Shown: positions 1 through 64,000 of the stretch, one piece after another | How the letters are laid out: each line of letters opens with the position of its first letter | Position numbering within the stretch: position 1 is the first letter of the stretch | Assembly (NCBI GenBank): GCA_022828595.1 | Contig: JAKGHH010000005.1 | Span: 22,829,875-22,893,874, forward strand | DNA: 64,000 bases | Source of the DNA: Nelumbo lutea | Taxonomy: Eukaryota; Streptophyta; Magnoliopsida; Proteales; Nelumbonaceae | Direction of reading: 5' to 3' | The notes under the pieces: generated by a model | What the model saw: the letters and a program-made list of their open reading frames with translations, nothing else | Told to the model about the DNA's origin: nothing | Database searches by the model: none | Position numbers and translations under genes: made by a program

Positions 1-1060
1 GGAAATTATTATAGGAAGTGTCTCCCCCTTGCCTAGGAACATATACTTTAGGTGCTTTGGTAATGATTTCAGCTCCAGTTGAGGAGCCTGCACAATAGAT
101 TGAAGGAGTCTTGTGTGAGTTGGAGGTAAACTAATAAAAGACACATTATGAGTAATTTCATAAGAGTCTAGCTCAGAAATCAAAATTTCGCAATTCTGAT
201 TTCAGCACAAACTTTTGCTCTGCTTGTTGCATTTGATCAGGACTATTGTTAAGTGCAACTTTCAGCATGTCTTCATCATCTAGTTAAAAAGTTTGCTGCA
301 CTAAAGAGCCAGTAATATCTATAGAAAAAATGGAATGCACATCATTAGGATATCTCATGGCATCATAGATATTAAACTTGATAATTTCACCATCGAATTC
401 CATGGTAAGTGTCTCCTTATGCACATCAATTTTAGTTTTGGACGTCTTAAGAAAGGGTCTTCCCAACAAAATTGGAGTCAAATTGGAAGAATTATCTTTT
501 TCCGTATCAATTACATAAAAATCGGCAGGAAAGACCAGATTATTAACTTGGACTAAGACGTCCTCCAAAACCCCCTTCGGGTATGTAGTGGATCGATCAG
601 CAAGTTGTAAGATCACACCTGTCTCTTTCAATGGTCCAAGATTCATGGTCATGTAAATAGAATGGGGCATGACATTTATCGAAGCTCCTAGATCTAGCAT
701 TGCTCTTTCGATCTGGACATTTCTTATTTTACAGGGGATAGTGAACATACCTGAATCCTTGCATTTAGGGGGTAATCTTTTCTGGAGAATTGCTGAAACA
801 TTTTCCCCTATATGGACATTTCTCATCACCTTTCAACCTTCTCTTACTGTGCACAACTCCTTGAGAAATTTAGCATAGTAGGGTACTTGCTTGATTGCAT
901 CAAGGAGGGGGATATTTACCTCAACTTTGTGGAATGTCTAGAGAATATCCTTGTCTTGCTCCTCCTTCTTGGATTTTGGTAATCGGCTAGGGAAAGTTGG
1001 AGCGGTGACTACAGCTTGGGGTTTCTTTCCGCATGAATCTTTTTGGGGTGATGGTGTCTT
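1..1060 (-). pseudogene. Ty3/gypsy protease region (Athila-like), partial
   Basis: An open stretch at 829-284 on the minus strand encodes about 181 residues of a retroviral-type aspartic protease. The order is a zinc-knuckle-free linker, the motif LDLGASINVMP (catalytic D with DLG in place of the usual DTG/DSG), LADRSTTYPKGVLEDV, FPADFYVID and ILLGRPFLKT. This order is characteristic of plant Ty3/gypsy elements of the Athila/OTA type, in which the protease follows gag and precedes RT. Downstream (283-1) the frame breaks and continues as degenerate linker; the RT would lie outside the window. Upstream it joins the gag piece at 1073-1455. It is a fragment with stops and frameshifts, so non-functional. 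The family call is firm; the exact lineage is inferred. Confidence 0.85.
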
Positions 1061-1072
1061 CTTTTCTTTCTC

Positions 1073-1455
1073 TTATTTAGTTGTATCTTTAGGTGCTTCT
1101 TCACTAGGTTCATTAAGCTCCTTCCCGCTCCTCAAGATAATCGCACTAGCATTTTGCTTCGGATTGACCATGGTCTGGGAGAGTATCCTTCCTGATCCTT
1201 GCAATTCCAATCGACTCATAGCAGTTTCCAATTGGCTCACCTGATTTTCTAGGTTTTGGATGCTTGTCCTTGTCTCTTGTTGAAATTGTTGAGTGTTAGT
1301 TGCAAGTGCCTTAACAATTTCATCAAGAGACATACCTGGTTTGGAGGATGAATATTGTGGAGCCGGTGGTCTAGATTGATGTTGTTGTTGGAAGCCGAAG
1401 GGCTTGGCTCCATAGTTGAGATAAGGATGATCCCTCCATCTTGATAAGAACCCAC
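1073..1455 (-). pseudogene. Ty3/gypsy gag C-terminal fragment (Athila-like)
   Basis: Minus-strand reading gives the C-terminal part of a plant gypsy gag. A segment reading WRDHPYLNYGAKPFGFQQQ (about 1441-1385) runs after a frame change into an ORF (1333-1073) with IQNLENQVSQLETAMSRLE and AIILRSGKEL. These two blocks are typical of the end of Athila-like gag, just before the protease found at lower coordinates. The N-terminal half of gag is absent: at about 1456 the sequence switches abruptly to LTR-like DNA. This is therefore a truncated piece joined to another element. A frameshift lies near 1330-1340. Confidence 0.8.
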
Positions 1456-1836
1456 TAAATGACCTGCTCTAGAACTCTTGAATCAAGTTGTTATGCACAC
1501 CCAGAAGCTAGAAAACAAGTTTTAATTGATCAGATTAGAACCATATGGAAACTAAGTCCTTAAAGACCCCAATCTTGAAGACGCCACAAAGGTTGATCAC
1601 TCCCTTGATAAGTTAAGATATTGTATTCTACCAAGATCACAAGAAGGCAAAGCAAAGCTTGTTAAAAATACCTCTATATTATTCATTGATTTTCGTGTTA
1701 CATACTTGTGGCATTTATATAGGCATGTAAACATTATTATCTTATAAAGAAACTCCTAATCTTATAAGGAAACTCCTAACTAATGATGATCCCTTTAATT
1801 TAGGAAAGGAAATATGCTAGAAATAGAAATCCTTCT
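1456..1836 (-). mobile_element. LTR-like segment with TATA box (minus strand)
   Basis: Non-coding. On the minus strand a TATATAAAT box (1713-1721) follows an AT-rich segment with repeated CTTATAAG-type blocks (1738-1780). It continues downstream from the C-terminus of a gypsy polyprotein at 2290-1990, which is where a 3' LTR is expected. I cannot fix the LTR ends, because gag of a different element follows directly at 1455. Confidence 0.45.
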
Positions 1837-2295
1837 AAAAGACTACCACTAATGACAACTAAGCATTGAAAAGCCAAAATAAACCAAAACAAGACAAAAC
1901 AAGCCCAACAAGCCCATCAAGTCCATCAATACATCTTAACATGCGAATTGGGCCTTTTCTTATCATGTCCATGCGCCAAGCCCATCAATACATCTTATGT
2001 CATGGATTCCAAGCTTTGTTCTTCAAAATCCAAGCCTTTGCTCATCGTCTTGCACATAAAGATAGGTGATTATCCTTGTTGAAACTTTGGACACTTCCAG
2101 AACAGTCTTAGAATTTTCTAGAACAGTTTCTTTGTCATGCACTTTCAGGATTAAACCTTGTAAAGCCTCTTTCATCCTCTTTGTTCTTGCCCTAGTCATT
2201 GGTCCACCGGTTCATCGCAAAGGATCTTGAGAATATTTGGGAATATTAGCTTGAGCCATTTAGCCAGCACCTCGATCTCCATTATTCCCTCCTTC
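1837..2295 (-). pseudogene. C-terminal end of a Ty3/gypsy polyprotein plus start of 3' LTR region
   Basis: The minus strand (about 2290-2170) reads MAQANIPK..., then GGPMTRARTKRMKEALQGL with scattered stops. This is the usual tail of a plant gypsy polyprotein (G-P-[MI]-T-R-[AS]-R-[AT]-K...L-x-G-L). A better preserved copy lies at 26325-26035 in the same orientation, and the two loci are alignable from about 1837/25901 to 2290/26345. Just upstream, at about 2300-2330, the sequence jumps from an RT-linker block to this tail. RT, RNase H and integrase have therefore been deleted from this copy. Confidence 0.7.
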
Positions 2296-2299
2296 CTCA

Positions 2300-2902
2300 A
2301 AATGATTCATCATCGAATCATGACGGAACCGGGTATGAAGTCTATTTGATGCTCAATACCTCTTAAGGGAGGTAATCCATGCGGAATCTCCTTAGGAAAT
2401 AGGTCATCAAACTACTGCAATAAAGACACAACAACACTAAGCAGAGAGGAGTTTGGGTCATTAGTAGAAAAGTAAACACCATTGTAAATAAGTACAAGTA
2501 GTTGCTGCTTTGCAATCATGACACTCTTAACCTCACTTTTTTCACACATTCCCTTGCTTTTCTCTCCTTTTTGTACACTTTTCTCCCCAATTTTCCTCTC
2601 AGCCTCACTCTTTCACTTGCACCTTTCCTCTCAGTCTCACTTGCTCTCTTTGCTTTTGCTTGTTCAGTTTCTTTCTTTTTCTTTTCCTTTTGCTCACACC
2701 TTTGTTCTTCTCTCATTTTGCACTCTCTTGCTATCCTAATCTGATCTTCATAAGCTTGCAAAAGTTTGAGAGGGGTTAGTACAACAATTCGGTTATTCAT
2801 TACAAAAGAATAAAGGTTTTTATACCCATCATGTGTAACCTTTCTATCAAACTGCCATGGTCGGCCAAACAATATATGACCAACATGCATTCGGCCAAAC
2901 AA
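2300..2902 (-). pseudogene. Ty3/gypsy protease end and PR-RT linker fragment
   Basis: The minus-strand ORF 2902-2516 (about 128 residues) begins with GHILFGRPWQFDRKVTHDGY, followed by YSFVMNNRIVVLTPL and then a lysine/glutamate-rich charged linker. This is the standard end of the protease and linker of a plant Ty3/gypsy polyprotein (GHILLGRPWQFDR). Continuing to about 2330, the frame reads IYNGVYFSTN..., FDDLFPKEIPHGLPPLRGIE and IDFIPGS, the block that immediately precedes the RT domain. RT itself is missing. At the N-terminus a short duplication (HILFGRMHVGHILFGRPW) marks the junction with the PBS/LTR segment, and gag is also missing. One in-frame stop lies in the FDD-LFP block. Confidence 0.85.
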
Positions 2903-3000
2903 TATGTGTTTTCGATCTCGGGATCGTAATGGCGTTCACCTACATGAGAAGAATGAGGCATAAACCAAGCAAAAGGAAATAAATCTACTTAGGACACCAA

Positions 3001-3018
3001 TCCCCGGTAACGATGCCA
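3001..3018 (-). other. Primer-binding site, tRNA-Asp type (degenerate)
   Basis: The minus strand reads TGGCATCGTTACCGGGGA, two substitutions from the Athila/Tat-type PBS TGGCGCCGTTGCCGGGGA, which is complementary to the 3' end of plant tRNA-Asp. It sits directly inside the LTR end at about 3024. Confidence 0.75.
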
Positions 3019-3023
3019 AAATT

Positions 3024-4560
3024 TGGTGGGTGTTGAATCCAACCAAAGATAAAAAGTCTTGCTCGAAGTGAATAATTTGTATATAATGATGAGCAAGGTC
3101 GTCTCCACAGGGATTGGGTGGATTTATTTCCAAGTAAATGAAGTGGGGGTTATAAATATAAGGAAAATAAAATGAAATAAAAAAAAATAATAAAAAGTAA
3201 GGATCAAATCGATGGGAGATAGCTTCCGGTTAAAGGGACAAGTTCAGCTTTGATTCTTATCATTGATCATCGATGCAATGATTAATTCATATGTTATGAA
3301 TAAATTGGTTATAGCCATTAACAAGCTCTAATAGATAGTCTCTACTCGTATTATTCGACAACCAAAATAAGCTCTTTGATTACTTCTCTTATTAATAGAC
3401 AGTCCTAAACAAGCTCTTAGGATTTAATCTATTAATAGCATTAAGAGGGGAGAGACCCAATTCTAGTCAACGATCTCACAAGCTCGGACCGTTTAAACCA
3501 AATCATATATTTCTCTAACATAGATCAAAAACTTTTTTGCAATCAATTTATGTTAGTTGCCACCCTGATTAAACCTACCAATCATATACGAAATTGGAGG
3601 TTCAATCGGCCATAGATTATTCTCATTGAATGAGCAAGAGGCCCTTCTTGCTTAATCAATAAAAATAATCTTCACAGGAAATCACAAAAAACATATGAAT
3701 ACCCATAAACAATGAACTGAAATAAAAATCAATTATATCTCACAATGTTTATAGAATCAAAGCTTCCATAACCCTTCAACCAAAAAATAAAACCTTATAG
3801 ACACTTCATGATGAAATCATAGCTTCTAGATGAGAGGGGGCGAACTCTACTTCTTCCTCCTTGATTGATGATTGCTCTCTTTGAAGGCTGAAGCTCTCTT
3901 GGAGGATTTGATGGTGCCCTTGGGTGCTAGTCTGTCCCCTTTATATAGACTTAGGAGGGAGTTGTCTCCTGCTCCTCTAAGGAGTTCTTTCTCCATTGGG
4001 AGTTCAGTTCTCTAATAAATAATGCCTAGATTAGATCTAATCTACTCATATCTCTTAACTGGTAATCTTAATCTCTTTTATCTTTCTAGAAATACAACAG
4101 AAATTTGAATCTGATAGGACTCTTTGATGATTCTTATTCTTGCATGCTAAATTCGTATTGGGCTTTGTCAACGAATTGGGCCGCTGCAAGGCTTCTCTAT
4201 GAATTGGGCTTCTGCCATGAATTGGGCTTCTCTATGAATTTTCTTAGACTTTGGGCCCGATTTTGACCTCGATGCAGTCCATATCTATCAAAACTCAAAA
4301 CATAAAAGTCATAGAATTTTTCCTTATCTTTCCAATGCATCTTGAATCTTCTCAATAAAAGTCTGGATGAGAGAGTTATGCCCAAATTACCATGCGGCGC
4401 CGAAACTATGCAAAATTACCCGATTAGCCTTGTCTTTCACCTAACGCCTTCTTTCGTGCCCTAAATCGAAATACAAGACTAGTGAGTCCAATTAGGTACT
4501 AAATAAGTATAAAAAACCAAATATTAAGGAATAAAAATATGATAATTTTCATTCTCATCA
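3024..4560 (-). mobile_element. 5' LTR of an Athila/Tat-like Ty3/gypsy element
   Basis: The minus-strand LTR begins TGATGAGAATGAAAATTATC at 4560 and ends about 6 bp before the PBS at 3018, giving about 1.54 kb. The R/U5-like end has the phrase CCCTGTGGAGACGACC (about 3100-3115), common next to Athila-type PBSs. A clear TATATAAAG box is at 3940-3948 (minus). Only one LTR is present, and the internal region is cut down to a PR/linker piece. A 62-codon open stretch inside it (4385-4197) looks like chance. Confidence 0.7.
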
Positions 4561-5530
4561 GTTAGATTGAAAGTGAGTACTCTAAAATTGTTCACATCAT
4601 GTTACCACTTTGTTGACATAGGTTTTGCTTTGTCTTTATAAGTTAGGTAAGTTTGGATAATCTTGGGTTGTCTGGATTGATTTCATCTAAGTTTTGCTCT
4701 AGTGGTTTTTTTTTGGCAATGTCTCGATAGCTTTGATTGGACATATGAAATAAATTGGATTACTTCTTGCTAGGTTTCCATTGTGTTGGTTATTGATTGA
4801 CAGATTGGGCTGACCTTGCGTGGTTGTGTAGGCTCTAATTTGGATTGGCCATGTTGGGTTTCGTTTGTGCCCTATTGTAGTGTATTCTGTTAGGAGTATT
4901 TGTTTAAGATTTTGGGAGTCACAATGGTTTAAAGTTTGAAGCTAATAATCTGAAAATTATAAGGTTTTCAATGAACCTTCGGTTTGAGTGGTTCTAAGTG
5001 GTTTGAATAATATAAGAATTTGAATGATGAAAAAAACTTTATATGGTTATTAGAAGACTAGGAGAGTTCGTTTGGTATAAGGACGTTTATGCGACTAGTG
5101 GGTATTAGTTTGAATCTGTTCGTATGGGTTTTTTTGGCACTTATATGTCTGAGTGAGTGGATTTAGTTTATCTACATATAATGGGTTCATTTTAGTTAGA
5201 ATAGTAAATTTAGACGTCTAGAGAATAGTAAATTTAGACGTCTAATCCGCTTGGTTCTTATTGGTTGAAGTAACTATGTAAATTTTTGGCTTTGAGATGT
5301 TTTAGGTTATTTAAACGGATTGTGTGGATTAATCCAAGTTTATTAGATGTATTTTGAATTGAGAAGGTCCCTATTAACCTTTTGAAGGAATTGAGTAGAT
5401 TTCCTAGTTTCTTTAGATATGTTGGGTTTGTTTAAGTTAGATTAGTGAGTTTAGATATGTAATAAGCTTGGTTCTTATTGGTTAAAGAGATTATGACTTG
5501 TTTTTTCTATGAATTGTTTAAAGTCGCCAC
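4561..5530 (+). repeat. AT-rich region duplicated around a gag remnant (left copy)
   Basis: There is no gene. About 4925-5525 is recognisably repeated at 5877-6420, with the shared blocks GAAGCTAATAAT, GAACCTTCGG, GGTTATTAGAAGACTAGG and CGCTTGGTTCTTATTGG. About 4625-4800 is repeated at 6745-6890, including GTTTGGATAATCTTGGGTTG. The two copies flank a gypsy gag fragment. It could be one non-autonomous element with internal duplication, or two diverged copies of a repeat. Confidence 0.6.
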
Positions 5531-5960
5531 ATCAAGCATATGGTGGGATCAATTGGTGATCAATAGGCGTAGGAATGGAGAGAGGTCAATTCAGTCATGG
5601 GAAGAGATGAAATTGGTAATGCACAAGAGATTTACCTAGCCATTACTATAGAGATCTGCATAGAAAGTTACAAGGGTTGGTTCAAGGTTCTATGACTGTA
5701 GAGGACTATTACAAAGAGATGGAGATAGCCATAATTAGAGCAAACATATAGGAGGACCGAAAAGCAACAATGGCTAGATTTATTGGCGGACTGAACAAGG
5801 AGATTGCTGATGTGGTTGATTTACAACACTATGTGGAGATAGAGGAGCGGTTGCACAAAGCCATTAAAATGGAAATGGTTGAAGCTAATAATGTGATATC
5901 CATAGGGTTTTGGGTGAACCTTCGGCTTAAGTTTTACAAAGTGGTTCAAATAATATAAGG
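5531..5960 (+). pseudogene. Ty3/gypsy gag fragment
   Basis: The plus strand reads [31 protein letters not shown], then after frameshifts DYYKEMEIAMIRAN-like sequence, then an ORF (5770-5958) starting [20 protein letters not shown] and [16 protein letters not shown]. These blocks are the central part of the retrotransposon gag domain in plant Ty3/gypsy elements. The last 20 or so codons of the ORF are not gag but belong to the duplicated AT-rich repeat. A close copy on the minus strand is at 29309-29121. Stops and frameshifts before 5770 make it a pseudogene. Confidence 0.8.
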
Positions 5961-7144
5961 CTTTGAATGGAGAAAACATCTCTATATGGTTATTAGAAGA
6001 CTAGGAGAGTTCATTTGGTATAAGGATGTTTATGTGGCCAATGGGTATTATTTTGAATTTGTTCATTTGGGTTTTTTTGGCACTTATAAGTTTGAGTGAG
6101 TGGATTTATTTTATCAACATATAAAGGGTTCGTTTTAGTTAGAATAGTAAATTTAGACTTGTAATCCGCTTGGTTCTTATTGGTTGAAGCGACTATGTAA
6201 AGTTTTGGCTTTGAGATGTTTTAGGTTGTTTAAATGGGATGTTTGGGATTGATCCAAGTTTATTAGCTTTATTATGAATTGAGATGGTCTCTTTTATACT
6301 TCAAAAGGAATTGAGTTGATTTCCTAGTTTCTCTAGATATGTTGGGTTTGTTTAAGTTAGAATTGCAATAAGCTTGGTTCTTATTGGTTAAAGTGATTAT
6401 GACTTTTTTTCTATGAATTGTTTAAATTTGTTTAGGCAGAATTGTTTGGATTGATAAAGTTTTATTTGTTTTATTTCACTTTGTGTAGGTCTAGTTTTGT
6501 TTTTTAAAAGGAGTTGAGTTGATTTTCAAAATTATCTAAGTATACTAGTTTCATTTAAGTTAGAATAGTGAGTTTAGTGTTCTAATAAGCTTGGTTAGTG
6601 GTTATGGATTTACTTGATACTAGGATGGTTGGCTAGGGTTTGGTTAGTTTTGGATATGTTGTAATTGGTTCCACCTAGGTTTTGTTAGACATAGTTAAAT
6701 GGGATTTAATGGAATGCATTTCATTATCTGGATTGTAAAATCTAGTTTGGATAATCTTGGGTTGTTTGGATTGATTTTAGATACATTTTTCTCTGATGGT
6801 TTTGTTTTGGCAATGTCTCCATAGCTTTGACTGGATTGTAAAATAAATTGGACTACTTGCTAGGCTTCTGTTATGGTGGTTCTTGTAAACCCACCCCCGG
6901 TTCTTGTAGGTCAAACTATTCCTGACCAGCAGTAATAAAACCTTGTGGTTGCTGCATATAGATATATTCAGTAAGATCTCTGTTCAAAAATGCAGTTTTG
7001 ACATCCATTTGCTAAATCTCATAGTCAAAGTGTGCTACTACAGCTAGCAGGAATCCATATGAATTTATGCATGGCCACTAGTGAAAATGTTTTCTCATAA
7101 TCGATTCCATTTTTCTGAGTTTACCCCTTCGCTACAAGACGAGC
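5547..7144 (+). repeat. Arm A of a 1.6 kb inverted duplication (partner 27929-29529)
   Basis: The sequence matches the reverse complement of 27929-29529 along its whole length. This includes the gag remnant, the AT-rich repeat, the junction GTAAACCCACCCCCGG (about 6887-6902) and the copia RT piece. The match stops at about 5547 and 7144 here and at 29529 and 27929 in the partner. Both arms carry the same chimeric gypsy/copia junction, so the chimera predates the duplication. The arms are about 20.8 kb apart. Confidence 0.85.
6890..7144 (-). pseudogene. Ty1/copia reverse transcriptase fragment
   Basis: The minus strand encodes the start of a copia RT: ARLVAKG, a stop, TQKEGIDYEKTFSPM-like sequence, ILLAVAxHxDYEI and MDVKTAFLNRDLTEYIYMQQ. 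The last block is the first catalytic-aspartate motif region of copia RT. It ends abruptly at the junction near 6890. The same fragment, in better context, ends the copia pol at 26350-28170. Confidence 0.8.
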
Positions 7145-7660
7145 AATGAAGGTCAATGTACATCGATCTGAACTATAAGATTTTAATAAAATATACAAAA
7201 CTAAAAATCAGCTACACTACCAAGACTAGAACAGCAACCAAAGACTAAGCAAATTAGCAATAAGAAAGAAAACTACTTATATCAGCAGTGTAGGTTAATG
7301 TATATAGATCTGAACCTAAGAACAAAGAAATTTGAATGCTACCTAAAAAGAAAAGCCTCCTAGAGAATTCTATCAAATCAGAAATCTATCAAAACAAATC
7401 TGAAATCTATAACAGCAACCCATAGAATTCTACCTACAAATCACATATCTGAAGTCTATCAAATCAGAACAATAATCTATAGAATCAAAAAACAATACTC
7501 TACCGAAACAAGAACAGCAACCTAAACTAGAGGCATTTGGCAAGAAGGAAGAAATCATCTACATTAGCAATGTAGGTTAATATATACAAGTTTGAATCAT
7601 AATATACAGAAATAAGAATCAGATTAACAGTAGCTAATTGTTCCTAATATTGCTGAAATA
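7145..7660. repeat. Internal leader of a degenerate LTR element, with short diverged direct repeats
   Basis: No gene. Three diverged copies of a block resembling AGGTTAATGTATATAGATCTGAA start near 7148, 7289 and 7572. The blocks around them (AGAACAGCAACC, AATCTATAGAAT) also recur. In minus orientation the segment lies just inside the PBS at about 7670. Confidence 0.5.
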
Positions 7661-8060
7661 AGTCCCTGGCAACGGCGCCAAAAACTTGATGCATATCTGC
7701 TACACTAGCAAGTGCACTAGCCGCACAAGTAATAAAGTGATGAATAGAGTATCGTTTCCCATGAGGACTTATACAGCAACTACTAGTAATAAATCAGCCT
7801 TCTATTATCTGATAAACCGAATTGTATATATAACCTAAAACTGAATTCCTAACTAGCAAACTATCTCTAACATATTGGATCAAACACTTTGCATTCAAGT
7901 TGAGAAGACAAGCTAATATGCACAGAATTGATTCAACAATTAGTTTTCTAGGCCATTCAACTAGATTAGGATTCAGCCTTGATTTGGTGAAACCCCAAGG
8001 CAATGAACAGCCTCTCTCAAGCGAATGTTCAATCTATTAACACAAGTGTGTTAAGTTTTG
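7661..8060 (-). mobile_element. PBS and LTR end of a Ty3/gypsy element (minus)
   Basis: The minus strand has TTTTTGGCGCCGTTGCCAGG (about 7668-7687), an almost perfect Athila/Tat-type PBS. An LTR-like end precedes it (…GATATGCATCA, about 7688), and the phrase AGTCCTCATGGGAAACGATA lies near 7757-7776. The LTR extends to higher coordinates, but I cannot place its 5' end. Confidence 0.65.
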
Positions 8061-11000
8061 GATACTCAAAAAGCACACTACCTTGAGATACACCTCCCTC
8101 AAAAACCAAACTCGAGATCACAACACTAACTTGAGATTGCTCTAGAGCATAATTTTAAAAGGCACATGCCTTTTAAAACCAAACTCTCTCAAGAGGCACA
8201 TGCCTCAAGGAGCCAAATTTCGCCCAGGCTCGGAAACCTCAATCTGAGATCAAGGGGGGAGTAAACCTCAGTTTTAGTGAGGCATAGACCTTTCGCCTTT
8301 CACCTCAATTTATTAAAATAAAATTGAAATCAAAAGAATTACTTGGTTACCAAATTCTATCATTACCAACAATACAGGTTGTCGTTCTGAAAGAAAGCCC
8401 AGCATTGCAAAATTAAATATGCACATAAAAATCAAAAAAGGTATGGACCCATTATTGGCCCTTTGCTGTTATACACATTTTTTGAGGTTGTCTGGTGAGT
8501 TTGGGATATCAACAAAGGATGTGCCCTCTCTGTTTTCATTGCACATGAGGAGCACCATCACCCAAGCATAGTTGGCCAATGTAGAGTGTCTTAAGTTTTG
8601 GTACTCAAAAAGCAAAAAAAAAAAAAAAAAACTAATTCACCCAGGGAGAGAGAGAAAGAGAGATTGCACGGTTGAACCAAAACTCTAAAGGAATATAGAA
8701 TAAAAAGCACAAAATCCAAGTTAGAATTGGGGCCTCTACTCTATGAGGTAAACCTATCCCCGATTCTTCAAATAACACCAACCCCTAATTGAGGATTGGG
8801 GCCTCCACTCACTCTCTTTTTGTGTTTTTTTACTTCATTTTCTTTACACCTCTAGGCCTAGATCTAGCCATAACACAATAAGATTAAGTGAAAAAATCAA
8901 AGAACCAATTCTACCTTCTCAAGTTAGAATTACTCTCATGTAAACCACATCTCAGAGGAGACCATAGGATTAGAGATGGAAGACCAGTTTCCCCATGATG
9001 CATTGGGCTTGCCCCTTATAGTAGGAGAAATTTCACACGTCAATTTCAAAGAGCTCATGCTCAAGGAGATTCATTAAGCACAATAGTGGAAAACGAAATT
9101 GGGGCTGCATTATTAACAAAACAAATAGAAAAGCAGCGCCTATTGTTTTCAATAAGGAAAAAGATCGACTAAAATCCTCTTTACTGGATTGGGTTCGACT
9201 TGAACCAAGGGCCTATGAGGCCAAATGGCTTAACAAAGATGACTCAACAAGATGAAACTGGTTTAACAAGGTATGGACAAGACTAGGTGTAGACAAGATT
9301 AGCTGTGCATGAGCCATGACCTAAAAGGCTTGTAAATGATGGATCAAACAGGTTTTGAACTAGAGCAATCTTAAGTTAAATTAGGGGATAAGGTGACTAT
9401 AGGATGACTCAACAAGGTCAAAATATGACAGGTTTGGGTTGAACAAGTGAAGGGGGTTGGAACTGTGACTAGATCAGGTCAAGACGCAACTAGGTCTGGG
9501 TGAACCAATAGATGACTCTACAAATACGGTCTAGGTTGAAGCTTAGACTAGACGAGGAATACTCAACCATGCTATGGGTACACTAGAGACTAGACGACAT
9601 GTTATGACTCTTTGAATACTAATAAAGATAACAAATGAACCTTCAAATATTGAATAGGAATTGCATTTTTCCTAGGTTCAAAAGACTATTCTTTTGACAC
9701 TAGACTAGGTGAGGTTAGACGGAAAGTTAGGGATAAGATGGGACTCGAATTGAGTTGAGGTTAAAGTAACAAAGTTTGGGTGAAGGGGATGACTATATGA
9801 TGGTTGAACTAAGTTGGGATTGGACCACAAGCAAGGGAGGATAGTAGGGTGGTTGAACTGAATATATGTTAGACCAAAGGTAGGGGATTGTTGAACAGGA
9901 GTAGAGCTAACCAAAGCCTAAGAGTTAGGGGACAGCTAAACCGAACTTTAGTCCTTAGGGACTCAACACTACAAATGTGTAAAGATGCCAAGAGACTAAA
10001 AATTTGAAATTCAATTTGCAATCCAATTCTATTACTTTATATTTGGATTTCAGGACCTATATTTTTTTAATAAATAGATCAATTAATATTTATTATGCAT
10101 ATATATACAAATATTATATATAGTTATTATATCAAAAACACAAAAAATTGTTCATTCATTAAGTTTTTAAATTAAAAGGAGTACAACAAATTGTGTAAAA
10201 GTAGCAAACCCAATTACAAAACAAACCAACCCAACACTAAATTACAATTTTGCCCAACACATATGTTGTATTTGAACCCCTTACTTGAGCTATTAACCCA
10301 AAAAATAGTCCGTAAAAATTATGCCCTTACTGAATCACCTTGTTAAATTGGCCCTGAATACAGAGCACATCGAATACCACCCTCACCCCTAATCACCCTC
10401 CAATTCCTAAGGGACCTAAATAGCCCACACTACAACCATTAAAATTCAACTTCATCCAACCACCCACTGGGCAACAAAACCTCAAAGATTTTTTTTGTTT
10501 CTTGAGGATGAGTCAACACTAAATTACAATTCAAGTTCTCCACCTTTATGTGTAAAAAGAGTTTCACGTCTTTATGTGTAGTTATATAAATCTTATAACT
10601 AATAATTAAATATTTTATATTTCCATAAATTTATTACATGTTTATGAATTAAAAAGTATTTAACTTTTGAAACACTTTTTAAAATTTTCTTTATTTTTTG
10701 AAGATAAATAAAATTAAATTAAAACAGAAAAAGAATACAAGAAAAGGTGATAAAAATCACCGGAATGAAAAGGATAAAACACCCAAAGACTTCGTACTAA
10801 AGCTTAAGATGCCAAAAACCATCCCATCAAAACCAGACCCACAAAATCAAACCCCATAAAATGCGGAAAGAAACTACATGTAACAACAAACGAGCACAAA
10901 CCAAATACCCTCCTGATCCCATAACAAGCTCCAAAAATGTCGACTCAACAAATCTACTTGTTAATTTTTTGATTGCCATCTTCTTGTTGTCTTCTCACTG

Positions 11001-11877
11001 CACTTCTGGATTTCCTTACTTTCTTGTTAGGTCCAAGGTCAAACATTCCTCCTTTTATCCTTGCAAAAACCTTTGAAACCGGTATCTGTTGTTGGCTTCT
11101 TTAGCTCTTCTGTGTTTTGAATCCTCTAACTGTATTTAAGGTTCCAACAACTTCTTCCGTCTTCCCCTTAAAATTCTGATCCCTAACCATAATACCCTCC
11201 CTCTCCACCTCTTCTTTCTCCTCGATGTTATTCTCACCGCCTCCCTCAGACTTTTCCCCCCCTTGATTTACTAAATTACTTGAATTTCAATCAACCACTG
11301 TGTCTTCCAAATCTGATCTATTAAGATTTTCTTTATTTTAAACATAATAAAGTGGATTTGAATTAAATCCAAATCAGATCTAAGTCCTATATTTCAGATT
11401 TTAAACCAGATTCAAATTCAAAGTTTCACTAATAGGATTGGATTTTGATGTGGTTTGATCCGATCTAAATCCGAAGCAATTACAAACCTACATATCACTA
11501 ATTATATCGGTCTAGATATCATGTTTTAGTAATGGTTGATTCTTAACAAAGATAAAGAACCATTGACAATTGTACTGACTATTGAAAGCCAATCTCTCAT
11601 GGATATGGCCTTAATTTTCCTCTTGCCCTTCGTAATTTTACAGGTGGTCAATTGATAATTCCATAATATCTAATTTTTTTGTTGCTACTTGTTTGCCAAC
11701 GTATTTCTACACATAAGTTAACCATTTCATGCAACAAACCAATCATCTTTTCATGATTGTCACAGCATTATCTTCTCAACCTAGAATTATGTTGAGCTTA
11801 TAGTAATGCATATAACAATAAATTAATTAAGAACTTTCGATACCTAAATTATTAATATAATACAAAAAATTGGATGT
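8061..11877. other. Gene-free stretch; decayed repeat DNA
   Basis: I see no supportable gene. 8040-8250 and 8570-8610 share AAGTTTTGG(A)TACTCAAAAAGCA. 9200-9980 is a degenerate stretch rich in ACTAGG, GATGACTCAACAAG and TTGAACTAGG words. About 9466-9515 (GTGACTAGATCAGGTC...AACTAGGT) recurs at 14156-14205. 10040-10150 and 10600-10720 are strongly AT-rich. Short ORFs here look like chance. Confidence 0.6.
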
Positions 11878-11996
11878 GTTTTCAAAGATGAAGAAAAAGT
11901 TGTTGCTTTAATTTCAAGGCCAAATGATACAGGTCACTCACTTGGAGTTGAGATTATGGTCATACTCCAAGGAGTGCAAAGGGCAAAATAAGCTAA

Positions 11997-12892
11997 GGGT
12001 CCGTTTGGTTCGCAGTCGGAATCAAAACCCTTCGAAATCAGAATTGGATTGGTCTATTCCCCAGTGATTTAAAAGGCACGCCTAGGCACACAGGCGAGGC
12101 GCATACCCTGAAATGCGCCTTGCCTAGGTCCTATGCCCTTCAACAGTACCCCCAATTTGGTAAAGTTGTTCATTCATTCATCTTAATAAAATGTATTATT
12201 AAAAAGCAACTAAAACTATAAAATCATTATTTTTTGTGTGAAAACTAAGAATTTAAGACATTGTGTGGACTTGTTTGGCTTGCCTCGAGTGGCATGGCAC
12301 AAAGGCAGCTCGTAGAATCAAGAATTTAATATGTTTTACATTACATAGCTATGTGAAGTACTGCAATTAGGTGATGCTTGAAAATGTTTTATATGTTCGA
12401 TTTTATTTTTAAATTCTCATTTGAATATGCTTTTTATCTTATGTTAAGGTATTTTAATTTTAGATAATAGGTTTGTTAAAGCATTATTTTAAAATTTAAC
12501 TTTATATTTTTAGTAATATTATGTTTAATATTTCTTTTTGAATTTTTTTGCATTTTTTTGAATTTTCTAACTTTTTTATTTTTTAGCATTTTTTTTGTAC
12601 TTTTGCGCCTTGCTTTAAAAAGGAGAGCGCCTCGCCTTTTTTGTGCCTTGCGCTTTTAAAACACTGCTATTCCCATAGTCTGCCTGGTATAATGGAAATG
12701 GGAATTGAAATCCGTAGGTGTGGGATTTCATTCCCAAGGGAAGGGAAGGAAAGGGCCAGTCCCTCAAATGAGGGAATGCCATTCCAACTAGAATGGGAAT
12801 GGGAATCTGAATCAACACAACCAAATAGTTGGAACTGGAATAGCCCATTTTGATTCCGATTCGACCCCTACTCCCGCTAACTAAACGGGGCC
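11997..12892. mobile_element. Harbinger/Tourist-type MITE, split by a hAT MITE
   Basis: The ends are GGGTCCGTTTGGTTCGC (11997-12013) and the inverted GCTAACTAAACGGGGCC (12876-12892). They are flanked on both sides by TAA (11994-11996 and 12893-12895), the 3-bp TSD typical of PIF/Harbinger. Inner blocks (CGGAATCAAAACCC left, TTGATTCCGATTCG right) extend the inverted repeat. Without the nested 605-bp element plus 8-bp TSD it would be about 283 bp, a normal Tourist MITE length. It interrupts the RNase H-like fragment. Confidence 0.85.
12062..12666. mobile_element. hAT-type MITE, 605 bp, nested in the Tourist MITE
   Basis: The left end is CAGTGATTTAAAAGGCACGC and the right end is the inverted form ...GCGCTTTTAAAACACTG. 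Both are flanked by the perfect 8-bp repeat CTATTCCC (12054-12061 and 12667-12674), the hAT-type TSD length. The subterminal regions are rich in GCGCCTTGCCT-like words, and the middle is AT-rich and non-coding. A truncated relative in reverse orientation lies at 32647-33088. Confidence 0.92.
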
Positions 12893-13192
12893 TAAATATT
12901 AGAAGACTGATTTTGTTAGGGATGATTCTATGTTGGTGACTAATTGGCTACAAAAAGAAGAAACTAGGTTATGGAATTATGTAAATGAAAAAAGGATATT
13001 TAAATGGCTAAACCAAAATAAGGAAGTGAGATTCCAATGGGTGACGAGAAGTGTCAACTCATTTGTTGTAGTACTTGCTATAAATAGGGGATAGGAAGGA
13101 GAAACTTGCTTTGGACTTTATTGTATGTTTGTGTTTTTGTTGGGGAAGTTTAAGAGAGCTTATCCCTCCCCTATTCTCTTGTATCTACATTT

Positions 13193-13342
13193 GATCTATA
13201 AAGAAAAGAAATGGAAGAGAAAGAAAAAGAAGGAAAGAAAAGAAAAAAAGAGAAAAGGAAAGGAAAGGGAAGGGAAGAAAAGATAAGGGAAAGAAAGTAG
13301 TCTACCTGCCCCTGGCCCCTTCGGCTGGGGGGCTTCGCCCCC
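13193..13342 (+). repeat. Purine tract followed by a GC hairpin
   Basis: 13193-13300 is an almost pure A/G run (GAAAGAAAAAGAAGG-like). It is followed at 13328-13342 by GGGGGCTTCGCCCCC, a perfect six-base-pair stem. No coding sense; low complexity. Confidence 0.7.
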
Positions 13343-14391
13343 TTTCAACTAGTGTAGTGCACCTTTATTCTTCTTAATATAAAAGTTTTTTATTTAAGAT
13401 AAAGAAAAAATGAGATCCCCCCTTCCTCTTCTTCCTCATCCCCTTCCTCTTCCTTCTTCCTCTTGACCCCTCTCCTCTTAAGGAAGCTTACGCCTCAATG
13501 TGTTCAGGAGTCTTGTGGCTCTTACATTTTGAACTACGCCTCACACCTCTAGGTAGTGGAACGCCATGCATCACGCCTCTGTCTTAAAACATTGCTCATG
13601 ACTGAAATTATTAGACCTAAAAAATAGGTTGTATTGCATTGTATTGTATAGTATCCTATGACATTTGTACTTGCATCGTGTTTTGTAAATACCATATCGT
13701 ATCCCCATTTCCCATATCCATATCCGTGTTACCATGTATAGAAATCATAGCATATGCGAGGCATTAATAAATAAAGTTCATCTACTGACTTAAGACAGTT
13801 GACATGGGTGAATGACTAAATATAACCAAAGTAAGACAAAACAGAAGGGATTAACTCGAAAGGACAAAGTCAAAGAAGATTGGCTCAATTGAATGGTCCA
13901 AGGAGTGATTAAAAACAACGGAAAGAGTGGAGAGAGGACTACCCTTGCAAAGTGTGTTAAATATCCCAACTAGCAAGGTCATCTTAAGAACTCAAAAAAG
14001 AAGTTCTTAAGTAATTCAGCTGACTTATTCTTCTCTCAAAACGGTAGGGCTTTGACCAGGTTACATGAGATGAACCACAACAAGAAAATCTTCATTTTAT
14101 ACTTTTTGTATTTTTAAATCATAAAAGTTTTATTTTCGAAAAACACGGGATGGGAGTGTGACTAGATCAGGTCTAAACCCAACTAGGTGTAGGTGAACCA
14201 AAGATGTTTGGTGGTTTTTTCTGTTGTGTTGTTTACACTTGGGTGGGTGTTTTACCCTCTTTTATTTTAGGAAGGATGGTTGGGGTTTAATCTACACCAG
14301 CTTTGGGTTGGTTTTTCTGTTTTTTTTTGGTATAGGTGATTTCCCATCACCTTTTCTATACCTTGTTCTTCTTACTTGAATAAATTTTATA
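13343..14391. other. Gene-free stretch
   Basis: No supportable gene. It contains CT-rich runs (13405-13480), a diverged copy of the 9466-9515 word block at 14156-14205, and G/T-rich text at 14200-14330. Confidence 0.55.
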
Positions 14392-14400
14392 TTTTATTTA

Positions 14401-15929
14401 GGATTCCTGATTAGTATCATATACTTTGGGTCTATTGCCACTTTGGTTCCTGGACCTTAAAATGTGCCAATCCAGTACCCGCCGTTAATAGACCATTAGC
14501 TATGTGTATCACGTGACAACATGTGCAAATTAAATATTTTGAAACTGACAAAATTACTCTTCAAAACACTGTTCATCATCTTCTTCTACAGAAATAAGTA
14601 TCCTCCTCATTATAATCTACAACTGCTTACTCAAGAAGATTATCTTCTACCGTAATATTGAACCATAATACACTCTATTGGAGGGTTATGTCTCATTTGT
14701 TGTGTCCCTCAATGACCTCAATGTTTTACGATTCCAAGAGTGAGGAAAGTAGATGCCAAAGGAACGAGGCTTGGGTGAAGATTTAGCAGAAACAGGAGCA
14801 TTCCGCATTGGCAGAAGGAGACAGGAAATACTTAGGGGTCTCTAGTTTTGGAGCTACAGGGGATTTCTGCAAGTCGGTTGAACCTAAAAGTCTAACGTCA
14901 AGAGTCTAAAGCAATGGACAGGAACTAACCAAAGGAGGAATTGAACCTACAAGTTGGGAGGAACCCAGAGATGTAGGAATCATGCATGTGATAGTGTTGT
15001 TGTGCATGCTAATCTTTCTAAGAGCTTGAAGTTGGGAAATCTTCTCGGTGATATGGCTGCTCAATCCCTTCCAAGGGAGCTGGGTCACTATAACCTGGCC
15101 TTTAACGCACTTGATCCCTGCACATCCTCCTGAACAAGCTCCGAAGCCACTATTATTCCAGCTCCGTAATATTCCTAGATGATCTACTAATTTGCATTTG
15201 AAGGCTTGAAGAGCTTGAAAATCAGCTTGAGTGATGACTATCCCATCCCACATCTGGCTCGATACTGAAGTATAATTGCCTCCGAGCCTTGTGTCCAGTC
15301 CAACCCACTTTTGCATGACGTGCAACACATTTCGTGGATGTTTTAGAGGCTTTGGGCCCTACACACTGCTGTTCAATGGGAGTGGGGGCCCATAGGCTAC
15401 AAAATGACCGCTTAGTGTTGTACCATTTGGTAGTTACTGAATGATTGCAAATAGGTAGATCCAATCCGCCATTATTAACAAGCGAGCCAGTGGCCCACAT
15501 AGCTAGGATAATGGCAAAGAAGAGGGCTATTCCAAGAGGAGGATAACCATCGTTGCAAAGGGAGTTGGGGTGGGTCAAGTTTTATAGGTGAGAGGGCTGG
15601 AATTGAGGGGCTGTAATGGTGATGAGAAAACGTTAGGTGCGTTTCTTGAGCATGTGGGGATGGTGGATATGGTTTACAGAGTTAGATTTATCGAAGGTTG
15701 TTGGAGTGGTGGGAGAAAGGAGGGAAACTAGTTCTAACGGTTGATAAAGAAAATTGAATGACACTCGAATGGCATTTGTGTCCTTTTGCATGCCACTTAA
15801 TGGCTGACTAACGGCAAGTACTGGATTTGAAGGTTTTGAAAGTTCAAGTACTAAATTGTTGCATTTTAAAGTTCAAGGGCCAAAGTGGCACTAGGCCTAA
15901 AGAACAGAGTACTAATCAGGAATTTTCCC
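14401..15929. mobile_element. Mutator-like element carrying a host gene fragment (Pack-MULE-like)
   Basis: Terminal inverted repeats of about 75 bp, 14401-14476 against 15855-15929, share ATTCCTGATTAGTA, TGCCACTTTGG and TTxAAAxTGxxxCAA in inverse order. The element is flanked by a perfect 9-bp direct repeat, TTTTATTTA (14392-14400 and 15930-15938), the Mutator TSD length. The total is 1529 bp, with no transposase. Inside is a minus-strand fragment of an LRR receptor-kinase gene. Imperfect TIRs and internal stops suggest it is old. The Mutator call rests on TSD length, TIR length and cargo together. Confidence 0.9.
14880..15270 (-). pseudogene. IMK2-like LRR receptor kinase, captured N-terminal fragment
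   Basis: The minus strand reads [59 protein letters not shown] and [19 protein letters not shown]. This matches the conserved N-terminal cap (LRRNT_2) and first leucine-rich repeat of plant IMK2/IMK3-type receptor-like kinases (WDGVVVTQADxQALxxxK, LRSWNNS, CSGxWAGIKC, GQVVAIQLPW). The match then jumps from IPTSLGS to SGSIPPLV-like residues, consistent with an internal deletion of roughly one repeat. It ends at CPLL, where a TAG replaces the expected glutamine before TLDV. No kinase domain is present. The surrounding ORF (15578-15222 in another frame, with a hydrophobic stretch LFFAIILAMWA) may be a second captured piece, which I do not recognise. It lies wholly inside the 14401-15929 element. 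Confidence 0.85.
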
Positions 15930-15938
15930 TTTTATTTA

Positions 15939-18521
15939 TCTTCAAAAAACAACTTTAGGAATTCCATTGATTGTGGTTTCCTTAATATTAGAAAAAATCA
16001 GCCTTTGATCCTCATGTTCTTTAAAACTCTAAGGCAAGCTTCTTTAAACGCCACAGAAAAGGAGTTGTGGGTTCTATCCATATATAGAAAGAAGTACAAG
16101 TTTCTTTGTTAATGTTAGTCATATTCATGTCTTTATGCAAGGGTAAGCAACTAAGCCATTAATAAAAGTTTAAGAATTAGTTATGAATAAAACTTAGGAG
16201 TTAGAAATCAACCATCTCTCGTTCTCCTATTTTTCTATTATATATTTCTGATATTAGTGCAAGATCTGAATATCATCCCTCTCCTTAGCATGTATGGAAA
16301 TATAAATGTAATTCTAAGCCATAACTCATAAGTAGCATCAATTTTGTTTTCTTTTTCATCCATTTATTCTAAAAGAGCCAGGTTGATGATGGTCAAGCAA
16401 TTGAAAAGTTAACAATCCTAAGACCAATGTCTAATTCCCTAGGAAGACAACCCCAACAACCCAAGCACACTGGATCTATGGTCCTTGAAAATCTAGCTTA
16501 ATCCACCTAGCTTGCTACAATGTAGATTATGATTAAACACCAAAAGGGGGAAAGGATTACATTAACCATATAATTGACTTAGGGGAAACCTTCCCTAAAT
16601 GAATTATGCACCACCTATAAGAATCCCATGGTACCAATTTCCACAAAAGCCAACAAATCCAATGAGGCAATGCATGGAAGATTATTCGGGGAGAGAGATG
16701 CTTGGCAGGTGGAGAGGCACCTTACAAATAACAAGAGCCTACAAGAAGCTTATCTCCTTTAGGCACATCATCCTTGTTTTCCATTAAAGAATACTAGGAT
16801 GAAGAGATTGACTCGTACATGGAAACAGAGGACCCAAAGTTGCTGACTGGGAGTCTGGGACCTCGAATATTTACCATATAGCAGATACTAAAATATCAAG
16901 ACCCATAATTTGATGGCTCCTACATAAAGAGGGCTTACAGCAAAAGCTTGCATGACCCAATGTCTTTAGACCATTTGATTCATGGATCATTTTTTCAGAG
17001 AGTTCAAAGTTCAAACAGAACTATTGACCACCATCCAGATATCTTCTTTAAAAACCTACATTCTGGATTAAAATTATGAAAAGATTTCTTTTGTGTTGCC
17101 AATAAAAAAAAGAAAAAAAAAATCTCACTAAATACTGCCCCGGAGTGTATGTGTTGTTCCTTATTTTGTTTTTGTGGTTTTTTCCTTACGATCTATGGTT
17201 ATAGAAATCAAAGAAATAGACATTGACATATTCGTACATACCTCAGGCCGGGGTATACACTGTCAATGTGCCTGCTTGTTTCGCCTGGCACTCAATGCCT
17301 GATCAAACAAAACCAAAACAATAACCACAAAACAAATCACGAAGAGAGATCAAAGAAGAACACTGAAGCTTAAGATATTTTACTCACAGAGATCCATGAT
17401 GTGATTCCTAACAAATTGCACAATCCCACAACGATATCTACCACAATCAAACAGCAGATTGAAATCCCTAGTACCCAAGAAAATGAAACAATAACACCAA
17501 AAGAGGGTGAAATAGAGAGTAGAAACTAGGGTTTAGTGGGAAAGAGAAAAAGATAGAGTAAGGATTTATAATGTACCCCAGGCTTAAGAGCGACAGCTTT
17601 CCACTTCTTCATCCCAAAGCTCTTCAGTTTCTTTGTAGAAGAAGTCTCGCCCCACTCTTCTGCACTCTCACTGGATCAGAATTGTTTCTAGGAGATAACC
17701 AACGGCTCTTTCCCTTGATGCCTTCAGTGCTGCACAAAAATAAAACTAATTTTCTCCAAGTAATGTCTTTGGATCTCGTTCCAACTTCTTTAATAATCCA
17801 TACCATACATCTACTCTCTACTTTCAAATTGCTAGACTCAGAATTTGAAAGATGTTTATGTAGAAAAACCCTAACTCCAGGCTTGCTTGACTAAAATCCC
17901 AAGAGATTTCATGCGGCATAACTTCCACAGGCAAGGGATTGCGCTATTCACCGAGACTCAAAGCAGAAACCTCACTAATACATATTCGGTTTCAATGGAA
18001 TTTGCAAGATCCAAGAGAGCCTACTCCGATTCAGCTGCCACTCAGGTGGGTGGAAGTTGCCGCTGCAAGCCTAAGGTCACGGTTACAAGAGATATGGAGT
18101 ATTGCAAACTCGCATAGTGATGGTTGTCAGTGCAAAGAGATAAGAGATCAGAAGAGTTGATGGTCGTTGTTACAAGCTCTAAGTTGCCGTTGAGACTTGA
18201 GAGTCATCTTAACAAGACTTAGTAAGCCACTAGGGAGAGAAAAGAAGCTTCTAGGGTTTTAATATTTCCTCTCACCTCGCAGAAATGGTGACTTTCAGAT
18301 TTCACCAGTATTAGGTGGTGGAGAGGGCTCTTCCCTACGACATAGATGAGCATCCTAAGATCTATGGTATGAAGCTATGGATGACTAACGGACAACCAAA
18401 ATCAAAGAATTATGATTCGGTTACCATTTCAAAAAAAAGGCAAACAAATTATCCACCGTTTTGGAAAATGTCCTTTTTAAAACGTTAGGCTGCGTTTTGA
18501 TGGGATGAAAAAGGTTAGAAA
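15939..18521. other. Gene-free stretch
   Basis: No gene that I can support. The longest open stretch, 17571-17894 (107 codons, plus), has no recognisable motif, and its antisense frame is equally open. 17340-18300 is less AT-rich than its surroundings and may be an older captured or LTR-derived segment, but I found no termini. Confidence 0.5.
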
Positions 18522-19169
18522 GTGATGAGGGACATTTTTGTCACCCCGCGCAAATACAACACATGGATGTTGTTGACAGTACAACGTTCTAATCAGCAAA
18601 GTAGCTCGCCAAATTAACCCATGACAACCAACATTAGGTGCGTGGCCAAGCTAGGGTAAGGTCAGGCCCCTGACAACATAAGCTCATCTAAACCATTCCG
18701 CGCGTTGCACCCTCAGTATTACCATTACCGTGAGGATAGGAATAGCTCGCCAAATCGTGCACCACAAGTCCTGCAGGCAACCTGTAACCGCCACGCAAAT
18801 CTAGCAACTGGCACTCCAACATAGCCTGAATTGCGGAAACAGCTTCGCAAAAGACTCAAAGACGTTGCCTGATGGCACTTGAACCCTAGGTAGCTGTAAA
18901 ATGACTCCAAATCCACTTAAAAGGTATGTGCACATAAGTATTGAAGCTCTCTCATATATTCTTCACATAATTCCCTTATTGACTTAAGCATCAGAGTGTT
19001 CCCCTAGGTAAACATTACCTAGGCACTCTCACTCTTCTCTTCTTCACAGCTCGACTCAGCTAACTCGGACACACAGAAACCAGCTTGACAGAATAGCTCG
19101 ACATTGCTAGGTCAGAACCTTGTTCGAGCCCAGTCACTAGACACGAGGGAGCAACTAGATTGCACATCA
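18522..19169 (+). mobile_element. Tat element A: 5' LTR
   Basis: It ends ...TTGCACATCA at 19169, directly before a PBS-like sequence, as in element C (…GCGCTACATCA then PBS at 57941). The segment TTATTGACTTAAGCATCAGA (about 18976) also parallels ACTTAAGCATCGGAG in the LTR of C (57812). A start TGATGAGGGACATTTTTG at 18522 resembles the TGATGAAGGATGATTTGA start of C. The 3' end is well supported, the 5' end less so. Confidence 0.65.
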
Positions 19170-19192
19170 CCAATTGGTGCCGTTTGTGAGAA
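19170..19192 (+). other. Tat element A primer-binding site (degenerate)
   Basis: ATTGGTGCCGTTTGTGAGAA follows the LTR end and is a diverged form of TTTGGCGCCGTCTGTGGGAA found at the same place in element C. It fixes the plus-strand orientation. Confidence 0.65.
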
Positions 19193-19265
19193 ATATAGCA
19201 AAAAGCTAGTGCTCCCTTCTTCTATTTCTTACCTTCTCTTATTTTTCTCTAAAAAACCATCTTCA

Positions 19266-20850
19266 ATGGCATCCTCAAACAATCCTTCTGCTAATAACAA
19301 TATCAATGGCCAATTTTGATTATCACATTAGGCCAAATCGATGTTCCTTTGCCACCAGTCGAAGTACAAGACAATGCGGTTATGCCACCTCTAGCCATGG
19401 ATCCCGTAGCAGCCCCGGTAGCAATCAACATCCAGCAGTTCAACAATATGGTGAGATGTGTACAGACTATGACCGAACAGCTCAAATCCTAGGAGAATCG
19501 GTTTGCCTTTATCGTCGGATAGTAGCAACAGCAGTAGCGGCAACTGCGTCCATAGCAATAGCAATATCAACAACTGCGACTTCCATAGGTACCCATCCAG
19601 TAGATGTCACGGAATAGCCAACAGATGCCAAGAAACGGTCAGCAACAACCACTAAACAGTTAGCAAGTGCCACAAAGCAATCAAGAAGCACCCAGGAACA
19701 ATCAGCAAATACCTCCTCGGGACAACGACTTGAACTGTGAAGACCCACCTCATCCACAGATTTGTAGCTAGGTTCAGGTCCCTAATAGATATAATGATCA
19801 AGACAATGCCGATGAAGCAGTTCGACATGGTCAAGTCCCTTGAAATCTTAAAAGCCCCACGACCAAAGAACTTTCAGGCTCCGACCTTAGAGTTCTACAA
19901 GGGTAAGACAGGCCCAGTGGAGCACGCAAACAGCTTCCAGGCCCTCATGCTCCTCCATGGAGAAAATGACACCAGCATGTGCATTGCATTCCCCACAACA
20001 CTGAAAGAAGAAGCTTGGCTTTGGTATTCCAGATTAACACTTGGCTCCATAAAAAATTGGGACTAGTTCACCAAACTCTTCATCAATCAATTTGCTACTA
20101 GTAAGAGACACTCCAAATTAGCAACCTGCTTGTTCAACGTTGTCCAGAAGTCAAATGAGACACTCAAGGAACATATTCGAAGGTTCAACATAGAGCATCT
20201 ACAAATCCCAGTCCTGGATCCCGCTATGCAGCTTATAGTAGCAAAGAAAGGCGTGAAACATCGCAAGCTGAAATGGGAGCTCGAACTACACCTCCAGCCA
20301 CCATGGAAAAATTTCTTGATGTACCACACCACTTCATTAAGGCAGAGGAAGTAGTGGGGACAGAGTCTGACATAGTAGGAAAGAGAAAGTGAACTAAAGA
20401 AGCGAGTACAAGTAGAACCAAGCGAAGGAGTAAGTCACCAAAGAGGAGTAGATCACCAAGGAGAAGGCGCAATAACTTGTCATGCCGCAAGAGTAGGACA
20501 CCAGTAGAGTATCGAGCCGACGATCAGCAACGCCACCGACGCACACTAGAGTGTTTACCCTATTAAATACTAAGAGGAAGGAGATCTTGATGCAAATCCA
20601 ATCCAACGATTACGTGAAATGGCCACCCAAGATGAAGGGGGTTCCTACCACTCGGAACCCAAATAAATATTGCCATTTTCACAAAGTTGTCAGACATTAT
20701 ACTAAACACTATTGGAATTTGAAGAATGAAATTGAAGACCTCATCAAAAGAGGCTATCTGAAGTGCTTCATCAAAGATGAACGACAACCTGAAGCAAGAA
20801 CTAGTAGGGAGGCGCCCCAAAACAGTAGACAGTAGGAGCCAGCTCTCCAA
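19266..20850 (+). pseudogene. Tat element A gag, degenerate
   Basis: The start ATG at 19266 gives MASSNNPSANNN before an early stop; the element C gag starts the same way (MASFSNVG). The conserved gag domain is clear at 19800-20250: LEFYKGKTGPVEHANSFQAL, TLKEEAWLWYSRLTLGSIKNW, FTKLFINQFATSKRHSKLA and SNETLKEHIRRFNIEHLQI. The C-terminal part (20551-20835) has YVKWPPKM, then YCHFHKVVRHYTKHYWNLKN and IEDLIKRGYLKCFI, the Tat-type Cys/His block, here with the final Cys replaced by W-containing sequence. At least five stops or frameshifts lie between the pieces. PR follows at 20930. Confidence 0.88.
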
Positions 20851-20899
20851 AACCAGCAGTCACTAGAGAGGCAGGTCCAAGGGACCATAAATGTAATCA

Positions 20900-21475
20900 C
20901 CGGAGGCTCAATAGTAGAGCAAGAGGGAAGCTAGCCATGCAAGTGCCCCTGGAACGAGGAAGTAATTTATTTTACAGAGGATGATTGTGGGGGATCCATT
21001 ACCCCCATGAGAACTCACTGGTAGTAAAGCTACTAATAAATGACTTTAGAGTGAAGAGGACTTTAGTGGATTCAGGCAACTCAACAGACATTTTGTTCAT
21101 AGAAGCCTTCAAGAGAATGGAACTTAGTAAAGCTGACCTGCAACCCGCTAACATACCGCTGGTGGATTCAGTGGCAAGGTAGTTCGCTTGATTAGCAGAG
21201 CAAGAGTGCTAGTTGAGGCGGGCTTGCCGCCCCATACAGTGTGCTTTGAACAAGATTTTCTGGTGGTTGCCTCCTCATCGCCTTAAAACGTAATTTTGGG
21301 ATGACAAATCTTACATGCATTGCGAACTGTAGTCTCAACATGCCACCTGGCATTGAAATTCCCAACAGACACAGGTATAGGAGTGTTGTGAGGAGACCAA
21401 CTAGAATCCATAAAATGCTATGTAGCACCGCTAAAAGCCAAGGGCAAGATGATAGTTGATATCGATAACTCTGCA
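20900..21475 (+). pseudogene. Tat element A protease, truncated
   Basis: The ORF 20985-21182 has IHYPHENSLVVKLLINDFRV and LVDSGNSTDILFIEAF, the Tat protease active site (DSG). After a stop and frame changes it continues as DFLVVASSSP, NVILG and STCHLALKFPTDTGIGV-like sequence, and ends with ESIKCYVAPLKAKGK. Elements B (44891-45268) and C (60201-60578) have the same order. At 21478 the polyprotein is cut by the next LTR; no RT of element A is visible. Confidence 0.85.
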
Positions 21476-21478
21476 TTT

Positions 21479-22753
21479 TGATGCCTTAAGGGCATCATTT
21501 CAGGGGTATTTTCGGTCTTAGAATAATCAAATTGTGTCATTTTCCTAATTAATTTCAATGTTGTGTCCCCTGAGGGTATCTTTGCAAATTTTTTGCAAAA
21601 CTAAGAAAGTTTCATGGCTGAATTGCAGCAATTTTTGGGAAGCTGGTGTGAAGTCCAGTTGAGAGAGGGGGTGTTTTTGTGAAAAACTGAGAACAGGAAG
21701 GCTCCTTCTATCTGCTAAACCCAATTTGGCGCCCCTCCTACTGTATTAGCATGCTCTCCTCTCCTTAGCAAACCCTAGGGCACCTTTTAACCTATTTTTT
21801 TCCTCCTTAGCAAACCCTAGCCGCCCCTAGCTATTTAATCTCCACCCTTCACTCCTTCTAATCTCCACCACTCATTCTAGGGCACTCTTTTTGTAGCTTT
21901 TAAACTCTAGGGTGCCACCTTTCAGCCCTAGGCGCCTCAATCTCCACCATTTATTTATGGGCACCCAAATCTCACCCCTACAAAATATTAGGCGCCCTCT
22001 TCTTTTCTTCTCAACCTTAGGGTCATCCCAAAACCATCCTAACCCTTCATTAGAAACCCTAGGGTGCCCAAATCTTTGTTAAAACCCAACTACCGCCCCC
22101 TCTTTCTCTCTAATCCCAATTGTATCCACCCTTCTCTAGAAAAAGGACCCAAGGGCTCCTAAGAAAGGGTTGGACTTTGCCCTCAAATAAGACGGAAGGC
22201 TGATCTTGAGAAGTTCAAGGGTAGAGGAAGGGGAGGATGCCCAAGCAAGAGGAGGCGTTCCTACTTGGAGTCTTAGATTTAATTTTTGTTCTTTCATTTC
22301 CAGTTCTGTTTTTTCCTTTCTACAATTTACTTTCATTCAATTAGATTTTTGTTTTCTTTTCTGCAGATCTAGAATTCAGCCAGGTAAGACGGGAGTTCTA
22401 GCTTGAGAAGTTTGAGGGTCAAAGGAGAGATCCGGAGACTACTACCTCTGATTGGATTATAGACTTTTTATTTCGTTCCTTTTATTTATTTATTTTTCTA
22501 CACTTTTCACTTCCAACATTGTTTCAAATTTTATTTTAATGAATTATAGTTTAATTAATTAAATTCTGTGTTTCTGCAACTCTCAATTGTGTTCTCTTTC
22601 TCGGATTTAAGTAAATAATGATTTTTCCCTCGCTTCCCTGTGAATACGACACGTTCTCACCATTTACTACATTTGTAATTATTTGAGAATAAAAAAAATT
22701 ATAAATATTAAAACTAGTGTTCCAAAGTGGTTAACGACATGCTTCCGCAAACA
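21479..22753 (+). mobile_element. LTR of an Athila-like Ty3/gypsy element
   Basis: It begins TGATGCCTTAAGGGCATC at 21479, cutting element A. It ends in …CCGCAAACA at about 22753, followed by CTTCGTGTCGTTGCCAGGGA (22761-22780), a PBS of the GTCGTTGCCAGGGA type. CCCTGTGAATACGACACG at 22637-22654 is the usual pre-PBS phrase of such LTRs. A weak TATA-like CTATTTAATC is at 21831. 21720-22100 has repeated AAACCCTAG(G)GC words. About 1.27 kb; no partner LTR found. Confidence 0.7.
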
Positions 22754-22780
22754 CCAAGTTCTTCGTGTCGTTGCCAGGGA

Positions 22781-23540
22781 AGCAACGGAGAAAAATTTTT
22801 ATATGCTTTCTCCGAATCTGTTTCATTATTTTTGTTTCTCTTTGATTTTGCAGGACGTAATAGCGAAAGGTAGGGTACCAAAGCATTGCCTAACTACGGA
22901 AGAAAAGAGAAGAGAAGAGAAATTAGATTGCGTTTTAGGTGATCATTCCATTTTCTTTTTGATTTTTTTATTTTTGCTTTCGAACACTTTTTTTGTAGAA
23001 TAGTGGTTTTTGAATTTTTAATTAAGTTTTTTTTTCTAGATCTGATTTATTTATTTTTAATATTATTTTTCTTCCATTTTATTTCTAGATCAAATTTTCT
23101 TTCTTTATTTTAATTTCTTGTTCGAATTTCTGTCTTATTAGGTTTGTGTTTTTCTTTTCTTTTAGATAAAAAAATAGAAAAAAATGTTTATTTTATTTTA
23201 TTTTATTTATCACCACATAATTTTCTTTTGTTTATTTTAATTTTTGTTTAATTCTTAGAATAGCAATTTTCTTGTTAGAATTTATTTTGGTAATAGTTAA
23301 TTTCTCTTTTTTGCATAATTATTTCTTTTATTTTCTATTTATTATAATTAGTTGTTGCCTTATTAATTCTTTTTTTTTGTTATTTAATTGAATAATTAGT
23401 TGTTAACTAGGATATTGCCCAAATTATTTCATTTGAATTTAAATTTAAATTTTAATTTGAATTTCAAATTTCAAATTTCAAAAAAATTTAAAAGAAATAA
23501 TAATAAATAAAAAATAAAAAAATAAAAGAAATTAATTTAA
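22781..23540 (+). other. Leader of the Athila-like element running into AT-rich DNA
   Basis: After the PBS, the 22800-22950 segment has a possible intron end (TTTTGCAGGACG) and the short open stretch HCLTTEEKRREEKLDCVLGD, which could be a gag start, but nothing beyond it is recognisable. 22950-23540 is T-rich then A-rich, with no gene. Confidence 0.4.
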
Positions 23541-25900
23541 TATGTAACTCGCAAAGAGAGAGAGTGAGAGAGAGAGAGAATTTGTTTATAAATTAAATAA
23601 TTTAGTAAATTCAATAAATAATGTTTTTAACTTAATAGAATAACAATATAAATAATTAGATGACAAAATGAAAGAAAAACAAAGAATTTCCTCACCGTGC
23701 TCTGGGCTCAATATGAACGTCGGGCTCATGCTCAAGATCTAGGCCCGAAGTTCGATCCGGACTGAAACTTGGGCATAAATATGTTATATTGATATAAACG
23801 CAAATCCCAATCCAACCCTTCCCGAACTGTGATAGGTTTAATCCCAACTCAGACCCTAACCTGTTCATAAATTGTTAATTAATGGAATAAATTAGTAAAT
23901 TAAATAAATAGAAATCTATGAATAATAATTTACATAATTTTGTAAAATATATAAATGAATAATTTAATTTAATAAAATAAATAAAATATCCATCCTACGT
24001 AGAACAAACCCCACCCATTGACAACCTTTAAATGTTGGACACAGAGCGGTAATAAAGAGAGGAAAATAATTAAATAATCTAGTAAATTGAATCAACAAAA
24101 TCTTTTAACTTTTTAAAATAAGTATATAAATAATTAGGCAAGAAAATAAGAGAGAATAGTTAGCTCTTCATTAATGGCATTATTTTAAATAGTTACAAGT
24201 TAGCAACAAATATGGAAGAGAGATTTCTAGGAAATGAGAGAAACAAAGAATGGAACTTTCCTTATCGCAATCTGGGCTTTATATGATCAGGCATGCTCAA
24301 AATCTCAACTTGATGGTTGGCCAAGGCTTAGACTTGGGCTTTAACAAGTTATGTTGATATAAAGGTAGAGCCCAAACTAAACATGGCCCGACCAACCGAT
24401 ACCTATCCTATTGGTAACCCTAAATATTAGGCTCAGGTTGAGGGGGGGGGGAGAGAGAAAGAGAGAGAAAAAGAGAGAAAATAACTTATTAGTTAAATGA
24501 ATTATTAGTTACTTGAATAGTTTAATAAATTATATAAATAGGAATCTATGGATAACAATTTACTTAATTTTGTACAAAAATTAATGATTAATTTGTTTTA
24601 GTAAAATAAATTAATAAAATTTCATTTATTATTGGGACAGGATAGGTACAGCTAGACCTATTCATGGGCCGGGTAGCTCGACGGCCCAGCCTGCACTTGG
24701 TCATATAATTAGGCCCACGGGCCTAACCTCGGGCCTAACACAGTAAGCCCGACTGTTTCGGGCCGGGCTTGGGATTTGTGAAAAAAGCCCAGCCCAAGCC
24801 CGGCCCGACCCGACTCAGTATTATATATTTTATAAAATATACATGTATTTTGTATGTTATATAAAATATATAAATAATATAATATTTATTAAAATATATA
24901 TTTATAATTTAATATATATATATATATATATTTTTTATTCTTTTCTTTATAATTTCAATCTCTCTCTCTCTCTATTCTTTTCTTTTTATGAGGGCCGTGC
25001 TCGGGCCCAAGTTGTAGGCCCGATGGTCGGGCCAGGCTTGGGCCCGGGACTTAGAAAATTTTGTTAATACACAGAAAAAGCCCGGCCCGACCCGACCCAT
25101 GAATAGGTCTAGGTACAGCCTATCACACACTTGACCAAACATATTGATTGCCCTAAAAATAGGCTCCAGGATTAGAGAAAAATAATTTGTTAGGAAATAA
25201 ATTCATTAATTAAGAATTTAGTAAATTAAGTAAATAAAAATCTGTGCATAATAATTTACTTAATTTTGTAAAATAGATAAATCAATAATTAACTTTAGCA
25301 AAAAATAATTAAATATTCACTTTTGATTGGTGCAAGACTGATCCAAGCTATCCAAATCCAAACCTGCACCATTGACTACCGCAAATATTGGTCACAGATT
25401 GAATTAAATAAAAAAATTTATGGAGAATAATTTATTTAATCTATTAAAACAAATAATGAATAATTTAATTTAGTAAAATAAATAAATAAAATTTCAGTTA
25501 TTATTGGGACAAGACATGTATGTATAGCCTATCCGACACAAGAACTAATCCGTTGATAGTCTTAAAAAGGGAGAGAGAAAGAGAAATACTTTGTTCATAA
25601 ATTAAATCATTAATTAGTTTAATAATTTAGTTAAGTAAATAAATAAAATCTATGGATAATAATTTACTAACTTTGGTAAGATAAATAAATATCCAAGCTA
25701 TCTGGATCTAAACCCAATCCATTGACAACCCTAAATATGTAACTCGTAAAGGGGGAGAGAGAGAGAGAGAGAATTTGTTTATAAAGTAAATAATTTAGTA
25801 AATTCAATAAATAATTTTTTTAACTTAATGGAATAACAATATAAATAATTAGGTGACAAAATGAGAGAGAAACAAAGAATTTCCTCACCGTGCTTTGGGC
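23541..25900. repeat. Degenerate AT-rich repeat array (about eight copies) with GA runs
   Basis: A unit containing TTTATAAATTAAATAATTTAG, AAATCTATGGATAATAATTT and TAATTTAATTTAGTAAAATA recurs near 23580, 23865, 24065, 24480, 25190, 25400, 25590 and 25765. The units are often preceded by GAGAGAGAGA runs and by text resembling AACCCATTGACAACCCTAAATAT. The first and last copies (23541-23718 and 25738-25900) are nearly identical, including TTCCTCACCGTGCTCTGGGCT. No coding content. A hAT MITE sits within it at 24653-25111. Confidence 0.75.
24653..25111. mobile_element. hAT-type MITE, 459 bp
   Basis: The ends are TAGACCTATTCATGGGCCGG (24653) and the inverted ...ACCCATGAATAGGTCTA (25111). They are flanked by a perfect 8-bp TSD, GGTACAGC (24645-24652 and 25112-25119). 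The subterminal regions are rich in GGGCCGGGC/GCCCGGCCC. The centre is AT-rich with a (TA)n run (24913-24931) and a (TC)n run (24959-24974). No transposase. An 8-bp TSD supports hAT; the GC-rich ends can fold into a long hairpin. Confidence 0.9.
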
Positions 25901-26349
25901 TCTAAAAGATTACCACTGATGACAATTAAGCATAGAAAAGTCAAAGTAAACTAAAATAAGACAAAACAAGCCCAACAAGCCCATCAAGCCATCAATACAT
26001 CTTAGCATGCAAATTGGGCATTTTCTTATCATGTTCATGTGCCAAGCCCATCAATACATCTTATGCCATGGATTTCAAGCTTTGTTTTACAATATCCAAG
26101 CATTTGCTCATCGTCTTGTACATAAAGATAGGTGATTATCCTTGGTGAAACTTTGGACACCTCTAGAACAGTCTTAGAATCTTCTAGAGCAACTTCTTTG
26201 TCATGCACTTTCATGATTAAGCCTTGTAAAGTCTCTTTCATCCTCTTTGTTCTTGCCCTAGTTATTGGACCACCGATTCCTTGGAAAGGATCTTGAGAAT
26301 GTTTGGGAATATTCGCTTGAGCCATTTGGCTAGCCCCTTGATCTCCATC
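25901..26349 (-). pseudogene. Ty3/gypsy polyprotein C-terminus, second copy
   Basis: The minus-strand ORF 26325-26035 reads MAQANIPKHSQDPFQGIGGP, then ITRARTKRMKETLQGLIMK, the typical tail of a plant gypsy polyprotein. The whole segment parallels 1837-2295. It is cut at about 26346 by copia pol sequence and at 25901 by the AT-rich array. There is no RT or integrase next to it. Confidence 0.8.
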
Positions 26350-28175
26350 AAGAAGGCTGAGTGATGATGAGGTGATCCTTTACCTGGGGACTTCTGCAAC
26401 TGTTGCAGCTATAGCCATAGGAACTATAGATTTAGTTTTCAGAAAAGGCATTTTGAGACTAAAAGATTGTTTTTATGTACCCTCACTAAGAAGAAATTTG
26501 ATTTTAGTTTCAAAGCTTTTCAATGATGGTTATTCTATTCTATTTAGTGATACGATTACTATTAAATTGAATAACAAATTCATTACTTATGGAGAACTTG
26601 AGAATGGTTTCTATGTCATTCGTACTCCTCTAGAAACAAACGTAACCGAAACTACATAAAAAATTATGCCCAAGAACGGAACACGTGATACAGTTAATCC
26701 CACGTGCACGTAGCATTACCGACTTGGCCTTATAAATATAGATTGTATCACAAGATTGGTAAAAGATGGTCCTTTGGATTTTCTAACTGTAGAAGATCTT
26801 CCAACTTGTGAACCTTGCCTTCACGGTAAGATGACGAAACAACCATTTGTAGGAAATCTTGAAAGATCTACAGGCACACTTGACCTAATGCATACTGATG
26901 TATGTGGTCCCATGAATGTTAGGGCACACAACCAGCATTGTTATTTTATAACTTTCACCAATGATTACTCTCGGTATGGTTACATGTACCTAATGAGACA
27001 TAAGTCCGAATCCTTTGAAAAGTTCAACGAGTTCAAACAAGAAGTCGAGAAACAGTTAGGGAGACACATTAAAGCCCTTCGATCAGATTGAGGAGGTGAA
27101 TATCTCTCTGATGAATTCAAAGACTACTTAAAGGACAATGGGATTGTATCACAATTGTCTCCTCCTGCTACACAACAATTAAACAACGTTGGAAAGGAGA
27201 AACCAGACTTTATTAGATATGGTCCGATCACTTCTCGTCCATTTAGAACTACCTATATCCTTTTTGGGTACACATTGAAGATTGTTATATATGTGCTGAA
27301 CCGGGTTCTAACCAAATCCATTCCTAAGACTCCTTATGAGCTATGGACCAGTAAGAAACCAAGTGTGAGACACTTGAAGATTTTGGGTTGTTTGGCACAT
27401 ATTAAAAGAACAAGTGCTGACAAATTGGAATCCAAGACTAGTTGTTGCCTATTTATAAGCTACCCCAAAGGCTCTGTATGATACCTCTTATATGACCCAA
27501 GAGAGCAACAGTGTTTTTGTAGTCGAAATGACTATTTTTTGGAAAAAGATTACATCTTGGACAATCATCGTCAGGAAATTGTTCTTTATGAGGAGAGCTC
27601 AGAAGTAGTGGGAGATGTTCCACAGGTTCGAAATAATACCCAACTTAGAAGATCTACTCGGGTTTCTAGACCTCCGGTTCGTTATGTCTATGATCAAGAA
27701 AGTAACTTGATGGAAGCCACGATTAATAAGGAAAATCTCCTAACTTATGTGGAAGCTATGATGGACATAGATTCCTTGAAGTGGGTAGATGCCATGAGAG
27801 CCAAGATAGACTCAACGGAAACCAATGGAGTCTAGACTCTTGTAGACCCACCCCCTGGGATGAAAGCAATTGGTTATAGATGGATTTACAAGAGGAAGAA
27901 GGGCCCTGATCGGAAGTTTGAGACCTACAAAGCTCGTCTTGTAGCGAAGGGGTAAACTCAGAAAGAGGGAATCGATTATGAGAAAACATTTTCGCCAATG
28001 GCCTTGCATAAATCCATATGGATCCTGCTAGCTGTAGCAACACACTTTGACTATGAGATTTAGCAAATGGATGTTAAAACTGCATTTTTGAACAGAGATC
28101 TTACTGAATATATCTATACGCAACAACCGCAAGGTTTTATTATTGCTAGTTAGGAACAGTTTGACCTACAAGAAC
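26350..28175 (+). pseudogene. Ty1/copia pol (pre-integrase, integrase, start of RT), broken
   Basis: Plus-strand pieces follow copia order. The pre-integrase block has LRLKDCFYVPSLRRNLILVS (26372-26659). Integrase has CEPCLHGKMTKQPF, LDLMHTDVCGPMNV (first catalytic D), YFITFTNDYSRYGY (second-D region) and [16 protein letters not shown] (26756-27150). The integrase core breaks after [15 protein letters not shown], so the expected E region is disrupted. It resumes with [19 protein letters not shown] and the charged tail (27539-27835). RT starts at WIYKRKKGPDRKFETYKARL and reaches MDVKTAFLNRDLTEYIYTQQ (28160). There it joins the gypsy-derived repeat. At least six stops. Gag, PR and most of RT-RNase H are absent. 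Confidence 0.9.
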
Positions 28176-29529
28176 CGGGGGTGGGTTTACAAGAACCACC
28201 ATAACAGAATCCTAGCAAGGAGTAGTCCAATTTATTTTACAATCCAGTCAAAGCTATGAAGACATTGCCAAAACAAAACCATCAGAGAAAAATGTATCTA
28301 AAATCAATCCAAACAACCCAAGATTATCCAAACTAGATTTTACAATCCAGATAATGAAATGCATTCCATTAAATCCCATTTAACTATGTCTAACAAAACC
28401 TAGGTGGAACCAATTACAACATATCCAAAACTAACCAAACCCTAGCCAACCATCCTAGTATCAAGTAAATCCATATCCACTAACCAAGCTTATTAGAACA
28501 CTAAGCTCACTATTCTAACTTAAACGAAACTAGTATACTTAGATAATTTTGAAAATCAACTCAATTCCTTTTAAAAAACAAAACTAGACCTACACAAAGT
28601 GAAATAAAACAAATAAAACTAGATCAATCCAAACAATTCTGCCTAAACAAATTTAAACAATTCATAGAAAAAAAAGTCATAATCACTTTAACCAATAAGA
28701 ACCAAGCTTGTTGCAAATCTAACTTAAACAAACCCAACATATCTAGAGAAACTAGGAAATCAACTCAATTCCTTTTGAAGTATAAAAGAGACCATCTCAA
28801 TTCATAATAAAGCTAATAAACTTGGATCAATCCCAAACATCCCATTTAAACAACCTAAAACATCTCAAAGCCAAAACTTTACATAGTCACTTCAACCAAT
28901 AAGAACCAAGCGGATTACAAGTCTAAATTTACTATTCTAACTAAAACGAACCCTTTATATGTTGATAAAATAAATCCACTCACTCAAACTTATAAGTGCC
29001 AAAAAAGCCCATACGAACAAATTCAAAATAATACCCATTGGCCACATAAACATCCTTATACCAAATGAACTCTCTTAGTCTTCTAATAACCATATAGAGA
29101 TGTTTTCTCCATTCAAAGCCTTATATCATTCGAACCACTTTGTAAAACTTAAGCCGAAGGTTCACCCAAAACCCTATAGATATCACATTATTAGCTTCAA
29201 CCATCTCCATTTTAACGGCTTTGTGCAACCGCTCCTCTATCTCCACATAGTGTTGTAAATCAACCACATCAGCAATCTCCTTGTTCAGGCCGCCAATAAA
29301 TCTAGCCATTGTTGCTTTTCGGTCCTCCTATATGTTTGCTCTAATTATGGCTATCTCCATCTCTTTGTAATAGTCCTCTACAGTCATAGAACCTTGAACC
29401 AACCCTTGTAACTTTCTATGCAGATCTCTATAGTAATGGCTAGGTAAATCTCTTGTGCATTACCAATTTCATCTCTTCCCATGACTGAATTGGCCTTTCT
29501 CCATTCCTACGCCTATTGATCACCAATTG
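27929..29529 (-). repeat. Arm B of the 1.6 kb inverted duplication (partner 5547-7144)
   Basis: Reverse complement of 5547-7144, including the copia RT end, the junction CCGGGGGTGGGTTTAC (28176-28192), the AT-rich repeat and the gag remnant. Left of 27929 the copia pol continues in frame here but not in arm A. Arm B is therefore closer to the source arrangement for the copia side. Confidence 0.85.
29100..29520 (-). pseudogene. Ty3/gypsy gag fragment, inverted copy
   Basis: The minus-strand ORF 29309-29121 starts [20 protein letters not shown] and continues [16 protein letters not shown], differing from the copy at 5770-5958 by only a few residues. Upstream on the minus strand (29520-29310) is the degenerate part with RRRNGER and [13 protein letters not shown] blocks. 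Part of the inverted duplication. Confidence 0.8.
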
Positions 29530-29594
29530 AAGTGTTAATTCTTTTATGGATTATCTAGACAAGGGGTGAATAGGAATTCTATTTTTTGGGCTCA

Positions 29595-29792
29595 ATTGTA
29601 ACTGTTATTGTATTTTGGGTGACTGTTGTGGGGAGTTAAGATATTTTAGCTCCCCTTCCATGTACTCCTTTTTTAATCATTTAATGAAATCTCATTGTAA
29701 CTATTGCTGTATTTTGGGTGACAGTTGTGGGGAGTTAAGATATTTTAACTCCCCTTCCATGTTCTCCTTTTTTAATCATTTAATGAAATCTC
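29595..29792 (+). repeat. Two tandem 99-bp units, each with a hairpin
   Basis: 29595-29693 and 29694-29792 are near-identical direct repeats starting ATTGTAACT and ending AATGAAATCTC. Each contains GGGGAGTTAA...TTAACTCCCC; in the second unit (29729-29754) the 10-bp arms are perfect around a 6-nt loop, and the first has one mismatch. Confidence 0.9.
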
Positions 29793-31209
29793 GGTTATTG
29801 ACCAAAAAAATATATATATGATTGCAAAACAGACAAAATCACCTAGCTGTGAATTGTATCTATTTCCCTATTAAATGATGTCCCCAGAAAGTAATCTCGG
29901 TATCTATAAAACACTTATCTAAACTAAAATTCAAAATAATAGTCATAAGGAGATTTACATAAAACTCATTCAATTAAAGAAAAAATCAACAGATATATAA
30001 ATCAATAATAGACATATAATGACACCCCCTCTGCAAGCATGCAAAACTTACCTGGATCTAAGATTATCAAAGGCTTATACTAAAAGATTGTATCCTTGAG
30101 AACTTTTTACATATATAAAATTAATCAAATTGGGGATATAATAAACAGGTAAAGAAAGTGATAGCAGAATAGTCTACTACACCTGCTTTCCATGTATGTA
30201 CAATGTTCAAACCAATTAAAATTAAAAGTATATATAACAAAAGCTAAAACATTGATTAAAAATCATACAATCAATACAAACGGTTTTACTGATCAAAAGC
30301 AATGCTAGAAATATGTTTTGGCAAAGGCATTAATGGAAATATGTTGCTGGCTGAAAACTTGTAATCCAACCAAAACTACAAGCTAATTAAGGCTTATCAA
30401 GAAAAAGGGAAAAAAAGTCATCATAAAAAATGTAAATTTCTCCTTACATGGTCTCCTGTGATTGTAGTAGTTGCTTTGCTCAACAATATTAAAATACAGA
30501 GCTATAGAAGTTATATGAGCAATAAAACATGTGCTCCATACATACTTTAAAGCTATTTACCAATATAAGAATATTGTAACTTTAAATATCACTTTTAGAG
30601 TTACAATATTTGCAACCACTTCTACTAAATCCTCAAGATGATAATGGCTAATTCAGAAAAAGCAGCAACCAACAGTTAACACTGAACAGATACAAAGGTC
30701 ATGGCATTCACTTCTTGCATCTTGTTTGTATCTAAACAGATTTGATGCAGTAGCCCTGAATTAGGATTCAATGGTTGTAACATGGTTGCCTAGAATTGGC
30801 AGCCGGTGTTGTCAAAGGGTTGCCCAAAACAGTGGGCCAGGCTATAATGGTTGCAGGGTTCATCTAAATAATCCCTTGTTGAAACAGTGAGTTAGGATCT
30901 AGCCATGGTTACCATGTGCATTGTCACTAGTTCTAAGGTGGTGGAGGAAAGAAAATGCTTCAAGTGCTGTTTAGTGGGCTGCTTTGTGGAAGAAGTGGGA
31001 CATTGTAATAGGGCTGCAAGTCAGATACCTGATTTGAAGAATTTAAGAAATTACTAACCCAAGCCCATCCAAGTTGCACCCCCTAGATTGCAGGCAGGTG
31101 GTAAGTTGGGTTGTCCAAAAAATGGGGAAACACCTCGGTGATGAGGGTCAAACATCTAGTAGGGGTTCTTTTCCTCTTCATCTTTCCCTTGAGCAGGGAA
31201 GCAAACACA
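29793..31209. other. Gene-free stretch
   Basis: AT-rich to 30650, then mixed composition; no gene or element end recognised. Confidence 0.5.
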
Positions 31210-31765
31210 TCCAAGGTCTCTCAATGGTGTAGGCGTGCTACTAAACTACTGGAGCTTGTGTGCTGGAGTGTCCAATAATGGTACTGAAGAGGTGGAAGAC
31301 AATAGGTTCCTGTGGCTACATATATATGGTCTTTCCCTCTTCTTATGGAACCTAAAAATTATTAGAATGATGGTAGGGGTGCAACTTGGGCAAGCTCGGC
31401 TTTTTGTCAAACTTTGAATGGACATGACCTAAAGGCCTGAGGCTAAAGCAGTGTAAAATGCTAACTTGGGCCAACGCAAGTTGGACCGCTAAGCAATGGA
31501 CAATTGCTGTGGAAGGTTTGTGGAGACGAACAATTTAGATAAAGCGATAATCCACTATGAATGGGTTGGGTTAAGGTCAAAATCCACCGTACAGAAGCAG
31601 TTCCATCTAAGGTTTGTGTGGTGGTAGATGAGATGGTGTATGAGATTGTCATTTGGCCAAAGATTCTTTCCAAAGTCTCAGTAAATCCTAGCACATGGAG
31701 TGTGAACGATCCTATTTCATTTATGGAGGGAGCTCATAATCCTGAGGATGAAATCTATATTTAAG
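31210..31765 (+). pseudogene. LINE ORF1-like remnant (DUF4283-type domain)
   Basis: In changing plus-strand frames I read RFLWLHIYGLSLFLWNLKII (31300-31360), DNCCGRFVETNN (31508-31545), YEWVG, and then the ORF 31561-31764 with GWVKVKIHRTEAVPSKVCVV and VYEIVIWPKIL. This order resembles the DUF4283 region of plant LINE ORF1 proteins (WVRVxGLPLHLW, GDxCGGFVxVD, LxWARIxVK, PSxxxVxVGxxxYxLxLWWE). About 120 bp of unrelated sequence (31375-31495) lies between two blocks, with several stops. No RT is seen next to it. The call is by pattern only and needs a profile search. Confidence 0.5.
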
Positions 31766-32646
31766 TTGTTAATGATCACCTACTGGCTGGATAGGCACTA
31801 TGGACCAGAGGCCACTAGAGCAGGAGAAGATGGACAGACAACAGAAAGATCTTTGCCCCCTAGTTCAGGTGGAGGACATGGTTTCGTCACCATTAGAGAA
31901 TAAATGGTGATGTCAAAGATCAACCAGTGATTCATGTGGACATCATCAAATTTCTGCCAGGTCAACAAAGAGACAGGAGGATAGATCGCCATAAAAAAGA
32001 TATTCAAATTCCAAAGAAAAGGTACGAAGTTTCTAGTGAGATGCTTGGAGATAGGCAGAAGTCTCTTTAAGGAATGCATTTATGCATCTTCAAATTGTTC
32101 ACTCCAGCATCTGGTAAGTGCCTAACCCCACAATTGTCTCATCAATGAGTGTAGGAGCAGCAAATAGAGAGTCAAGGGTGCTGCAACATGAGGGGGGAAA
32201 TGGTACAAATATAAGCTAGGTGAGACAAACATTAGTTTGGCCACAGGTTGGTAGGTCAAGACCAGCATACCAACAATGGGAGAGTTTCAAGGGACCTAGG
32301 GGCTAACTAGGCAGTGAATCCTTTGCCAATTCAAAGACATAGGAGGTATTTCTATTAGAAACACACCTTTGAGCCCAAAGCTGCCTTGACAGGACTAGTG
32401 GAGGTCACAAATTGTATCCATAGGTAAAGAGCCAGCAATGACCACCTCTAGTAGAGAGGGAGAGGAGTTAGAGGAGACTCGGGTGGGGATTTTAGGTGAA
32501 ACTCTGTTTGCCAAAAAAGCCCACTTCATGAGTCACAACAATAGATACAAGGCAAATAAAGTGTGCTCAATGGCGGTGGTAGAGGAAGAGTAGCTAGAGA
32601 AATATGCATTAGCAGCCTCCCGCAACAAATCTTTGAGTGTCTAGTC
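31766..32646. other. Gene-free stretch
   Basis: Balanced base composition but no convincing open frame. It may be further decayed LINE sequence, as it continues from the DUF4283-like remnant. Confidence 0.4.
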
Positions 32647-33088
32647 CAGTGTTTTAAAAGCGCAAGGGCCAATTTGCGCTTGAGGTGCAAAGCGCAAGGC
32701 AAGGCGCGCGTCTTTTTAAGCAAGGTGCAAAATTACAAAAAAAAGCTAAAAAATAAAAAAAAGTCAGAAAATTCAAAAAAAATGCCAAACAATTTAAGTT
32801 TCAAAACATATTAAACATAATGTTAATAAAAAAATATAAACTTAAGTTTCAAAATAAATGTTTTAAAAACCTACTATCTAAAATTAAAATACACAAACAT
32901 AACATGTAAAGCGTATTCAAATGAAAATTTAAAAATAAAAGCAAATATATAAAGCATTTTCAAGCATGTAAAACCCACAATCTCTTTTTTACCTTAATTG
33001 CATTGCTCCAAGTAGCTAATGTGATGTAAAACATATTGCATTCTTGATTCTATGAGTCGCCTTTGTACCACCCCTCTCGAGGCAAGCT
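32647..33088. mobile_element. hAT-type MITE, truncated relative of 12062-12666
   Basis: It starts CAGTGTTTTAAAAGCGCAAG at 32647. It then follows the reverse complement of the 12062-12666 element (GCAAGGCG, AAAATTCAAAAAAA, AAACATAAT, TCTAAAATTAAAATAC, CATTTTCAAGCAT, TTGATTCTA) for about 440 bp. The match is lost near 33088, so the right end and TSD are missing. Confidence 0.8.
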
Positions 33089-33124
33089 CCGAGAACCCCC
33101 TATTTGCTAATGTTGTTCATTTAT

Positions 33125-33664
33125 TCATTTTTTTATTAGATATTATACTATTTATTGACTAAGTTAATATATTTTTAGTACTTATTGTATTTTTATAATT
33201 ATTGTATTTTTTCATTATCAATATATTTTCAATAATTGTGTTTTTTTTATATAAATTTTCAATAATTATTAGAGATTAAACTATTGTTATTTATCAGAAA
33301 CGAGACTATTAATGCTGAAATTATAAATGTTCATGAGTTGGTTCGATTTGGTCATAGGCTATTTGTCCAATCAAATTGACCTGGTTAGGTTGGGGAGTTG
33401 GTCAACTGAAACTGATTGACCTTTTGTGAAATCCAACCCACTCAAGTTGTATCGGTTTGGGTCAATTTTTTGGTTTGGTTAGTCAATTCAAATGATTTAA
33501 ACTTAAAAAATAAATTTAATTTTAAAATCATTGTACAGTTATTAAAAAATAAATTTAAAAATTAGATTTATGATACAAAACATTTTAGACTACGAAATAT
33601 GTGAAATTTCCCAGTTTTCCATATTAAAAATTATATTTAAAATATAAAATACTAATATATCCAT
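33125..33664 (+). repeat. Dispersed repeat, copy 1 (partner 49095-49642)
   Basis: Direct repeat of about 540 bp sharing TAATATATTTTTAGTACTTA, AATGTTCATGAGTTGGTT, GACCTTTTGTGAAATCCAAC and CTAATATATCCATG. Non-coding. The left boundary is close to the truncation of the MITE at 33088. Confidence 0.8.
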
Positions 33665-33824
33665 GTTATGTGTTTGAATAAAGCTTCCTATATTTTCTAT
33701 TTTCAATTAGACTATAAAACCTAAATTGCCGATGATTGGGGTGTCAAGATGGTCACTTGACACCCCTCCAAATAGGTGTGGAATCAAACCTACAAAACCA
33801 CATCTCCCTTTGGCAAAGAAAGCG

Positions 33825-34330
33825 GTTATAGAACCTAAAGGAAAAGTAAAATTGCAAAACATGAGTTCCAAGAAGGCTTTCAAATGCCCACCAACAATGT
33901 TTTTAAAATTGAACCGGACAATGAACCGATCGGTGGTCCAGTTCCAAGTCAAACGGTTCGATTCAAACTAAATGGATGGCTCATTTTGACAAAAAATAAA
34001 AAATAAATAAATAACAGACAAACCATTGGATGGTTCGACCACTCGGGTCAGCGGTTTGCTGACCAAATCAACGTTTTTTGGGGAAATAATGGTTCTGGGG
34101 TAAAACAGAACTAGTCACTTGAATAGTTCCTAGTTTTTCCAGTTTGATTGTCCAGTTCGGTCCAGTTTTGAAAACCATGCCCACCAATTTCCCTAGGTCA
34201 TACCTCACTCATAGAAGCCCAAGCCCAATACCAAAAATTAAAAATAAAGGACTATAAAACCTAAATGAAAAGTTAAAATGCAAAACATAAGTTTTGGAAA
34301 GGTTTTCAAGCCCAACCAATTTGCCTAGAT
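33825..34330 (+). repeat. Local 80-bp duplication; left copy holds a MITE
   Basis: The block around 33825-33894 plus 34188-34200 (AACCTAAAGGAAAAGTAAAA...CCCACCAATTTCCCTAGGTCA) is repeated at about 34255-34330 (AACCTAAATGAAAAGTTAAA...CCCAACCAATTTGCCTAGATCA). The second copy lacks the MITE, so it shows the site before insertion. Confidence 0.75.
33895..34179. mobile_element. hAT-type MITE, 285 bp
   Basis: The ends are CAATGTTTTTAAAATTGAAC and the inverted ...CCAGTTTTGAAAACCATG. They are flanked by a perfect 8-bp TSD, CCCACCAA (33887-33894 and 34180-34187). The interior has GGTTCG/CGGTCC-rich words and no ORF of its own. The TSD and CA-TG ends support hAT. Confidence 0.9.
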
Positions 34331-34586
34331 CAGACCAAGCTCACATAAGCTGAAAGTGGTGATAGGATTAGCTTGAACTAAGCTTGGGTTGGTAAACTTG
34401 GGCATTGACTTTGATTGTACTAGGCCTAGATTTAAGGTTTAGGTCATGGGGTCAGGCCTAAACTTGGTTCAACCCTCCCAAGTTGCATCCCTAGTTAGCA
34501 CACTTATATCTTCTCCTTTTTGTTTTTGTTAAATCCCCACTAACACACATACATGCACTTTTACATCATTCACACATAATCCATGG

Positions 34587-34815
34587 CCATGTACATGCCA
34601 CATGCCTTGTCAAACATTTCTTAGAACCTTAAATGATATATTTTTTTTTTGTTTTATATGATGATTTTATCATTTTATTAGACTAGTAAGTTGGCACGTG
34701 CCCATGTACATGCTACATGCCTTGTCAAACATTTCTTAGAACCTTAAATGATCTTTTTTTTTTCGTTTTATATGATGATTTTATCATTTTATTAGAATAG
34801 TAAGTTGGCACGCGC
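34587..34815 (+). repeat. Two tandem 115-bp units
   Basis: 34587-34701 and 34702-34815 share CCATGTACATGCYACATGCC, CAAACATTTCTTAGAACC, a T-run and TTTATATGATGATTTTATC. Non-coding. Confidence 0.85.
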
Positions 34816-36461
34816 TTCACATGTGACAATTTTAGATGATGATAATGATAGTAATAATGTATCCAAAATTTTTCATAAATTTTATATATTTTTTATTTTT
34901 GTTTTATATTATTAATCAAATGTAGATTACGAAATCCAAATCTGGTTACATAAACATCTCATCTGTACATGTTATAATCGGATCGAGTTGTGAACTTTCA
35001 ACTCTAGTTGATAGGCCTACCTGCTTGGCTAGACTCTTGTTTTTGTAATGTTTTTTCTCTTTCATGTATTTTTTTTTTGTTCATTTATCCAAAAATGTAA
35101 GATTTAAATAGAGGGAATTGAGTGAGGCGAAAAGTAATAGATCAATTTACAATTTAAACCTCACAATTAAATAGGAACTAAATTAAAAAATTAGTATTTT
35201 AATCAAAAGAAATTTCAACTATCTTATTCATATTTTTAATAATAGTTTAAATATAGAACTATTGATGTGTTCAATTTTTTCTATAATTGTTTTTTGTATT
35301 TTTTGCATGTAAAAAGTAAATTTGATATGTCACACTTACTTTTTGTTTAGTATGATACATGTGACTAGATATTTTTTTGCAAATTTTATGTATTTTTTGT
35401 TTTTGTATTTTTATATTTTATTATTTATTTATGAAATTAAAGGTTAACACATTTTACCAAAAAGTTGAACTATTGATCTTTGCCAAATAATAGAATAATT
35501 TCATTTTTGGTCAATTCTAAATTATGTATTTCATTTTCATTATAAAAAAAATAATTCTTGTTTATTACACTTATTTTTCAATTTGATTAATAAAAACATC
35601 ATAATTGTATCTAACTTTTTCTAACATGTCTGTAATTTTCTATATTCATTTCTACTTTAAAAATTTTATTATCTAACTATGACTTCATAGGTTGATCAAT
35701 TTGATTCTAATGTCTGAATTTCTTAGCCACCACTTAGATAAAAAATGATTTTGATTTTGAGTTTAAAATATATGGGTTTGTATTTTTAAAATATTGATAT
35801 AGATCCAATTAGTAGTACTTTTTAGTTAAAATAACTTATATAGAATTTAATAAGAGAAAATCAGAGTTAATGCCTTAAGTATAAGACTTAATAAGAGGGG
35901 ATTAAATTAGGTGAAAAGTAATAATTGAATTTACATTTTCAACTAAATACATAAAAATGGGCATTTTCGTAGCTATTAAAGCTTCACTAAAGTTGTAATA
36001 AAATGACTTTTATACCCTTTCTCAAACAAAGAAATAGAGAGTAATTATGGTCCAAAAAATCTTTCACTCTACACCCACATTTTTATATATAGTATAGATA
36101 CATAGTATCATTCCTTCTATGAAGCATAGAAATTGATAGTAGAGTGGACAAGGTAAAGGAACTTGTCTATATTAAAACAAGGAAGTCTAGAAATTTTATA
36201 CTTTTTTTATTTTTTTTATTTTTTTAATTCCATGTTATTTTTGAAACAACCAATGAGATGCACTTTCCTAATAATCTAAATAATCTCTTCTCCTAAAATT
36301 TCTCCTAAACTACTTTCCCCACTATCCCCCACTTTCTCCAAAATTATCTCTAATTCCTATCTATCTTCTAAATTATCTCTAGCTCCTATTTATCTCCAAA
36401 ATTATCTATATTTCCTATTTATCCTCTCCCCTACTTTTTATCTATATCTATCTAAAGAAAA
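34816..36461. other. Gene-free AT-rich stretch
   Basis: Strongly AT-rich, no ORF of note. 36280-36450 has repeated CTCCTAA/TTATCTCTA words. It ends with GAAAA (36457-36461), the left TSD of Tat element B. Confidence 0.6.
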
Positions 36462-37292
36462 TGATGTAGTGCGATCTGGTCACTCCTACCTGGCTGGGGT
36501 TGCGTTCTTAGCTGGCGACGGATTGGGCACCTGAGAGGAAGAAGATGAAGAGATTCCAGGGGCTATCCCAGTAGGAGCACTCTGATGCTTAAGTTAGAAC
36601 TGAGAAAGAAAGCTGAAAGCAGAGAATAGCAAAATGAGAGCTAAGAGTGGAGATAAGCAATTACCCTTTCCTCGTTGGGGTTGGGGCCCTTATATATATT
36701 GATGTCCTGACAAATTGGGTACAACCGCCACTGATCCTCTGTTGCAGCCGTTATTTTCCAAACTTGAGGAGGCGGGCACAGGTAACCATCACAAAGTATG
36801 GCCCTGTCAGATAAGAGACATTTTGTAGGCACGACACCGCCTGACGAGAGTCGTGGATGCAGTCAGCAGATTCGGCGGGTACGGTTGTTAGGCAGGAAAT
36901 CCTTTTGTGATTCGCTAAGTTGTTCTCGTGTCGAGCTACCTTGTGCCGAGTTACCTTGTGCCGAGCTACCTTTCACCGAGCTAGCTTGCACCGAGTTACT
37001 GGTATTACACCGAGGTGCTTCTACCCGAGGTGGGCTCTTGAGCTCATCTTAGCTTTGGGAACAAGCTTGTCTCGGGATGCCCTCAGCTTAGGATGCCCCT
37101 GACTTAGGAGAACCTCAGTTCGAAGTGTTTGCTTGGAAAAATTGGAGCTCGAAGCTCGGGGCACTCGGAGAAGTGTCTTATAGCCGAGTTGCCACGTCGA
37201 ACCTTATCGGAGTTGTCGTGCCGAGTTGTCACTTATGCCAAGTCATGTCCACGTGTATCCCTATCATGAGGTCGGGCCGAATCACCCTCCAT
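36462..37292 (-). mobile_element. Tat element B 3' LTR
   Basis: The minus strand runs from TGATGGAGGGTGATTCGG at 37292 to ...GCACTACATCA at 36462 (831 bp). The TATA box ATATATATAAGG is at about 36688-36699 (minus). ACTTAAGCATCAGAGTG near 36600 is shared with the LTRs of A and C. 36838-37292 is repeated as the 5' LTR remnant at 47722-48147. It contains several CCGAGCTACCTTG-type 13-17-bp repeats (36935-36990). Confidence 0.88.
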
Positions 37293-37312
37293 CAATTGTC
37301 CCCCACTCCCTG
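37293..37312 (-). other. Polypurine tract of Tat element B
   Basis: On the minus strand GGGAGTGGGGGACAAT immediately precedes the 3' LTR start TGATGG. It sets element orientation independently of pol. Confidence 0.75.
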
Positions 37313-37603
37313 TGCTAGGGGTCTCGACCTAGTGTGGGGAGTTCACGGCGTGATGGGTGGATTCGTCCTGAGGTTCAGGCCACCAAGTCAGATGGTTCGC
37401 CGGTCTAGACCAGTCCGCTACTCGGCTCAATCAAAGATAACCCGGATCACATACAGTTCAAGCGCGGACTTCACGCGATATATAGATTCTGCAAATGCAA
37501 AAAAATGCGCTAAACCAATTTCACCTCGAGGGTCGCACAACTAGTTTTCTTGAGAGCCATTAGATCGTCCTGATCTTGATCGTTGATTTCCAGACATAGC
37601 GGC

Positions 37604-37612
37604 TATAAATAG
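37604..37612 (+). promoter_or_regulatory. TATA box of the antisense gene in Tat B
   Basis: TATAAATAG in the context GGCTATAAATAGGGGGG, about 220 bp before the first ATG on the plus strand and inside the element, outside the LTR. A plausible transcription start would be near 37635. A GT-AG pair at 37734-37830 could be a 5' UTR intron ending just before the ATG at 37833. Confidence 0.65.
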
Positions 37613-37832
37613 GGGGGACCCCCGTCATTTTCTTCGCCATAAGTTGACAAGCTCTTGTCTGGAGGTCGTGGAAAAGCTCTCTAACTTGGGTTCTCTGGTC
37701 TGCCAATTTTCCTAGCTCGGTCTTCTTTCCTTGGTGAGTCTCCTTGTCCTCTCCTTCAGTTTGTTTCTAGTCCTTTTTCTTTCGTAGTTAGCTTCTCAAG
37801 TCTTCTTTAATCCTTTAGTTTGGTTCGTAGCT

Positions 37833-39841
37833 ATGTCAGACCATAGCTTCGACTTCTTAGATGAGCCCGAGGTGGGTACCTCAGTTTACGTAAGCGTCCC
37901 GGAGGCGCATTCCACTTACGAGATGCGGGAAACCTCGGGCAACCCAACGCCTGCCTCTAACCCGGCGTCTGCCTCTAGCCGAGGCAAAATGCCAGATCGG
38001 TTCGGTCCTTCTACCATGAGGTAGACAAGCTCAGGGGCTTGATAGATCGGTACTATCTCCCCAAAGAATATTTCTACAACCTCCTTGTGGGAAACTTCCC
38101 ATGGGAACATGGTCGCGATGAGATTGTGATTATCAGGGAGCAGCTTGTGGTCGGGCTCCATTTTCCTCTACACCCCTTAATCGTTGAAGTATTAAACCAC
38201 TTCGATGTAACCATAGACCAACTCCACTCGAACTCCATTCGGAACGTGGTTGGGACAATCTCCCTCTGTTCTGACTACACCCTCCCACTTGACCTTGATA
38301 TTTTTTCTGCAATCCTGTCCATAAAGAAGAATGCATCTAGCATTCTCCCTGAGCACAGGCGGACTTATTACTTGTCCCCCCACCCGGGCTACAAGCTGCT
38401 ACACAACCTCCCCGACAAAATCTCGACCTGGAAATGGGATTACTTCGTAGTTCAGAACCCTGAGGGGTGGCTCTTCCCTACCCATTGGAGGGTGGCCGTT
38501 CAAGACTCCAGCATTACACTGGACAAGGACATAAGGGAGATACTCCAGTCGTAGGCAGAGCTCTGCTTCGACTACAAGGACTTCATTGCCGAGAAGAAAC
38601 TCATTGAGGTCGGTCTGAGTCCCGGTAATTCGGTTTGTCTTAGAGTTAGCATCTTTAGTAGTCAGTACGTTCTTCTCAGCATCACTGACGCCGAACTCTG
38701 TTGCAGGTCCCATGGAGCGCCTTAGTGTTGAGAAGCTATTCGGGAAGATGAAGAAGAGACAGAAGCGAGCTGCCAAGAGAGCTCATATTGAATCCCCTCC
38801 TACTCTAGTGCCCAAGTAGCCTGCTCAAGCTCCCCCGGTGATCATCTTGGAGGAGTTGAAGGTCCCCCCTCCTCGAGAGCCTGAAACCACTACGGTGCCT
38901 ACAGCCACGAAGCCTGCTACCGTGGAGCCCGCTACTACGGAGCCCACTCCTGAGATGGCCGTTTCCTCGTTGGGGAGCGGAGAGGCCACCCGGAGTGTCC
39001 TGAACCCCAAGAACAACCTCCAAAAGAGCAAGGGGGCTACTTATGCTGATGAGGTCTCTAATTGGGCCGAGCTCACACCTGCTCAGCTCAGAGCTCGAGC
39101 AGCTACCCACTCTATGGTGGTAAGTCTCGTTACTTAAAATTTTGTGATTTATTGCCTTATAGGTGCTAACTGGAATTCCTTTAGCAGGTGAACTCCGCCG
39201 TCCACGCCCTCACTCTTCAATTCGATAGGAACTTGAAGTGAGCTTTAACTGCTGAGGACTCTGCTCGCGAAGCTCATACCAATCTGAAGCTAGCTCGTGG
39301 TCGGATCCACCGTCCGGAGAATGATGCTATCGCTTAGAAAAAATTCATCCAAGTGTTGATGTCGGAGAAGGAGGTGCTACAACGCGTAAGGGAGGGACTT
39401 CTATGCGAGAAAGAGGACTTCCTACATGAGAAGGGAGAGTTGCTGCTTAAAGTGAAGGAGCTCAAGTCAGACAAGGTGACCCTGGAGCGCAAAGTGGAGA
39501 GCCTGTAAGCCGATGTCAAGGAGCGGACTGAAATCCTTGTTGGTGCCTTAGACGAGGCTAAGGCCAAGGCCGTTCAGGATTATGTCCAATCGGAGGAGTT
39601 TGATGCAGTGATGGTGGAAGCCTACCGTAAAGGCTTCAAGCTTAGTTGGTGGTTGATAAAGCACGAATTCCCGCAACTTGATGTGAGCGTGATCACCTCC
39701 TCACAGGTCATGGGAGAGGTAGTCGAACAAGCCACCAAGGACTCGGACTCCAAGCCAGAGGGTGATGATGACGAGGCTACCACCACCGACCAGGTCGGCC
39801 CTTTGGAGGCTCCAAACAAGGGGGGTGCACCCCTTGAATAG
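37833..39841 (+). pseudogene. Antisense extra gene of Tat B (putative gypsy-type transposon protein, PF04195-like), three exons
   Basis: On the strand opposite to pol. ATG at 37833 (MSDHSFDFLDEPEVG); exon 1 to 38624; intron 38625-38706 (GTAATT...TTGCAG); exon 2 38707-39119; intron 39120-39187 (GTAAGT...TAGCAG); exon 3 39188-39841. Splicing keeps frame (SPG|PMER; HSMV|VNS). The central domain has VDKLRGLIDRYYLPKEYFYN, VVGLHFPLHPLIVEVLNHF, PHPGYKL and WKWDYFVVQNPEGWLFPTHW. It resembles the 'putative gypsy type transposon' family, known as an accessory ORF in plant Tat elements. Exon 2 is basic then Pro/Thr-rich, and exon 3 is a charged coiled-coil-like helix ending acidic. Damage: a frameshift near 38005 and stops at 38552, 38817, 39238, 39336 and 39507. 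TGTAATGAAACTTATGTAATGAA (39895) may serve as poly(A) signal. Role unknown. Confidence 0.75.
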
Positions 39842-41268
39842 TCTGTACTGAGCCAACGAGCTCAATTTCCTTCTCTTTTGTACTGAACATATTTTTGTAA
39901 TGAAACTTATGTAATGAAGATACTTTTTGCCAAGTGTTTATGCAATTTACTTTTGCCAAAATGATTGTCTCGCCCCGAGCTCTTAAGTTATCGAGTTAAA
40001 TTCCCGAAGTGGGTGTTCCTTAACTGCTATCACCCCGAACTATCTCCCAATACTTAGTAGGGGTGACGTTATAGGGCACACTGAGGTGAGTGACATAGTA
40101 GGGTATATGCCCGGCTTATCTTCATCTGGGTTAAGTGGACATCGGTTGTCCTTACCGAGTTCAACCTGTGATACGCCAGAGCGGGCTATGCACCATAGGG
40201 TTTATACCCGAGCTGCCTGCGCCTTGGGGATTAAGGTACTTAGCCTATGCCGTTAAGGCAACTAGGTCTTATGTAGTGCCGAGGTCTTCTTGTTAGCTCA
40301 GTGCTTTGGCCTTTAGGCTAGGGGAGCGACTTGTAGTCTGCTCTCCTAGAGTTCGCCCATGCCAAAGAGGCGACTGGCCGATGTCAAGGAGCGGACTGAA
40401 ATCCTTGTTGGTGCCTTAGACGAGGCTAAGGCCAAGGCTGTTCAGGATTATGTCCAATCAGAGGAGTTTGATGCGGTGATGGTGGAAGCCTACCATAAAG
40501 GCTTCAAACTTAGTCGATGGTTGATAAAGCACGGATTCCCGCAACTTAATGTGAGCACGATCACCACCTCGCGGGTCACGGGAGAGGTAGTCGAACTAGC
40601 CACCAAGGACTCGGACTCCAAGCCAGAGGGTGATGATGACGAGGCTACCACCACTGAACAAGTCGGCCCTTCGGAGGCTCCGAACAAGGGGGATGCACCC
40701 CTTGAATAGTTTGTACTGAGCCAGCAAGCTCAATTTTCTTCTCTTTTGTACTGAACATATTTTTGTAATGAAACTTATGTAATGAAGTGTTTTGTTGTTT
40801 TGTAATGAAGATACTTTTTGCCAAGTGTTTGTGCAATTTACTTTTTCCGAAATGATTGTCTCGCCCCGAGCTGTTAAGTTATCGAGTTAAATTCCCAAAG
40901 TGGGCGTTCCTTAACTACTATCACCCCGAACTATCTCCCAACACTTAGTAGGGGTGACGTTATAGGGCACACTGAGGTGAGTGACATAGTAGGGTATATG
41001 CCCGACTTATCTTCATCTGGGTTAAGTGGACATCGGTTGTCCCTACCGAGTTCAACCTATGATACGGCAGGCCGGGCTATGCACCATAGGGTTTATACTC
41101 GAGCTGCCTGCACCTTGGGCATTAAGGTACTTAGCCTATGCCGTTAAGGCGACTAGGTCTTATGTAGTGCCGAGGTCTTCTTGTTAGCTCAGTGCTTTGG
41201 CCTTTAGGCTAGGGGAGCGACTTGTAGTCTGCTCTCCTAGAGTTCATCCATGCCAAAGAGGCGACTGG
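39509..41268 (+). repeat. Tandem duplication, period 868 bp, including the 3' end of the antisense gene
   Basis: Unit 1 is 39509-40376 and unit 2 is 40377-41268. Both start GCCGATGTCAAGGAGCGGAC and run through the acidic gene end (EEFDAVMVEAY, KPEGDDDEATTT, APLE stop), the poly(A)-like region, and the spacer up to CATGCCAAAGAGGCGACTG. The units look very similar; unit 2 has an extra piece of about 23 bp near 40787. The second copy keeps an open frame (40359-40709) without the first exons. Confidence 0.9.
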
Positions 41269-41455
41269 GTCTTATGATGCCGAGGTCTTTCTTTAGCTCA
41301 GCAACTTTGGAACTTAGTCTAGGGGAGAGACTAATAGTCCACTCCTAGAGTTCACCCATGCCAAAGAGGTGACTGGGTCTTATGATGCTGAGGTCTTCTT
41401 TAGCTCGGCAACTAGGCACTTAGGCTAGGAGAGCGACTTGTAGTCCACTCACCTC
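41130..41455 (+). repeat. Tandem repeat of about 110 bp, three units
   Basis: Units start near 41152, 41270 and 41370 with ACT(A/G)GGTCTTATG(TAG)TGC(C/T)GAGGTCTT. Each ends with TAGTC(T/C)(G/A)CTC...AGAGTTCA(C/T)CCATGCCAAAGAGG. A further unit lies at 40260-40370. A related sequence on the other strand follows pol in element C (63760-63950). Confidence 0.8.
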
Positions 41456-41464
41456 GGTGATTAC

Positions 41465-42660
41465 AGGTAATACTGCATTAAATTGACAATATTCTGTACT
41501 CGAGATACTTGTTTCCCTTCCAGGGTTTCAAGCTCATACATTCCTTCCCCGAGCATCCGTCTTACTCGGTAGGGTCCTTCCCAATTTGGCCCGAGCTTAC
41601 CAACACCGGGCTCAGGCACCATAACTTTATGAAGGACCAGGTCTCCGATGCAGAGGTTCCACTTCTTGACCCTGGTGTTATAGTACCGAGCTACTCTCTA
41701 CTAGTACGTCATGGTCCTAATGTATGCAAGGTCCCGTACCTCATCTAGTAGGTTGAGGTTGGTGCATAGCTCGTCTTCATTTGTCTTGTCATCATATGCT
41801 TCTGGACGTAGCATGGGAACCTCGATCTCGGCTGGGATGACTGCCTCGGTTCCATAAGTTAGGTTGAAGTGGGTCTCGCCTGTTGCGATCTTCACCATGG
41901 TTCGATAAGCCATAGTACGTTGGGTAGCTCGTCTGCCCATAATCCCTTAGCTCGGTCAAGGCGTGCCTTCAGCCCACGGAGAATGGCTCTATTTGTGACC
42001 TCCGCTTGGCCGTTTGCTTGAGGGTGCGCCACTGAGGTGAAATTTTGTTGTATTCCTATATCTTTGCACCAGTTCTAGAATTTAATATCCTCAAACTACT
42101 TATCATTGTCTGAGATCAGTACTCGGGGTAGTCCGAAACGGCACACTATGTTCTTCCAGAAGAAGTTCTGCATTTTCTGCACTGTGATTGTTGCGAGAGG
42201 TTCAACCTCCATCCACTTGGTGAAATAATCAACTGCTACCACTAGAAACTTCCTTTGCCCTATCACTGGTGGAAATGGTCCAAGTATATCAATCCCCCAT
42301 TGTGCGAAGGGCCATAGGCTGGTGAGGTACTTTAGGTCGGCGGTAAGCTGATGGTGGATGTTGGCATGCTTCTAACACTTATCACACCTTCTGACGAGCT
42401 CGATTGCATCTACCATAGTTGGCCAATAATACCCCTATTAGAGTGCTTTCTAGGCAAGAGCCCTGCCCCCCATGTGTCCACCGTACAGGCCCTCATGAGT
42501 GTCACGAAGTACGAGTTCAGCCTCAGAAGGTCGCAAGCATCGCAGATAGGGGAGCGTGTAAGATCTTCGGTACAGCCATTCGTCTATCATGACGTATTTG
42601 GCCGCCTGACGCTTTACCCTTCTGGTGGCATTGCGATCCGCAGGGAGGGTCCCGTGTAGC
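41465..42660 (-). pseudogene. Tat B integrase, degenerate
   Basis: The minus strand in several frames contains the integrase parts seen more clearly in element C. The last core segment is 41940-41701 (KIATGETHFNLTYGTEAVIP, NLLDEVRDLAYIRTMTY). The GDLVLHKVMVPEP and GPYRVRRML C-terminal block ends at QNIVNLMQYYL (about 41470). The central DDE region (42330-42030) is broken by stops and frameshifts. It follows the second RNase H, as expected for Tat pol. Confidence 0.8.
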
Positions 42661-43168
42661 AGGAAGCTCGTGAGCGCATCAATCCAGCTTGGGCTCTGCT
42701 TGTACGACAGGAGCGACCTCCTCTACCCCCCCGAGAATGCTAGGCCGAGACAAGTTCTCTATGTACATAGTTCTCATGGTATTATCACTGGTGCTGGCTA
42801 ACAAGGATGGGGTATCGACCTCAGCATTCTCTGATCTCAGAATTTTCTTGATGAAGTGAGACTGAAAGTGGAGTAGAGCTTCTCTTACTGTGGCTAAGTA
42901 GGCGATCATGGTTGGCTCGTGAGCTTCATATTCACCCATGACTTGGTTGACTACGAGCTAAGAATCACTGCAGATGACGATGTGTTTAGCTTTCACTTTG
43001 TTTGCTAGAGCCAACCTGGCTATTAACGCCTCATACTCCGCTTCATTGTTGGATGTCGTGAAATCAAAGCGTAGTGCATACTCTAGTTTCACACCGCTTG
43101 GTCCACATAGAATGATTCCAACTCTGCTGCCCTGTTGGTTAGATGAGACAGCCACGTGAAGGATCTAG
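42661..43168 (-). pseudogene. Tat B archaeal-type RNase H (second RNase H)
   Basis: The ORF 43155-42958 reads SSNQQGSRVGIILCGPSGVK, LEYALRFDFTTSNNEAEYEA, LIARLALANKVKAKHIVICS, DS. After a stop comes VVNQVMGEYEAHEPTMIAYL and HFIKKILRSENAEVDTPSLL (42939-42679). This is the second RNase H found in Tat polyproteins after the ordinary one. The first catalytic aspartate is lost: the motif reads HVAVSSN where element C has HVDGSSN. The NNEAEYEAL glutamate and CSDS aspartate remain. Confidence 0.85.
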
Positions 43169-43768
43169 GGCTCCTCATCCCAGCTCTGGTCCGACCCCAC
43201 TAGGAGAGAAGCTGCACTGGTTGCTTCCTCATGGTGCTCGAGCTCAACCGGCCTGGGAACCTCAGGCTCGTCCGACCTGGAGGCCTCAGATTCGACTGGC
43301 CTGGGGACTTTGGAGCTGAAAGTACATTCCGCGACAAAGTCGGCTAAGGCTTGGGCTTTGATAGGAGTTTGTGGCTTGTATTGGAGGTTGTACTCACTGA
43401 GTTCGATGGCCCACTTCATCAACCTACCAGAGATCTCGAGCTTGAGCAAGACTTGCCTCAGAGGCCTGTTGGTGAGGACGACGATAGTATGAGCTTGGAA
43501 GTACGGATGGAGCTTCCGAGTTGCAATGACTAGTGCATACACCAACTTTTCGATCTCCAGATACCTCATCTTGGCTCCCTGTAATACTTTGATAACATAG
43601 TAGATGGGTCGTTGGACCCGATCTACTTCTCTTATTAGTACCAAGCTGACCACCTCGTCACTTGCAGAGAGGTAAGCTCCAAAACATCACCCTCCTTGGG
43701 TCGGGTTAAGACTGGGATACTGGCGAGGTACTTTTGAGCTCATCGAACATGAGTTGGCACTCTTTGGT
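43169..43768 (-). pseudogene. Tat B RNase H and connection to second RNase H
   Basis: The ORF 43653-43165 has VQRPIYYVIKVLQGAKMRYL, EIEKLVYALVIATRKLHPYF and SGRLMKWAIELSEYNLQYKP, the standard Ty3/gypsy RNase H, then a Pro/Glu-rich tether (ESEASRSDEPEVPRPVEL). A frame break near 43665 separates it from the RT thumb. Matches element C at 61570-62150. Confidence 0.85.
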
Positions 43769-44660
43769 TCATGCAAAGCCTTTGCTTTTATATGCCTTAA
43801 AGAAAGGCAGGTAGTGATCTGCCGGTTTGGACATGAAGCGGCTTAGAGCGGCTATACGACCATTCTGCCTTTGAACCTCCTTCAATTTCTGGCGTGGGCT
43901 CATATCTAGGATAGCCTTAATTTTATCTGGGTTGGCCTCAATACCGTGCCGGCTGATGATGTACCCTTGGAATTTACCTGAGGTTACACCGAAGGCGCAC
44001 TTGTTTGGGTTTAATTTCATGTTAAACTTACGTAAAATTTCAAAAAGAGAATGCAAATCTTTTATTAAGTCACTTGAAAACTGAGTCTTGACGACCATGT
44101 CGTCTACATAACATTCTATTTTCTTGCCGATCAACGGCTTGAACAACTTATTTACAAGTCTTTGGAAAGTAGCCCCAGCATTTTTCAGTCCAAAGGGCAT
44201 AACCTTGTAACAATACAGTTCTAATTCAGTTATAAAAGCTGCTTTTTCTTCGTCGGCTAGGTCCATTCTAATCTGGTTGTAGCCCGAGTAGGCATCCAAG
44301 AAAAGCTACTCATGCCCTGAAGTGATGTCCACCAGGCGGTCAATCTTGGGGAGTGGGAAGCAATCCTTCAGACAAGCTCGGTTCAGGTCAGCATAATCGA
44401 CGCACATGCGCCATTTACCATTGGCCTTCTTTACCAGGACTGGGTTGGCTACCTAGATCGGGTAGTGGACCTCTCTAATAAAGTCTGCTGTGAGGAGCTT
44501 CCCAACCTCCTCGTCAACTGCTTTCCAGCGCTCAGGGGCTAAGTTGCGTTTCTTCTGTCTAATGGGCCTAACTACAGGATCAGTATTTAGCCTGTAAGTT
44601 ATGATGCTAGGGTCTATGCCAGGCATCTCTGCCGCAGACCATGCAAAAACATATAAATTT
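43769..44660 (-). pseudogene. Tat B reverse transcriptase
   Basis: The minus strand from about 44560 has KKRNLAPERWKAVDEEV, then KANGKWRMCVDYADLNRACL and KDCFPLPKIDRLVD. The ORF 44299-43769 then has DAYSGYNQIRMDLADEEKAA, VMPFGLKNAGATFQRLVNKL, and ECYVDDMVVKT with the YVDD catalytic box. It ends with HGIEANPDKIKAILDMSPRQ. Stops at about 44455 and 44310 interrupt the fingers/palm region; the rest is intact. Complete RT by motif content. Confidence 0.9.
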
Positions 44661-44739
44661 TCAAGTAAAAAACTTACCAGTTGAGATCACAGTGGTTCCT
44701 CGATCGAAGCGCCGATCTGGAGTGTCCAAGCTGGGTCCT

Positions 44740-45300
44740 CTGCCGAAGTGGGCATGGAAAGCATCTCTTCAGTAGGTGCAGCTCACTCTTCACATTGTTC
44801 CGCAGGTCGCTCCAGCTCGAGGTCGTCGGCCACCTTGGCTTTTCCTTTGAGGGTGGCGACGTAGCACTTGCGAGACTCAAGCTGATCGCCTCACGCTACC
44901 CCAACTCCAAAGTCTGTGGGGAACTTCATTACCAAATAATAGGTGGAGACCACCGCACGTAGAGCATGGGTGATGGGCCGACCTATTATGGCATTGTATG
45001 AGGAGGGAGTTGCGACCAACAAAAAGTCATGGTTGAGCCTTACTATGCTAGGCCAAGTGCCGACCGCCATAGGTATTGTAATTCTCCCCAAGGGCCTGAA
45101 TTCCTCTCTGCTGAAGCCCACCAAGGGAGTAATTGCGGGCTTGAGGTCGCTCTCTTGGAGCTGAAGCTTGTCGAATGCTTCATTGAGAAGAATGTCCACC
45201 GAGTTGCCGGAGTCGACGAGAACACGCTTGACTTCAAAGTCGTTAATCTTTATTTTCACGACGAGCACGTCATCATGGGGGGACCCCGCGTGCGTCGTCC
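44740..45300 (-). pseudogene. Tat B protease
   Basis: The ORF 45268-44891 has LVVKIKINDFEVKRVLVDSG, NSVDILLNEAFDKL, DFLLVATPSSYNAIIGRPIT and STYYLVMKFPTDFGVGVA. After a stop it continues as GDQLESRKCYVATLKGK. The active-site triad DSG is intact. It is followed by the DPAWTLQIG linker to RT. Confidence 0.88.
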
Positions 45301-45534
45301 TTAGTGAAGAAGATCAGGTCTTCTGTCCTTGGCTGCTTCATGGGGTTCTGCTCTTCTCTCCCGACCTCTCAAGCCCAAGTCTGAACTGCAGCTGAGGTGT
45401 AGCCCGCGACGATCGACCCTCCGACGATTACATGTATGGTGTACCCGCAAGTGAGGCTGCCAAAGAAGCCGTGTAGATGAAGAAGTTCGTTCACGAGTTG
45501 GGAGTAGTTCCGTCCAGCACATCACCCATCCCAT
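45301..45534 (-). pseudogene. Tat B gag-PR spacer remnant
   Basis: The minus strand in a shifted frame gives TIHVIVGGSIVAGYTSAAVQ and EEQNPMKQPRTEDLIFFTKD, the same spacer as in element C (59917-60060). It is cut at 45534, where copia sequence begins, so the body of gag is missing. Confidence 0.7.
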
Positions 45535-45789
45535 TGTTGTGTGACAACAATGGAGCCATTGCTCAGGCTAAGGAGCCATGAGTCCACTCGAAGTCGAAGC
45601 ACATCGAGAGGAAGTACCACGTACTCCGGGAGATTGTTAGTAGAGGGGACGTCCTGATTCAGAAGGTAGCGTCAATGGAAAATGTAGCAGACCCATTGAC
45701 AAAGCCACTATCATAGAACGTGTTTGAGAAACACGTAGAAAGCATGGGACTCTGGCTCGTACCTGATTGGACCTAAGTGCAAGTGGGAG
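45535..45789 (+). pseudogene. Ty1/copia RNase H C-terminus and PPT
   Basis: The plus strand reads LCDNNGAIAQAKEP, HSKSKHIERKYHVLREIVS, RGDVLIQKVASMENVADPLT, KPLS and VFEKHVESMGLW. This is the end of copia RNase H (ADPLTKPL motif) with two stops. GTGCAAGTGGGAGC just before 45790 serves as the polypurine tract. The upstream part of the copia element is absent. Confidence 0.88.
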
Positions 45790-47714
45790 CTGTTAGACAA
45801 TTTTGTATGCCCTTAGCTTCAATCAAGATGTACTTTATGAGTTTATTAATAAAAGTGCATATTTGATTCATGTTCCCTTGGTATGTTTCTGTGTAATACC
45901 CTTAAATTGGACATTTAATGAGACTCGTGCTAGTTTAGAATGTTCACAGCTAGTGGGTCGGTCTGGGGAGACCTATCCTGACAAGGCTGACACTGTGGTG
46001 CCACCAAGTCAGTTGGGGTGGCCTGTCTCAGCTGCCAGGGTGAGACCCTAGGCACATACAGTGTAGGATTAATTGAATCTTTGAACTGGACCAGATTTTC
46101 GGTATTGCCCTGGACCTTGGAGATTGATGGGCAAAACTGGAAAGTTACACCCGACCCCTAGGCTCGATTATGATACTGCATTGGGTGTCGGATTAGGCTG
46201 TCTTTGATGTACCATTCAGTGAGATCCTTAGCGGTGGTCAAAACCTGGGTATGTTGGGACAGTTTGAGAATTCATCTGAGTGGGTGATCATAGTGACAGG
46301 ATCAGTACCTTTGTCGGACAAAGGTAATGATCGGGGATGCACTCTCACTGATGGAAACCAAGACTGCCGGCAGCCGATTTCAATCGTTGAGATTTGTATT
46401 GCAAGATATATTTTATATGAGATATAAAAGTATATATATTATGGTTTCAAAAAGATTTGCAAAAGGTTTTAATTCCCATGATCCATATAAGCAGACAGTG
46501 AAACACTGTTCCTTGCAGCCGAGGGAGAGGTCCTCTCTTGTTAGGCAGTGTGTGATCATTATGGGTTGAGAGGTTAAGTGTAAGATCATTGAGGATAATA
46601 CCTGATGGGCTGATTTTACATCTGCCCACAGTCCCTGGGTGTTACAAGGTGGCTTGGCCCAAGGAACACTTAGGGTAAGTGTTGGGCCCATAGAAGCCCA
46701 TGAGATGGGTTTCAGGGGGTGCATTGTCCATAACAGTGTATTCCGCCACGCCTTGTAACAAAGGCTGGGCTGAACCCATGTGGCTGATGTGTAGATCAAT
46801 GTTTGGGTCCCATGCCATACAAGGAAGCCCAACTAGGCAACAGTTTGGAAGGCTAAGTGAATACATAACCTTAAATGGGCCTTAAGCCCATTTTGAACTG
46901 AGCTAATTTGATTAGTCATTTAAAGGGGCAAATTCTGAGATGGATCAGCTGATAGGATTGGGCCCATACCCTATCCACATAGAGAGTCCAAGATCTAAAT
47001 AAGATTTAGATCTAAAAGCCTCCTAATTAGATTAGGAGATAGCTGATTTGATCTGTAGATAATATAAGGGTTATCCCTTATCACTTAAAGGGACTTCTTA
47101 TCCAAATATGATTTGGATTAGCAACTCCTAATGGGATTAGAAGCTAATCCCTTTAAGATTATAAAAGGAGAAGGGGGTGGCAGCCTTTAGACATGCAACC
47201 AACACACTCTTGTCTTAAGAGCTGAAATCACAAGAAGAGAGAATTATGCAACTGCAAATACTCTCTTGTCGCCTCCTTCCTGCAACCGCCGCCTCCAGTA
47301 GTTCGATCTCCAGTTCTTGGGAGAAATCAAGACTCCATCTTGATACCAATCTTTTGGAGTTGTATTCACAAGTCATCCAGTTGATTTTTGCGATGAGTCA
47401 AGTTCTTTTGGAAGAACATTGCTGATTTTGCTCCACCCTACACTGCGCCATCTTCAGTGGAAGCAGATTTTGGATCCTTCCTTGGGCATGAACACCTCCA
47501 TTGGGAGATATTGCTTCTCCGCACCATGTATAATCCCTCCCTACTCCTTTTGGTTCAGATCTGGTCCAGTTTATGGTTCAAGAATGATCATTGAAAATAT
47601 GATTTTCTAAATAGGGAATTTGATTCCCAGTTGAAGGGAGAGAAAAATTTTTGAAATTCGCCCCCTTATTCCACAATCTTTGGGCGTCCATGTGATGGAT
47701 ATCCCATCCCTTCA
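45790..47714 (+). mobile_element. Ty1/copia 3' LTR (1.9 kb)
   Basis: It starts TGTTAGACAATTTTGTATGC after the PPT and ends …CCCATCCCTTCA at about 47714. A TATAAAAGG box is at 47160-47168. Relatives in this window: 53822-54684 and 55897-57095 (minus) and an older copy at 50345-51135 (plus). 47590-47700 matches the reverse complement of 53835-53945 closely. The exact 3' end is inferred from where the copies stop agreeing. Confidence 0.8.
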
Positions 47715-47721
47715 CGATGCA

Positions 47722-48147
47722 GCCTGATGAGAGTCATGGGTGCAGTTTGTGGATTCAGCGGGTACTGTTGTCCGGTAGGAAATCCTTTTGTGATTCGCTA
47801 AGTTGTTCTCGTGCCGAGCTACCTTGTACCGAGCTACCTTGCACCGAGCTACTGGTATTACACTGAGGTGCTTCTGCCCGAGGTGGGCGCTTGAGCTCGT
47901 CTTAACTTTGGGAATGAGCTTGTCCTGGGGTGCCCTCAACTCGGGACGCCCCTGACTTAGGAGAATCTCAGTTCGGAGTGTTTGCTTGGAAGAATCAGAG
48001 CTCGAAGCTCGGGGCACTCAGAGAAGTGTCTTATAGCTGAGCTGCCACGTTGGACCTTAGCGGAGTTGTCGTGCCGAGTTGTCACTTAGGCCAAGTCACG
48101 TCCACGTGTCTCCCTATCATGAGGTCGGGCCAAATCACCCTCCATCA
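47722..48147 (-). mobile_element. Tat element B 5' LTR remnant (U3 half)
   Basis: The minus strand starts TGATGGAGGGTGATTTGG at 48147 and parallels 36838-37292 of the 3' LTR to 47722 (GATTCGCTAAGTTGTTCTCG; CCGAGCTACCTTG repeats). It then stops at the copia LTR, so R/U5, PBS and gag are lost. The right flank, GAAAG, pairs with GAAAA at 36457-36461. Confidence 0.88.
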
Positions 48148-49094
48148 GAAAGTTTGAATTAAAAAATTTAAGAATTATTTAAATATTCTAACAAAATTAT
48201 ATAATAACTTTAAAATATTTATTAAAAACACAAAAATAGTTTTATATTTTTACAAAATATATCACGAAATTAAGTACTAAACATTTAAATTATGTTTTTC
48301 TAGATTATCAATTTAAATGTTTTTCAAATATTTAATAATACGCAATAGCTTTAAATAAATAAAACTCAAATAACAAAATAATTTAAATATTTTATAGATT
48401 ATTTAATTATTTAAATAACTAAATATTTATCATAACTAGCTAGATTTTAAATAGTTAAAATAACAAAATTATGTAATAAATTTAAAAAATTTCTTTAAAG
48501 TAGAAAAATAGTTATAACAAAATATTGAAATTAATTGTAATTTAATATATTACAAACTTAACAATGGAATTACGTAATAATAGTCTAAATTATGATTTTA
48601 TGGATAATTAAATTTAATAAATAATTAATATTTGAAAATTTAAATATTTTACATATTATTTAATTATTTAAATAACAAAATATTTAACATAACTAGATTT
48701 TAAATAGTTAAAATAAAAAAATTATGTAATAAATTTAAAAAATTTCTGAAAATTAGAAAATTAATTATAACATATTATTGATACTAATTTCACTTATATC
48801 AAGTAATAATTCAAGAAAATAACTTTCAAAAAAATAATATTTATTAATAATAATTTTAAACTCTTAATCTGTATTTATTATATAATTATACATACTAAAA
48901 TTAATATTTATTGTATTTCAGTAATTATTTATTATTTTTTGTGATAAATGTATATTAAACGATTATGTATAAATTTATTTTGTTTTGTTATTTAATAGAA
49001 AACTTTCAACAATTATTGGTGATTAAACTACTATTGTTCAAATTTTTAAATTAAATTTATTGCACTTATTGTATTTATTGTATTTTTGTTATAA
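48148..49094. other. Gene-free AT-rich stretch
   Basis: Very AT-rich (AAATATTTAA, TAAATAACTAAATA words) with weak internal repetition, for example TTTTAAATAGTTAAAATAA at 48448 and 48689. No ORF. Confidence 0.6.
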
Positions 49095-49642
49095 CTTATT
49101 GATTAATATTTATTAGAGATTGTACTACTTATTGACTATGTTAATATATTTTTAGTACTTATTGTATTTTTGTAATTATTGTATTTTTTTCATTATCAAT
49201 ATATTTTCAATAATTGTGTTTTTTCGACATAAGTTTTAATAATTATTAGACATTAAACTATTGTTATTTATCAGAGGTGAGACTATTAATGCCGAAATTA
49301 TGAATGTTCATGAGTTGGTTTGATTTGGTCGTAGGCTATTTGGCTAATCAAATTGACCTAGTCAAGTTGGGGAGTTGGTCAACTAAAACCGATTGACCTT
49401 TTGTGAAATCCAACCCACCCAAGTTGTATCAGTTTGGGTCAATTTTTTAGTTTGGTTAGTCAGTTTAAAAGATTTTAACTTAAAAATTAAATTTAATTTT
49501 AAAATAATTGTACAATTATTTAAAAATAAATTAAAAAATTATATTTATGATATAAAACATTTTAGGCTATGAAATATGTAAAATTTCCCACTTTTCCATA
49601 TTAAAAATTATATTTAAAATATAAAATACTAATATATCCATG
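49095..49642 (+). repeat. Dispersed repeat, copy 2 (partner 33125-33664)
   Basis: Same order of blocks as copy 1, from TACTACTTATTGACTATGTT to TACTAATATATCCATGG. Non-coding. Confidence 0.8.
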
Positions 49643-50344
49643 GTTAAGTCGTTTGATTTTGGTCGGTTTACAAATGGCCAAAGTGAAATTGATCCAACTT
49701 GGTTGAATTGGGAAATTTTTTAACCAAAAATGACCTAAAATACTAGAAAACCGACCAACTTGGGTCTAATTGGTTGGGTTGGTCGGTTTCATTAGTTTGA
49801 TGAAAAAACCTAACTAAAATTTAATTATTGTTATTTTTATATTATAAAAAATATATTAAAAGTAATATATAAAATATGAATAATTATTAATTATTTAAAA
49901 AGTTGAAAATATAAAACAATTGTATACTCTTATGTGCTTCTGTTAGGATTATTTATTAGAACACACCTTATAGTTTTACATATTTACTTAAACCTACCTT
50001 ATAGTTTTCATTTTACTAAAAATCCCATATATTTTACAACTTATTTACTTAATCAACCTTTCATAAGGAGTGTTTGTTTTGCCATTAAGCCCATGATTTT
50101 TTATTCCAAAAATACCCTTAACACTTTTTTTGTATAAAAAACAAAATTGACCAAATATAGCCAATAGAGTGGTTGCCTCTGTCTTATTAAGGACAAAAAT
50201 GGTATTTTTATTTTTATTTTCTTTTGATTAAATTTTTTTAAATGAACATTGGGGTCAACACTATCATTTTCCACTGTTATCTAATGAAAGATTGATTAAA
50301 TCCATTGCAAATTATAAGTGGTATTTTTATTTTCTCAAGCATTT
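49643..50344. other. Gene-free stretch
   Basis: 49650-49800 holds GGTCGGTTT / AAACCGACC words in both orientations, suggestive of a decayed inverted-repeat element. 49934-50137 is open but has no recognisable product. Confidence 0.4.
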
Positions 50345-51135
50345 GATGAACTTAGGGAGTTTATCATGTCAAGGCTGACACTCTTGTTCTATCGAAATGG
50401 TGGAGTAATTTGTCTCAACTGCTCAAGTTGGACCTAAGGTACAATGAGTAGGTGTTTAGTGAAACACTGAAAGGGACCATTTTAATTATACCTTAGACCT
50501 TGGAGACATGTAGGTAAAATTGAAAAAAAATCACTAAAAGGGACCCCTAAACTTGATAATAGTGCCAAACTGAGTATTTGACTAAGTTTCTTTTGATATT
50601 CAAACCAATGAGATCCGCTTAGAGTCAAATACGTAGTTATGTTGGAGCAATTTGAAGTAGTATTTGAGTGGGTGACCATTGTGATAGGATCAATCACTTC
50701 ATCAAATAAAAAGAATATCCTATCTTACACTCTCCCTAATGGATGGATTTTAACTTGTTTTGAGACTAGTATTGCAAAATGTATTTATATTCATAGTTTA
50801 TTTTATAAAGAGTTTGCACAAGGTTTTAATCATATGATCTATTTGAGTAGAGGGTGTAACATTGAATATTGTAGTTAGAGAGGAGGTCCTTCCTTATTAG
50901 TAGTGTTCTGATATTATTGGCTAAGAGGCTGGGAGCATGTGATGACTAAAACCCAAACCCCACTTATTAATTAGGTTTTGGGCTGAATTAAGCCCAATTG
51001 AGTTAGGGGTGGTTCACTAAGAAACCCTTAGTGAATTCATCCCATGTGCTTTTGCATATGGCCCAAACCTATGTGGTTTAACTTAAGAGCTTAGTGGGTC
51101 CCATGCCATACAAGGATCAAGTCAAAGGCTGCTAG
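50345..51135 (+). mobile_element. Older copia LTR remnant
   Basis: Aligns by eye with 45975-46830 of the copia LTR. Shared blocks are CAAGGCTGACACT, CCTTGGAGA, GAGTGGGTGA, ATAGGATCA, TTTGCACAAGG/TTTGCAAAAGG, AGAGGTC/GGAGGTCCT and GTGGGTCCCATGCCATACAAGG. Heavily diverged, no ends seen. Confidence 0.7.
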
Positions 51136-51735
51136 CCTACTAAACACCAATGTTTTAAAAACCGACCTAGAGGCCAAACCATTTTTACCTCTGGGTCGTA
51201 GGTCACTGATTTGATTGTCTAGATTGAACGGGTTTGACATTCCATATTAACATTTTAAAAAGTTAGCATAGTGGGGAAAGGCACTTGATGACCCTTGGGA
51301 CACATAGATCTCAAAAAGTTACCTAGAATAAAAAAAGAATCACCCCAATCAATCGTCAGAGAACAAAGCTATGGCCTTTGGAAGTGTGCATACATATTTA
51401 ATGTGCAACATGTGATTCGGTCAACAGTTTTTAAACAAATTCCAGGACCCAGAATAGAGAATAGATATTACTTAAGAAGTAGGTTGAAAACACCGGTAAA
51501 CAAATGTGAGAATGGAGATTACTTAAGAAGCAATACTGATTTCCAACAAATTGACTAGTTAGTTATTTAGCTTGACTAGGTAGTTTAGTTGCTGGATTCT
51601 TTGGGTTGAATTAGCAAACTTTCTATTTCTCTCAAATTCTTAATAAAATTACAATTTTTTCCTAATTAGAAGCTTTCTAAACCAGTTGGAAAACTAATTG
51701 GATCATTTAGTTTTCCTAATTAGAAGCCTTCAACC
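51136..51735. other. Gene-free stretch with a possible hAT-like end
   Basis: CAATGTTTTAAAAACCGACC at 51152 resembles the left end of the MITE at 33895, and TTAACATTTTAAAAAG at 51247 could be a decayed right end. No TSD is found. 51465-51530 contains a short repeat of GATTACTTAAGAAG. Confidence 0.4.
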
Positions 51736-51979
51736 CCTAAAATTTTTTAAAAAATTTTAACTTTGTTAGCCACCAGAATTTTTGAAAAACTTTTAATTTT
51801 ATTAGCCCCCAAATTTTCAGAAAATTTCAACTTCATTAGCCTCAAAATTTTGGAAAATTTCAACTTCATTAGCCCCCAAAATTTTAAAGAATTTCAACCT
51901 CATTAGCTCCCAAATTTTCAAAAAATTTTAACTTTTTATACCTCAAATTTTTGGAAAATTTCAATTTTATTAGCTCCTA
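51736..51979 (+). repeat. Minisatellite, 33-37 bp unit, about seven copies
   Basis: Units follow the pattern AAAATTTT(C/G)(A/G)(G/A)AAAATTTCAACTT followed by (C/T)ATTAGCCCCC. The first copies are more diverged than the central ones. Non-coding. Confidence 0.85.
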
Positions 51980-53821
51980 ATATTGGTAGAGTAGTTATTG
52001 AATTGTATAAGGTTGTAAATATTGATGAGAGTGCAGGTTTTGCATAAGGTTATTGTGGAAGATTGTATTGTTTAGCTTATGTATGGGGGTATATGTGAAT
52101 TGTATGCAAGTATGTGGTTTTGTGCTTGTGGTGGTATGGTTATAGATATGTAGTGTATGAATGCAAACGTTAGTGTCTTAATGTATGGACATGTAATGGT
52201 GTCATGAGCTTTAAGTTTTTGGTGTATGAGTTGTTTTATCGTATATGAAGGATATTAAATGGTAAGCTATAAGTGATGTGTATAGAAGTATGAATATGTG
52301 TATGGTGGTTTTATGATTGTAGTGCTGTGGGTATGCGATGTATAATGTATGCATGAAATTATGTATATATATTCGAGCATGTATGAATGTGTATGAAATA
52401 TAAAGATTATGCATACTTGCTAGCAGTAGTAGAGGCTAATGTTGAATAGTTCTCAAAGATAGAATTGAGCCGTGGAAATGTGCTTGTCATGGGTTGAAAT
52501 GATAACTGGCACTCTTAAAACAATGCTAGTGCCTAGAGGATTACCATCTAGCCGAAGCCCCTAGAGTTACTAAGTCTTTTGGCAGCTTGGTGCCTTTTTA
52601 ATACACTTCCTAGAGGATTATCGTTGAGACAAAGCCCCTCAGAGTTATTAGGTCTTTTGGCAACTTGGTGCCCCTAGAGAAGTATAAGCTGCAAGTGTTA
52701 GTAGCATGTACATATATAAAGAATTTCATTATGTATGAGAGAATAACCATATCATGGTAAGTAATCAAAAGGTGAGCTGCAGATGATAGTAGCACATGCA
52801 TATGTGCGTGTTCTTAGAATAATAAAAGAGTTGTAAGGAAAGTATCTAAAAACAATAATGTTCACGAGAGAATGACTTAGTTATAGGATAAATTTCTTAT
52901 GTAATGAAGTACAAAATCTTTTGATACTGAAAGTAGGCATGCAATATGCTAAAATATTGGGATAAAATGCTGAAAAAAATTGAACGTTATCCAACAAAAA
53001 TGCCATGAAGTTTCTCAATGAAAAACTATCGTGTCCTTAAAATTCTTTTCCCAAGAAAAGCATGTTGAAAAATGAATGTGGGACAAAGTATTTGAGTATT
53101 TGTTGTGATTGTTGAAAAAATGCAGCTGAATAATTAAAGAAATATGTAAAAGAAGGGGGAAGGAATAGTAAAAAAATTAATAATTAAGCCCAAACATAAA
53201 AGAAAGTTCTTACTCTAATAAAATATAATAATACTTCAATCTTCTAAACACTAACTTATGTTAAACCTGAATAATTTTACTAATTTATGTGTAGAAGAAA
53301 CAATCATACAAAAAGTGCCCTATCCACTTGGCCATGGAGACCAAGGAAATTTTCATATTATATTGTCAAAATAATAAGCACTCCATTGTATTATAAAGAT
53401 ATTCATCATAGAAAGATAGGCGGGTTTATGGGTTGGGGTGCCGTGGGTTGGGTGGTGGTAGATTGGTTGGGCACAGAAGAGAATCTCAGTAGATCGGGTG
53501 GCAAAACAAGGGGCAATATAGATGCTTGGATCGAACTAGATCTAGTAGGCACAATATAGTAAGCACGTTCTATAAGCACTTGATAAATATTCTGGCAAGT
53601 GTCAAAAGTGGGTTTTAATCTTTTTCAAGTGTAGGCTAGGGGTATATTAAGGGACATGTGTAAAAAAAAATCTAAGTGCTCATTGAGCGTGCTTACAACT
53701 TTTGTGCCTACCTAATCCAGACTGTGAACAAATATGCTAAAATGTATCATCAAATGAATATTCTTTTTTTGCAAAAGATGAATTAAATTTGATGAAGTAA
53801 TGCCACATGCAATATAAACAT
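51980..53821. other. Gene-free stretch with a small duplication
   Basis: 52530-52594 and 52608-52672 are diverged tandem copies (CTAGAGGATTA...AAGCCCCT...GGTCTTTTGGCAACTTGGTGCC). 52040-52440 is rich in GTATG/TATGT words. No supportable gene. Confidence 0.5.
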
Positions 53822-54684
53822 TGAAAGGATGAGAGATCCATCACATGGACGCCCAAAGATTGCGGAATAAGTGGTGAATTTCAAAAAATTTTCTTCTCCC
53901 TTCAACTGGGAATCACATTCCCTATTTAGAAAATCATATTTTCAAAGATAAATCTTGAACCTTAAACTGAACCAGATCTGAACCAAAAGGAATGGGAGAG
54001 AATAATACCTAATACGGAGAAGTAATATCTCCCAACGAAGGTGTTCACGCCCAAGGAAGGATCCAAAGACTGCTCCCACTGAAGATGGCGCAGTGCAGGA
54101 TGGAGCAGAATCAACAGTGTTCTTCCCCAAGAACTCTGTCCTTCGCAAGAATCAGTAGAATGGTACGTGAGCACAGCTTCCTTTTCAATCCTTTCTCAAA
54201 GAACTGATGTCAAGATCCAATCTTGACTTCTCCCACAACTGGAGATCGAACTAGCAAACAGGGCGACAAGAGCAGGGAGGCGGCAAGAGAGTATTCGCAG
54301 GCTGCAGAATTCTCTCTTCTTGATTTCAGCACTAAAGAGGATCTGATGTGTTTCTTGTTGGTCTCTCTCAAAGCTGCCGCCCCCTCCTTCTTTTTGTTAA
54401 CTTAAAAGATCAGCTCCTAATCCCATTAGGAGGTGCTTATCCAAATCATATTTGGATCAGCCTTCTCTTCTAGTGATAAGGATAAACCCTTATCTTATCT
54501 GCAGATTAGATTAGCTTTATCCTAATTCCATTAGGAGGTTTCTAGATCTGAATCACATTCAGATCTGGACTCTCTGAGTGGATAGGATTAAGACCCTATC
54601 CTATCTGTTAATCCATCTCAGAATTCGCCCCTTTAATTAACTAAATAAATAGCCTAGTTTGAAATGGGCTTTAGGCCCATTAAG
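53822..54684 (-). mobile_element. Copia LTR fragment (3' part), minus strand
   Basis: The reverse complement matches 46870-47714 of the copia LTR (GCCCATTTCAAACTAGGCT, the repeated GATTTGGAT...AATCCC blocks, CTTTGGGCGTCCATGTGATG). At 54684 it joins pre-integrase coding sequence directly. The element has lost everything from integrase to the first half of this LTR. Confidence 0.8.
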
Positions 54685-55829
54685 CTTACAGTAATCGTAT
54701 TACTAAAGAAGACAGAATAACCATCTGCACACAGTTTTGAGACAGAAATCAAATTTCTCCTTAAATTTTGCACATAAAGACAGTCTTTCAGTACAATTGT
54801 TCCTTCTCTAAAAATTTATTCCACGGTTCCTATGGCCGCGGCTGCAACAGTAGCAGTAGTCCCCAAGAAGAGTGTGACTTCTCCTTCACTCAGCCTTCTG
54901 CTTACCTTGAACCCCTGCAGTGAGTTACAAACATGAGTCAAAGCCCCGGAGTCAATACACCAGGATGCAGAAGCTACCAACAAATTGCTTTCTATAACAC
55001 AAGTTTTGAAGTTACCTTTCTTGGATTCTAGGTAGGCAGGACAGTTCCTTTTCTAGTGGCCGGTCTTCTTGCAGAAGTGACAGGCATCCGATGCTTTGTC
55101 TTTCTTCTGCTTCTTGCTCTTAGCGGATTTCTTCTAAGGCTTCTTTGCTTTCCTCTTTCTCTTGTCTGTCTTGCCAGCTTCAACAAGCATGGCTACAGGC
55201 TCATCTTTTCTAATCAGTTCTTCAGCTCTTTGCAACATATTGCTGAGCTCTTGTAAGCTGACATTCAGCTTGTTCATGTTATAGTTCATGATGAACGGAT
55301 TAAAGGAAGGAGGCAAAGTGTTAAGGATAGCATCTATCTGGGTTACAAGGTCCAGCCCGGATCCAAGAGCCTCTAGTTCGTTGATTTATCCCATCATCCG
55401 AAGACAACGGTCGTGAACTTGTTGACCCTTGCACATTTGTGCGGTCATGAACTGTTTCAAGACCTTTTGTCGAGTAGAATGATTTTGCTCTTCATACATT
55501 GTCTTGAGACTGTCCAATATGTCTTTGGCAAGTTCGATCTGATCGAACTGCCTCTGTATCGGATTGTCTAAGGAGGCAATGATGTAACACTGGGCAAGGG
55601 AGTTTTTCTCCTCCCATTCTTGATAGTCTCTCCTTCGAGCCTCAGAAGCCCTATCACCCGGACGCTCCGGGGCAGGATTCTTTGCCACTTTGTCTAGCTT
55701 TTCAGAAGCTAGGACCAGCATAAGGTTCCTGTACCAGTTAGCATAGTTTGGGCCCTTCAACTTGTTGTCATCAAGCAGTTTTGCAAAAGATCCGTTTGCA
55801 ATTTTCTGATAAAAGAGCAAATTCTCCAT
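54685..55829 (-). pseudogene. Copia gag, protease and start of pre-integrase, broken
   Basis: The ORF 55829-55386 starts MENLLFYQKIANGSFAKLLD and has KLKGPNYANWYRNLMLVLAS and QCYIIASLDNPIQRQFDQIE, a copia gag. After a stop it continues (55316-55020) with LNVSLQELSNMLQRAEELIR and a zinc knuckle CHFCKKTGH-stop-KRNCPAYL (a TAG inside). The protease follows with WCIDSGALTHVCNSLQGF (about 54965-54912). Pre-integrase follows with VTLFLGTTATVAAAAIGT and LRRNLISVSKL (54880-54720), ending at VFFSNTITVSL where LTR sequence takes over. Same family as the pol at 26350. Start chosen at the ATG soon after the LTR. Confidence 0.9.
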
Positions 55830-55896
55830 TTAAAAATCTAGTTTTTACATTCATTTGACATATTTCTAGGTCAAAATGGGATGCTAAGGCCATTTG

Positions 55897-57058
55897 AAGG
55901 GAGGGGAAATCAATCATATGGATGGCCGAACCATGCTAAATGGTTGGGTGAAATTTCAAAAATTTTCTTTCACACTTCCGAGAATCGTATTCCTAGTTTT
56001 AGAAATATTATATTTTTCTAGGATTGTTCTTGCACTGAAATCGGACCAGATTTGAAACCAACAGAAAGGGAAAAAGTATACCTGATATGAATTCCACAAA
56101 TGTAGCCCCCAAAGTGGTAGTTCACACCCAAAGAGAGTACCAAAACCAGCTTCCACTAGAGATAGTGCAGCTTGAATTAAAGCAGTTTAACAACACAGTT
56201 TTCAACAAAACTATGATCCAACACCTCAGATCGAACAAGGGAGGTGAGTACGAATTGGTTATGATATTTTCTTCAAAAACAGAAGTCAGAATTGATCAAA
56301 ATCAGTCCAAGAACTAGAGGTCGAATTAGGATTTCTAAGGCGGTAAGAGCGGAGAGAGAATTGAGAGAAGAGTAATCTGAAGCAAATTTCAGTCTCCTCT
56401 TTTCTTAGCCTTAAGGATCACCATTCCTAATCGAATTAGGAGGTTCCTAATCCAAATCTTTATTTGGATTTGGACCTTCTAAGTGGATAAGACTTATCAT
56501 CTTATCCTAATGACTGATCCAGACCCATATCCAAACCCATATTCGCCCATCACATGATCGCTTAAGCTATCATGTGACCACTTGATTAATCCAATTAATT
56601 TTGGACTTTAAGCCCATTAAGCAAGTGGCTCATAATCCTAGGTAGTTGCTGGTCCATTTGGTTCACTTTGTATGGTGTGGGACCCCAAATATGACCATAC
56701 ATAAGCCCATATGAATTCGGCCTAGCCTCTGTGAAAAAAGACTTGCACAAATTCACTGTCAAGCACTATAAACCCCTGAGTCCATCAGTATGGGGTCTTA
56801 ATGGGCCCAACATTTACATTAAATGATCCTTGAGTCCAGCCATCCTATGAAGGCCCAAGGATATTAGACTTAAGTAGGATATAGCCCATCAGGTGAATAG
56901 CCCTAAATGGTCTCTTACACTAAACCTCTTAGCCCATAATGATCACACTGCCTGACAGGGAATGACCTCTCCCCTGGTTGCAAGGTGCAGTGTTGCACTC
57001 TCAGCTTGGATGGGTCCTGTGAATTAAAACTTTTTGCAAATATTTTTCTTAAAACAAA

Positions 57059-57095
<37 letters not shown>
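55897..57095 (-). mobile_element. Copia 5' LTR (partial), minus strand
   Basis: Reverse-complement relative of 46440-47714, with blocks AGGCAGTGTGATCATTATGG, GGGAGAGGTC, CCTGATGGGCT and TTTTTGAAATT. It lies directly before the gag at 55829, so it is the 5' LTR. Its left part is interrupted at 57096 by Tat element C within an AT run. The remainder would be beyond the window. Confidence 0.8.
57062..57095 (+). repeat. (AT)n microsatellite at the insertion point of Tat C
   Basis: About 34 bp of alternating AT, corresponding to the AT-rich TATATATTATG part of the copia LTR. Element C starts at its right edge. Confidence 0.8.
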
Positions 57096-57098
<3 letters not shown>

Positions 57099-57940
57099 AA
57101 GGATGATTTGACCCAAACTATGAAACGGTGACACGTAGACACTGACTTAGCATGAGCGATAGCCTAACGTTGAAGCCCGGTGCAACCAAGTGATGGGCCC
57201 ATGAAGCAGTCCGCTACGTTATAGCTCATGAGGGGAGGAGTCCACCGCGACATGAACTCTGGGTTCCCCGTGCTATCTTTGAAGAGATACTCCGAGGCAA
57301 CTATAGCTCGTGAGCTAAAGTTATTAGCTCGCCCAAGCTCCCTAGCAGACAAGTCATTCCGAGGACCAATTCCACTAAGGGTAATCCTGGAGTGTTTGAA
57401 GCTCACCACAAAGTAGCTTGCGAATGAGTCGCACTAGCGCTCTTCAGGAAGCTTCTGATTGATAGACCATACCGGTCAAACTGTGCCATATCCACTACTA
57501 ATGGTGCAGTCCCAGTCCTTTCGATAGTCTGCGTCAACGTCTCTCAGCAGGCAAAGGTGTGCCTGCCACTTTGGAAACGTGTCACTCACTCGGGCGAGGC
57601 GTACGCCACAACGTCCACCTGTGCAGCCCTGGTAGGTAACGGCTGTGGCAAGAGCCCAGTGGCGGTTATGCCCAACCTAATGTGAGTGTCCCTATAAAAG
57701 CCCTCAGCGCAGAAGAGAAGCGTCTTCTTGAATCTCTGACCTCTTGAATATAGTGGTAACGCACTATCTACACTCATAGCCTTTTGTCTTCTCCTTGCTT
57801 CTATCGAGTACTGACTTAAGCATCGGAGTGTCCCCGCCGAGCAGCCCCCCAAGGGATTCTTCTTATTCTTCCCCATCTCAGGTGTCTTCCAGGAGCCACA
57901 TGAGTGCTAGCTAGGAGTGACCGGATTGCGCTACATCATT
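57096..57940 (+). mobile_element. Tat element C 5' LTR
   Basis: It starts TGATGAAGGATGATTTGACC, comparable to TGATGGAGGGTGATTCGG in B, and ends …GCGCTACATCA before the PBS. TATAAAAG is at about 57691-57699. ACTTAAGCATCGGAGTG is shared with A and B. About 845 bp. Confidence 0.88.
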
Positions 57941-57960
57941 TGGCGCCGTCTGTGGGAAAT
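57941..57960 (+). other. Tat element C primer-binding site
   Basis: TTTGGCGCCGTCTGTGGGAA immediately after the LTR, the usual Tat-type PBS position; element A has the same site diverged. I do not assign the primer tRNA. Confidence 0.75.
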
Positions 57961-58026
57961 GCTTCAAAAGGCCTTTCTCTCTAAACTCTCACAGTTCTTT
58001 TATTCCTTGAAAAAAATCCAACACTC

Positions 58027-59790
58027 ATGGCTTCCTTTAGCAATGTCGGACGAAGCACGGAAGTGGATAACTCCAGGGAACAACCCCAGCTTCCTACTGT
58101 CTGTATCGGACAGTTCACCATCCTCCTCTCGGTGGATGGAATCCCCAGCTTGAATGTACCTCTTATAGTGGCACCTGTCATCGCCCCGCTCCCTACTACA
58201 GTTAGAGCGACGTTCACCAAACCTTTGGTTGTGCCCCTAGCAGCCAGCCTGAACCAACTGGAGGACTTGATGCAGTGCATGCGGGCCAAGCAAGCCCAAA
58301 TGCAACAGTTCCAGCAATTTCAGCTCTATCAACAATACGTACTGCACCAGGTCTCCCAGTATCAGTATCAGCAGCAGTTCCCCTAGCTGCCTCAACCTCA
58401 GCTTCAGCCGCAGTTCCTGCCTCGGCACCCAGCCTCACAGCAAGCTAAGTCTTGCCGCCAGGACGAGCGCCCCGTTGGCCAAGGAGAGGCCCCCCAAAAC
58501 CTCCCAAAAAACTAGGCCTCCCCCCGCGGCAGACAAGAGAGACCGGCTACCCCAGTCTCACCGCGGGTGGGCAGGTCGGGAGGACCCCAGCTCGCTAGGT
58601 CTACATCACCTCGGCAGTCGAAGTTTGAAACCCCAATCCTTGAGAACCGGTTTGAGATCCTGGCAACAGACTCCAAGCAAGACCCCTCTGTCCACAACCA
58701 TCACCAGCAGACCGGGCTACTTCTTGCACAAACCATTCTGGACAGCACAGAGTTGAGCAGCACGAACACCAAGCCCACCAAGAAGCAGAGACGCCGCCGC
58801 CGAGCTCGCCGATCTATCACCCGCGATTTGCCCAAGTTCATGGGCAAAGAAGAGGTAAGCTTGGCTGAATTCAAAGCTCCCCTCCTCTCGGTTCCATCCC
58901 CCTTGTCTTTTGAACTCCTGGTAGTCCCAATGCCCAAAGACTTCAAGCTCCCCCTTTTGACAAGTATGACGGGTCATTTGACCCGAATGATCATGTAGAT
59001 GCCTTTCAGTCACAGATGCACCTGGCGAGAGCCAGTGAGTCATGCATGTGCGTGGCCTTCTCCACTACTTTTAGAGGAGCAGCCCGCACGTGGTACCGGA
59101 ATTTGGCTCCTGGGTCGATAAGAAGTTGGGCGCAGTTCACACAAACCTTCACATCCCACTTTGTCACCAGCAAGCGGTGCCCATGAACTGAAGAGAGCCT
59201 CCTCAGCATAGTGCAGAGAGAGGGAGAGTCCATCCGGGGCTATATCAAGTGGTTCAATGATGTTTGTATGCAGATATAGCACCTGGACTCTGCCGTACAT
59301 CTTGCAGCAGCCAAGAAGGGCATGACACACAAAGAGTTCAAATGGCACATGGTCGTCAACCAACCACCGACCATAATTGAGTTTCTGAAGCTTGTGGACA
59401 GGTTCATAGCCACTGAAGAGGAGATCAACCAAAAGGGCGAGGGCGCGCCCGAAAAAAGAAAGAGGGAAGGAGAGCTTTCCAGTCAAGGGGACAACCGAAA
59501 GAAAAAGGACACAGCTCGAGGGGCAAAGATGTGTCAACTATTCTGACCTCCTGTAGCAGACCGAGCTGATTACACCCCACTAAACACGAAGCGGGCTGAA
59601 ATCCTGATGGCGATCAAGGATGCCCCGTACGTGAAGTGGCCACCCCGTCTGAGGGGGAATCCCAATGAAAGAAATAAGAATATGTATTGCAGTTTTCACA
59701 AAGATCACGGTCACAGTACCGAGAGTTGTAAAAACCTCCGCAACGAGATAGAGGAGCTCATCCGTCGCGGATATCTAAGAAACTTTGTAT
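58027..59790 (+). pseudogene. Tat element C gag
   Basis: ATG at 58027 (MASFSNVGRSTEVDN). A Gln-rich N-terminal region (QAQMQQFQQFQLYQQYVLHQ) is interrupted by a stop at 58384. A basic segment follows (KKQRRRRRARRS, 58780), then the gag core, which changes frame near 58955: KYDGSFDPNDHVDAFQSQMH, FRGAARTWYRNLAPGSI, FTSHFVTSKR, LAAAKKGMTHKEFKW and IIEFLKLVDRFIATEEEI. The C-terminal Cys/His block YCSFHKDHGHSTESCKNL and EELIRRGYLRNFV (59680-59790) is the Tat type. Stops: 58384, 59183 and 59277, plus others. Confidence 0.9.
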
Positions 59791-60578
59791 AGAATAATAA
59801 TAATAGTAATAAAACAGGTCGGCAAGGGGAGCAGCATAAGTATGCTCCCGAGTCCAACAGCAGGCCGGCTGAACAACCGCAGAGGCAGCCTCCAGAAGAG
59901 AGGCCAGTTCGGGGGACCATCCACATGATAGCAGGAGGTTCGGTTGTTGTGGGTTGCACTTCAGCGGCAGCTCGGACGTCGGTTTATGAGGCCACCCGGG
60001 AGGAGCAGAACCCCCCAAAGCAGCCGAGGACAGAAGAGCCAATTTTTTTCACAGAAGATGATGCATGAGGGGTCCACTACCCCCACGATGACGTGCTCGT
60101 AATAAAGCTAAGAATCAATGACTTCGAGGTCTGACGCGTACTCATCGACTCAGGCAGTTCAGCCGACATCCTCTACAAAGCTGCGTTTGACCAACTTCAG
60201 TTGCAGAGAGGTGACTTGAGGCCTACAGACACTCCTTTGGTAGGCTTTAGCGGAGAAGAAGTCCGTTCCCTTGGGAAAATTACAGTACCTGTGGAAGTCG
60301 GCACATGGCCTTGCGTGGTCAGATTCAAGCATGACTTCCTGGTGGTCGCAACCCCCTCCCCCTACAATGCCATAATAGGTCGACCGATCACCCATGTCCT
60401 ATGGGCGGTGGTCTCCACTTACCATTTGGCTATGAAGTTTTCAACTGACTTTGGTATGGGGGTAGCGCGAGGCGACCAGCTTGAATCCTGCAAGTGCTAT
60501 GTCTCCGTCCTGAAGGAAAAAACCAAGGTGGCCGATGGCCTCGAGCTGGAGCAGCCTATGGAGCAAGGTGAAGAATGA
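59791..60578 (+). pseudogene. Tat element C spacer and protease
   Basis: After the spacer (TIHMIAGGSVVVG, PRTEEPIFFTEDDA) the protease reads VHYPHDDVLVIKLRINDFEV, stop, RVLIDSGSSADILYKAAFDQ (DSG active site). The ORF 60201-60578 then has DFLVVATPSPYNAIIGRPIT and AMKFSTDFGMGVARGDQLES. Two TGA codons (about 60066 and 60133) sit where the family has R or similar. About 160 residues of protease, normal for Tat. Confidence 0.9.
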
Positions 60579-60581
60579 GCC

Positions 60582-61545
60582 ATGCCCACAGAAGAAACAG
60601 TCGTAGTTCTGACCTCAATAGCAGACCCAGCTCGAACACTTCAGATCGGCACATCCATCCAGGAGCCTCTACAATCTGAACTGGTAAGTTTCTTACTTCA
60701 AAATTTAGATACTTTTGCATGGTCTGCGGCAGAGATGCCCGGTATAGACCCCGGACTCATAACTCACAAGCTGAATACTGATCATGTAGTTAGGCCTGTT
60801 AGGCAGAAGAAGTCCACTACCCGAGCTGGGTAGCCAACCCCATCCTAGTAAATAAGGCCAATGGCAAGTGGTGCATGTGCGTTGACTACACCGACCTGAA
60901 CTGGGCTTGCCCAAAAGACTGTTTCTCGCTCCCCAGAATCGATTGCTTGGTGGACGTGACCTTAGGGCATGAGTTGCTAAGTTTCTTGGATGACTATTTG
61001 GGCTACAACCAAATCAAGATGGACCTGGCGGACAACGAAAAGACTGCCATCATCACGGAATTCGGCCTATACTGTTACAAGGTTATGCCCTTCGGGTTGA
61101 AAAACGCAAGGGCAACCTTTCAAAGGCTTGTAAATAGATTGTTTGTGCCGTTAATCGACAGAAAAGTTGAATGCTATGTAGACGACATGGTCGTCAAAAC
61201 TCAATTCTCACATGAATTAATACAAGATTTGCATTCTATTTTTGAAATTTTACGTAAGTTTAATATGAGACTAAACCCAAACAAGTGTGTGTTTGGTGTG
61301 ACCTCGGGCAAGTTCCTCGGATACATCGTTAACCGACACGGCATTGAAGCCAACCCGGATAAGATTAAGGCCATTTTACATATGAGACCACCCTGAAAGT
61401 TTAAGGAGGTTCAGAGGTTGAATGGCTGCATAGCTGCCCTGAGCCGCTTCATGTCCAAATTAGTAGACCGTTGTTTGCTGTTCTTTAAGGCAATTAAGAG
61501 CAAAGGGTTCGAATGGACCCAAGACTACCAGCTCGCATTCGACGA
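60582..61545 (+). pseudogene. Tat element C reverse transcriptase
   Basis: The linker (60582-60833) has TLQIGTSIQEPLQSELVSFL, FAWSAAEMPGIDPGLITHKL and VRPVRQKK. A frameshift and deletion remove the APERW region. The ORF 60875-61396 then gives MCVDYTDLNWACPKDCFSLP, LGYNQIKMDLADNEKTAIIT, VMPFGLKNARATFQRLVNRL and ECYVDDMVVKTQ (YVDD box). It ends with HGIEANPDKIKAILHMRPP. After one stop (61396) the connection domain continues (NGCIAALSRFMSK). DDYLGYNQ replaces the usual DAYSGYNQ. Confidence 0.92.
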
Positions 61546-62150
61546 GCTCAAGAAATACCTCACTAGTGTGCCAACCTTAACCCAGCCCGAGGAGGGTGAT
61601 GTTTTAGAATTGTACCTCTCAGCGAGCGACGAAGTGGTCAGTTCGATACTAATAAAGGAAGTAGATCGGGTCCAACGACCCATCTATTATGTTAGTAAAG
61701 TATTGCAGGGAGCAGAGACGAGATACCCGAAGATGGAAAAGCTAGCATACACACTGATAATCGAAGCTCGGAAGCTCCGCCCGTACTTCCAAGCTCATAC
61801 TGTTATCGTCATCACCGACAAACCTCTAAGGCAAGCCTTGCTTAAGCCCGAGGTCTCCGGTCGGTTGATGAAGTGGGCCGTTGAGCTCAGCGAGTATGAC
61901 CTCCAGTACAAGCCACAAACTGCCATTAAGGCTCAAGCCTTAGCAGATTTCATCATCGAGTGCACATTCAGCTCCGAGGTTCCTAGGCCGGTTGAGCACA
62001 AGGTCCCTAGTTTGGGTGAGCTTGAAGCTCCTAGGCCGGTTCAGTCCGAGCCCCATGAGGTAGCAGCTAGTGTGGCATCTCTCCTAGCTAGGCCAAGTGC
62101 GAGCTGGGATGAGGAGCCCTGGATCCTTCATGTAGATGGCTCCTCAAACT
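61546..62150 (+). pseudogene. Tat element C RNase H and tether
   Basis: Within the 244-codon ORF 61418-62152: LELYLSASDEVVSSILIKEV, VQRPIYYVSKVLQGAETRYP, KMEKLAYTLIIEARKLRPYF, TDKPLRQALLKPEVSGRLMK and WAVELSEYDLQYKPQTAIKA. A Pro/Glu/Val-rich tether (PRPVEHKVPSLGELEAPRPV) follows to WILHVDGSSN. Open throughout, the longest intact coding stretch in the window. Confidence 0.92.
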
Positions 62151-62640
62151 AGCAGGGCAGTATAAAACTAGAGTACGCGCTACGCTTCGACTTTGCGGCA
62201 TCTAACAATGAAGCAAAGTACGAGGCATTGATAGCTGGACTAGCCTTAGCTAGAGAAGTAAAAGCCAAGCACATTGTGATCTGCAGCGACTCCCAGCTCG
62301 TGGTCAACCAGGTCATTGGCTAATATGAAGCTCGCGAGCCGACCATGGTCGCCTACTTAGCCAAAGTTAGAGAAGCCCTGCTCAACTTCCAGTTACATTT
62401 CATTAGACAAATCCCTAGGTCGGAGAACACTGAGGCCGACGCCCTATCCAAGTTAGCCAGCACTAAAGACATTACCATGAGAACCATGTACATAGAGGAC
62501 CTGTCTCAGCCTAGCATTCTTAGGGCGGCAGAGGAGGTCGCTCCTGTCATTCAAGTAGAGCCGAACCGGATTGACCCGCTCGCGAGCTTCTTGCTACACG
62601 GGACCTCCCTGCAGATCGTAATGTAGCCAGAAGGGTGCAG
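62118..62640 (+). pseudogene. Tat element C archaeal-type RNase H
   Basis: It starts at HVDGSSN (first catalytic D kept) and reads QGS, then KLEYALRFDFAASNNEAKYE, KAKHIVICSDSQLVVNQVIG, FIRQIPRSENTEADALSKLA. Compared with element B, about 11 codons (RVGIILCGPSG) between QGS and KLEYA are deleted, which removes a core strand. Stops at 62150 and 62322. The C-terminal HFIRQIPRSENTEADALSKL block is well kept. Confidence 0.88.
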
Positions 62641-62661
62641 CGCTAGGTAGCCAAATATGTC

Positions 62662-63750
62662 ATGATAGACGAGCAGTTGTACAGGAGATCCTACACGCTC
62701 CCCTATCTGCATTGCTTGTGGCCTACGAAGCCGAGCTCATACTCCGCGATACTCATGAGAGGTTGTGCGGCGGGCACTTGGGGGCAGGGCCCGTGCCCAG
62801 AAAGCACTTCAATAGGGGTATTATTGGCCAACAATGAAGGCAGATGCTATTGAGCTTGTTAGAAAATGTGACAAATGCCAGAGACATGCTAATATTCACC
62901 ACCAACCCACTTCCGACCTCAAGTATCTCACCAGCCCGTGGCCTCGGGCCATTCCCGCCAGCAACGGGTGGAACGAAGTTCTTAGTGGTAGCAGTGGACT
63001 ATTTTACCAAGTGGATAGAAGCCGAAACCCTCGTAACGATCACAGCCCGAAATGTTCAAAACTTCTTTTGGAAAAACATCGTGTGCCGCTTCGGATTACC
63101 TCGGGTATTGATTTCCGACAATGGCAAATAGTTCAAAGACATCAAATTCCAAGACTGGTGCCAAGACATGGGAATCCGACAGAACTTTACTTCAGTCGCA
63201 GACCCTCAAGCAAACGGTCATACAGAAGTCACGAACAGAGCCATCCTCCGCGGATTAAAGGCACGGTTGGACCGAGCTAAAGGATTGTGGGCAGATGAAC
63301 TACCTAGTGTTCTATGGGTATACCGAACCACGGAGAAGACTGCCATAGGAGAAACACCCTTCAATCTCACCTACATCATCGAAGCAGTAATCCCTGCACT
63401 GCAGCTAGAAGCATACAGTGATCAAACGAGCGAAGATGAGCTATGTACCAACCTCAATCTACTCGACGAAGTAAGGGACCTCCCGTACATCAGGACCACA
63501 GCCTACTAGCAGAGAGTAGCTCGGTACTATAATGCCAGGGTCAAGAGGCGGAACCTCCGCGTTGGCGACCTAGTCCTTCGTAAAGTTATGGTACCTGAGC
63601 CCGGCGCTGGCAAGCTCGGGTTTAACTGAGAAGGCCCCTACTGAGTGAAGCGAGTACTCATAGAAGGAACATACGAGCTCGAGACCCTCAAAGGGAAACA
63701 AGTACCTTGGGCATGGAATATTGTCAATTTAAGACAATACTATCTATAAC
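62662..63750 (+). pseudogene. Tat element C integrase
   Basis: The zinc-binding end is seen as LVRKCDKCQRHANIHHQPTS (62840-62905). After a frameshift near 62955 the core reads FLVVAVDYFTKWIEAETLVT (first D), FGLPRVLISDNGK (second D), a stop at about 63129 where Q is expected, then FTSVADPQANGHTEVTNRAI (E of DDE) and TAIGETPFNLTYIIEAVIP. The C-terminal domain has [20 protein letters not shown] and ends NIVNLRQYYL at about 63748. The DDE residues are all present, but the frame is broken. Confidence 0.9.
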
Positions 63751-64000
63751 AACTGAGTAGGCCACGAGCCACTCCCAAAGCCCAGGGGCAAAAATGCTGA
63801 GCTAACACGATCTCGACGCAATAAGATCCGATCTCCTTTGAGGCACGGGCAAACCTCAAAAATAGACTATAAGTCACCCCCAGAGCCTAAAGGCAAAGAA
63901 TGCCGAGCTAACATGATCTCGGCGCAGTCAGACCTAGTCGTCCCCATGATAGCTTGTCAAGGTGAGGAGTGTAAGCAGCTTGGGCTTAAACCACACCAAA
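63751..64000 (+). repeat. Tat element C 3' non-coding repeats
   Basis: Two diverged units (about 63765 and 63872) have CAC(T/C)CCCAxAGCC(C/T)A, GGCAAAxAATGC(T/C)GAGCTAACA(C/T)GATCTCG(A/G)CGCA. They are the reverse-complement relatives of the tandem repeats at 41130-41455 in element B. The position directly after pol agrees in both elements. Confidence 0.75.

Follow-up and report, generated by a model that had tools for sequence, protein, structure and literature searches.

The window, a stretch of 64,000 nucleotides of Nelumbo lutea DNA, contains a Tat-type element on the minus strand (pol on the minus strand) that runs from LTR to LTR at 36830–48147, and the opposite strand of this element carries what looks like a complete gene, with a promoter and introns of its own. 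Is this antisense unit a real gene, has the element kept it for its protein, and what kind of product might it encode? The first-pass annotation had described the unit as a separately promoted, spliced protein gene and as an under-described system.

Judged by its domain and its place, the gene type is already known: Retand/Tat elements carry it as their antisense TRP28 ORF. A 2025 survey reports that antisense TRP28 (PF04195) ORFs are missing from only two of 63 clusters of recently active Retand elements (present in 97%), assigns them no function but predicts DNA binding, and states that it did not find similarity to the TRP28 domain outside elements (Vicient 2025, PMC11963269). An earlier review relates that gene23 of the maize element Grande is transcribed from its own promoter and encodes a nuclear protein (Gomez-Orte 2013, as cited there); it names dsRNA as a possible role of antisense transcription and calls for antisense transcripts, and spliced ones, to be sought (Vicient and Casacuberta 2020, PMC7264820). 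The unit is less under-described than the first-pass annotation had held.

Layout and state of the copy in the window

The antisense unit lies on the plus strand between pol and the 3ʹ LTR. The RNase H domain was found by Pfam on the minus strand within 43168–43686, and the position of the integrase relative to the antisense gene was taken as the first-pass annotation had placed it. The placement of the element in Tat/Retand, which we treat as provisional, rests on the same annotation and on the TRP28 gene. The features of the unit and the adjoining LTR are as follows.

36830–37294, minus strand: 3ʹ LTR; its partner is the 5ʹ LTR at 47713–48147 (387 identical positions in 465 columns, 30 gaps)
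37557–37566, plus strand: promoter-proximal motif CCATTAGATC, 46 bases 5ʹ of the TATA box
37603–37612, plus strand: CTATAAATAG, read at base level, which is the antisense TATA box
37734–37735, plus strand: GT of the leader 5ʹ splice site GGTGAGT, a candidate alternative donor
37833–37835, plus strand: first start codon, ATG1; MSDHSFDFLDEPEVGTS resembles, by eye, the N-terminus MSSSESLDSLLGEPEVGTS of protein model P0001
37833–38624, plus strand: coding part of exon 1, broken in translation
38126–38323, plus strand: PF04195 (Transposase_28/TRP28) domain; hmmscan E = 2.9e-8, residues 50–115 of window:37979–38551
38625–38706, plus strand: intron 1, 82 nt, phase 1, GT..AG
38707–39119, plus strand: exon 2, with an in-frame ATG at 38712 and a basic NLS-like stretch KMKKRQKRAAKR
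39120–39187, plus strand: intron 2, 68 nt, phase 0, GT..AG
39188–39841, plus strand: exon 3, with a helical stalk, a conserved GFKL.-W motif, an acidic tail and the terminal TAG at 39839–39841
39899–39918, plus strand: poly(A)-type signals, AATGAA at 39899 and 39913

Several parts of the earlier description could be followed to the base. The TATA box that had been claimed at 37604 is present, the two coding introns have GT–AG ends with exact junctions at 38624/38707 and 39119/39188, and the poly(A)-like end corresponds to the two AATGAA strings 3ʹ of the terminal TAG. The conserved LHFPLHPL-type domain, for which a profile check had been suggested, proved to be PF04195, which scored 34.2 bits where the cut-off is 26.2.

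The copy of the antisense gene in the window is a dead, decayed member. An ATG-started gene had been proposed, and the ATG at 37833 does exist, but it does not share the reading frame of the domain: in the window translation its frame ends at a stop at 38022, and the different frame that encodes PF04195 ends at a stop at 38552. Exon 2 is interrupted by a stop at 38817, and exon 3 contains internal stops at 39239, 39335, and 39506 ahead of the final TAG. The window translation, with stops in every exon, contained no intact ORF across the unit. A tandem duplication (39509–40377 and 40377–41268, 92% identical) spans the end of exon 3, the stop, the AATGAA region, and downstream sequence.

A neighbouring related element, which extends past the right edge of the window, has the same antisense gene (L049:2134–4203, minus strand), with its TATA box at 4203, its intron-1 donor near 3280, and its intron-2 donor near 2780. 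This gene shares the TATA box, the leader donor, the introns, and the exon-2 ATG with the copy under study, and its intron-2 acceptor is altered.

Conservation of the promoter, the leader, and the splice sites

A PF04195 search of the genome (843.7 Mb) returned 150 scored matches, all above the cut-off, among 7024 first-look candidates. We took 5-kb stretches around 40 of these 150 loci (ranks 1–41 without rank 3) from the same genome, and added one region that was chosen by position rather than score, namely the antisense gene copy of the neighbouring element. The main alignment comprised the window and its 21 nearest loci (22 sequences), and the remaining 19 loci, which are more distant, were aligned separately in groups of 9 and 10. 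The compared copies are kin, and the counts below are not independent. The best match of the window copy to the fetched copies was about 71–73% over 622–851 aligned bases; because no sampled copy was closer than this, statements on the family of the window element itself are extrapolations.

The splice sites of both coding introns recurred at homologous places in the 22 sequences. The intron-1 donor was GT in 19 sequences, deleted in 2, and AT in 1, and the acceptor was AG in 21, in one of which (L028) it adjoined a deletion. For intron 2, the donor was GT in 19/22, and the acceptor was AG in 18, AA in 3, and deleted in 1. The interiors of the introns were far more variable, with a mean dinucleotide identity of 0.60 and 0.53 in introns 1 and 2, respectively, and gaps of 30 bases or less in 70 close pairs amounted to 18.8 per kb in introns, compared to 2.1, 5.4, and 12.6 per kb in exons 1, 2, and 3. 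The structure of the distant loci was followed as far as acceptor 1, and intron 2 was traced in the near copies. The donor-1 GT was retained in 18 of the 19 distant loci; acceptor 1 could be aligned in 17 of them and was, by eye, a clear AG in only 9.

The TATA box was similarly conserved. A single majority base was present in each column in 86–100% of sequences over 37604–37612, and in 90–100% of 20–21 sequences over 37604–37610; among the 19 distant loci the box was visible in many and absent from some. A YCRTYRGATY-like motif preceded a TATA-like string by 44–47 bases in 23 of 42 sequences, compared to a mean of 0.23 and a largest value of 2 in shuffled sequences, figures to be read with the knowledge that the pattern was drawn up after inspection of the sequences and that the copies are related. 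In the window it had a single match, upstream of the antisense TATA box, with 1.67 expected by chance. An autoregulatory site recurring in the LTR was ruled out by this sole position; the motif at 37557–37566 might be bound by the encoded protein or by a host factor. Judged from the sequence, the conserved TATA box and the upstream motif together point to an own promoter of the kind described for Grande gene23.

The first-pass annotation had further proposed a 5ʹ UTR intron at 37734–37830. Both the TATA box and the leader donor were detected by pattern in 26 of 41 sequences, with the donor 116–165 bases 3ʹ of the TATA box in 24 of these 26, and its GT was kept in 21 of the 22 aligned sequences. 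In the window, a leader intron of 97 bases is feasible, with GT and AG ends and a pyrimidine-rich acceptor ahead of the ATG. In 23 of the 26 sequences, however, the next ATG was situated 20–46 bases past the leader GT, a distance below the sizes known for plant introns; the exceptions were the window (99 bases), L045 (74 bases), and L035 (none within 150 bases). A leader intron conserved across the family was rejected, as there was no room for it before the next ATG in these 23 sequences, and the leader site is better read, at least outside the window, as a putative donor that pairs with a different acceptor. The leaders themselves were poor in ATGs: from 30 bases past the TATA box to the donor, 26 leaders held 12 ATGs, compared to 36.6 ± 5.9 in mononucleotide shuffles, none of which (0/500) was as low. 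This fits, as far as leader composition can tell, scanning from the capped end of an own transcript. At the other end of the gene, 15 of the 22 aligned sequences had AATGAA 3ʹ of the stop region.

The comparison across copies argues that the antisense unit is real and beyond chance, since the splice dinucleotides, the TATA box, the leader donor, and AATGAA recur in relatives while the intron interiors diverge. What appears new with respect to the known gene type is the conservation of the exons and, outside the window, a leader donor that leaves no room for a leader intron before the next ATG.

Selection on the protein and its predicted anatomy

Pooled pN/pS was calculated from 8 hand-picked representatives, with 95% codon-bootstrap ranges. 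The value in the gene frame was 0.364 (0.314–0.421) for exon 1, where the choice of loci by PF04195 score biases the core towards conservation and lowers pN/pS, and 0.673 (0.598–0.759) and 0.594 (0.518–0.664) for exons 2 and 3, which are nearly clear of this bias since the near and distant groups were likewise formed by exon-1 similarity. The other two same-strand frames gave 0.93–1.43. Median dN/dS over all pairs of the 22 sequences (140–184 of 231 pairs computable in the true frame) was 0.14 in the PF04195 core, with 1.08 and 2.19 in the control frames, 0.41 in exon 2 (controls 0.82 and 1.00), and 0.33 in the final part of exon 3 (controls 1.05 and 1.08); the weakest contrast was in the first part of exon 3 (0.60 versus 0.72 and 0.98).

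The sense-strand frame with common third positions mirrored the selection signal, with a pN/pS of 0.47 in exon 1, because of these shared third positions. As a selected ORF it was rejected: it held 90 stops in 1696 exon-1 codons, compared to 11 in 1698 in the gene frame. The codon statistics thus indicate that the antisense protein is under purifying selection in all three exons, and the neutral codon evolution against which the first-pass annotation had suggested a dN/dS check is contradicted. This selection is evidence that a protein, not RNA alone, was kept.

The first homology search returned one protein, Nelumbo nucifera LOC104610243, which was 63% identical. The N. nucifera protein records are labelled PREDICTED and may not rest on reads, a reservation that applies to the following junctions. 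Intron 1 was removed in all three models that contain both of its sides (P0001, P0002, and P0003), with P0001 in a shifted frame. Intron 2 was removed in four of five models (P0008, P0009, P0010, and P0011), and P0003 retains it as 18 extra residues at that point. P0006, an unnamed record of 92 residues, continues past donor 1, which counts against splicing. P0008 begins at the exon-2 ATG; the start of P0009 and P0010 is a Met further downstream. P0007, a prediction of an N. nucifera LRR receptor kinase, holds an exon-2-like piece, as if it had absorbed an element insertion; it was rejected as support for acceptor 1, as its upstream residues resemble intron 1.

Conserved promoter and splice sites, purifying selection, and the junctions of the N. 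nucifera models lend good support, for the family as a whole, to the proposed antisense protein gene with its own promoter and splicing; for the window copy as an intact gene, the proposal fails.

As to the product, the basic stretch KMKKRQKRAAKR in the exon-2 translation is suggestive of a nuclear protein. The helical tail that had been described was in the claimed place, and AlphaFold2 modelled residues 110–250 of the homologue P0009 as one helix (103 residues with pLDDT of at least 90; mean 65.7). For the PF04195 part, AlphaFold2 gave no usable model from four sequences (mean pLDDT 40.8). Among solved structures, a profile search with A1 returned no match at E up to 1, and the best single-sequence match had an E of 0.53. 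A C-terminal motif of the GFKL.RW.I..-YP.LD type, at about 39610–39710 in the window, was recognisable in distant families and matched no Pfam family above the cut-off. Pfam matches of the coiled-coil type (MAD, SlyX, and NET2A) were weak and all below the cut-off, and there was no bZIP family among the Pfam matches of six proteins at E up to 0.1.

One protein or two, and other readings of the locus

We consider it likely that the locus is the decayed remnant of a genuine accessory gene that Tat/Retand Ty3/gypsy elements carry, with its own promoter, three exons, selection at the protein level, and a nuclear role. Our best bet for the product is a nuclear coiled-coil accessory protein, possibly with long and short forms. 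RNA polymerase II would produce a capped, spliced, and polyadenylated mRNA independently of the LTR. The long protein would contain the N-terminal PF04195 domain, the basic nuclear-localisation-like stretch, a helical stalk of about 140 residues, the C-terminal motif, and the acidic tail; the stalk would probably dimerise, and the protein may act in the nucleus on the transcription or integration of its own element, through its DNA or RNA. The introns would survive replication because the element copies itself via sense RNA, in which the reverse-complemented introns cannot be spliced. Ogre elements are related to Tat. Partial splicing is known in Ogre, a plant Ty3/gypsy element, too (PMC6317226).

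The lotus gene is like the Retand TRP28 ORF, as the 2025 survey describes it, in its antisense orientation, its place between pol and the 3ʹ LTR, its PF04195 domain, and the tandem repeats nearby, and the Smc/mitotic-checkpoint matches that the survey gives for some Retand antisense ORFs are echoed by the weak MAD, SlyX, and NET2A matches here (PMC11963269). The survey relied on an ORF finder; "intron" is absent from its main text and "splic" appears only in reference titles, whereas the lotus gene has three exons, a conserved leader donor, a recurrent poly(A)-type signal, and measured selection. Lotus belongs to the Proteales, an order not in the survey's list of those with recently active elements (PMC11963269). 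A search by title and the start of abstracts, which covered few subscription journals and is weak evidence of absence, returned no paper on introns of the antisense TRP28 gene. Grande gene23, by the review's description, is likewise an antisense accessory gene at an equivalent place with its own upstream promoter (PMC7264820). ORF-finder surveys may split one spliced gene into separate ORFs, and the exact exon borders given here make the spliced antisense gene testable in lotus RNA data.

Another resemblance is to HBZ of HTLV-1, also an antisense gene of a retroelement, which encodes a nuclear protein of the bZIP type in spliced and unspliced forms with different N-termini (PMC10186651). Unlike the lotus unit, HBZ has its promoter in the 3ʹ LTR (PMC10186651); we draw an analogy only and claim no sequence relation. 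In the lotus gene, the leader donor might sometimes join the intron-1 acceptor, which lies 620–972 bases beyond it and is a consistent partner, and so skip exon 1; translation from the exon-2 ATG might then yield a short protein without PF04195, which may oppose the long form or act together with it. An in-frame ATG from the sixth base of exon 2 was present in 19/22 near copies, and an ATG near the exon-2 start was seen by eye in 15 of 17 alignable distant loci. We put forward only tentatively, and with more doubt than confidence, this plant counterpart of the HBZ pair: two nuclear proteins from one promoter and two donors for one acceptor, the short form, reduced to the basic stretch, coiled coil, and acidic tail, competing with or partnering the long one. 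Such a switch, if true, would provide a concrete hypothesis for the regulation of the gene.

The closest competitor to two forms is that the gene encodes a single protein, with the leader GGTGAGT as a transcription-boosting U1 site or a relic and the exon-2 Met as an ordinary residue, a reading that we see as evenly balanced between right and wrong. As the exon-2 ATG lies in the reading frame that continues from exon 1, constraint on the long protein could have preserved it, and it is one of 12 among 112 exon-2 codons that reach 90% identity, but the residues right after this Met differ among families, and P0008 has its start there. The leader donor holds its position though an intron before the next ATG is unfit in 23/26 sequences, but acceptor 1 is not clearly its best partner in most copies scanned: in the 20 of the 22 aligned copies that the scan took in, acceptor 1 was unmatched by any other pyrimidine-rich YAG in 6 and equalled or beaten in most others. 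Taken together, a single protein appears likelier than two forms by a modest margin.

It seems improbable to us that the antisense RNA itself plays the main role, pairing with the 3ʹ portion of the genomic RNA in host silencing or self-damping, with the ORF incidental. The unit is indeed antisense to that part of the element RNA, and the review raises a dsRNA role as possible (PMC7264820), but pairing does not account for codon-level selection in the gene frame of all three exons, and conserved splice sites are not required for it. A captured host gene, still spliced and without use to the element, would explain the complete host-style structure, but the same structure and frame-specific selection recur in divergent families of one genome, and the survey has the domain in 97% of clusters with no similarity outside elements (PMC11963269); we give such a capture very little credence, and the recurrence with frame-specific selection largely refutes it. 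Chance GT, AG, TATA, and AATGAA strings in decayed DNA, which the window copy by itself, frameshifted and with stops in every exon, might suggest, are refuted by the copies compared here, which have these sites at homologous positions and show frame-specific selection, and we regard that explanation as negligible.

Elsewhere in the window, an inverted repeat has arms at 5549–7154 and 27922–29530, about 21–22 kb apart, in which segments of 862 and 454 nt are 98% identical and others 90–94%. Window positions 29595–29792 consist of two tandem copies of 99 nt that are 94% identical.
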